NCBI GenBank assembly: GCA_937969495.1
Contig: CALBVY010000087.1
Span: 1-39,016, forward strand
DNA: 39,016 bases
From: an uncultured Verrucomicrobiales bacterium
GTDB lineage: Bacteria > Verrucomicrobiota > Verrucomicrobiia > Verrucomicrobiales > Akkermansiaceae
Direction: 5' to 3'
The position numbers and the translations under genes are program-made. Shown here piece by piece: positions 1 to 39,016 of the stretch (the stretch's first letter is position 1; the number at the start of each line of letters is the position of its first letter). The notes under the pieces are model-generated. The model searched no databases, was not told where the DNA came from, and saw only the letters and a program-made list of their open reading frames with translations.

Positions 1-10
1 CATCGAGATG

Positions 11-1357
11 TTAAGGTGATCCAGCAGGACGGCTTGTAGTCTTGAGATTCTCAAGGTGCTCTGCTAGGGAAGCAGATAACTGTCGAACTAACTCTGGATG
101 TTGTTTTTTAAGATTTTTTCTCTCACCAATATCCGTACTGAGATCATAGAGTGCCACGTTTGCCCCCCTGCCTTTGATAAGCTTCCACTTGCCGCTACGC
201 ACAGCTCTCCCTCCATGGGTATAGAAAAAGGCTTTATAAGGCGACTTTGCTCCTGCTTGCCCCTGAAGAATTGGTAAGATGTTCCCACCATCAATCACAC
301 GATCATTGGGTAATGAGGCTCCTATGATGCCTGCAAAAGTTGGCAAGAAATCCATGCCTGTAACAATTTCAGAAGTATGACTTCCAGGAGAAATACGCCC
401 CTTCCATTGCATGATGGCAGGCACACGGTGTCCCCCCTCATAGATCGATCCTTTACCACCTCTTAAGCGACCAGCAGAACCTACTTTGGGACCATTGTCA
501 GAAGTAAATATCACAAGCGTATTTTCTTCTAGCCCTAACTCTTTCACCTTCTTCAAGACCTGACCTACACTCCAGTCGAGCTCCTCAACTGAGGCCGGAT
601 AAAGAAAGTCGCGAGCGGCCTTATCGTTATTATCTACAACTTTATCCAACTGAGCCTGAGTAAATCTCTTGGTAAACTCTGAAGATGCATAACATGGCCG
701 ATGTGGCATAGGGTGAGCTAGATAGAGAAAAAAGGGACTACTCTGGTTCTTTTCGATAAACTTGATAGATTCTTCTGTGAAACGCTTGGTGAGATAAGTT
801 TGGTCAGGATTCACTTCTAACACCTTATCATTTCTCATCAGAGGTAAATCAGGAAACCTCTCAGGAAACATGTCATTGCTATACGGCAAGCCGAAGAACT
901 CATCAAACCCGTTATTGTTAGGCATAAATTTAGGCAAGTCACCAAGGTGCCATTTTCCGATGCATGCTGTCTGATACCCTTTAGTTTTTAAAATCTCAGC
1001 AATCGTAATTTCAGACGGATTGAGACCTAATATCTTACCGGAGTGCCTATCCTTGCTTCCCGGCATAAGGACATTGTCCAAACCAACTCGTGGGGGATAG
1101 CTACCAGTCATCAAAGCTGCACGAGAAGGTGTACAAGATGCACTAGTCGCATAGAAATCGAGAAACTTCATCCCTTTTTGAGCCATCTGATCGAGATTAG
1201 GCGTCTTAATGTTTTTGGCACCATAACAGCTCAAATCCCCATAGCCCAAATCATCTGTATAAATGATAATGAAGTTAGGTTTCGCTTCGAGAGCTCCAAC
1301 ACGCATCGCCATAAAGAGCATCACGAATACAGTGAAGCGTATTGTGTAATTACTCAT
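11..1357 (-). CDS. Secreted sulfatase (formylglycine-dependent arylsulfatase family)
   Basis: This 448-residue protein should hydrolyse sulfate esters, probably on a sulfated polysaccharide, outside the cytoplasm. A hydrophobic N-terminal segment (about residues 7-24) looks like a signal peptide. The alkaline-phosphatase-fold core begins at PNFIIIYTDDLGYGD, with the metal-binding Asp pair at 35-36. The sulfatase signature C-T-P-S-R lies at 75-79; Cys75 is the residue expected to become formylglycine. A later FTSDNG motif supplies further metal ligands. Length is normal for the family. The ATG start is followed directly by the signal sequence. It lies 28 nt downstream of the propeller hydrolase gene on the same strand, so the two are probably co-transcribed and act on the same glycan. 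The substrate cannot be told from sequence. No sulfatase-maturing enzyme is in the window. Confidence 0.93.
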   Translation of the reverse strand: MSNYTIRFTVFVMLFMAMRVGALEAKPNFIIIYTDDLGYGDLSCYGAKNIKTPNLDQMAQKGMKFLDFYATSASCTPSRAALMTGSYPPRVGLDNVLMPGSKDRHSGKILGLNPSEITIAEILKTKGYQTACIGKWHLGDLPKFMPNNNGFDEFFGLPYSNDMFPERFPDLPLMRNDKVLEVNPDQTYLTKRFTEESIKFIEKNQSSPFFLYLAHPMPHRPCYASSEFTKRFTQAQLDKVVDNNDKAARDFLYPASVEELDWSVGQVLKKVKELGLEENTLVIFTSDNGPKVGSAGRLRGGKGSIYEGGHRVPAIMQWKGRISPGSHTSEIVTGMDFLPTFAGIIGASLPNDRVIDGGNILPILQGQAGAKSPYKAFFYTHGGRAVRSGKWKLIKGRGANVALYDLSTDIGERKNLKKQHPELVRQLSASLAEHLENLKTTSRPAGSP

Positions 1358-1385
1358 GGCCTATAAGAATTGATCATTATTTTTG

Positions 1386-2906
1386 TTAGAAAGAGATGCT
1401 CACCTTATCAAGAATAGGCTTGGATTCATTGGCCGTTGAGTCCGTGATTTTGAGTTCAAACTGGAAACCAAAGCCTTCTGGCAAAGACGAAAGATCCATG
1501 GCAGCGGAAGTTTTTTTCACCTGCTTTGCAAAGCCAGGGGTGTAGTCGTATGACTCCTTAACCGCCTGCCAGTCGGTCCATTTATCTACTTTCCCATCAT
1601 TATTAGTATCCACGCCGACACGAGCCTCAACTTTCTCAACCCATGGGCCAGGGCTCGTGAAGTCATTCTGTTGTTGTGTCGCAAGGTAAAACTTCCCTTC
1701 TGCGAAGCAAATATCAGGGTCAGGGTGACCTTTGCCGATGTTGCCTTGGAACTTGAATGGCTTGTTGATGTCTGAAGAAGTGAACCATGCAACACTCATG
1801 TTCTGCTTACCGTGCTTACCTGCCGGATCATAGTCTCCAAAGAGATAATACTGACCACCTATGGAAATAGCAGCCCAATCTCCATAAGCATTCTGCTCGG
1901 GTTGGTGAACTTCATACTCTGCCACATTGGTTTTGTAATTATCTGGATCTTCCTTTGCCCAGTGTGGGTGCTTGTAGGTCTGCATTTTCCCAGTAGGTTT
2001 GGTACGATAATCGACGGCTGGATCTACCAACTTAAAGCCGTCAATTCCATTTTCACTGACCGCGTGACTAGCGAGTGGAGAGTCCCAAGCGCGTGCGGAA
2101 GCCTTGATTGGATCCCAGTTTTCAATAATCAGGTGAAATTTACCATCAAGGGAACGGATGATAGCACTATCTGATCCATGGGATGGATCTTTGAACGCCA
2201 TTCCCATTTTTTTACCCACTTTCCCATCAGTGAGGTCAGCGTCGATGATGAGATGTGGATCCTGATCGTTCGGAAAATCGTAGTAGAAATAGAATTTTCC
2301 ATCAACATACTCGGCGCTAGTCATCCATCTGGCCTGTTTATCGGTAACAGAGCCGTGGTGTACCCAGTTGACCATATCTTTGCTCTGCCATGCATGATAT
2401 CCACCTTGTTTCGGCTCTTTGGCCCCAGGAGCATCATACTGATTTGCCCATTTGGTGGTCATGAGTGGTATATCAAACCCCTTGAGCTTGGCTGGCATCG
2501 CCTTGAAAGTTTTGTCGTTACCACCTTTGGGCTTAGGATCTGAGTACCGACCAAACATCCAGTAATTATTGGGTCCTAGGCTTAAGAGCACAGGAGCATC
2601 ATCTAGGTTTGCTGGGCCTATATTACCCATAGGCTCCCAGTTCTGCCATACTGGAGACTGGCTAATAGTGAGAGATTTCACCGTGCGCTTCTTATCAAAA
2701 AGCTTGATCTTACTTTGAAAAGTAGCGGTCTCTCCAGAAGGAGACACCATCCCATCTTTAAATTCTAAACCTTTTTGAGCTGCTGTAATTTTTTGCCACT
2801 CCTCTTGGCTATCAATCACCCATTCCTCATCGGCTGCATGGATAGAGAAGCTGAAGGCAAGGCAAGAGCCGAGAAGTGTGAACGGCATTTTTTGTTTCAT
2901 AATCAT
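1386..2906 (-). CDS. Secreted GH43/GH117-like five-bladed beta-propeller hydrolase (probable)
   Basis: This 506-residue exported protein has a signal peptide (MKQKMPF..SFSIHAA, ending near residue 25). Its repeated pattern of 'sDG-x-FHL', 'GGQYYLFGDYD' and 'EGKFYLATQQ' strands is typical of five-bladed propeller glycosidases of the GH43/GH117 type. Acidic motifs that could be catalytic include DPSHGSDSA and HPDPD. Near residue 430 is a Ca-loop-like D-x-N-x-D-G-x-x-D, followed by a beta-rich C-terminal module. Two in-frame ATGs are possible (2906 and 2900); either gives the signal peptide. It is the first gene of a two-gene unit with the sulfatase, suggesting that desulfation and glycoside cleavage act on one marine-type polysaccharide. 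The family assignment is from fold-like motifs only and the exact GH family is uncertain. Confidence 0.7.
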   Translation of the reverse strand: MIMKQKMPFTLLGSCLAFSFSIHAADEEWVIDSQEEWQKITAAQKGLEFKDGMVSPSGETATFQSKIKLFDKKRTVKSLTISQSPVWQNWEPMGNIGPANLDDAPVLLSLGPNNYWMFGRYSDPKPKGGNDKTFKAMPAKLKGFDIPLMTTKWANQYDAPGAKEPKQGGYHAWQSKDMVNWVHHGSVTDKQARWMTSAEYVDGKFYFYYDFPNDQDPHLIIDADLTDGKVGKKMGMAFKDPSHGSDSAIIRSLDGKFHLIIENWDPIKASARAWDSPLASHAVSENGIDGFKLVDPAVDYRTKPTGKMQTYKHPHWAKEDPDNYKTNVAEYEVHQPEQNAYGDWAAISIGGQYYLFGDYDPAGKHGKQNMSVAWFTSSDINKPFKFQGNIGKGHPDPDICFAEGKFYLATQQQNDFTSPGPWVEKVEARVGVDTNNDGKVDKWTDWQAVKESYDYTPGFAKQVKKTSAAMDLSSLPEGFGFQFELKITDSTANESKPILDKVSISF

Positions 2907-2990
2907 TTGATGAGATTGATACGCTGGTGCTTATATCTGTTTTTCGCAAAACCATTGTTATTCGATAAAGCTTTTTTTGGCTTCTTTAGA

Positions 2991-2996
2991 TATAAT
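2991..2996 (+). promoter_or_regulatory. Possible -10 box for the Dabb gene
   Basis: A perfect TATAAT lies about 77 nt upstream of the ATG at 3073, in the AT-rich gap between divergent genes. No good -35 hexamer sits 16-18 nt upstream, so this is only a candidate. Confidence 0.25.
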
Positions 2997-3072
2997 AGGT
3001 GCATTTTGAACATGATAATGTGTGAAATATATCCTCCTCTCACTGAGCAAATTTATTAAGAATAGCTATCTT

Positions 3073-3369
3073 ATGACAAGACACTTCGGAGTATTCCAAT
3101 TCAAACCAGCAATCACCCAAGAGCAGATCGATGAATCCTTTGCGGCGCTGGCTGACCTAGCCAATAAGATACCCAGCCTCATGAGCGTCGAGCATGGCCC
3201 TTATAAGTCAGATGAAGGCCTCAATGATGGATTCACCCATGGTTTCATCATGACATTTGACACTGCGGAATCACGAGATGCCTACTTACCCCATCCAGAT
3301 CACCTCAAGGTTGTTGATCTTGTTCAGCCTCGCCTTGAGAGGCTTGTGGTCTTTGATTTTGACCTTTAA
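3073..3369 (+). CDS. Small Dabb-domain (stress-responsive A/B barrel) protein
   Basis: A 98-residue cytoplasmic protein from the ATG at 3073 (MTRHFGVFQFKPAITQEQ). It matches the Dabb ferredoxin-like alpha/beta-barrel pattern: an N-terminal strand 'HFGVFQFKP', a helix 'IDESFAALADLANKIPSLMSVEHG', then 'DGFTHGFIMTFDTAESRDAYLPHPDHLKVV', the hallmark region of the family. Dabb proteins are small dimers, some acting in polyketide cyclisation or stress response; a biochemical role here cannot be inferred. An in-frame GTG at 3022 would add 17 residues with no family resemblance, so I reject it. It is probably monocistronic, with a weak hairpin downstream. Confidence 0.82.
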   Translation: MTRHFGVFQFKPAITQEQIDESFAALADLANKIPSLMSVEHGPYKSDEGLNDGFTHGFIMTFDTAESRDAYLPHPDHLKVVDLVQPRLERLVVFDFDL

Positions 3370-3418
3370 GATATAGTTAGATAATAATCACTTCTAAATT
3401 AGCCCTCCAAATCTAGGG

Positions 3419-3435
3419 CCAGGAACTGGGTTTTT
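3419..3435 (+). terminator. Weak candidate intrinsic terminator after the Dabb gene
   Basis: A short stem CCAG/CTGG with a GAA loop is followed by GTTTTT. A second possible stem GCCCT/AGGGC lies just upstream. The four-pair stem is short, so terminator activity is doubtful. Confidence 0.25.
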
Positions 3436-3482
3436 GGTAAATTGGTATTTGTTTTGTCTCTCTATGGGTTTAAAAGCTCTGC

Positions 3483-4283
3483 ATGGCTTTTTTGGAACTT
3501 CAGGATATCAAAACCCACTTCCCTGTGCGGAAGGGAATCGTCATCCGGCGCATTGCGGATACCGTCAAAGCAGTTAACGGGGTCACACTCAACATCAACA
3601 ACGGGGAAATCCTAGGCCTTGTTGGTGAATCCGGCTGTGGGAAATCCACCCTCTCACGCACCATCATGCAGCTTATTCCTGCAACTTCTGGCTCTGTCGT
3701 ATTAGAAGGGCAGAACCTCTCTACTTTGGCCCAGTCTGAAGTACGGAAACGCCGGCTCGATTTCCAGATGATCTTTCAAGACCCTTACGCATCCCTCAAC
3801 CCTCGAATGACGGTTTACTCAACTCTGGCAGAGGCCATCCGCCAACGTCACCCCTCTCTCAGGGGTGCTGCCATGGATGAAAAAATTATCCAGCTCATGG
3901 AAACCGTGGGACTAGATCAACGCTTTCTGAAAAAATACCCCCATGAATTTTCAGGAGGACAACGCCAGCGTATCGCCATCGCCCGTGCACTCGCTCCAGA
4001 ACCCAAGCTCATCATTGCGGATGAACCCGTAAGCGCACTTGATGTTTCCATCCAGTCTCAGATTCTTAATTTATTGTTAGACTTACGCAAAAATCTCGGC
4101 CTAACTATGATCTTTATTTCTCATGATCTCTCAGTAGTGCGCTACATAGCCGATAATATCGCAGTTATGTATAAAGGACAAATTGTGGAATATGGAGAAG
4201 CTGAAGAGGTTTTCAATCACCCTCAGCATGAGTATACCAAAAAACTCCTGCACGCGATTCCAAGAATCCAGCAGAGTGCCTGA
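3483..4283 (+). CDS. Oligopeptide/dipeptide-type ABC transporter ATP-binding protein (OppF/DppF-like)
   Basis: A 266-residue nucleotide-binding subunit that should hydrolyse ATP to drive uptake of peptides or a related solute at the inner membrane. The Walker A GESGCGKST is at 48-56, the Q-loop is in FQMIFQDPYASLNPRMTV (typical of the OppF subfamily), then the signature FSGGQRQRIAIARAL, Walker B LIIADEP, the D-loop SALD and the switch His in FISHDLSVV. The N-terminal THFPVRKG-i-x-RR and the C-terminal EVFNHPQHEYTKKLL are also OppF-like. The family normally occurs with a second ATPase (OppD), two permeases and a binding protein; none is in this window. It is followed 28 nt later by the acyltransferase gene, so it may be first in an envelope operon. 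The substrate is unknown. Confidence 0.88.
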   Translation: MAFLELQDIKTHFPVRKGIVIRRIADTVKAVNGVTLNINNGEILGLVGESGCGKSTLSRTIMQLIPATSGSVVLEGQNLSTLAQSEVRKRRLDFQMIFQDPYASLNPRMTVYSTLAEAIRQRHPSLRGAAMDEKIIQLMETVGLDQRFLKKYPHEFSGGQRQRIAIARALAPEPKLIIADEPVSALDVSIQSQILNLLLDLRKNLGLTMIFISHDLSVVRYIADNIAVMYKGQIVEYGEAEEVFNHPQHEYTKKLLHAIPRIQQSA

Positions 4284-4311
4284 TCTTCACCTCTCTCCCA
4301 CTTTACCATTC

Positions 4312-5718
4312 ATGGCTGACTCCAGTCGCAAAGGTCCCACCATTAAACTTTCCCATTACCTCTCCTACGGTATCTACCGTGGTTTCGAGCTACTGCTCAA
4401 ACCCTTTCCCATGGAGATTGTCTGCGTGATGGGAGGGCTTATTGGCAGCCTAGGAGGACTTCTGCTACCCAAACGGCGCGCCATAGTAATCCGGAATCTA
4501 CGTATCGCTTACGGAGAACAACTCAAACACCATGAAATCCAAGCTCTATGCCGCCGAACTTATTGGAATTCGGGTGCTAATTTAATTGCTTCGATCAAAG
4601 CCAATACCATGCGCTCCGAAGACCTCCACAAGCGCATGGAGATAGCAGGTCTTGAAAATATGGAAGCGGCCCGTCAAGAAGACACCGGATTTATTCTCCT
4701 GCTTGCGCACATGGGCAGCTGGGAAATACTCGTCCAAATGCACTTGATCATTCCTGGCCTGACTCCTTTTGGAGGGCTTTACCGTCCACTCGGAAATCCA
4801 CTGTTGGACAAGCTAGTCAAACGTAGGAGACAAAAAACAGGCACTAAATTATTTAGCCGAACAGATGGATTCTTTACCCCCATTGTCCACCTCAAAGAAA
4901 AAGGCGCACTCGGGGCATTTGCAGACCAAAATGCTGGCAGCCACGGTATGGCTGTAAACATGTTTGGCAAAATCACATCCCTAACCAATCTACCGGCTCT
5001 ACTCCACCGCCGCACCAACGCGCCAATATTACCTGTCTCCATGTGTACCATTGGACATGGCCGATGGCGTGTCATCATCCACCCAGCTTTAACGATTTCT
5101 GATAAAGAAAAAACCAATGCTGCGGTGACCACTGGCCTCTGTGCACAGGCCTTTGAGACCATGATGTCTGAAAGCCCTTCCGACGTCCTCTGGATGCACG
5201 GCTACTGGAAAACAGGCACCAAGCTCCCTCTAAAAATCGCTGGAATCCAGAGAAATAAAAATTTAGATATGTTAGAAAAAGCCACGAAACCATTTCGACT
5301 GCTTATCTTTGCAGGTAACGCACCGGCTGATTCGCAAGAAATGCTCACCGAGCTTCAGCGGTTAAAAAACTACCGTGAAGACATCGAAATCACTTTGGTT
5401 AGCGAATTCCTAACATCCCCGGATGCAGTATACCATATTAAGATGGATTCTTCAGAACCACCTCACATCGTGGCCAATCATATCCGCCAGCACAATCTGA
5501 AACTATCTACCCCTCTTGATTGCGCAATCGACTTCACCCCTGATGCTGCGGGAGATTATATCCTGAAATGCTCAGGTACTACCCCCTCTTTCGCCATGCG
5601 TGGCAAAAATGTTAGTGCCAGCACAAAAAATTATTTTTCCAATCCAGAAAACCGCACCCTCAAAGGATTACTTGAAAGTCTAGGTATCGATAAAAACATT
5701 ACCAAATTCTCCGGATAA
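4312..5718 (+). CDS. LpxL/HtrB-family lipid A acyltransferase with a GT9-like C-terminal half-domain
   Basis: A 468-residue protein. Residues about 12-310 match the LpxL/LpxM family, which transfers a secondary acyl chain from acyl-ACP to a Kdo-lipid A precursor at the inner membrane. A hydrophobic stretch lies at 34-52, the catalytic H-x4-E is H133-MGSW-E138, and there are family motifs GLYRPLGNP and GAFADQNAG. LpxL proteins usually stop near residue 310. Here about 150 extra residues follow, beginning KPFRLLIFAGNAPAD and continuing to 'REDIEITLVSE' and 'LDCAIDFTP', which resemble the N-terminal Rossmann half of GT9 heptosyltransferases. The donor-binding half is absent, so the tail is probably not an active transferase. 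The ATG at 4312 was chosen because longer in-frame versions overlap the ABC gene and lack similarity. It converges on waaP with a 25-nt gap. Confidence 0.82.
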   Translation: MADSSRKGPTIKLSHYLSYGIYRGFELLLKPFPMEIVCVMGGLIGSLGGLLLPKRRAIVIRNLRIAYGEQLKHHEIQALCRRTYWNSGANLIASIKANTMRSEDLHKRMEIAGLENMEAARQEDTGFILLLAHMGSWEILVQMHLIIPGLTPFGGLYRPLGNPLLDKLVKRRRQKTGTKLFSRTDGFFTPIVHLKEKGALGAFADQNAGSHGMAVNMFGKITSLTNLPALLHRRTNAPILPVSMCTIGHGRWRVIIHPALTISDKEKTNAAVTTGLCAQAFETMMSESPSDVLWMHGYWKTGTKLPLKIAGIQRNKNLDMLEKATKPFRLLIFAGNAPADSQEMLTELQRLKNYREDIEITLVSEFLTSPDAVYHIKMDSSEPPHIVANHIRQHNLKLSTPLDCAIDFTPDAAGDYILKCSGTTPSFAMRGKNVSASTKNYFSNPENRTLKGLLESLGIDKNITKFSG

Positions 5719-5743
5719 AAAACTTCGAACATTGGCAACTTAC

Positions 5744-6592
5744 TCAGGCCTTAGTCAAATTGGCAAACACACCTGGTAAGACCGCCTTTTCACCTCGATG
5801 TTTTTGATAGAAATGTAATGCACGTCTAGCCACCGAAGACCATCGTTGAGGTCGATCAAGAAACTCCCTCTTCCAATCTTCTCCTAGATAAACCTTTAAA
5901 AAAGCAATCATGTCTCTATCCGTGATTTTACAATCGATCGCGGAAAAAAGTAAGGCACCCAAGTCCTTCACCAGCCATCGGTGTGGCACTTGGTTTCTAA
6001 TCTGTGCCCGATGCAAATCTAGCAATGGCAAATGGATCTTTTCGCCCAGCTGCCACTCTGACCAATCACGCTCAAGAATGTGAAAGTGGCATAAATAGAA
6101 ATCACGATGATTCATACCAGCGCCATGCATCCGCCGTGCAGCATCCGCCACTTCTCGGATAATCGCACGCTTCAGTGCCAGCTTCTGGCTTACTGGAAAA
6201 TCATCCATTTCCTTCAAAAAATCCTCCACCTCAATACGCTCCTCAAGAGCATCCATAATCACAAAGGATTCCCGCCGCGCCGGGTTTATACCACGAGACC
6301 CCTTACCTACAATTTTTACCGTCGCTACTCCTATCTTTTCTAATAAATCAACCGCCTTCCACTCGTTAGATGCATCTGTTACCGGCATACGGAAGCTGAT
6401 GATGTTTTTCCAAATCTCTCCCCATCCGATACCGTGATGAATCTTCGCAAAATACTCACGCCCTTGGTGTGTAAAGAGCAATGTCCTACGTCCCTCTTTA
6501 GCACGATACACATCTCCCTCTAGAGCCATCACCTTTTTAAAAGCGTCTACTCCAGGGAATTTATCACGTATGTCAGCGGATAACTCAATCAT
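5744..6592 (-). CDS. waaP: LPS core heptose kinase WaaP (RfaP)
   Basis: A 282-residue cytoplasmic or peripheral kinase expected to phosphorylate the first heptose of the LPS inner core, which is important for outer-membrane stability. The protein-kinase-like fold is visible: Lys50 in REYFAK, Glu77 in ASNEWKA, the catalytic loop NHRDFYLCHF at 161-170 (Asp164), and the metal-binding LDLHRA near 191-196. The NHRDFYLCHF stretch is nearly diagnostic for WaaP. Length is close to the enterobacterial enzyme. It is the last gene of the minus-strand run GT2-GT2-waaG-waaP, 51 nt after waaG; the waaG-waaP pairing is conserved in Proteobacteria. The ATG start is at 6592 with no Shine-Dalgarno. Confidence 0.93.
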   Translation of the reverse strand: MIELSADIRDKFPGVDAFKKVMALEGDVYRAKEGRRTLLFTHQGREYFAKIHHGIGWGEIWKNIISFRMPVTDASNEWKAVDLLEKIGVATVKIVGKGSRGINPARRESFVIMDALEERIEVEDFLKEMDDFPVSQKLALKRAIIREVADAARRMHGAGMNHRDFYLCHFHILERDWSEWQLGEKIHLPLLDLHRAQIRNQVPHRWLVKDLGALLFSAIDCKITDRDMIAFLKVYLGEDWKREFLDRPQRWSSVARRALHFYQKHRGEKAVLPGVFANLTKA

Positions 6593-6643
6593 CGGGAACT
6601 AGGAGAACCTGCTTCAAGACTAGGGTCAAGGACTGTCATCTTC

Positions 6644-7765
6644 CTAATTTTCATGACGAGAGACTAGATGATTGAAAACACATTGCACAGCAGTCTTCAT
6701 TCCAGAATACAAGTCCTCATTAGCGGCATACTCCAGTGCAACCTGCGCTCTATCTTCCCAGGACGCAGACAACAATTTCTCAAGCACACGATTCAGCTCA
6801 TCTTGATCAAATGGTGAGGCCAATACCTCGCCAGCCTCCGAAGCAATAATATGGTTTGAGAATCCACACCTATCCGTTGTCAGCACACCTGTCCCTGCAC
6901 TAAGGGCTTCTACGAGTACCGTTCCAGTATTTTCGCTACGAGCCGGATGAATCAGTAAATCAGCAGCCACCATCAACTCCCATGCATCGTCTCGAGCTCC
7001 GAGAAATTCCACGCGCCCACTGGCAGATAATTTCTTAAGTTGCTGCTCGTATTTCCCAGTTTTACCATCACCAACAATACAAAATTTTAAATCTCTCTCA
7101 CATTTCGCACTAGCAATGATGGCACGGTCTAATCCTTTGGTGGCAAACCCTGATCCAACAAAGAGAACAATGGCTTGTTTCTGCCCCCACCCCATATGGG
7201 ATCTCACTTTTTCGCGTTGCTTTTTTTTACTAGCAAGATCGAGATCTCTTTTTTTGATACTCGGTGGTATTACCGTTACTCTCTCAGCCTGGGTACCATA
7301 AAGCCGATGATAGTCTGCTAACTCCATCGCTGTGAGCAATAAAAGCTGTGGAGCAGACTCCGCTGAAAACATCTGCGATTCCAGACTAGCATAATATCGA
7401 AACTTTCGACTAATCTGATAGATACTAGATCTATCTCGCTCAATTTTCACTCGATAACATGGATCTGCTGCATAATAAAAATCAACAGGAGTAGAGAGCC
7501 TACTGAAACTGACCGTCACATCATACATATTAGCAGCCAACCACTGAGCCACATCATCATCAAAATTTTGATCTCTGGCCACATTACTCACTCCCCTCTG
7601 ACCAAGTATAACAACCTCTATACCCTCTGGTTGATCTCCATCCCAACTACGCGTAATGATAGTTACATCTACTCCTCTACGAAAAAGCCCAGCGGCCATG
7701 GCAAGACAGTCACGCTGAAGGCCACCATAAGGAAAATAAAACTGTAATAGTAGCGCTGCCTTCAT
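6644..7765 (-). CDS. waaG: LPS core glycosyltransferase WaaG (RfaG), GT4 family
   Basis: A 373-residue GT-B transferase that should add the first hexose (glucose in enterobacteria) to the second heptose of the LPS core at the cytoplasmic face of the inner membrane. It follows E. coli WaaG along its length as I recall it: FPYGGLQRD near the N-terminus, RSWDGDQPEG, 'VDFYYAADPCYRVK', 'SRKFRYYASLE', FVGSGFATKGLDRAI, then 'AADLLIHPARSENTGTVLVEALSAG', which contains the GT4 E-x7-E motif. The ATG at 7765 is used; its first bases overlap the stop codon of the preceding GT2 gene as ATGA, so translation is likely coupled. A longer in-frame reading to 7915 only reads through that neighbour. Confidence 0.93.
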   Translation of the reverse strand: MKAALLLQFYFPYGGLQRDCLAMAAGLFRRGVDVTIITRSWDGDQPEGIEVVILGQRGVSNVARDQNFDDDVAQWLAANMYDVTVSFSRLSTPVDFYYAADPCYRVKIERDRSSIYQISRKFRYYASLESQMFSAESAPQLLLLTAMELADYHRLYGTQAERVTVIPPSIKKRDLDLASKKKQREKVRSHMGWGQKQAIVLFVGSGFATKGLDRAIIASAKCERDLKFCIVGDGKTGKYEQQLKKLSASGRVEFLGARDDAWELMVAADLLIHPARSENTGTVLVEALSAGTGVLTTDRCGFSNHIIASEAGEVLASPFDQDELNRVLEKLLSASWEDRAQVALEYAANEDLYSGMKTAVQCVFNHLVSRHEN

Positions 7766-8691
7766 AGGGATAGAAAGCTCACTGACTTGGATGCAAACGG
7801 CGAATAGGCTCTTACAAGAAATCTTACCGATTTGAGCCAGCCAAGACAAATGGGATAGACTCCCACTGCTTTCCAGAAACACTTGCGTGCCACTTCTTTT
7901 TGCCCCGCTCTCCAAGCAATTCTACTAGCAGAAACACACCGTGTCGCGGTGTATTTAGCTTTCAACGTTTGCAACTCATCAGGAAGATTGGAATTTTCAA
8001 AAACTTGGTCGACGAGGAGGCTAATCTGTTTTGACACATAGTCCGCATTACAGCGTAAACTTGAAGCTCCTCTATGAGCAATTAACAAACATTGATCTAA
8101 TGTCACTACTCCGTCTTCAAGAAGCAACCTAACAAAAACTGGAGTGTCTTCACTTTGGCGCATCTCTTCACAATATTCCATTTTACCGATTAAGCGCCGA
8201 TTAACCACAATGGCTCCATGCGTAGGACGTAGATTTTTCCTAAATAAAAAATCAAGTATTCGCTCATTCATATTCTCGGAAAGACAGCCAACTGACTGAA
8301 TTTGACAGCCCTTCTCGTGAAACACTTTATAGGAACCTATGATCACACTGGGTGGATCGTGACTTTGGGTTATTTCATGAAAAATCTTAACTGCATCGGG
8401 AGTCAGTTCATCATCACAATCAACAAACCAAATCCACTCACCTCGAGATAATTGCAAACCTCTATTCCTCGACACTGCTACCCCTTTATTTTCCTGTCTG
8501 AAGTACACCACTTGATTACCATACTTCTCACGCCATTGCTGACAAATTTTCGGCGTATGATCACTTGATCCATCATCCACAATGACCACCTCACATCGAT
8601 CTGAAGTTGTAACCGCCAAAAAAATAGATTCTAACGTCCTATCAAGCGTCATTGCTCCATTATAAACAGGTATAATAAAAGAAATATTCAT
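7762..8691 (-). CDS. Family 2 glycosyltransferase
   Basis: A 309-residue GT-A fold inverting transferase. The N-terminus MNISFIIPVYNGAMTLDRTL is classic for GT2, followed by VVIVDDGSSDHTP (nucleotide-binding Asp pair at 39-40), 'ENKGVAVSRNRGL' and the metal-binding FVDCDDE with Asp91/93/94. The C-terminal third is basic and amphipathic without a clear membrane helix. It sits between another GT2 gene and waaG (4-nt overlap), so it most likely adds a sugar to the outer core. Donor and acceptor cannot be told. The ATG start is at the edge of an 86-nt gap. Confidence 0.88.
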   Translation of the reverse strand: MNISFIIPVYNGAMTLDRTLESIFLAVTTSDRCEVVIVDDGSSDHTPKICQQWREKYGNQVVYFRQENKGVAVSRNRGLQLSRGEWIWFVDCDDELTPDAVKIFHEITQSHDPPSVIIGSYKVFHEKGCQIQSVGCLSENMNERILDFLFRKNLRPTHGAIVVNRRLIGKMEYCEEMRQSEDTPVFVRLLLEDGVVTLDQCLLIAHRGASSLRCNADYVSKQISLLVDQVFENSNLPDELQTLKAKYTATRCVSASRIAWRAGQKEVARKCFWKAVGVYPICLGWLKSVRFLVRAYSPFASKSVSFLSL

Positions 8692-8777
8692 ATCCTAAGC
8701 GATTGAAACAGTCATCATCGTCTCCTCTTCCACATTCCAAGCCGCCTCAAAGAATAACAAATCATGAATCTTCATTT

Positions 8778-9596
8778 TTATCTATCAAGTGAGCTATCCT
8801 GAACAAGTTCTTGAATCCACGGACTTGCAAATAATTTTTCTTTCTTTTTCACAACGACCTCTTGTTTACGCTTACGACTCAAATTAATACGATCAGTAAT
8901 TGCTGAAGTACCATGAGCAATATGCGCTAGGACTTGATCCATCTCTTGCACTGGAAATACCTCAGCCTCATAACCACACTCCCTAATCTGAATAGCCACT
9001 TGATGCCCGCCACCTATACGCCCAGTGGGGATGAAACAAACGTTATGCTCACGCATAAAATGTGTCTCATACATGGCACAGTAATCTCGTGGGTAATTTC
9101 CCGCATCCTTGTCAATTTTTGATTGTTTATTAACGAAAAGAAAAGATTTCAAACAATTGATAACAGATCCCACCACTCGCTTTTGAATTTTATAAAATGC
9201 ACTCGTTATTTCCAATTTCGAAGAACCCGATGCTACTACGTTAGAGCCACTCTTGATCACTCTCAAAAATGGATCCAGCCAATCATCAGACTTAACAAAA
9301 ACATCGGAGTGCATCGTGATGTAGTATTTACCGGTAGCAAGCTCTAGCCCATGATTCCATGCGGTAAATACATTCTTAGGCCAATTTTCCGGGGTTTCAT
9401 CTGGGCGCTCAATGAGCTTAATCCATGGCAGAGATTTTAGATATTCCAAGCTTTGATCTTTAGAACCGTTATCAATGATTATAATTTCAAGATCATATTT
9501 TTTTGAATGCTTTCGTATTGAGCGTAAACATGGCTTCATAAATTCCTCAGCTTGCCAATGAGGTATACAAATTGTAATTTTTTCTGAAAGATGCAT
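8778..9596 (-). CDS. Family 2 glycosyltransferase (first gene of the minus-strand LPS run)
   Basis: A 272-residue GT2-type protein. The N-terminus ITICIPHWQAEEFMKPCLRSI and 'LEIIIIDNGSKDQSLEYL' form the nucleotide-binding half, and MHSDVF (Asp98) stands in for the DXD motif. The pattern 'GHQVAIQIRECGYEAEVFPV' resembles the acceptor-side motif of WbbL/rhamnosyltransferase-like GT2s. No membrane helix is evident. The ATG at 9596 starts two residues before the conserved strand; an upstream TTG at 9614 would add six residues without support. It is likely to modify core or O-antigen-like sugar. The specificity is unknown. Confidence 0.85.
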   Translation of the reverse strand: MHLSEKITICIPHWQAEEFMKPCLRSIRKHSKKYDLEIIIIDNGSKDQSLEYLKSLPWIKLIERPDETPENWPKNVFTAWNHGLELATGKYYITMHSDVFVKSDDWLDPFLRVIKSGSNVVASGSSKLEITSAFYKIQKRVVGSVINCLKSFLFVNKQSKIDKDAGNYPRDYCAMYETHFMREHNVCFIPTGRIGGGHQVAIQIRECGYEAEVFPVQEMDQVLAHIAHGTSAITDRINLSRKRKQEVVVKKKEKLFASPWIQELVQDSSLDR

Positions 9597-9621
9597 TGTT
9601 GTAGTTGAGTGCAAAATTTAA

Positions 9622-9665
9622 ATATTTCATTTCACCATGAACGATACTTACCGCATATGAAATAT
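9622..9665. repeat. Perfect 9-bp inverted repeat upstream of the GT2 operon
   Basis: ATATTTCAT (9622-9630) is repeated inverted as ATGAAATAT (9657-9665) with a 26-nt loop, in the leader of the minus-strand LPS operon. It could be a dimeric operator or a leader hairpin, or chance in AT-rich DNA. Confidence 0.3.
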
Positions 9666-9695
9666 GATTTATATTCAGTCATAATGACGCCGCAG

Positions 9696-9724
9696 ATTAC
9701 ATATTGTTTTCAATGAAATCACAA
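9696..9724 (-). promoter_or_regulatory. Candidate sigma-70 promoter for the GT2-GT2-waaG-waaP run
   Basis: On the minus strand TTGTGA (9719-9724), a 17-nt spacer and TGTAAT (9696-9701) form a reasonable -35/-10 pair, giving a leader of roughly 90 nt before the ATG at 9596. Confidence 0.35.
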
Positions 9725-9870
9725 GCATGGAATCGCTTATTCGGCAGCTTAATCAGAGATCACTGAAGCCCAAGCGCTCAAAAAAATAATTCTGGTCAAT
9801 CTTATTAACCCCTTAACAGATTGTGCGTATTAACCTTGATCGTAACTCAAATAAACTGAATATACAGTGC

Positions 9871-10671
9871 ATGTCCGCAACGACCTACACCGCCCCAGAT
9901 TGGCAATCCACTCTTGAAACCGCAGGTTATAAGAGCTTTGAAAACTGGTGGAGTGCCAAAAAAAACCTTGTTGAAGAAGGAAACTTCCGAGGAGCAGATA
10001 ACGATGCCTCATGGAGCCATGTCTCTAAAATTGAATTAACAGATGGGCGTGTAATTTACCTCAAGCGCCAACAAAACCATTTCCCTAACAATTCCATACT
10101 TAAGCTCAGACGTATTCCTACTTTTGAAATTGAGTGGCAGAACTACCAGAAGTTAAAACAAGCAGGTATCCCCACACTCAATATTATTCATTTTGCGAGC
10201 CGTAAAATAAATGGAAACCGCCAGTGCATCGTTGTTTCCGAGGAGCTCAAAGGAATGACTCCGATTGATGAACTCATCGAGAATTTTCTCAAAACCGGGT
10301 GGCCACCCAGAAAACAACGTCTCGCCATCCTCTCCGCAATTGAAGAAGTAATACGGAAAATGCACGATGCGGGAATCATTCACAATGCGCTATACGGTAG
10401 ACACATTTACCTGAATATCCCCATCAATGACGGCAAGCCTGAATTCCCCGCTAAGATAACAGCATGCCTCATTGATCTAGAGCGCACCAAGTTCCCTGGG
10501 GTTAATTCACCCAAGCTAATCACCAATGATCTGGAGAAAATGTATCGGCGTATCTATCAATGGCCCGCAAGAGATTGTCTCTGGTTTCTTAAAAAATATC
10601 TTGGGATAAAAAAACTAACCTCTGAGGCAAAACAAATCGCACGCAAAATAGCCGCAACGCGCACGAAATAG
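9871..10671 (+). CDS. InaA/WapP-like LPS kinase-fold protein
   Basis: A 266-residue member of the WaaP/InaA kinase superfamily. Visible elements are Lys65 (VIYLKRQ), Glu88 (FEIEWQNY), 'IRKMHDAGIIHNALYGRHIYLN' (164-182) and LIDLERTKFPG (Asp202). The H-N-A-LYGRHIYL segment corresponds to the catalytic loop, but the HRD Asp seen in WaaP is missing (His171-Asn172-Ala173). InaA-like proteins carry a similar LYPKHI version, so this fits the subfamily. The probable role is phosphorylation of an LPS core sugar. The ATG at 9871 is preferred over a GTG at 9823 because the added residues are not family-like. It is the only plus-strand gene between two minus-strand LPS genes, with its stop just 9 nt from the stop of the tandem kinase gene. 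Confidence 0.78.
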   Translation: MSATTYTAPDWQSTLETAGYKSFENWWSAKKNLVEEGNFRGADNDASWSHVSKIELTDGRVIYLKRQQNHFPNNSILKLRRIPTFEIEWQNYQKLKQAGIPTLNIIHFASRKINGNRQCIVVSEELKGMTPIDELIENFLKTGWPPRKQRLAILSAIEEVIRKMHDAGIIHNALYGRHIYLNIPINDGKPEFPAKITACLIDLERTKFPGVNSPKLITNDLEKMYRRIYQWPARDCLWFLKKYLGIKKLTSEAKQIARKIAATRTK

Positions 10672-10680
10672 CTTTTCCCT

Positions 10681-12114
10681 TTATCTAACAGATTCCGCTT
10701 CCACTAAGGCATTTCGAAATATCTTGGCCAATTCAGGTGTTTGTTCCCAATTTCTCATGAAGCGCTTCATATCTTTCTCGCGCCGCCGCTGGTGATCATT
10801 CTCCGTGCGATCAAACTTAAGCCCATCTAAATCAATGAGAGCCAAATGCCCTTCAGGACTGACGATAAAATTACTGGCCTTCATATCACCATGAGTAGCG
10901 CAAAGAGCCTCAAGCTCCTGCCATCTTCTTGCAAACGCCTGGGGAATAAGACTCTCTGAAGACGTAATTCTCTGTGGATCAACTTTATCCAGTGTCTCAC
11001 CTTCCACTTGTTCCATAAGCAAGTAAGCACGCTCCATAAGACCGCAAGATTTCACTAATAAACAAGCTAAAGGGCGTGGCGTTCTAACGCCAAAAAGATT
11101 CAGCACATGTCCATTAGTCCAGCTTTTTAGAGCTCGCGGACTAATCGCCATATGCGCCAGCCGATAACTCAATGGCTTTTTATTATAACGTTTGAGCACG
11201 TATGTCTTCCCCTCCGACATAACCTCAACTACCGTGCAGGTGTTACCATCTTTGAGGATTTTCTTCTGATTAAAAAATTGATCTGGATCTAGCAATAAAA
11301 GCTCCTTGAGCCTAAATGGGAGGTCACGGCATGCCAGCCATGTTTTACCAGCTCTATCCTCACGCTCAAACTCCGTGCAGCTACGTCTTGTTTTTTTGAA
11401 ATATTTCCATAACCTCGTTTGGATAGCAGCAGGAATTAAATGTGTTAGCTCAAGCTCTAGCCGAGAACTATCTATCCCTGGCCGACAATGCTCATGATAT
11501 TCTGCTAGCGCTAACATTGCAGCTCTTCTCAAGGGCAGTGTAATATTAGCCATCAGCATAGCGAGATTATTCAGCCTCTGTGGCTCAGACAGCGCAGCGC
11601 CAGTGAAGATAAAACTACCAGAATCTAACATGTAAACCTGACCGCCTGCGTAGAGGTAGTTACCAAGATGGTTATCCGCCTGATAACAGCCTATATTGTG
11701 CTGCTGAGCATGCAGGGCAAACAACAACTTAAACATCGATAATGGATCTCCACCCGAACGAAGGCACTGATCTAACGTATCACCATCAGGAATCCACTCA
11801 AAGGCAATAGCCTGCTCACCAGCTCCCCCATGGCAACGGAATAAAGGTGGCGCTATCTTCAGCCCAGCCTCAGTTAGCCGTATTGCATTTCCCCACTCAG
11901 CATCTACATCTCTAACCTGCTTAGGGTGAGGATAATATATCTTAAGTAAAACCAGAGCACCATTGATAGAAGACTTCCAAACAGTCCGTCTATCAGGAAG
12001 ATCTCTTAATTTCCGGATAAGCTGCAGCTCCGTGGATCCATTTGGATAAATATCACCTGCCCCAGGCGTAGCTGAAGACGTAATATCAAAAGTAATGCTA
12101 TTTTCCTGCTGCAT
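10681..12114 (-). CDS. Tandem two-domain LPS kinase-like protein
   Basis: A 477-residue protein with two kinase-like domains. Domain 1 (about 30-245) has Lys58 (LVLLKIY), Glu73 (DAEW), a catalytic-loop-like QADNHLGNYLY (Asp147, Asn152) and MLDSGSF (Asp164). Domain 2 (about 280-475) has Lys308 (YVLKRYN), THGDMKASNF (Asp410, Asn415) and ALIDLDGLKF (Asp428). Both sets of residues match the K/E/D-N/D pattern of small-molecule kinases, so both may be active. Context points to LPS core phosphorylation; a long kinase-like gene near the waaG-waaP cluster of Pseudomonas is a plausible relative, from memory. The ATG at 12114 is chosen; an upstream GTG at 12156 falls inside a hairpin. It follows the outer-membrane protein gene by 71 nt. 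Confidence 0.75.
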   Translation of the reverse strand: MQQENSITFDITSSATPGAGDIYPNGSTELQLIRKLRDLPDRRTVWKSSINGALVLLKIYYPHPKQVRDVDAEWGNAIRLTEAGLKIAPPLFRCHGGAGEQAIAFEWIPDGDTLDQCLRSGGDPLSMFKLLFALHAQQHNIGCYQADNHLGNYLYAGGQVYMLDSGSFIFTGAALSEPQRLNNLAMLMANITLPLRRAAMLALAEYHEHCRPGIDSSRLELELTHLIPAAIQTRLWKYFKKTRRSCTEFEREDRAGKTWLACRDLPFRLKELLLLDPDQFFNQKKILKDGNTCTVVEVMSEGKTYVLKRYNKKPLSYRLAHMAISPRALKSWTNGHVLNLFGVRTPRPLACLLVKSCGLMERAYLLMEQVEGETLDKVDPQRITSSESLIPQAFARRWQELEALCATHGDMKASNFIVSPEGHLALIDLDGLKFDRTENDHQRRREKDMKRFMRNWEQTPELAKIFRNALVEAESVR

Positions 12115-12164
12115 AAATAATAAGGCGGCTGTCAGAGAGTCCAAGCTTCTCCACACAACCGCCT
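12115..12164 (-). terminator. Hairpin between the outer-membrane protein gene and the tandem kinase gene
   Basis: On the minus strand AGGCGGTTGT (12155-12164) pairs with ACAGCCGCCT (12123-12132): ten pairs including one G-U, around a 22-nt loop that has its own GAGA/TCTC stem. It is followed by TATTATTT and then immediately by the kinase ATG. It may be a partial terminator or attenuator, or a structure that limits kinase translation. Confidence 0.5.
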
Positions 12165-12185
12165 CATAAAAAATACCCGATCTCT

Positions 12186-13100
12186 TTAGAACCTTACGTT
12201 TAACTGTAGGCGAGCTTCAGTACTAGGACCATCATCAAGAACGCCTACACTGACACCAGCATTCAGATCGACATGAGAACCGATTGGAACAATCACCTGA
12301 GGCACGACTTGGAGGCTATTATAATCACTAAGATCACCTTGGTAAACAAATTCTACAGCTGGAAATACCCACGCATCACTAGGGGCATAAATAAATGCTG
12401 CAGAAGCATCGAGGAGGAAAAATCTATCACTATCACTGTTAGGATGAATATCATCAGAGTCCCAGTAGTAACGACCTCCAAGATTCCCAACAAATGTCCA
12501 GCAGTTGTTCAGCTGCTTGTCAGCCTTGATACCAAAAAGAGCGGCAGCACCACGATGATTAATACGATCTGCGCCGAATACTTTGCCACCTGAAACCGTT
12601 TCGGAGTAGACGTAATCTTGAACATATCCCACACCAAAGTAGAAAGCGAGATTGTAGTCACCTGGAGCATCCGCTTTTTGATACTGATACTCAAGCGTGA
12701 GACTTGGAAAATCAAGAAGCCCTGAATCACCCTCAAGCTCTACATCCAGACCAGTAGCAATATCACGTGCATCACCTTCAACATGCATTGGGTAATAAAT
12801 ACGAAATTGAAGTCTATCATTAAAAGGAATGAGAACCTCCAGATCATATGATGTTCCATCAAGCTCATCAATCTCCTGAAGCTCTACATCCTTAAAAGAA
12901 CGGTAACCAGCACGCACAGTTAGACTGTTAGCAGTCTGAGCATAACGAGAAAACAAAGGCTGAATAGCGTGATCAGAGCATGGCGCGGCGACAGGTGGAA
13001 CAATGAAGTCACCACCCTTAGCTGAGCCACCAGCAAGGGCTGGTAGTGCAGCGGCAAGACTGATGGCGAGGGCTGAAATAGTAGTTGTTGCTTTTTTCAT
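12186..13100 (-). CDS. Putative outer-membrane beta-barrel protein
   Basis: A 304-residue exported protein of unknown specific function. The signal peptide is MKKATTTISALAISLAAALPALA, with cleavage near residue 23. The mature part is a series of alternating amphipathic strands (e.g. SLTVRAGYR, LQFRIYYPMHV, YNLAFYFGVGYV, AWVFPAVEFVYQ, EARLQLNVRF). It ends in Phe after an aromatic/hydrophobic strand, as BAM-inserted barrels do. Two cysteines (mature N-terminus and mid-protein 'LNNCWTF') might form a disulfide. The ATG at 13100 gives the signal peptide; an upstream TTG at 13124 is not needed. It lies in the LPS locus, but whether it acts in LPS assembly or is a small porin cannot be said. Confidence 0.75.
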   Translation of the reverse strand: MKKATTTISALAISLAAALPALAGGSAKGGDFIVPPVAAPCSDHAIQPLFSRYAQTANSLTVRAGYRSFKDVELQEIDELDGTSYDLEVLIPFNDRLQFRIYYPMHVEGDARDIATGLDVELEGDSGLLDFPSLTLEYQYQKADAPGDYNLAFYFGVGYVQDYVYSETVSGGKVFGADRINHRGAAALFGIKADKQLNNCWTFVGNLGGRYYWDSDDIHPNSDSDRFFLLDASAAFIYAPSDAWVFPAVEFVYQGDLSDYNSLQVVPQVIVPIGSHVDLNAGVSVGVLDDGPSTEARLQLNVRF

Positions 13101-13477
13101 ATGATTTGCGGTTTGTAAGTTCAAACATGCGAAACGTGCGTTTAAGGAAAATTCTAAATATTGTCAATTTTAATCAAGTTGAAGAAACCGTCCACCTAAG
13201 CGGAAATAAGTCATTGATAATAAGATACTAAAGTTCATTCTAATAACACGAAATTTGAATATCCTGACAATCCCCTGCTAACGTCAACTGATACGTTTAT
13301 TTAGAACAGAAAGAGGCAAACTCTGCGCCATTCATACTGAATCAACTATTATGCCGAGACTCAGACAATCAATCATAAAAATGTTAGGACGAATTTTTTG
13401 AGAAAACTACCTCACACAGCTTTGGCGTTGCCAACATCATTGCACCTAGTTAGCTTCTATTCTTCATTTCACCCTTT
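13101..13477. other. Divergent intergenic region (377 nt), no gene
   Basis: This AT-rich gap separates the minus-strand outer-membrane protein gene from the plus-strand GT4 pair. I see no convincing ORF. It holds a good candidate promoter for the minus strand (13139-13167). For the plus strand there is a weak pair TTGCCA (13428-13433), 17 nt, TAGCTT (13451-13456). A small hairpin TTGGC-GTT-GCCAA spans 13422-13434. Confidence 0.5.
13139..13167 (-). promoter_or_regulatory. Candidate sigma-70 promoter for the outer-membrane protein gene
   Basis: A consensus -35 TTGACA (13162-13167) is followed after exactly 17 nt by TAAACG (13139-13144), a half-matching -10. The start site would fall about 30 nt before the ATG at 13100. 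Confidence 0.4.
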
Positions 13478-14491
13478 ATGAAAGTTAACATCATCGCACG
13501 CACCAATGGAGTCGGTTTAGATCGCGATGTCGACCTCATCAGCAAAGCCCTCACTACAGCCGGAGACTTTGATATCACAGTATCAAGCTGTCGAGCTAAT
13601 GGTAAACTACGGAAAAAAAAGCACCTTAAGAAATTTGATGTTACCGTTTCTCATTACCGGAGTATTTCACCATTCAGAAGAATCTTCCCTTATCGCCAAC
13701 GTTACGATGCGAATATTTTCCTCGAGCGTGTTTACCCTCGATGGTTTGGCTCTGCAGAGCAAAATTTCTTAATCCCTAATCAAGAACACTTCCCTCATCG
13801 TCTGTTAGGAAATTTAAAACATATCGATCATATTTTATGTAAAAGTAAACATGCTGAGGAGATCTTCTCCCAGCACAGTAACAGCACTCATTTCACGGGC
13901 TTTACTTCCACCGATCTCATCGACGAATCCGTGCGGCCAGACTACCAATCATTTTTCCACCTCGCAGGGCGTAGCACCCAGAAAGGAACGGATACTATCC
14001 TTGCACTGTGGGGGAAAAATCCAGCCTGGCCACTCCTTACAATTCTTCAATGCAAGGAAAACGCCCCCTCTTTCGTCCCCAAAAATGTGCGTCTGATTAC
14101 TGACTACATTCCTCATGAAGAAATCAAACGCCATCTCAATAGCCATGGAATTCACCTCTGCACCTCATCATCAGAAGGCTGGGGACACTACATTGTGGAA
14201 GCGATGAGCTGCCGCGCACTTGTGGTCACTACCGATGGCCCGCCGATGAATGAAATCATCTCTCCAGAACGTGGTGTGCTAGCGCCCTGGCATCGCCAAG
14301 AGCCTCGTCACCTAGGCACAGACTGGCATGTCGATCCCAATAAACTAGAGCAGCTCATCAACGAACTCTTGCTGATGCCTCAGGATCAAAAACAACGTTA
14401 CGGCGAACATGCCCGCACCTGGTTTGAGGAAAATGACACTCGCTTCAACCAATGTCTCCCAGAAACAATAGGTGCACTCATCGCCGATTAA
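13478..14491 (+). CDS. Family 4 (GT-B) glycosyltransferase
   Basis: A 337-residue transferase. The C-terminal half is recognisable: HLAGRSTQKGTDTILALW starts the donor-binding domain, and SSSEGWGHYIVEAMSCRALV carries the E-x7-E motif of GT4 (Glu in EGWG and in VEAM), then VTTDGPPMNEII. The N-terminal acceptor half is divergent (MKVNIIARTNGVGLDRDVDLI). 'FLIPNQEHFP' and 'HIDHILCKSKHAEEIF' suggest the relatives whose N-domain lacks a glycine-rich loop. Probably a core-oligosaccharide enzyme, given that a second GT4 gene follows 14 nt later. ATG start; donor unknown. Confidence 0.83.
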   Translation: MKVNIIARTNGVGLDRDVDLISKALTTAGDFDITVSSCRANGKLRKKKHLKKFDVTVSHYRSISPFRRIFPYRQRYDANIFLERVYPRWFGSAEQNFLIPNQEHFPHRLLGNLKHIDHILCKSKHAEEIFSQHSNSTHFTGFTSTDLIDESVRPDYQSFFHLAGRSTQKGTDTILALWGKNPAWPLLTILQCKENAPSFVPKNVRLITDYIPHEEIKRHLNSHGIHLCTSSSEGWGHYIVEAMSCRALVVTTDGPPMNEIISPERGVLAPWHRQEPRHLGTDWHVDPNKLEQLINELLLMPQDQKQRYGEHARTWFEENDTRFNQCLPETIGALIAD

Positions 14492-14505
14492 CCCCTCCGC
14501 CTGCC

Positions 14506-15597
14506 ATGACCAAAGAGCTAGCCAAAGCAGCGCATCAGCCTAACAAAGGTGAGATCGAGCTAATTCTTGGGAACTCTAACTCACGCTTTTCTGGTGTGAC
14601 TTCGACCATGCTCCAGGTTCTACCTCATCAGAGAAAGATGACACGCGTGGCTGTGATGGGAAAACACCATCTCCCCAATGACACCCTTACACTATCCTTC
14701 CGTGAAGCGTGTAAACTCTGCCGCACGACACTCCCTGATGGCCGACCGCGCGTATTTCATGCCCGCCGCAATAACGAAGTTCTTCAAGCCTTGCTGATGA
14801 AAAAAGTATTCGGCGCCAAACTCCAGATAGCATTTACCTCCACAGCACAGCGCCAGCACAGCTGGATCACACGTTGGTTAATTAAAGAATCAGCGGGGGT
14901 AATCACTACCAGCGCAGCTGCTAATGCCTTCATTGAGCGCGGAGCAGATATTATCATCCCCCACGGTATTGATGCCCATACCTATCACCCCACAGAAAAC
15001 CGCGAACAAGCGTGGCGCGATCTCGGATACCCAGGGAAATATGGTATCGGCATATTTGGTCGGGTACGGCACCAAAAAGGCGTTGATGTTTTTATCAAAT
15101 CCCTACTGCCCTTGATGAACAAATATTCCGATTTCACTGCCGTGATCTGCGGAGAGACCACCCCTGATAACAACAACTTTGAAACTAAGCTGCGGGCAGA
15201 AATTTCACAAGCTGGACTCACCGAGCGTTTTCAATTCATCGGGAAACAGGAATTTACAGAACTACCTAAGCTCTTTCGTGCTATGAGTTTGGTAGCTGCA
15301 CTCAGTCGAAATGAGGGGTTCGGACTTACCGTGTTAGAAGCCATGGCCAGTGGTGCAGCAGTAATCGCATCTGAGGCTGGCGCTTGGAAGGAAATCATCC
15401 GTAAAGGCGTGGATGGACACATCGTTCCCTGTGGAGACGTAGAGGCCACCACCAAGCAGCTTGATTCACTGATGTCAGACGTCCCCACTCTTCATGCAAT
15501 GGGAGCGCGTGGCAGAGAGCGAGTAGAAGCAGATTACACCATTGAGCGTGAAGCACAGGCTTTGTATAACTACCTCATATCACTTACCACATCCTAA
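14506..15597 (+). CDS. Family 4 glycosyltransferase, LpcC-like (LPS core mannosyltransferase type)
   Basis: A 363-residue GT-B transferase. The N-terminal SRFSGVTSTMLQVLPHQ, then 'VFHARRNNEVLQALLMKKVFGAKLQIAFTSTAQRQHSWITRWLI', resembles the rhizobial LpcC mannosyltransferase that adds the first sugar to the Kdo region. The donor side shows FGRVRHQKGVDVFI and RNEGFGLTVLEAMASG with the E-x7-E motif. The enzyme should act at the cytoplasmic side of the inner membrane on lipid A-core. The ATG at 14506 is used; a longer frame from 14452 overlaps the previous gene. The residue-level likeness to LpcC is from memory, so the exact sugar is open. Confidence 0.83.
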   Translation: MTKELAKAAHQPNKGEIELILGNSNSRFSGVTSTMLQVLPHQRKMTRVAVMGKHHLPNDTLTLSFREACKLCRTTLPDGRPRVFHARRNNEVLQALLMKKVFGAKLQIAFTSTAQRQHSWITRWLIKESAGVITTSAAANAFIERGADIIIPHGIDAHTYHPTENREQAWRDLGYPGKYGIGIFGRVRHQKGVDVFIKSLLPLMNKYSDFTAVICGETTPDNNNFETKLRAEISQAGLTERFQFIGKQEFTELPKLFRAMSLVAALSRNEGFGLTVLEAMASGAAVIASEAGAWKEIIRKGVDGHIVPCGDVEATTKQLDSLMSDVPTLHAMGARGRERVEADYTIEREAQALYNYLISLTTS

Positions 15598-15914
15598 ATT
15601 TGTGGATAGTGCTACCATCAATGAATTAAAAAATCACAACTGAGAATCTTACCAGAACTACATCACTTTAGGTTGTGACTAACAAATAAATACCACTACA
15701 TATTGCACTGAGTTTCCAAGGGGGAGCTTCTCGATATGGAATTTACACCGCCTACATACTTTACGATTTATCCAAGCTTAAATATCCAAAATGCAAGTTA
15801 ACGAAACCCTTTAACTATAGAGGTTTCAAAATGAGGTAGCCCTGGGCTACATGAGGCAACACGGCCCTTTCAACTTGCGCAAAGGAACACCACCGCTAGC
15901 TTGTTACCCTCCTC
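15598..15914. other. Intergenic region (317 nt) with several inverted repeats, no confident gene
   Basis: This gap between the GT4 gene and the M48 protease has no recognisable gene. It contains TCACAAC/GTTGTGA (15634-15640 and 15672-15678, 31-nt loop) and a perfect palindrome flanked by direct repeats (15831-15856). The left arm of a repeat that pairs with the next gene's start lies at 15874-15881. A 21-codon ORF at 15736-15801 is preceded by AAGGGGGAG at a plausible distance. Confidence 0.5.
15831..15856. repeat. Palindrome flanked by ATGAGG direct repeats
   Basis: GTAGCCC-T-GGGCTAC (15836-15850) is a perfect seven-pair palindrome with a one-base centre. It sits between two overlapping direct copies of ATGAGG (15831-15836 and 15851-15856). 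The one-base centre makes it better suited to binding a dimeric protein than to forming an RNA hairpin. It lies 65 nt upstream of the M48 protease gene. Confidence 0.4.
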
Positions 15915-15923
15915 GTGCGCAAG
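15874..15923 (+). promoter_or_regulatory. Inverted repeat enclosing the M48 protease start codon
   Basis: CTTGCGCA (15874-15881) is the exact reverse complement of TGCGCAAG (15916-15923), which begins one base inside the GTG start codon at 15915. In the mRNA the eight-pair stem would hide the first codons. A 34-nt loop makes it modest in strength. Confidence 0.35.
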
Positions 15924-16706
15924 CTTATCACCATCCTTTCACTTTTTATTTTTGCTGCAAGTATCACATCTTGTACTTTTCAGCCAGCATTAGATGAACA
16001 CGGTAATGTCTCGATCAAGCCGCAGGGACAGGTGATGCGATCACACGGTATTAGCGAGTTTAAAAAAATAAAACAACGCCTTCAGATCAGCCATGATCCT
16101 AAGTACACACGACCTATCGCTAGGGTGGCGAAACGACTTAAAAAGGTAATCAATATGCCTGAAGCGGAGTGGGAATTTGTTGTATTTAAAGATGCATCAC
16201 CCAATGCCTTTGCCTTACCGGGAGGTAAAGTAGGCATCAATACCGGACTATTTGCCATTGCTGACACTGATGCTTTATTAGCCGCAGTGTTAGGGCATGA
16301 GATTTCTCACGCTACCGCCGCCCATGCCTACCAGCGGATGCTCCACGCCACTGCAACATTGCTTGGTGGAGCACTACTTTACCATGCTTTGGAACAAAAC
16401 GATATCGATCAACCGGAGCAAAAACTCGCAGCGTATATGTTAGTCACCTATTTACTCGAGACACTCCCGCTTTCGAGAAAACAAGAGTATGAAAGTGATC
16501 GGATAGGCACTATTTACATGGCACAGGCAGGATATGATCCTCGCCAATCTATCGAACTCTGGAGACGCCTCTCCCACCATCACGATACCACACAAAAACC
16601 AGAGTTTTTACGTACCCACCCTGAAGACAAAAAACGCATTCATTCCCTGCGTGCCTTTATGCCCATTGCCATGAAACACTATCGCGCAGGTAAAAATGCG
16701 GAATAG
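15915..16706 (+). CDS. M48-family metalloprotease lipoprotein (LoiP/BepA-like)
   Basis: A 263-residue zinc protease expected to be anchored in the periplasm and to degrade damaged or misfolded envelope proteins. The lipoprotein signal MRKLITILSLFIFAASITSC puts the lipid-modified Cys at position 20. The catalytic motif H128-E-I-S-H132 and the downstream E191-YES-D195 give the metal site. FALPGGKVGINTGLF is the conserved strand before the helix. The GTG at 15915 is the start, because only it yields the lipobox. It is first in a likely plus-strand run with msrA and a Skp-like gene (gaps of 45 and 41 nt), consistent with an envelope quality-control unit. Confidence 0.9.
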   Translation: MRKLITILSLFIFAASITSCTFQPALDEHGNVSIKPQGQVMRSHGISEFKKIKQRLQISHDPKYTRPIARVAKRLKKVINMPEAEWEFVVFKDASPNAFALPGGKVGINTGLFAIADTDALLAAVLGHEISHATAAHAYQRMLHATATLLGGALLYHALEQNDIDQPEQKLAAYMLVTYLLETLPLSRKQEYESDRIGTIYMAQAGYDPRQSIELWRRLSHHHDTTQKPEFLRTHPEDKKRIHSLRAFMPIAMKHYRAGKNAE

Positions 16707-16751
16707 CTCAACGTTATTTACATCTTATAATAAAGGCATATTGATTAGCTT

Positions 16752-17396
16752 ATGAAAACAATCCTTACCTCTTATCTCTCTCTCCTCGGAGTAGTGTCTC
16801 TTTTTTTACTCACCACACAGACTTTACGCGCTCAGGGAACAGAGCCCGATCAAAAACCGGCCACTATGCCTGAAATCCCCAAAGGCTATCAAACTGCTAC
16901 ATTTGCCGCAGGCTGCTACTGGTGTGTAGAAGCTGTTTTCCAGCAGCTCGATGGTGTTCACTCGGCTACTTCTGGATTTATCGGCGGCCACGTTAAAAAC
17001 CCTAAGTATAAAGCTGTGATTACAGGAAGCACTGGACATGCCGAGGCAGTACAGATCGTGTTTAACCCACAAAAAATCAATTACGAAACACTACTTGCTT
17101 GGTTCTGGAAAGCACACGACCCAACGCAGCTCAACCGTCAAGGTGCGGATGTTGGCACTCAATATCGTTCTGGTATCTTCTATCACTCCGCAGAGCAGAA
17201 AAACCAAGCCATCAAATCACGTAGTGGTGCACAGGCAGATTTCCCCAGCCCCATCGTTACAGAAATTACGCAAGCAACCGTGTTCTACCCTGCTAAGGTT
17301 TCTCACCAAGACTACTACCGTATCAACGGAAACAAAGATCGTTACTGCCGCCTCGTCATTGAGCCCAAACTCAAAAAGCTCAACTTGGAAAAGTAA
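16752..17396 (+). CDS. msrA: Exported peptide-methionine (S)-S-oxide reductase MsrA
   Basis: A 214-residue enzyme that reduces methionine-S-sulfoxide in proteins. Residues 1-27 form a signal peptide (hydrophobic 8-22, ending LRAQ), so it should act in the periplasm, unlike the usual cytoplasmic MsrA. The core starts at TATFAAGCYWCVEAVF with catalytic Cys55 in G-C-Y-W. It continues with GVHSATSGFIGG, TGHAEAVQIVF, 'FWKAHDPTQLNRQGADVGTQYRSGIF' and a C-terminal HQDYYRIN, all family hallmarks. The Phe-to-Tyr change in GCFW is tolerated in the family. A second Cys58 and Cys343-equivalent 'RYCRLVI' near the C-terminus could be resolving cysteines. Neighbouring protease and chaperone genes support a role in periplasmic repair. 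Confidence 0.93.
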   Translation: MKTILTSYLSLLGVVSLFLLTTQTLRAQGTEPDQKPATMPEIPKGYQTATFAAGCYWCVEAVFQQLDGVHSATSGFIGGHVKNPKYKAVITGSTGHAEAVQIVFNPQKINYETLLAWFWKAHDPTQLNRQGADVGTQYRSGIFYHSAEQKNQAIKSRSGAQADFPSPIVTEITQATVFYPAKVSHQDYYRINGNKDRYCRLVIEPKLKKLNLEK

Positions 17397-17437
17397 GCAC
17401 ACTGGACACTAGCGCCACTATTTGGTAACCATAGCAC

Positions 17438-18028
17438 ATGAATTTCCGTAGGCTTTTTGCACTTTTCCTAAGTCTGATTGCTCTTGGCAGCGCTTCTGCA
17501 AAAGAGATTAAGTGCGCCACCGTTAATATCCATCAGCTAATCACCGATTACCATACTGCAAAAAAAGAAATATCATCCTTGCAGGAAAAAAAGAAGGAGT
17601 ATGCCAAGAAGCACACCAAGAAGGCTAAGAACATCGCCAACTTAGAAAGTAAAATCAAAACCCTCCTAGCTGAAATTAGAAATCCAACAACACCCGAGAC
17701 CAAACGTATTACACTCACTACCGACTACGAGAAGCTCATCAGCCGATATAATATTCTCCGTAAAGAGCCTAATCAATCAGATCTCACTCAAGTCCATGAA
17801 ATTGAAACCAAAATCGCCAAAGTCACACGTAAGTATCTAGATGAAATCCATAGCGTGATTAGCCAATACGCCAAAGACAATCAATACCAATGGATTATCG
17901 ATACCTCAGGCTTTACGAATACACAGATCTCCCCTCTCGTTTACGCCAGAGAAACAACGGATATAACCCCTGAAATACTGGCCATCCTTAATAAAGATGC
18001 ACCTAAAGAAAAAGATGATGATGAATAA
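17438..18028 (+). CDS. Skp/OmpH-family periplasmic chaperone
   Basis: A 196-residue exported protein. The signal peptide MNFRRLFALFLSLIALGSASA is followed by KEIKCATVNIHQLITDYHTAKKE, which matches the OmpH/Skp start ('ka-VNvqrvl-dy'). A long lysine-rich coiled coil (about 40-140) would form the tentacle arms. The C-terminal strand region YQWIIDTSGFTNTQISPLVYA corresponds to the family's 'yd-VidksG-n-----vlY' motif, and an acidic tail ends in DDDE. Skp trimers carry unfolded outer-membrane proteins across the periplasm. The gene closes the run with the M48 protease and msrA and converges on the Nudix gene, with 11 nt between stops. Confidence 0.85.
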   Translation: MNFRRLFALFLSLIALGSASAKEIKCATVNIHQLITDYHTAKKEISSLQEKKKEYAKKHTKKAKNIANLESKIKTLLAEIRNPTTPETKRITLTTDYEKLISRYNILRKEPNQSDLTQVHEIETKIAKVTRKYLDEIHSVISQYAKDNQYQWIIDTSGFTNTQISPLVYARETTDITPEILAILNKDAPKEKDDDE

Positions 18029-18039
18029 TTTAAAAATCG

Positions 18040-18552
18040 TTAGATCATCCAACCACGCACCCCAGCATCATCGAGAGTAATCTCACGCCACTGGATTCGC
18101 TCGCCCTCAAAAACAAATTTACCAAGGAATTTCTGTCCATTAAGCATCTGCGGTAACCAATAGGCATCGTCTTCCCACATTTTACCCCATGGGATCTCTG
18201 GAATTTTTGTCCACACAGGCACAGCCTCATCAGTAGCTGTAGGAGTCCCCTCGAAATCATACGCCATAAAAACATGGCAATGAATATCCGGAATATCAGA
18301 CATCGCAAACCACAGCTCCCCCATCTTCAATGGATTCAGCGGGGTAATGTGCAGCTCCTCCTGACACTCTCTAATGACGCACTCATACGGAGTCTCACCG
18401 GGATCAATCTTCCCCCCTGGACCATTAATCTTTCCCTTACCGATACCACGCAGCTTCTGAATAAGAAGAACCTCACCATCACGGACAACAAACATCAAGG
18501 TAGCAGGCATCTCACCTTGCCAGACGGCCCAATCCACGCTGCACTTCTCCAT
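18040..18552 (-). CDS. MTH1-like Nudix hydrolase (8-oxo-dGTP/oxidised nucleotide diphosphatase type)
   Basis: A 170-residue cytoplasmic Nudix protein likely to hydrolyse oxidised purine nucleoside triphosphates to monophosphates. The Nudix box runs from G47 to about 69, with REC-QEE supplying the Mg ligands. The flanks resemble animal MTH1 (NUDT1): 'GKINGPGGK' before the box, and after it the block IPEIPWGKMWEDDAYWLPQ with 'FLGKFVFEGERI', which parallels MTH1's substrate-pocket 'MW-DD-YW-P' region. The ATG at 18552 is chosen over a TTG at 18579. It is divergent from the flavoprotein gene, with 73 nt between starts. The activity is inferred from the pocket motif. Confidence 0.88.
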   Translation of the reverse strand: MEKCSVDWAVWQGEMPATLMFVVRDGEVLLIQKLRGIGKGKINGPGGKIDPGETPYECVIRECQEELHITPLNPLKMGELWFAMSDIPDIHCHVFMAYDFEGTPTATDEAVPVWTKIPEIPWGKMWEDDAYWLPQMLNGQKFLGKFVFEGERIQWREITLDDAGVRGWMI

Positions 18553-18625
18553 GTGCTGATTACTACCCCCCTCTGCCAACTGAGGAAAGATAAATCAAAC
18601 ACACCCCATCCTTTCATCCATCCCA

Positions 18626-19849
18626 TTGAAAAAAAAACATCCCATTGCCATCATCGGCGGCGGACCAGCTGGGTTACGCGCGGCTGAAATTGCCGCAGAG
18701 GCTGGCGCCATCGTAACGATCTATGAAGCCATGCCCTCTGTGGGAAGGAAGTTTCTCATCGCTGGCAAAAGTGGCCTTAATCTCACCAACGGCGAAGTAT
18801 GGTCTGCATTCATGGAAAAATACTCCGGCACGGCACTCCCTAAGCCGCTATGGAAAAGTATCCTTGATCAGTTTGATAATCAGGCACTCAGAAAATGGGC
18901 GGCGGAACTCGGGATTGAAACATTTGAGGCAAGTAGTGGTAAAGTCTTCCCCAAACCCATCGATGGCGTCATCCGTGCGGCACCACTTTTACGACGATGG
19001 GTAGAGAAACTCCGGTCCCTCGGTGTTGTTTTTAAGACGAGACATCAGTGGTTAGGCTTTGATTCTGATGGTCACGCCACTTTTGAATATGAAGGACAGC
19101 ATCTATCAACTCAGCACCATACCACCATTCTTGCTCTTGGGGGCGCATCATGGCCGCAAACAGGATCTGATGGAAAATGGACATCTATCCTCGAATCACA
19201 CGGCATTGAGATCATGCGTCTGCAGGCAGCTAACTGCGGCTGGGAAGTCGATTGGCCAGAAGGCATCCTCCGCGAAGCAGAAGGTCTCCCTATGAAAAAT
19301 CTCCTAATAAGCGCGGGAGCACACAAGCGCCACGGTGAACTCGTCATCACTCAGTATGGCCTGGAAGGTGGCCCGATCTACCGTCTTGGCCCGGCCATAC
19401 GATCACAGGAAAACCCAGAGATCATCATCGATTTCAAACCTGACGTATCTCACCAAGAACTCGTCAACAAGATGGGTAATGTGAAAAAAAACTTCATCCG
19501 TGAGGCACGCCGCCGATGGAAGCTCGATCCCGCCACATGTGCCATTCTCAAACTCATGCCTAACAGGGGTCCATGGAAAACAACTGCTCAACTAGCCCAG
19601 GAGGTAAAAAACTGCCGCATTCCATTAACACGCCCCCGCCCCCTCAATGAAGCCATCTCGTCTGCAGGTGGTATTTCATGGCATGAGCTTGATGACAATC
19701 TCATGCTAAATAAACTCCCCGGAGTATACGTAGCTGGAGAGATGATTGACTGGGAAGCTCCCACCGGAGGATATTTACTTCAGGCGTGCTTTGCCACAGG
19801 TTCTTACGTGGGAAATGCAGTATCTCAGTTACCTACTCAGCGTCCATAG
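18626..19849 (+). CDS. HI0933/YhiN-type FAD-dependent flavoprotein
   Basis: A 407-residue flavoprotein of the HI0933-like family (the TIGR03862-type branch, by memory). The N-terminal PIAIIGGGPAGLRAAEIAA is the FAD-binding dinucleotide fold, followed by VGRKFLIAGKSGLNLTN, a family signature, then TILALGGASWPQTGSDG. The C-terminal GVYVAGEMIDWEAPTGGYLLQ closes the FAD site. The physiological reaction of the family is not firmly known; some relatives are reductases. A TTG at 18626 must be the start: no ATG or GTG lies upstream in frame nearby, and the next ATG would remove the FAD loop. Its 3' end overlaps the phoR 3' end by 17 nt on the opposite strand. Confidence 0.88.
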   Translation: MKKKHPIAIIGGGPAGLRAAEIAAEAGAIVTIYEAMPSVGRKFLIAGKSGLNLTNGEVWSAFMEKYSGTALPKPLWKSILDQFDNQALRKWAAELGIETFEASSGKVFPKPIDGVIRAAPLLRRWVEKLRSLGVVFKTRHQWLGFDSDGHATFEYEGQHLSTQHHTTILALGGASWPQTGSDGKWTSILESHGIEIMRLQAANCGWEVDWPEGILREAEGLPMKNLLISAGAHKRHGELVITQYGLEGGPIYRLGPAIRSQENPEIIIDFKPDVSHQELVNKMGNVKKNFIREARRRWKLDPATCAILKLMPNRGPWKTTAQLAQEVKNCRIPLTRPRPLNEAISSAGGISWHELDDNLMLNKLPGVYVAGEMIDWEAPTGGYLLQACFATGSYVGNAVSQLPTQRP

Positions 19850-21041
19850 GTAAGGTAATAGTAAAGCTCGTCTGCGTCCCAGGAACAGACGCCGCTTTAA
19901 TCTCTCCTCCATGCGCTTCTACCGCTCTGCGCACAATGGATAGACCTAAGCCAGTCCCTTTGATTTCACTCTGGGTATGGTGTTTTTCCACACGATAGAA
20001 ACGCTTAAAAATAAATGGCAAGTCTGCCGATGGAATCCCAATGCCATCATCACAAATGGCAATACTTATGATCTTTTTACCACTTTCACTGGTTTCCAAT
20101 CTACCTTTGATCCTTACCTTAAGGCCTGGAGCTGGGTTCTGCTTTAAGGCATTTTCAACAAGGTTAAAAACGATCTGCGTCCAGTAGAAACGATCACCCT
20201 GGATACGCATCGCCTCTGGTTCAATATCCACCTCCACTTGCGCCTCCTGTTTTTCAATCATATGCTCCAAGCGCTCTAACACATCACTAGCACATGCTTG
20301 CAAAGAGAAATCTCCCATAGACAACGCCATTTCTGCACCAGATTCCATTTTAGAAATCACTAACATATCCTCCACCAAACGCGCTATCCGCTCACCGTGC
20401 TTCCGCATCGTCGTGAGAAACTTACGTGAGGTCTTAGGGTCTTCAAGAACGTCATCATCGATTAAATTTTCCAAATAACCATTGATGATCGCCATCGGCG
20501 TTCTCAGTTCGTGAGAAGCATTCGCCACGAAATCACGTCTTACCTGCTCCGCTTGATGCTCGACTGTTACATCACGGATCACCACGCGAGTAAGGCCCTG
20601 CTCGGTTCCATTATTTGTCATTGGCGCAGCATCAATAATCCACGCGCTCACCCCCTCATCATTCACCCCCCCCAAAGGCGTATGTGACGAATGTAACACC
20701 ACCGGTGCTCGCATAGGCTCACCAGTACGGATACACTTCATCACCGCCACTGAGAGCTGATCATCCAGAAAAGCCTCCATCAGACTCCGCCCCATCAGCT
20801 TCCGCCCTTTCACAAGATTACGCGCACTGGCATTAGCAAATACAATGTGACTCGTTTCATTAACAAGAAGCAAAGCATCTCCTAGAGCATCAAGTAGCTG
20901 GTCACGTTCACTGAGCGCACTCTTTCGGAGCTCACGTCCACGGTTCTCCTGAATCGTCAGTCTCACATGATATTGCTTATTCTGCCATATCATGATGCCT
21001 GTGAGAGCCAGCGCTATAACAACCAGTAAAGTAACTAACAT
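19833..21041 (-). CDS. phoR: Phosphate-regulon sensor histidine kinase PhoR
   Basis: A 402-residue sensor kinase that should autophosphorylate and pass phosphate to PhoB when phosphate is scarce. One membrane helix (about 3-20) anchors it, with almost no periplasmic part, as in other PhoR proteins that read the state of the Pst system through PhoU. A PAS domain spans about 45-160 (ALGDALLLVNETSHIVFANASA). The HisKA motif FVANASHELRTPM gives His177, and the ATPase domain has NLVENALKQ, DDGIGIP and GTGLGLSIV. It starts 4 nt after the phoB stop, so the two are co-transcribed. The identity as PhoR rests on the domain order plus the pst neighbours. Confidence 0.93.
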   Translation of the reverse strand: MLVTLLVVIALALTGIMIWQNKQYHVRLTIQENRGRELRKSALSERDQLLDALGDALLLVNETSHIVFANASARNLVKGRKLMGRSLMEAFLDDQLSVAVMKCIRTGEPMRAPVVLHSSHTPLGGVNDEGVSAWIIDAAPMTNNGTEQGLTRVVIRDVTVEHQAEQVRRDFVANASHELRTPMAIINGYLENLIDDDVLEDPKTSRKFLTTMRKHGERIARLVEDMLVISKMESGAEMALSMGDFSLQACASDVLERLEHMIEKQEAQVEVDIEPEAMRIQGDRFYWTQIVFNLVENALKQNPAPGLKVRIKGRLETSESGKKIISIAICDDGIGIPSADLPFIFKRFYRVEKHHTQSEIKGTGLGLSIVRRAVEAHGGEIKAASVPGTQTSFTITLPMDAE

Positions 21042-21045
21042 CCGA

Positions 21046-21762
21046 TCAATCTTTATCTTTTAACCCCGCACCCTCAGAGCTTTCTTCAGGAACATTTACC
21101 TGATAGCCCACCCCCCTTACCGTTTCTAATAAACAAGCACGATCTCCGAGTTTGCGACGTAAGCGTTTCATATGAGTATCCAGCGTACGGCTGTGCACAT
21201 CACCACTGTAGCCCATCACCTCCATCAACAGATCGTGCCGATCCTGCGCCACAGCACGTCGCTCGCAGAGATACAGCATTAACTTAAACTCCGTAGATGT
21301 TAGATCAATACTTTTACCATCTACATAGAACTTAAGAGAATTTTTAATAAAGCGAAATGGCCCGCATGTCAGTTCAGCACCACTGGTAGCTGAGGTAGAG
21401 CGCTTGAGTAAATTTTTCACTCTCAGCATCAGCTCCTTAGGGCTAAAAGGCTTAGTCATATAATCGTCTGCACCTATTTCTAATCCTGCGATCCGGTCTT
21501 CCGTTTGACCTCTAGCCGTCAGCATGATGACTGGAATTTTACGGGTATCAGCATCTTTTTGTAACTCCTTAAACAGAGACACCCCATCCATACCTGGCAT
21601 CATCAGATCCAGCACAATAAGATCCGGGAGTAAAGAACGTGCCGCAGCAAGGCCATGGAGACCATCTGGAGAAAGCTCCACATTAAAATGATTGCGCCGT
21701 AGATTAAATGCCACAAGATCGGCAATATCTTCTTCATCTTCAATGACTAGTATTGTTTGCAT
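21046..21762 (-). CDS. phoB: Phosphate-regulon response regulator PhoB
   Basis: A 238-residue OmpR-family regulator. The receiver domain (2-115) has the acidic pocket E8-D9, the phosphorylation site Asp52 (LIVLDLMMPGMDG), Thr82 and Lys104 (YMTKPF). The C-terminal winged helix has SRTLDTHMKRLRRKLGD for DNA recognition and ETVRGVGYQV at the wing. Phosphorylated PhoB should activate pstS, the divergent gene 226 nt away, and probably its own operon. The ATG at 21762 fits the family start; a GTG at 21792 would add ten unsupported residues. Confidence 0.95.
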   Translation of the reverse strand: MQTILVIEDEEDIADLVAFNLRRNHFNVELSPDGLHGLAAARSLLPDLIVLDLMMPGMDGVSLFKELQKDADTRKIPVIMLTARGQTEDRIAGLEIGADDYMTKPFSPKELMLRVKNLLKRSTSATSGAELTCGPFRFIKNSLKFYVDGKSIDLTSTEFKLMLYLCERRAVAQDRHDLLMEVMGYSGDVHSRTLDTHMKRLRRKLGDRACLLETVRGVGYQVNVPEESSEGAGLKDKD

Positions 21763-21988
21763 ATTAAGTATTTTAAAGATATTACCCTGCACTGCTTACA
21801 CTCAAAATTTCGTATACAAGAGTGTGACGGATTCGACATATTACCAAGATAAAACCTCCTCGATGAATGTGTCTGTTTTGTAACGAAGAACACTTTGTGT
21901 AAATAGGGTATCGATGAGATTAAATGCGCGTCGCAGGGAAAACCACCTTTTGCGATACAAATAAAAACCACTGTTAAAACATACTATT
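21763..21988. promoter_or_regulatory. phoB-pstS divergent control region with a weak Pho-box-like site
   Basis: This 226-nt gap should carry both the phoB-phoR and pst promoters. The best Pho-box-like candidate I see is ATGTGTC-TGTT-TTGTAAC at 21867-21884: two TGT-containing half-sites 11 nt apart, as in enterobacterial boxes, but the first half matches poorly. A leader inverted repeat TCGCA/TGCGA lies near 21931-21955. PhoB boxes in this phylum may differ from E. coli. Confidence 0.3.
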
Positions 21989-22810
21989 ATGAAATTAATT
22001 CAAACAGCCACTGCCGTTTTTGCCGGCATCGCACTGAGCACTGCTGTCCAAGCTCAATCTAAGCTCGTCATCAAAGGTTCCGATACTTTAGGAGCAAAGA
22101 TGGTTCCACAACTTGCCGAGGCATATAAGGCAGCAGGTAATAACGTCAGCTTCGAGATCGCAGCTGAAGGTTCATCCACTTGTTTCACCGCGCTTCTTTC
22201 AGGCACTGCTGACTTCGGTATGTCCTCTCGCGGCATCAAAGCCAGTGAGAAAAACAAATTTGCAAGCGCAGGCAAAGAAATTGTCGAGCACATTGCTGGC
22301 GTAGATATGATCGCAGTAATCGTCAACGAAGCCAATGGCGTCAAAAAGCTTACCAAAGAGCAAGTCGCAGGGATCTTCACTGGCACTATCACCGACTGGT
22401 CTGAAGTAGGCGGCAAAGCTGGCACTATCAACGTCTACACCCGTAACACTTCATCCGGCACTTACAAAACATTCCAAAAGCTTGGCATGGCTGGTAAAGA
22501 CTACGGAAAAAACAGCCAGAAAATGGCTGGTAATGAGCAAATTGCACAAGAAACAGCTAAAGATACAAATGGTATAGGCTACGTTGGCCTTGCTTACCTT
22601 AAAAAGGACGGTATTGCTCCTGTAGCTGTTAATGGCGTTCTGCCTGAGCCTGCAAGCGCTAAAGAGTATGCTCTTTCACGTAATCTTTACTACTACACCG
22701 TAGGTCAGCCTACTGGTGAAGCTGCTAAATTCATCAAGTGGTCAACTACTACCGAAGAAGCAGGTAAGATCATTGAGCAAGTTGGCTTCATCGCTCCTGC
22801 AGCGGAGTAA
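21989..22810 (+). CDS. pstS: Periplasmic phosphate-binding protein PstS
   Basis: A 273-residue substrate-binding protein delivering phosphate to the Pst transporter. The signal peptide is MKLIQTATAVFAGIALSTAVQA, without a lipobox. The mature start SKLVIKGSDTLGAKMVPQLAEAY and 'AAEGSSTCFTALLSGTADFGMSSR' give the phosphate-site serines. VYTRNTSSGTYKTFQKLGM is the second phosphate-contacting loop. This short form resembles the PstS2/PBP-like branch rather than the E. coli protein of about 340 residues. It is first in pstS-pstC-pstA-pstB-phoU and is separated from pstC by a strong hairpin, so it is probably made in excess. ATG start without a Shine-Dalgarno. Confidence 0.95.
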   Translation: MKLIQTATAVFAGIALSTAVQAQSKLVIKGSDTLGAKMVPQLAEAYKAAGNNVSFEIAAEGSSTCFTALLSGTADFGMSSRGIKASEKNKFASAGKEIVEHIAGVDMIAVIVNEANGVKKLTKEQVAGIFTGTITDWSEVGGKAGTINVYTRNTSSGTYKTFQKLGMAGKDYGKNSQKMAGNEQIAQETAKDTNGIGYVGLAYLKKDGIAPVAVNGVLPEPASAKEYALSRNLYYYTVGQPTGEAAKFIKWSTTTEEAGKIIEQVGFIAPAAE

Positions 22811-22820
22811 GCTCTACCTG

Positions 22821-22842
22821 TTTGGCTTCATAATGAGCCAAA
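22821..22842 (+). repeat. Small hairpin after pstS
   Basis: TTTGGCT (22821-22827) pairs with AGCCAAA (22836-22842) around an 8-nt loop, 10 nt after the pstS stop. It has no U-tract. With the larger hairpin just downstream it may protect the 3' end of the pstS message. Confidence 0.5.
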
Positions 22843-22853
22843 ATATCCTCTTT

Positions 22854-22900
22854 AATAGCACCGCGAATCGCATGATTGTGCGGTGCTATTTTTATTTTTT
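22854..22900 (+). terminator. Strong hairpin with T-tract between pstS and pstC (partial terminator)
   Basis: AATAGCACCGC (22854-22864) pairs perfectly over eleven bases with GCGGTGCTATT (22880-22890). The loop folds further as AATC-GCAT-GATT. TTTATTTTTT follows at once. It has every feature of an intrinsic terminator, but the same operon continues into pstC, so it probably ends most transcripts after pstS and lets some read through. Confidence 0.85.
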
Positions 22901-22954
22901 ACACTGTCCATCTCCAAATCCTACCGCTAAAGCGTTCTTGCGAAACAATCGACT

Positions 22955-24925
22955 ATGAAAAAGAAGAGGCAAAAAAGCGAGAACCCCTTCTACTCGGGCT
23001 CAGGATTCCGAATTTTCGGTATCGGTAAGCAGGAGGCTATCAAATATTTTTTTGGTGGTAACGCCACGATCGCAGTTATCGTAATTGCGCTAATTATCGG
23101 CTTCCTCATCAAGGAATCCGCTACATTTTTCCCCCAATATCGCGACAGCTTAGATCTCTACCGCAAATCTGGACAAGAGTTTGTGAGCTTCTCTGATGAG
23201 CAACTAACCGCTCAGAAAAAACTCCCCTCACTGGTAACACAAGCCCGCGTTAACGAAATCGAAGAACGGCTAGGCGCCATCTACCGTGTGAGCTCCGTCC
23301 ACAGTGACTTTAAAACTAAGGTCTTAAAAAACACCTCCTCTGAACGCAAAGCTTACAAACGTGCTAAATCTAGACTCGAAAGCACTCAGGCTAACCAATC
23401 CTCCAGCGCGGACGAAAAAGAAGAGGCACAAGACGACTATGAAGCTGCAAGAGAAGCACTTCGTATCACAGCTCAAAAAACTGCTGATAGCCTAGACTAC
23501 GGAGACCTCAAAACCCGCTCCTGGGCTACCGATGACAAATACCTCACACCTATACGCAACTCCATCGTTGAAAACCTTCTGACTGGTGAGCAGACCGCAT
23601 TTCTCAAAGAAATTATCGCAGAAGAAACCAAGCTCGCCGAAGAGGTAAATCAGCTTGATTTCATTCGTAACCTTTCCAAAGCCAAGGATGGCTTTTCAGA
23701 ACACCTGCCAACATTCGAGAAATTTGTTGTAGGAATGGCTGAAATAGCCACCCAAAACAAAGCTCAAGCAATTAACTTTGTCACCGCCAAGAAACGCAAA
23801 GATGCACTCAAAGCAAAACTTGAGATAACCAATAACGAAGAAACAAAAATACGCACTGAACTAGAACTAAAACGAGTTCTTGATATTGAGCCCGACTACG
23901 CCGAACTGAATAAACCTTTCTACGGCTCTTTGGATAAGCACCTTGAGTTAACTAATCGTCTTCAGAAACAAAACAGGGAAGCATTTACCATCGTTCCCAG
24001 TGCCAGTGAATTCGAGTCCAAGATAGCACGCAAAAAAATCAAAGAGATCAAAGAAATTGAAAACTCAATCGACGAGCTTTTCACCGAAAAACGAAAGCAA
24101 ATAGAATCATGGAATCACTCCAAGCCATTTACCCTGAGCGAGGCAATCACCGGATTCTTTTTTGGCACCAAATGGATTACCAACTCTTCATGGCAGGATA
24201 TTTACGGCCTTGTACCTCTCCTCACTGGCTCCCTAGCCGTCGCCATCATTGCAGTTCTTATTGCCATTCCCTTTTCCGTGGGTGGCGCCATCTATGTCAA
24301 TCGGCTCTCCACACCGACAGAGCGCCAGATCATCAAGCCCTTTATCGAATTTATTGAAGCTATTCCATCCATCGTTCTAGCCTTCTTTGGCGTGGTGGTT
24401 CTTGGCACAGTGATCCAAGAATATTCACAATTACCATGGTTCTCATGGATTCCTGGCTTCCCTGTAGAAGGCCGTCTTACCATCTTAAATGCAGGACTCC
24501 TCCTCGCACTGATGTCAGTCCCTACCATCTTCACACTCTGCGAAGATGCACTCAATAACGTGCCCTCATCTTACCGAGACGCATCCCTTGCACTCGGAGC
24601 CACTAAATTACAAACCGTCACAAAAGTCGTTCTTCCCAGCTGTGCTTCAGGCATCATCGCCGCTGTGTTACTTGGGTTTGGCCGCATCATCGGCGAGACT
24701 ATGGTCGTGCTCCTCGTTATGGGTGGGCGCATCGCCATTCCTAAATCTTTTACAGATCCTGCACACTCCATGACAGGGATACTGGCTCAGGAAATTGGTG
24801 AAGTAGATCAAGGCTCCCTGCACTGGGGCGCTCTATTTATGGTCGGCTTTGCGCTCTTTGTGATCGCCCTAACACTCAATTACGTTTCTCAGCGTGTCTT
24901 GAAGAAATTCACCAAACACAGCTAA
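22955..24925 (+). CDS. pstC: Phosphate ABC transporter permease PstC with a large periplasmic helical insertion
   Basis: A 656-residue inner-membrane subunit, about twice the usual PstC. TM1 is at 36-53. The standard permease core resumes near 392 with [16 protein letters not shown] and [32 protein letters not shown], and includes the coupling loop [22 protein letters not shown] (540-561) that contacts PstB and [16 protein letters not shown]. Between them about 335 residues (55-390) are highly charged, helix-prone and coiled-coil-like (Lys/Glu/Ala/Gln-rich, e.g. 130-175, 215-240, 265-310 and 352-385). By the position of TM1 and the inward-facing core this stretch should be periplasmic. No frameshift is needed and the reading frame is clean throughout. 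It ends 13 nt before pstA. Confidence 0.92.
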
Positions 24926-24938
24926 CCCCTCTCTGACA

Positions 24939-27068
24939 ATGTCTGAAAAAGTATCCAATAACAATCCGTTCTGCCAGAGCAAGGGTGGTAAAAGATATCG
25001 AGAAAAACTCCAAAAGGCATTTTTCTGCTTTGCTACGTATTTCGTCCTACTTTGTGCATCCGTCATTTTTGGGAAAATCATTTATGAAGGCACTCCTGTG
25101 CTCTGGCGTATGGGGACAGATTTCCTTACCCAAAAACCACAAACACTGGCGGTAGTAGAAGCTATTGAGTCAGACAGTATTGAAATCCCCACAGAAAATT
25201 TCGATAACATTCTCCGTAGTAATGACGATGATGCTCTGCCCATTGACAATGTGGAAGAGTTTGAAAAATCATTTCCCTACAAACGCTTCAACCTCATGCC
25301 TGGTTCAATTATTGGTGAAGGCTACCTCAAAAATCTTGAGCAACAAAACGAGGGATTTTTCCTAATCTACACAGAGCGTGACACTGAGAGCCACGTAGGC
25401 TTCTCAATTGATCAAGAAAAATCGCTTACCCTAAAGTCTCCAGATTTTGAAAAACTCAAATCTCTTACCCCGGACTTAATCCCAGAAAAAATCACTCAGC
25501 GTCATATCACGCTCAATGATTTTAAACTCACCATTGCTCAAGGCGATTACAACATTAGTAAAACAGCTCACGATGCCTTGTTACCTACTTCTTTAGTCTT
25601 CCAGATGCGTGAAGGGTTTGCCGATGATGACCCTGAAAGTTCTCAGAAACCGGCCATCATCCCAAGCACACAAATCATCACGGTAGACTCTAATGTTTTT
25701 TTTACTGCTTTTGATGAAGATGAAGAAGGCACACTCGCTCTACAAGCTCAGGAAGAACTACCTCAGAAAACCACATTCTACGATTTCAAACTAGCCGCCG
25801 GGAACTACAGCGCACCACTTGCGGCTCTCTCTATCCTGGCAAAAACAGGAATCGCCACCCAGCACAACCTAACACGAGGATCAATCATCGTAAATCTTGA
25901 TGAACCCGTCGAACTAGAACTCTCAAGCTCAGATTATGAAAATTTAGTCGCGAATAATCCTAAACTTCAACTCAGCGCCATCGCAGACTTTGCAAAAAAA
26001 GCCGACTTCACACGCTTCAGCCTTGCTCAAGACGCGGAAATCCGGATCGATTCAGAAGATCTTGAAGCCCTGAACCAAGCCAACGAAAAAAGTGGCAACT
26101 TCAAAACAAACTCCAAGAATACCCACTCTTACGCAGGTGGGGGTATCCTAGGCCCTATCGTAGGCACAGCTCTACTCGTGATCATCTGCATGATCATTGC
26201 TCTTTTCACAGGGATTGCAGCAGCCACTTTCCTCAATGAATACGCGCGGAAAGGAGCCTTCACCAAGTCCATTCGCCTTGCCATGCTTAACCTTGCTGGC
26301 GTGCCTTCCATTGTATTTGGCCTCTTTGGTCTCGGGCTTTTTGTTATGTTAGCCCCCTCGCTCACCAGCACTCCGCATACAGAAAGTAAACTTTCCATTC
26401 CATTAGTCCCATTAGCATCTACTCCCCAGCTCCGCATCATCGAAGAAAAAGAAATCCACATGGTGAAGCACAAGGTCTCAACTTCAGAGGCCATCGTAGC
26501 AGCCAAATCAGAGAGCATGAAGTACTTCCATGATGGCTGGACTTATCTCTCCTTTCAGGGCTGGGGGACTTGTATGCTCGCTGGCGGCTTCACACTCGCC
26601 ATCATGGTATTACCCGTCATCATTACCTCCTGTGAAGAATCACTCCGCGCAGTCCCTATGGGCTTCCGTGAAGCATCACTCGCTCTCGGTGCTACCAAAT
26701 GGCAGTCCATCCGCACAGCAGTGCTGCCCTATGCTCTCCCAGGCATCTTAACAGCATCTGTATTAGGTATTACCCGTGTAGCAGGTGAAACAGCCCCTAT
26801 TATGTTCACCGCCGCTGCCGCTGAACGATCAGACATGCCGTGGGAAGCTGTGCAAGCCACAGGGTTCAGCGCCTTTATTGAATTCCTCCAACAGTCTGTT
26901 CAGGCTCTCCCCTATCACATCTATACAGTTGCTGGCCGTATCCCCCAATCGGAATACACCGAACCTATGCAATATGGTTCAGTGCTCGTGTTCATGCTCA
27001 TCGTAATGTCACTAGCAACTGTATCCATATGGCTACGCCTCCATTTCCGTAAAAAAATTAAATGGTAA
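24939..27068 (+). CDS. pstA: Phosphate ABC transporter permease PstA with a repeat-containing periplasmic insertion
   Basis: A 709-residue permease subunit; ordinary PstA is near 300. TM1 is at about 29-48. The core resumes at 400 with [26 protein letters not shown]. It includes [16 protein letters not shown], the coupling loop [22 protein letters not shown] (576-597) and [12 protein letters not shown]. Residues about 65-390 are an added, presumably periplasmic domain. I resolve this into about eight copies of a roughly 41-residue unit, each with a phi-x-phi-x-S-x-x-F-x-x-L element (starts near 81, 123, 163, 204, 247, 290, 326 and 368). A second, smaller insertion of about 55 residues lies at 474-530, between two core helices. 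The frame is open and continuous. Confidence 0.92.
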
Positions 27069-27088
27069 CCCTCTCCTCAACATTTATC

Positions 27089-27919
27089 ATGCAAGACACT
27101 GCTCAATCACCTAATCAGCAAGACGTAAACAGCACTTCTAACACAAAACCAGAAGGCAAGTCGATGATCGAGATCGATGACCTCTCGTTCAGCTACGACC
27201 AAGGGAAAACAAATACTTTACGCAATATCACGCTGAATGTTCCGGAGAAACAAGTCACCTCATTTATCGGACCTTCTGGCTGCGGTAAGTCTACGCTACT
27301 ACGCTGCCTGAACCGCATGAACGACCTCGTAGAAACTTCACGTATCACCACGGGGCAAATCCGCATCATGGACCAAGACATCAATGCCAAAAATGTCTCT
27401 GCCATCGAGCTGCGTAAGCAAGTGGGTATGGTCTTCCAAAAATACAATCCCTTCCCCAAAAGCATCTATGATAACGTAGCCTACGGCCTCCGTATCCAGG
27501 GTATTAAAAAGAAAGCCATACTCGAAGAAGCCGTAGAAAAAAGTCTCCGTGGAGCAGCTCTCTGGGATGAGGTCAAAGACCGCCTCAAGGACAGTGCTCT
27601 AGGCCTTTCCGGCGGTCAGCAGCAACGCCTATGCATTGCCCGTACTATGGCGGTAAAACCCAAGGTCATCCTCATGGATGAGCCATGTTCCGCTCTGGAT
27701 CCTATCGCCACCGCAAAAGTCGAAGAGCTAATCACCGAGCTACGCCAAGATTTCACCATTGTCATCGTCACCCACTCCATGCAGCAGGCCAGCCGGATTT
27801 CAGATCGCACTGCGTTCTTCTATCTTGGTGAGCTGATTGAATACGACACTACCGAACAGATTTTCACCAACCCGTCTATCAAACAAACTGAAGACTACAT
27901 CAGCGGCAGATTCGGATAA
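27089..27919 (+). CDS. pstB: Phosphate ABC transporter ATP-binding protein PstB
   Basis: A 276-residue ATPase that powers phosphate import. The Walker [10 protein letters not shown] is at 61-69, followed by [11 protein letters not shown], a PstB hallmark. Then come [22 protein letters not shown] (Q-loop), the signature [17 protein letters not shown], Walker [14 protein letters not shown] and the switch His in [16 protein letters not shown]. The N-terminal 25 residues are a polar extension absent from E. coli PstB. The start is ambiguous: ATGs at 27062 (overlapping the pstA stop), 27089 and 27164 are all in frame. I chose 27089 because it leaves a 20-nt gap like the other junctions of this operon; 27164 would begin at the conserved [11 protein letters not shown]. 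Confidence 0.95.
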
Positions 27920-27955
27920 CAGCCAAACTAACAAAAAATCTAAACCATCAAAACA

Positions 27956-28651
27956 ATGTCATCACATCAAGGACACATTCTTACTAACTTCGATGATGCT
28001 CTCAGCCAAATCAAGGAGGCTACCATCGGTATGGGCGCAGGAGCGCAGAGAAACCTTAATAACGCCATTCGAGGATTAATCGAGCGTAACAAAAGCCTCT
28101 GTGATACAGCCATTGCAGATGACGATGATGAGGACCGCTCCGAGGTAGAAATTGATCATCTTGGCATGAGGATCCTTACCAAATACCGCCCTCTCGCAAG
28201 TGATCTGCGTATGGTGATTACCTCTATGAAGATAGCGTCTCATCTGGAGCGTATCTCTGATCAAGCCGTCAGTATTGCTAAGCGTTCGCGTAAAGTGATT
28301 AAAAGCCCAGAAATCAAGGATGTCTTGAAAGTAGAAGGGTTTTATAAAGTTGCTTCTAGTATGCTCACTAACGCTATCACCGCTTACGCAGATGGTAATT
28401 CTGAACTCGCTTTAAGTGTGATTGAGGAAGAAAAACCTCTTAAAAAATGCCACAAAACCACTTCACGCGTCTTCGCTAAAACTCTTGAAGGGGAATCAGA
28501 ACATTACCGAGACTACCTTGACCTGGTCTTTATCTGCCGCTGGCTTGAGCGCGTGGGCGATCTAGCGATTAATATCGCTGAGGAAGTTGTTTTTGAAGAT
28601 ACATCCACAGATATTCGTCACGGTAGAGAACTACCTCCTGAGTTACAATAG
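27956..28651 (+). CDS. phoU: Phosphate signalling protein PhoU
   Basis: A 231-residue cytoplasmic all-helical protein made of two three-helix bundles. It shows the metal-binding E/D-x3-D motifs in HLERISDQAVSIAKR and RWLERVGDLAINIAEEV, and 'LGMRILTKYRPLASDLRMVITSMKIA' typical of the first bundle. PhoU links the Pst transporter to PhoR and represses the regulon when phosphate is plentiful. It is the last gene of the pst operon, 36 nt after pstB. Its stop codon lies only 2 nt from the stop of ftsW on the other strand, with no terminator in between. Confidence 0.95.
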   Translation: MSSHQGHILTNFDDALSQIKEATIGMGAGAQRNLNNAIRGLIERNKSLCDTAIADDDDEDRSEVEIDHLGMRILTKYRPLASDLRMVITSMKIASHLERISDQAVSIAKRSRKVIKSPEIKDVLKVEGFYKVASSMLTNAITAYADGNSELALSVIEEEKPLKKCHKTTSRVFAKTLEGESEHYRDYLDLVFICRWLERVGDLAINIAEEVVFEDTSTDIRHGRELPPELQ

Positions 28652-28653
28652 CC

Positions 28654-29799
28654 TCAGATCCTAACACACTGTTTCTTTTCATTAATCACAGGCATTTCTG
28701 AGCGATTTACAAAGCTCGCTTGTCTGTGCACTGAGACTAATCCACCTACCGCAAGGAGGGTGAAAACAAGATTAGTACCACCGTAGCTGATAAAGGGCAA
28801 AGGTAAGCCCGTATTGGGCAGAACGGCGGTAGTAACACCGATATTCATCATCGCTGGAACCACAATAATACTGGTTAAACCTACAGCTAACAACCGACCA
28901 AAATGATCTTTGGCATTCATTGAAATCGCAATGCCATAGACTACAATAATCACAAAGCAAAACACACTCCCCAGTGTGAACCACAGCCCAAGCTCTTCCC
29001 CTATAGCTGGAAAAATAAAATCTGTATGAGCCTCTGGAAGATAACCTAGTTTTTCAACTCCATTCCCAAGTCCTGTGCCATCAATACCACCCTTGGCAAA
29101 AGCATACAGCCCATGAAGTTGCTGATACCCATCCCCCAGCCTGTATTTATCTGACTCAAGATCTGTGAGCGCCATGATTCGCCCCATTCGCTCTGGATTC
29201 TGCCATACCACAATGGCCATTCCCGCCAATGCCGTACCAGCAGATATCCCCAAATAAGGCAATCGAGCTCCCGCAATATACATCACCACTGCACCAGCAG
29301 CGGCAAGACACATCGCTGTGCCCATATCTTTTTCAAAAAAGATTAATAATACCGGAATCCCTAATAAAAATCCGGGGAATATAAATCCTTTCAGAAAGGT
29401 ACGGGTCTCTGTTTGAAAATGCGTATACCACGCAGCCAGCCCCATAATCACAAAGATTTTAGCAAGCTCAGATGGCTGAAACTGAGGCATACCAGGAAGC
29501 TTAATCCAGCGAGACTCCCCCTTTACTTCTTGGGCAATACCGGGCACATAACAGAGTATTAACAAAAAACATGAGCCGATAAACAGCCACACCCAGTATG
29601 GCCGCAATTTACGGTAATCCATACCAGCAAAGATCACCGCACCAATCACTCCCACAGCAATCCAGGCCGCCTGTTTTTTCACAAGAGAGTAACCATCTAC
29701 GTCATTACCGTAGATACTGGTACTCGTGAGCATCACCAGCCCTAACGTCACCAATGCGATGACAGCGAGGCAAAGAAATATAGCATTCTTACGTCCCAT
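28654..29799 (-). CDS. ftsW: Septal peptidoglycan glycosyltransferase FtsW (SEDS family)
   Basis: A 381-residue polytopic membrane protein with about ten helices that polymerises lipid II at the division septum with FtsI. SEDS motifs seen are GESRWIKLPGMPQFQPSELAK, 'GLGNGVEKLGYLPEAHTDFIFPAIGEELGL' (holding the conserved catalytic-loop Asp region) and NTGLPLPFISYGGTNL. Assignment as FtsW rather than RodA comes from its place in the dcw cluster beside ftsI. The start is unusually clear: GGAG lies 9-12 nt before the ATG, one of the few Shine-Dalgarno-like sites in this window. It is the last dcw gene here; murG and murC do not follow. Confidence 0.92.
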   Translation of the reverse strand: MGRKNAIFLCLAVIALVTLGLVMLTSTSIYGNDVDGYSLVKKQAAWIAVGVIGAVIFAGMDYRKLRPYWVWLFIGSCFLLILCYVPGIAQEVKGESRWIKLPGMPQFQPSELAKIFVIMGLAAWYTHFQTETRTFLKGFIFPGFLLGIPVLLIFFEKDMGTAMCLAAAGAVVMYIAGARLPYLGISAGTALAGMAIVVWQNPERMGRIMALTDLESDKYRLGDGYQQLHGLYAFAKGGIDGTGLGNGVEKLGYLPEAHTDFIFPAIGEELGLWFTLGSVFCFVIIVVYGIAISMNAKDHFGRLLAVGLTSIIVVPAMMNIGVTTAVLPNTGLPLPFISYGGTNLVFTLLAVGGLVSVHRQASFVNRSEMPVINEKKQCVRI

Positions 29800-29820
29800 G
29801 GTGATACTCCGTAAATAAAA

Positions 29821-30681
29821 TTATTGAGCCGGAATCTTGATCTCACGTCCAACACCTAACTTACGAGGGTCAGAAAGGCCGTTAATTCTCAGAAGATCAT
29901 CACGTGATACTTTATAACGGTTAGCAATACGCCAAACAGTATCACCACTTTTAACAGTGTAACGCTGACCACTATCACGCAGTCCTGAAGATCTTTCTGA
30001 AAGAACTCGCTTAGGCTTCACAAGCACTGCTTTAGGCATGTCCTCTTCCACTACAATAGCTCGAGAATACTGCCGTTCAGGGGCTTGTTCCACATGCTGA
30101 ATAGCTGTAGATTCTTCTACACGTTCACGAGTTTGAGCTACTGCTACTGGACGGCTAGAAAGCTCATTAGGAAGATCAAGTATCACGCCTGGACGAAGTG
30201 GCTTTGCTCCATTCAGTGCCCGTAATGCTGTCTCATCGACGTTACGCACGCGAGCGATACGTCGATAATTATCCCCCGTCACTACGATGTAGCGGCTATT
30301 AGAACTATCAATCACCGGCTGCGGCACAGGAGCCACAGCTGGAGTGACTACTGGCTGAGGAGCGCTCTTTTCTGCTGGTCTCTCAGCATTAGGAACAACG
30401 GCAGCGGCAGAAGCTTTTGCTGTCGTGCTGTCCGGTGAAGAATCATCACTGAAGAATTTACTATGCGTGTAGATCGCAGCAATAGCCAAGACATGAAGAA
30501 CAAGAATCACGAATAGAGCCTTCCCTATACCAACATTTTCAACATCTGACTCAAGATCCATCTGGGGATCTGCAATAGCGGTGGCAGCATTTAAGCGACG
30601 TTTCCGCCCAGTCTTCGCATACAGAACTCGATAACTAGGATCTGAGTTACGGCTTCTTTTTGTTTGGATGGTTTGTTTCAT
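29821..30681 (-). CDS. Membrane-anchored protein with two LysM domains, inside the dcw cluster
   Basis: A 286-residue bitopic protein. A basic cytoplasmic tail (1-50) precedes one membrane helix (about 53-71), then a Pro/Ala-rich linker (80-128). A divergent LysM lies at 131-171 (YIVVTGDNYRRIARVRNV) and a canonical LysM at 241-284 (YTVKSGDTVWRIANRYKV, ending IKIPAQ). LysM binds N-acetylglucosamine in peptidoglycan, so the protein probably tethers the inner membrane to septal or nascent wall. No catalytic domain is present. It lies between murD and ftsW, 38 nt after murD and 21 nt before ftsW, and is probably co-expressed with division genes. A regulatory or scaffolding role is inference. Confidence 0.88.
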   Translation of the reverse strand: MKQTIQTKRSRNSDPSYRVLYAKTGRKRRLNAATAIADPQMDLESDVENVGIGKALFVILVLHVLAIAAIYTHSKFFSDDSSPDSTTAKASAAAVVPNAERPAEKSAPQPVVTPAVAPVPQPVIDSSNSRYIVVTGDNYRRIARVRNVDETALRALNGAKPLRPGVILDLPNELSSRPVAVAQTRERVEESTAIQHVEQAPERQYSRAIVVEEDMPKAVLVKPKRVLSERSSGLRDSGQRYTVKSGDTVWRIANRYKVSRDDLLRINGLSDPRKLGVGREIKIPAQ

Positions 30682-30719
30682 AACGATTATTAGGTTAGGT
30701 TTTTATGTTAGATTGGAAG

Positions 30720-32027
30720 TTAGTTCTGTTGGTTGACGATCTGACGAAAACAATCGCCACGTTGTTCATATCCAGTAAACATGTCAAAAGACGATGTCCC
30801 TGGAGAAAAAAGGATGGTGTCACCGTGCTTGGCTACCTGTCTGGCCTGAAACACAGCATCTTCTAAATCACCCACTTTGATCGTAGGTAACTGATCGGCA
30901 ATGACGGAAAAAGTAATTTCTAACTGATCTGCAATTTCACCAAATACAATCACCGTCTTAGTAGTCTGCTGTAATCGAGGAAGAAGCTCGCTGTAGTCCA
31001 GTCCTTTTTGTTTACCACCAGCGATCAGCACAATGGGTCTACCTTGTGAACGTAATGCGCTATCAAGGGCGTGTAGATTGGTTGCCTTAGAGTCATTGAT
31101 ATATTCAACGCCATCTAAGGTACGGACTAACTCACAGCGGTGCAGCGGTGGCGCACATTTATCCAGTGCCTCACTAGCAGTCTGTGCATCAATACCAAAT
31201 GATAAACAAGCAGCGTAAGCGGCCATAGCATTTTCAGCATTATGTAGACCACGTAAACCTGTCTCAGCGAGATCGATGATTTTTTGATCTCCTTGTGAAA
31301 TCCAGCCACTATCTAAGGTGTAGTCTGCATTTCCCTCTGTAGAGAAGGTAGTGATGTCTGCTAGCTGTGTGCCAATATCCTCACCTGCACGAACGATAAT
31401 ACGATTATTTTCTGTTAGGTTTTTGAAAACACGTAGTTTTGCATTTTTATAAGCTGCTAGCGTGGGGTAACGATCCATGTGATCCGCGGAGAAATTTAAC
31501 CAAATCACAACATCCGGATGGAAGCTAGTGATCGTTTCCAGCTGAAATGAACTCACTTCAAGCGCCACGGATACTGGTGGCTCGTCTAGCATAACGATTT
31601 CTGAAAATGGAATCCCGTAGTTACCACAGGCGAGGCAACTAGTCCCACTATGGGAGAGAATGCGCTGCACCAGCTCGGTAGTAGTCGTTTTCCCATTAGT
31701 ACCGGTAATGGCAACAATGCGCCCCTGGTAGAATCGTGATGCCAGCTCTACCTCCCCGATTAGTTCACCAGCGTTTTCTTGGTAAGCACGGACAAAGTCT
31801 GTTTCTCCATCAATACCTGGTGACAGAACAAGTAGATCACAGCTACTTTTCCGTCCCGTTTCCACCTTCGCGTTGGTAACCAGCTGAACCTCATCAGAAA
31901 ACCCAATGATCTCTGATGCCATATCATGTACAGACACAACAGCGCCCTCTCGCAACGCCAACGCCGCGGCAGCCTGACCACTACGGCCAGCACCTAGAAT
32001 AATGATATGTTTATTCCGCAAATTCAT
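30720..32027 (-). CDS. murD: UDP-N-acetylmuramoyl-L-alanine:D-glutamate ligase MurD
   Basis: A 435-residue cytoplasmic ligase adding D-Glu to UDP-MurNAc-L-Ala. The N-terminal IIILGAGRSGQAAAALAL binds UDP. The ATP loop AITGTNGKTTTTELV, the 'LNFSADHMDRYPT' centre, NDSKATNLHALDSAL and LIAGGKQKGLDYSEL follow, with the C-terminal FSPGTSSFDMFTGYEQRGDCF diagnostic for MurD. The ATG at 32027 comes one base after the mraY stop (TAA-C-ATG), so translation is probably coupled; a TTG at 32036 is possible but less likely. No residue looks abnormal. Confidence 0.95.
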   Translation of the reverse strand: MNLRNKHIIILGAGRSGQAAAALALREGAVVSVHDMASEIIGFSDEVQLVTNAKVETGRKSSCDLLVLSPGIDGETDFVRAYQENAGELIGEVELASRFYQGRIVAITGTNGKTTTTELVQRILSHSGTSCLACGNYGIPFSEIVMLDEPPVSVALEVSSFQLETITSFHPDVVIWLNFSADHMDRYPTLAAYKNAKLRVFKNLTENNRIIVRAGEDIGTQLADITTFSTEGNADYTLDSGWISQGDQKIIDLAETGLRGLHNAENAMAAYAACLSFGIDAQTASEALDKCAPPLHRCELVRTLDGVEYINDSKATNLHALDSALRSQGRPIVLIAGGKQKGLDYSELLPRLQQTTKTVIVFGEIADQLEITFSVIADQLPTIKVGDLEDAVFQARQVAKHGDTILFSPGTSSFDMFTGYEQRGDCFRQIVNQQN

Positions 32028-32028
32028 G

Positions 32029-33186
32029 TTAGACAATTTTCAGAAGAGCAAGACCAATCAAGCCGCTAAAGATAGAGATAATCCAGAAACGAATAATCAC
32101 CTGGCTTTCATGCCAGCCACGCAACTCAAAGTGATGATGAATTGGAGACATCGCAAAAATCCTTTTCCCTCTAAGCTTGAAACTACCAACTTGAAGAATC
32201 ACGGAGAGAGCCTCCATAACAAATACCCAGCCGATCACTACCAACAGCAGCTCTTGCTTTGTGCAGATGGCAGCGGTTGCGAGAGCACCTCCAATCGCCA
32301 ATGATCCGGTGTCTCCCATAAAGACCTTAGCAGGGTGGCAGTTATGCCACAGGAAACCAAAACCAGCCCCCACAAGTGCCATTAGAAAAACTCCAAGCTC
32401 CTGTGCATGTGGATTAAATGGAATAGAGAGATACTCGTTCGCCATGTAAAAGTGACCTGCTAGATAGGCAATCACTGCATATGCAAGAGAAACGGTAATG
32501 GTACACCCTGTGGCAAGACCATCTAATCCATCTGTGAGGTTTACCGCATTCGAACAGCCCACAATAATGATGGCGAAAAATGGAATACAGAAAATACCAA
32601 GATCAATTATGGGGGTCTTAAAAAGAGGAAAAGTAATTTCGCTAATCTGAATCGATTCATTAATCAGCGTGTATCCCATTGACTGAGTTTTAAAGTAAAG
32701 AAATGCCGCCGCGATACCACCAATGGTGAACTGCCAGAAGAGTTTTGTTTTCCCACTTACCCCATCAGAACTTTTTAATTTCACCTTCGTATAATCATCA
32801 ATAAAACCCAACAAACCCAAAGCTAACATCACACAAGTGGTGACAGCCACAAAGGGATTTAGCGCACGCCCACAGAGTAAAACGGCGATTAATACAGAAC
32901 CTAAGATCATCACCCCACCCATCGTAGGAGTTCCAGCCTTACCTCCGTGAAGTTCATTTAATTTATGCACCTCCTCGGCACTACGGATAGGCTGCCCTAC
33001 CTTGAGTGAGATTAATTTGCGAATCACCCACGGACCACAGCAGACGCAGATAAGAAAAGTCATAATACACGCCATCCCTGCACGGATGGTGATGTATTGC
33101 AGTAAATTCAGGAACCGCATATTGCTCGCCCAATCAGCACCTTCGCTGAAGGCTTGTTCCCATAGTTCGTAAATCCAATATAACAT
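32029..33186 (-). CDS. mraY: Phospho-N-acetylmuramoyl-pentapeptide transferase MraY
   Basis: A 385-residue polytopic enzyme that transfers phospho-MurNAc-pentapeptide to undecaprenyl phosphate, making lipid I. Motifs seen: HGGKAGTPTMGGVMIL, LGFIDDYTKVKLKSSDG (Asp pair), CSNAVNLTDGLDGLATG, AKVFMGDTGSLAIGGAL, and the C-terminal loop MSPIHHHFELRGWHESQV with the three-His cluster. Length is slightly above the E. coli enzyme because of extra N-terminal residues. It starts 12 nt after the murF stop and is followed by murD after one base. Confidence 0.96.
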   Translation of the reverse strand: MLYWIYELWEQAFSEGADWASNMRFLNLLQYITIRAGMACIMTFLICVCCGPWVIRKLISLKVGQPIRSAEEVHKLNELHGGKAGTPTMGGVMILGSVLIAVLLCGRALNPFVAVTTCVMLALGLLGFIDDYTKVKLKSSDGVSGKTKLFWQFTIGGIAAAFLYFKTQSMGYTLINESIQISEITFPLFKTPIIDLGIFCIPFFAIIIVGCSNAVNLTDGLDGLATGCTITVSLAYAVIAYLAGHFYMANEYLSIPFNPHAQELGVFLMALVGAGFGFLWHNCHPAKVFMGDTGSLAIGGALATAAICTKQELLLVVIGWVFVMEALSVILQVGSFKLRGKRIFAMSPIHHHFELRGWHESQVIIRFWIISIFSGLIGLALLKIV

Positions 33187-33198
33187 ATTTATTTTTTA

Positions 33199-34575
33199 TT
33201 AATTGTTAGGAAAGGCTTGTTCCATGACGTTTTCCATACCGGCCATACGACTTCCCTTAAAGAGGACTGTGTCCCCTTCCTTGCAAAATTCTTTTAACCA
33301 CGCAGCTGCCTTGTCAGGATCATTGAAGTGGATAGCACTATCACTCACCGCATGCGCTCCTTCGTAAATCTTCTCTGCCTGCTCCCCCACACTGACAACT
33401 TGTAGTTCACGTTCAGCGGCGAATCCCCCCACCCGCAAGTGCTCAGACTCTGCATGTACACCTAGCTCTGCCATCATGCCGAGCGCCACGATCCGACGTC
33501 CATCATCTTGCACTGGCATGTCAGCCAGGGTTTCGATCGCTGCGATCACGGAGTCTGGATTAGCATTATAGGTATCATCGATTACCGTAACACCTCCACT
33601 TTCAAAACGGCGGAGACGACCAGATGTTAGAACAGTTTCACTAAGACCAGCCGCAATATCCTCGGCCTTCATACCCAGCACCACTGCGACACCAGCAGCG
33701 AGTAAGGCATTATTAACCATGTGTTTACCGCTGACTGGAAGCTCTACGGATACAGAATTTTGACCATCAATACAAAGATCAAATGATGAACCTGTTGCAT
33801 GAATCTTTAAGTTTTCAGCCCTGATGGTTCCCCGGCAGTTGCCAGTGACGATCACCTTGGAAATACTACGTTGAATAAGGTAGTCCACAAAATCGCAGCC
33901 AGCGGTTACGATCAGAGTCCCATGCTCAGGTAAAGCGCGAGCTAGTGCTGATTTTTCCTCGGCAATTCCTTCCCGCGAACCAAGATTTTCGATATGCGCG
34001 GTACCAATATTGGTAATGATCCCAATATCTGGCTCCGCAATATCACATAGTGGTGCAATCTCTCCAGCATGGTTCATCCCCATTTCCCAGACACATACTT
34101 CATCATCCTCCTCAGTAGCTAACACACTGAGAGGAAGGCCAATGTGATTATTCAGATTACCCTTCGTAGCATTCACTTTAAATGCCTTGCTGAGAACAGA
34201 AGCTGTGAAGTCCTTTGTAGAAGTTTTCCCATTAGACCCTGTAAGCCCAACCACCTTAATACCTAACTGATTCCGATACCACTTCGCTAGACGCTGTAGG
34301 CCATAGAGTGAGTTTTTTACCAAAATGATAGGAACATTCAATGTATCAATATTCTCAGGCAGTGTATCTAGCAGAAGGCACTCCGCTCCATGTTCTATGG
34401 CCTGATCCACAAACTTATGTCCATCAAAGTTATCGCCACGTAAAGCGATAAACAATGCGCCCTCACCTAGACTTCGTGTATCCGTTGAAACCTTCTGAAC
34501 GGTGCGGTCTGTATCCACGCCGATCAACTCACCACCAGTAGCGGCAACAATTTCAGAAATGGTAAGCGGTTTCAT
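33199..34575 (-). CDS. murF: UDP-N-acetylmuramoyl-tripeptide:D-alanyl-D-alanine ligase MurF
   Basis: A 458-residue cytoplasmic ligase adding D-Ala-D-Ala to the UDP-MurNAc tripeptide. It shows the N-terminal STDTRSLGEGALFIALRG (UDP-binding domain), the ATP loop GLTGSNGKTSTKDF at 110-123, 'NHIGLPLSVL', 'EMGMNHAGEIAPLC', NIGTAHIENLGSREGIAEEK and VIDDTYNANPDSVIAAIE, all MurF-specific. Its ATG overlaps the murE stop as ATGA (34572-34575), suggesting coupled translation. Length and residues are normal. Confidence 0.96.
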   Translation of the reverse strand: MKPLTISEIVAATGGELIGVDTDRTVQKVSTDTRSLGEGALFIALRGDNFDGHKFVDQAIEHGAECLLLDTLPENIDTLNVPIILVKNSLYGLQRLAKWYRNQLGIKVVGLTGSNGKTSTKDFTASVLSKAFKVNATKGNLNNHIGLPLSVLATEEDDEVCVWEMGMNHAGEIAPLCDIAEPDIGIITNIGTAHIENLGSREGIAEEKSALARALPEHGTLIVTAGCDFVDYLIQRSISKVIVTGNCRGTIRAENLKIHATGSSFDLCIDGQNSVSVELPVSGKHMVNNALLAAGVAVVLGMKAEDIAAGLSETVLTSGRLRRFESGGVTVIDDTYNANPDSVIAAIETLADMPVQDDGRRIVALGMMAELGVHAESEHLRVGGFAAERELQVVSVGEQAEKIYEGAHAVSDSAIHFNDPDKAAAWLKEFCKEGDTVLFKGSRMAGMENVMEQAFPNN

Positions 34576-36053
34576 AATTCTACTTTTTTAAGGTTGAGCG
34601 CTTTGTAGCCTGCTCGGCGGTCATCGAAGTCGATTCTGTTCCCTGAAATTTCCTGATAAGTTTCGTGACCTTTCCCAGCGACAAGGATCACATCACCTTC
34701 TTCTGATAGATTAACCGCAGTTTGAATGGCTAACATACGATCAGGGATGCACTCATAACGTTTCCCCACCATACCTTTTTCAATATCTTTGATGATATCA
34801 TCAGGATTTTCCGTGCGAGGGTTATCAGATGTCACGATGCAGAAATCACTCGCAGATGCTGCGGCCTTCCCCATCTTTGGGCGCTTAGTTCGATCACGAT
34901 CTCCACCACAACCAAAGACGGTAATCAATCTCTTAGCCCTTAATTCACGAATAGCAGCACAGGCTTTTTTAAGAGCGTCCGGAGTATGTGCGTAGTCAAC
35001 AAACAGGGTAGCTCCATCACGCGTACCGACACTTTCCATCCTACCAGGAACCTGTGGAGCATCTGCCAAAGCGCGTACTGCGTCACGAGGTTTAATCCCC
35101 GCAGCACAGCATGCAGCCAGAGCAGCAGTGCAGTTCTCAATATTAAATTCTCCAATATACGGCGTCCGCACGTGATACTCTCGGTCTTTGAACTGTATAT
35201 CGAACTCAGTCCCCCGCACTGTCTGGACTGATCGCCCAATGCGCATGTCAGCATGCACTCCGTGACCATAAGTGATGATATAAAGCCGGTCTTTAAACTC
35301 TTCTACGAGTTTCTGTCCATAAGCGTCATCTAGATTAATTACAGCAGTGGTTTTTTTATGACCACCCTGAGTTTCTAAAAGTTCAAAAAGTCTACGTTTA
35401 GCGGCAAAGTAGTCATCCATATTCCCATGGTAATCAAGATGATCCTGGCTGAAGTTTGAAAATACCGCCACATCTAGCAGAAGACCATCTGTTCTCTTCT
35501 GCTCAAGTGCATGTGAAGAAATCTCCATAGCCACACCACGGCAATCATTATCTGCCATGTTACGAATAATTTTCTGTAATTCCACTGCTCCTGGTGTGGT
35601 GTGAGTGGAAGGGTAAATTTGCTCCCCATCATCCACCTGCACAGTTCCTAACAAACCTGCACGCGTCCACACACTTTTCATGACTGCATGGGTAATAAAG
35701 GCTGTTGTTGTTTTACCATTGGTACCTGTGATTCCCACAACCTTCATGGCAGCGGAGGGGTGAACATTCCACTCACATGCCAATGCAGCTACGGCGGCTC
35801 GAGTATCAGACACATGAGCCCAACATTTTTTTTCATCCGCCGTAGGTGCTACCTCTGAAACAATAGCACAGGCTCCGTTCTCCAAGGCTTGAGGGATAAA
35901 ATTTTGACCATCGGTATCGCTACCTGAAATCGCGATAAAGACACTCCCCTGCACTACTTCACGCGAGTCAGCGGTAATACCTGAAACCTCCTGATCGAGA
36001 TCACCAGAAATAGTGGCCTTAGGAAGAGCTTTAATGAGATTACGTAGCTGCAT
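34572..36053 (-). CDS. murE: UDP-MurNAc-L-alanyl-D-glutamate:meso-diaminopimelate ligase MurE
   Basis: A 493-residue cytoplasmic ligase. ADSREVVQGSVFIA binds the UDP-sugar, VVGITGTNGKTTTAF (105-119) is the ATP loop, 'TTPGAVELQKII' follows, DHLDYHGNMDDYFAAKRRLF holds the Lys likely to be carbamylated (Lys219), and FGCGGDRDRTKRPKMGK is typical. The selectivity motif D410-N-P-R413 marks the meso-diaminopimelate enzyme rather than the lysine one, so this cell wall is DAP-type. It begins 9 nt after the ftsI stop and overlaps murF by four bases. Confidence 0.96.
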   Translation of the reverse strand: MQLRNLIKALPKATISGDLDQEVSGITADSREVVQGSVFIAISGSDTDGQNFIPQALENGACAIVSEVAPTADEKKCWAHVSDTRAAVAALACEWNVHPSAAMKVVGITGTNGKTTTAFITHAVMKSVWTRAGLLGTVQVDDGEQIYPSTHTTPGAVELQKIIRNMADNDCRGVAMEISSHALEQKRTDGLLLDVAVFSNFSQDHLDYHGNMDDYFAAKRRLFELLETQGGHKKTTAVINLDDAYGQKLVEEFKDRLYIITYGHGVHADMRIGRSVQTVRGTEFDIQFKDREYHVRTPYIGEFNIENCTAALAACCAAGIKPRDAVRALADAPQVPGRMESVGTRDGATLFVDYAHTPDALKKACAAIRELRAKRLITVFGCGGDRDRTKRPKMGKAAASASDFCIVTSDNPRTENPDDIIKDIEKGMVGKRYECIPDRMLAIQTAVNLSEEGDVILVAGKGHETYQEISGNRIDFDDRRAGYKALNLKKVEL

Positions 36054-36062
36054 AAAAAAATG

Positions 36063-37967
36063 TTAGTGATCAGAATTCTGAGCAAGTGGTTGTGATGGAT
36101 CAATAGGCTCGGTGGGCTCAATACCCATCCGGCTGGCTACGCGCGTAGCGACTTTAGCAAAAATGGGGGCAGCAATCGTGCCTCCGTAACGTTTCACCTC
36201 CGTCGTCTGTGGATCATCAACCACAACCAAACAAACAAAGGCTGGATCTTCAGCAGGTAACATACCAGCAAAGGAAACCGTATAACGCCCATCAAGATAG
36301 CCTCCTTGAGGGTTAATCTTCACAGAAGTGCCTGTCTTACCAGCTACTTTATAACCTGCCACGGCGGCTCTCCAACCAGTACTTTTCTTATCAACGACGG
36401 TAGCAAGGGCGCGGCGCATTTTACGAGCTGTGCTCTCTTTTAAGACCTGCCGCACAGGTAGTGGTTTATAGCTCATGACCTCGGCTCCATTATTTGCCAT
36501 CACGGATTTCACCAGCAAGGGTTTCATCAACGTGCCACCATTGGCAATCACTGAATATGCACAGGCTACCTGTAGCGGTGTCACACTCACCGCATAACCA
36601 TAAGAAATACGAGAGAAGTCCGTCGGATTTCCAGTATTACGCATCACACCACTACTTTCAGCAGCCATACGAACACCTGTTTTTGAGCCAAAGCCAAAGT
36701 TTTTTGCATAATCAAAAAACCTACTACTACCTAACTGAAGAGCAATTTTGTAAGAACCAATGTTGCTCGATTTTGCCAACACCTGCTCCATGCTGAGCAT
36801 GCCGTAAGGATGGTGATCTGGAACTCTTACAGAGCCTACTTGGTAGTTTCCATTGTGACAGTTAATCTGCGTCCCTGGATGAATTAACCCCTGATCAAGA
36901 GCGCCCGCCATAGCGATAATTTTAAATGTAGATCCTGGCTCATACAGTGCTTGAGTAGCAAAATCATACCCGTTCTTAGCAATATTCTCCCGAGTATTCA
37001 GATTGAATGTAGGGCAGCTAGCCATGGCTAACACAGCTCCTGTTTTCGGATCCATCAAGATAATCGTTCCTTTTTCCGCCTCATACTCAGCAAGCCCAGC
37101 CGCAAGCTCCTCCTCAAGAATAGCTTGTAATCCCATATCGATCGTCAGCTGAATATTAAGCCCATGAATAGGAGGGCGAATCTCTTGAGGCTTCGCTACC
37201 GCTAACAAATCAAATTTATCACGGTGATTTTTTACATAACCATCTTTACCCGCCATGTATTGATTCATCTGACTCTCAATCCCAGACTTGCCTCTCCCCT
37301 CATGACCGACAAAGCCAATGATATGTGCTGCCATCTCCGGCATCACATACCAACGCTTCTGCGTTTCCTCAAAGACAAAAGCATGCAGGATACTGTGTTC
37401 CATAGTTAGCTCCTTCAGTTTGGTAACATCGTCTTCTGATACATCTTTTTTAAGAACAACGTATTTCTGCCTCTTGTTAGAAAGATTCATCCGGTTACGC
37501 AACTCTGTGCGATTCATCCCAAGTGGACGCGCGAAAACATCAATGACATGCGCGATATACTTCTGGATAATGGTATTCGCTTGCATTTCATTCTTCAGCT
37601 GTGATGCACGTGACTGAATTTCACGCTTTCGCGTGCTGGCATCCCATTGGCGCCACTCGGAAGTTTCACGTAATTCTTTGTTCGCCAAAGCGAGTGTAGC
37701 AGGTCCAATGTCTTGCAAGAGCTTCTTATCCAAAGCAAGACGCGCACGTGGAATATTACGAGCCACCAACTGATTGTTGGCATCCATGATACATCCGCGA
37801 TTCGCCTTGAGGATTTCCTTACGAATAGATACTCTATCTGATTTCTTAGCATACTCCTCAGACTTCACCACCTGTAGGAAGATAAGCCTAGCCGATAAGC
37901 CACTAAGCCCAGTTACAAAAACTAGGCAAAGAATAAGGCAACGGCGGCGTGCAGCAACAGAGTTCAT
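36063..37967 (-). CDS. ftsI: Septal peptidoglycan transpeptidase FtsI (PBP3, class B PBP)
   Basis: A 634-residue inner-membrane protein, somewhat longer than E. coli FtsI. The membrane anchor is about 10-32. A non-catalytic pedestal domain (about 40-270) begins KANRGCIMDANNQLVARN. The penicillin-binding domain has the active-site S346-TFK, the S400-S-N402 triad and K544-TGTS. It crosslinks peptidoglycan at the septum with FtsW. The pedestal carries a charged helical stretch (90-160) that may account for the extra length. The start ATG overlaps the stop of the ftsL-like gene by one base (TAATG). Confidence 0.95.
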   Translation of the reverse strand: MNSVAARRRCLILCLVFVTGLSGLSARLIFLQVVKSEEYAKKSDRVSIRKEILKANRGCIMDANNQLVARNIPRARLALDKKLLQDIGPATLALANKELRETSEWRQWDASTRKREIQSRASQLKNEMQANTIIQKYIAHVIDVFARPLGMNRTELRNRMNLSNKRQKYVVLKKDVSEDDVTKLKELTMEHSILHAFVFEETQKRWYVMPEMAAHIIGFVGHEGRGKSGIESQMNQYMAGKDGYVKNHRDKFDLLAVAKPQEIRPPIHGLNIQLTIDMGLQAILEEELAAGLAEYEAEKGTIILMDPKTGAVLAMASCPTFNLNTRENIAKNGYDFATQALYEPGSTFKIIAMAGALDQGLIHPGTQINCHNGNYQVGSVRVPDHHPYGMLSMEQVLAKSSNIGSYKIALQLGSSRFFDYAKNFGFGSKTGVRMAAESSGVMRNTGNPTDFSRISYGYAVSVTPLQVACAYSVIANGGTLMKPLLVKSVMANNGAEVMSYKPLPVRQVLKESTARKMRRALATVVDKKSTGWRAAVAGYKVAGKTGTSVKINPQGGYLDGRYTVSFAGMLPAEDPAFVCLVVVDDPQTTEVKRYGGTIAAPIFAKVATRVASRMGIEPTEPIDPSQPLAQNSDH

Positions 37968-38326
37968 TAGGGAGTTCTATGGGCGACAACAGAAGTGCTG
38001 TTTGATGTTTGAAATCTTGAGAAGGGCTGGATTTTTTCGATCACACCTACAGGAATCGTCTCTAAAGAAGATGCACTCTGCTTCAAGTCATCATCGAGCT
38101 GATAGATGTTGAGTTTTTTATCAATCTTCACCTGCAGACTATTAATAGAGTCATTATGATCACTGATACGCCTCTGAGTGCGATCTACCTCACGTAGCAC
38201 CTCCACCTGACTATTTTTTAACCAAGCGTGAGTCACTCCTGCTACCATAAGAACAACTGCAGCAATAACTAACAGGGACACCTCTACCCAGCTCAGCCCT
38301 CTATCATTTTTCTTAATATTATGCAT
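37967..38326 (-). CDS. FtsL-like bitopic cell-division protein
   Basis: A 119-residue protein with a short basic cytoplasmic tail, one membrane helix (about 14-33) and a periplasmic coiled coil (about 38-85, heptad-like 'VEVLREVDRTQRRISDHNDSINSLQVKIDK'). It ends with a polar tail. Sequence likeness to FtsL is weak, as is usual for this family, but size, topology and the position between rsmH and ftsI are those of ftsL. FtsL pairs with FtsB and activates FtsW/FtsI. It starts 5 nt after the rsmH stop and overlaps ftsI by one base. The name rests mostly on position, so no symbol is given. Confidence 0.78.
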   Translation of the reverse strand: MHNIKKNDRGLSWVEVSLLVIAAVVLMVAGVTHAWLKNSQVEVLREVDRTQRRISDHNDSINSLQVKIDKKLNIYQLDDDLKQSASSLETIPVGVIEKIQPFSRFQTSNSTSVVAHRTP

Positions 38327-38331
38327 TAATT

Positions 38332-39016
38332 CTAGAGAGTTATTTTTTCTACCACACGCAGTTTAGCACTACGTGAGCGGCGGTTTATTTTTAACTCATC
38401 CACACCAGCGGTGATGGGGCGTCGAGTAAGGAGTTTGTAACAATAGTCAGGGTTCACGCGAGGCTCTGGCCATTCTTTACGATCAATCTGTGGCTGAGAT
38501 GCATTTTTAAAAAACTGCTTTACCAAACGGTCTTCGAGACTGTGAAAAGTAATCACGGCGAGCCGCCCTCCTGGACGCAGCATACTCGCTGCCTGTGTGA
38601 GTAATTGCTTTAAGACCCCTAGTTCATCATTAACGGCAATACGGAGTGCTTGGAAAATACGGGTAGCAGGATGAGACTTCCCTCCACGCGGGAGTAAGGC
38701 CGAGATAAAGTCAGCTAAATCCAAAGTAGTTAGAAAAGGCTGACTCTCACGGCGCTCAACGATACGGCGAGCAATCTTACTCGCTGCACGCTCTTCTCCA
38801 TACTCATAAAATATACTCCTCAACTCCTGCTCTGAGGCGGTGTTGACAAGATCCGCAGCGGTCTTTCCTGAACTCCGATCCATGCGCATATCGAGCGGCC
38901 CATCTTTTCCAAAAGAAAAACCACGCTCTGCCTCATCGAGCTGCCATGAAGAAACTCCGATATCAACGAGGATACCATCCACTTCATCATAACCAACCTC
39001 TGCTAACAAATGCTGC
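38332..39016 (-). CDS. rsmH: 16S rRNA (cytosine(1402)-N4)-methyltransferase RsmH (MraW), 5' part beyond the window
   Basis: The C-terminal 228 or so residues of RsmH, which methylates C1402 of 16S rRNA using S-adenosylmethionine. The reading frame stays open to the window edge; the family is about 310 residues, so roughly 80 N-terminal residues including the first SAM loop are missing. A TTG at 39009 is not the true start. Visible family motifs: DGILVDIGVSSWQLDEAERGF, GPLDMRMD, YGEERAASKIARRIV, ATRIFQALRIAVNDELG, 'LRPGGRLAVITFHSLEDRLVKQFF', and the C-terminal NRRSRSAKLRVVEK. It is the first visible gene of the dcw run; mraZ, if present, is outside. Confidence 0.95.
   Translation of the reverse strand, partial: QHLLAEVGYDEVDGILVDIGVSSWQLDEAERGFSFGKDGPLDMRMDRSSGKTAADLVNTASEQELRSIFYEYGEERAASKIARRIVERRESQPFLTTLDLADFISALLPRGGKSHPATRIFQALRIAVNDELGVLKQLLTQAASMLRPGGRLAVITFHSLEDRLVKQFFKNASQPQIDRKEWPEPRVNPDYCYKLLTRRPITAGVDELKINRRSRSAKLRVVEKITL

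Follow-up and report, generated by a model that had tools for sequence, protein, structure and literature searches.

The window analysed here is a stretch of 39,016 nucleotides from an uncultured Verrucomicrobiales bacterium of the family Akkermansiaceae. Its plus strand carries the gene series pstS-pstC-pstA-pstB-phoU, and phoBR adjoins the series on the minus strand (Table 1). The pstC product matched TIGR02138 with 243.7 bits (cut-off 196.45), but the match is confined to residues 392-652, and the sole Pfam match is BPD_transp_1 at residues 453-647. With a permease core above the curated cut-off and a pstSCAB-phoU context, the protein is assigned from sequence as a PstC with a presumed role in phosphate transport.

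Table 1. Features of the pst locus, in coordinates of the window
Feature	Positions	Strand	Description	Basis
pstS	21989..22810	+	Phosphate-binding protein; the insert is presumed to interact with it	PF12849 3.7e-41
pstC	22955..24925	+	Insert-bearing permease subunit of the phosphate ABC transporter, 656 aa	ORF; TIGR02138
PstC TM1	23054..23110	+	Residues 34-52	Hydropathy; aligned to TM1 of E. coli PstC 9k3s_B
PstC insert, start	23126..23272	+	Residues 58-106, membrane-proximal; L..YR.[SA]G.E[FY]VD motif, long helix 74-106	Alignments, model
PstC insert, extra helices	23279..23650	+	Residues ~109-232, specific to Verrucomicrobiales, missing in the 210-aa version	hhalign gap, alignment
PstC insert, second half	23657..24130	+	Residues 235-392, common with the 210-aa version, ending just past W386	hhalign, alignment, model
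PstC permease core	24149..24922	+	Residues 399-656	TIGR02138, Pfam, fold matches
pstA	24939..27068	+	Partner permease, 709 aa	TIGR00974 228.7 bits
PstA insert	25131..26138	+	TM1-TM2 loop filled by ~8 modelled beta-beta-alpha units	Model; self and cross hhalign
pstB	27062..27919	+	ATPase	ABC_tran 9.3e-31
phoU	27956..28651	+		PhoU 4e-33

Position and predicted fold of the PstC insert

An insert of about 335 residues (approximately 58-392) separates TM1 of PstC from the permease core in a clean reading frame; the initial annotation had placed it at residues 55-390, which is correct within a few residues. According to hydropathy, TM1 is followed by a transmembrane segment at residues 420-438, and no such segment lies between residues 52 and 420 (maximum KD 0.65). 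The N terminus is assigned to the cytoplasmic side by positive charge. The PstC model aligned with E. coli PstC (9k3s_B) at Z 18.2 and an rmsd of 3.4 over 269 residues (residues 24-656 of the model to 14-316 of the chain), which locates the insert in the first periplasmic loop.

The most frequent residues of the insert include E (11.8%), K (11.2%), L (9.1%) and A (8.8%), and the region between TM1 and TM2 has a net charge of -1 and is 79% helix in the model. AlphaFold2, supplied with 20 homologues, built the insert as about 13 helices with pLDDT of ~85-94, several of them spanning 26-33 residues; the model as a whole has a pTM of 0.60 and a core pLDDT of ~30-80, and the placement of insert relative to core is uncertain. 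As modelled, the PstC insert is a genuine folded, all-helical domain of the first periplasmic loop. The earlier description of a helical, non-random periplasmic insert in the TM1-TM2 loop, with the core intact and the frame clean, is thus borne out by the reading frame, hydropathy, model and relatives.

In an alignment of 24 diverse inserts, R70, G73, E75 and W386 are invariant, while the middle of the insert has only 13-17% identity to distant relatives. In these alignments the base of the insert, formed by the L..YR.[SA]G.E motif after TM1 and by W386 just ahead of the core, is conserved, and the middle of the insert is variable. Self-comparison of the insert for internal repeats like those of PstA (see below) gave 0.7%, and such repeats were rejected.

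Conservation and spread of the extended permeases

The distance between F58 and W407 equals 349 residues in all six nonredundant close relatives. Their identity is 34-59% in the insert and 74-90% in the core, and the nearest relative has 59% and 90%, respectively. NG86 dN/dS, limited to pairs unsaturated at synonymous sites, was about 0.11-0.14 for the insert versus 0.02-0.03 for the core. Judged by these ratios, the insert is clearly under purifying selection, roughly four to five times looser than that on the core. The constant span, the identity among relatives and the low dN/dS argue that the insert is not an artefact.

A genome scan kept 80 loci, all from Verrucomicrobiota, and together with the relatives these make 100 loci, 95 of them nonredundant. 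The insert-bearing PstCs of the 80 loci are found in pst operons, most with a PstS gene close upstream on the same strand. Of 240 genomes sampled, 37 contained the insert according to a combined profile; these belong to nine families and 27 genera, and the frames that carry it all measure 506-677 aa. Insert spans fall into three classes: 208-228 residues (Opitutae, Chthoniobacter and Methylacidiphilaceae), 286-302, and 323-398 (Verrucomicrobiales). By hhalign (99.9%, E 4e-32), homology between the long and the 210-aa inserts runs over their full length, and their length gap of about 120 residues corresponds to helices 109-232 of the window protein. In the rooted PstC-core tree, the 210-aa forms fall outside the long-form clade (93/100). 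Among the matches listed, plasmid PstCs align in the core only, from residue 384 onward, and an insert-only query gave zero matches to them. On this sequence evidence, the PstC insert is inherited within Verrucomicrobiota and phylum-wide, with all loci kept by the scan belonging to this phylum.

These data also bear on the possibility of neutral or structural growth, in which an insertion-tolerant surface loop has turned into a folded spacer that lacks a specific partner. Such growth would fit the varying length classes, the severalfold higher dN/dS of the insert and a 208-residue reversion (L108, L113) nested inside the long-insert clade. However, the domain is kept in several classes with invariant base residues, its absolute dN/dS is low, and its length is tightly held within clades; we consider neutral growth rather unlikely.

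The partner permease PstA also has an insert in the equivalent loop, real according to the model, as the initial annotation had claimed. This insert is self-similar (98%, E 3e-13 by hhalign), and the ~65-aa loop that occurs once in short Verrucomicrobiota PstA is matched by both the beginning and the end of the insert (E 1e-10 and 3e-8). On these matches, the 350-residue PstA extension is a tandem expansion of one ~65-aa unit found in short PstA (e.g. L013, L016 and L102); at L138 the PstA loop has 116 residues. Long PstA occurs at 12 of the 57 nonredundant long-PstC loci, and the other 45, one of which has an intermediate PstA loop, are without it; obligate co-extension of PstC and PstA is rejected by these counts. 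Every long PstA of the window kind that we found adjoins a long PstC, and the long PstAs form one clade (96/94) nested within the long-PstC clade. From this nesting we infer that the PstC extension came first and the PstA extension arose once and later, as ordered growth and not random gain. Paired, co-evolved extensions had been proposed in the initial annotation, with the random extension of one permease alone named as evidence to the contrary. The pairing is weakened by the 45 loci and the nested PstA clade: one permease is indeed often extended alone, but in a nested and ordered manner and not at random. The picture, from the initial annotation, of a PstC stalk and a PstA repeat platform above the pore is conjectural.

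A second segment of PstA, within its permease core, was also noted at residues 473-541 (positions 26355-26561 of the window). Its 68 residues in long PstA compare with about 25 residues for the other Verrucomicrobiales; Opitutae have 0.

Pst was previously found in 211 of 246 Akkermansiaceae genomes and is reported for Akkermansia muciniphila (PMC12872454). Phosphate is limiting for some members of this family. In our genome search, G015 (a genome of genus g3) lacked a PstC match. Within another single genus (g1, G000-G014), PstCs are only ~36% identical and belong to clades that lie far apart in the PstC tree, which suggests that the pst operon has been transferred or replaced.

Known domains and other occupants of the PstC loop

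Two Pfam domains known from other long Pst permeases were compared with the inserts and rejected. For PF12501 (DUF3708), neither the full PstC nor the insert alone gave a match at E<=1 and hhalign gave 0.1%, with a Sinorhizobium control at 1.4e-59. For PF11812 (DUF3333), the PstA insert had no profile match and an hhalign value of 0.1%, with a Sinorhizobium PstA control at 3.1e-54. The kinship of the inserts with these extensions raised in the initial annotation is therefore at chance level in profile-profile comparison. The architectures differ as well. Alphaproteobacterial PstCs with DUF3708 are lengthened too, but the domain (residues 7-170 of Sinorhizobium PstC, with predicted transmembrane segments) precedes the canonical TM1 (197-215), whereas the window insert follows it. 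DUF3333 is an extra domain in the TM1-TM2 loop of PstA, a subunit other than PstC, and the PstA insert and its unit are unrelated to it. E. coli PstC (PDB 9k3s, 9k3x and 9k3y) shares the core, TM1, operon partners and fold with the window protein, but has 319 aa and no large domain separating TM1 from the core.

No family in Pfam was common to 13 insert members, and the PDB hits of the insert profile were confined to helix bundles and coiled coils of a generic kind. Foldseek and VIA searches used the whole PstC model; since the permease core took up their hit lists, the fold of the insert was barely probed. Our literature search found no published description of the Verrucomicrobiota PstC and PstA inserts. 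At the level of sequence profiles, the PstC insert is uncatalogued, with no known Pfam family and no detectable DUF3708 or DUF3333 kinship. The transporter that carries this undescribed domain is itself already known.

Other domains were observed in the same loop. A second type of long PstC in Verrucomicrobiales (L149-L159), which we take to be Pseudomonas-like, has an insert of ~370 aa in this position. Its insert is WD40-like by profile (E 1.9e-6) and unrelated to the helical one (hhalign 0.1%), and the two types were never found together in any of 39 genomes. The PstA loop of its partner permease is long as well, with a charged, helical-looking stretch. In Bacteroidota, a Parabacteroides PstC (L144:2045-3232, 395 aa) has a fragment of a PstS-like PBP domain (PBP_like_2, PF12849, E 4.4e-7) in this loop, between TM1 and the core. 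Since helical, WD40-like and PstS-like domains that are unrelated occur in one loop, the PstC TM1-TM2 loop appears to be a recurrent insertion slot, used by at least three unrelated domains in different Pst systems. The role of the loop thereby becomes a testable question.

Possible roles of the PstC insert

Bacteria rely on Pst as their main importer of phosphate at high affinity and as their phosphate sensor, and its textbook permeases are bare. Verrucomicrobiota are common in soil, sea and gut. Given a large PstC domain that is missing from the searched libraries, their Pst may recruit phosphate or signal differently.

By analogy, the insert could act on PstS as a docking or gating arm in the periplasm, in a role like that of MalF P2; we put this forward tentatively, as quite possible but short of probable. 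At the membrane, the base of the insert would be attached to the permease, the outer helices would form an arm beside the channel mouth, and the arm would hold or orient PstS while phosphate is delivered. Since a single PstC was found in the genome (the second match is PstA itself), such an arm would act in all events of high-affinity phosphate transport and signalling. MalF P2 (residues 91-271) is a periplasmic domain grafted onto a type I importer permease, where it is in direct contact with its own binding protein, MalE (PMC3150292). However, it belongs to another transporter, has ~180 residues and contains beta-sheets, whereas the PstC insert is helical, so the analogy is one of role only.

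Two observations speak for a role near PstS: the insert, lying between TM1 and TM2, faces the periplasm, the side on which PstS must dock, and unrelated domains have repeatedly and independently come to occupy this loop, as would be expected if additional contacts close to PstS were useful time and again. Docking is further favoured by the confident helical model, the single PstC of the genome, the phylum-wide homology of the insert, its occurrence in pst operons with an upstream PstS and its dN/dS of 0.11-0.14. Against docking, E. coli PstC functions without an insert, evolution of the insert's middle part is faster than expected of an interface, the length of PstS shows no change accompanying insert length across the 80 loci, and insert and core are uncertainly placed in the model. 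The fast middle and the missing PstS correlate keep two alternatives in play, neutral growth into a spacer and a scaffold of the envelope. In the latter, the arm would cross the periplasm and tether the transporter to peptidoglycan or to an outer-membrane phosphate porin, coupling entry to uptake. The surface of the insert is highly charged and helices of 26-33 residues could extend tens of angstroms, but the 210-aa version would have a shorter reach and domain searches revealed no peptidoglycan-binding or porin-binding domain; we regard a scaffold as distinctly unlikely.

We regard as very improbable that the insert mainly tunes the readout of transporter states by PhoU and PhoR, rather than transport. 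The location of phoU downstream and of phoBR next to the operon would agree with such a signalling module, as would the proposal that conformations of E. coli PstSCAB signal via PhoU to PhoR (PMC5775613). However, the insert is periplasmic, whereas PhoU and the catalytic domains of PhoR are cytoplasmic, and the domain matches of PhoR comprise PAS and kinase only, with no periplasmic sensor domain among them.

The docking reading can be extended to the loop as a whole, as a slot in which unrelated PstS-handling modules were independently installed. The Verrucomicrobiota arm would then represent a new docking or gating class, with the PstA repeat platform joining it later in one clade; this broader proposal is possible but doubtful.
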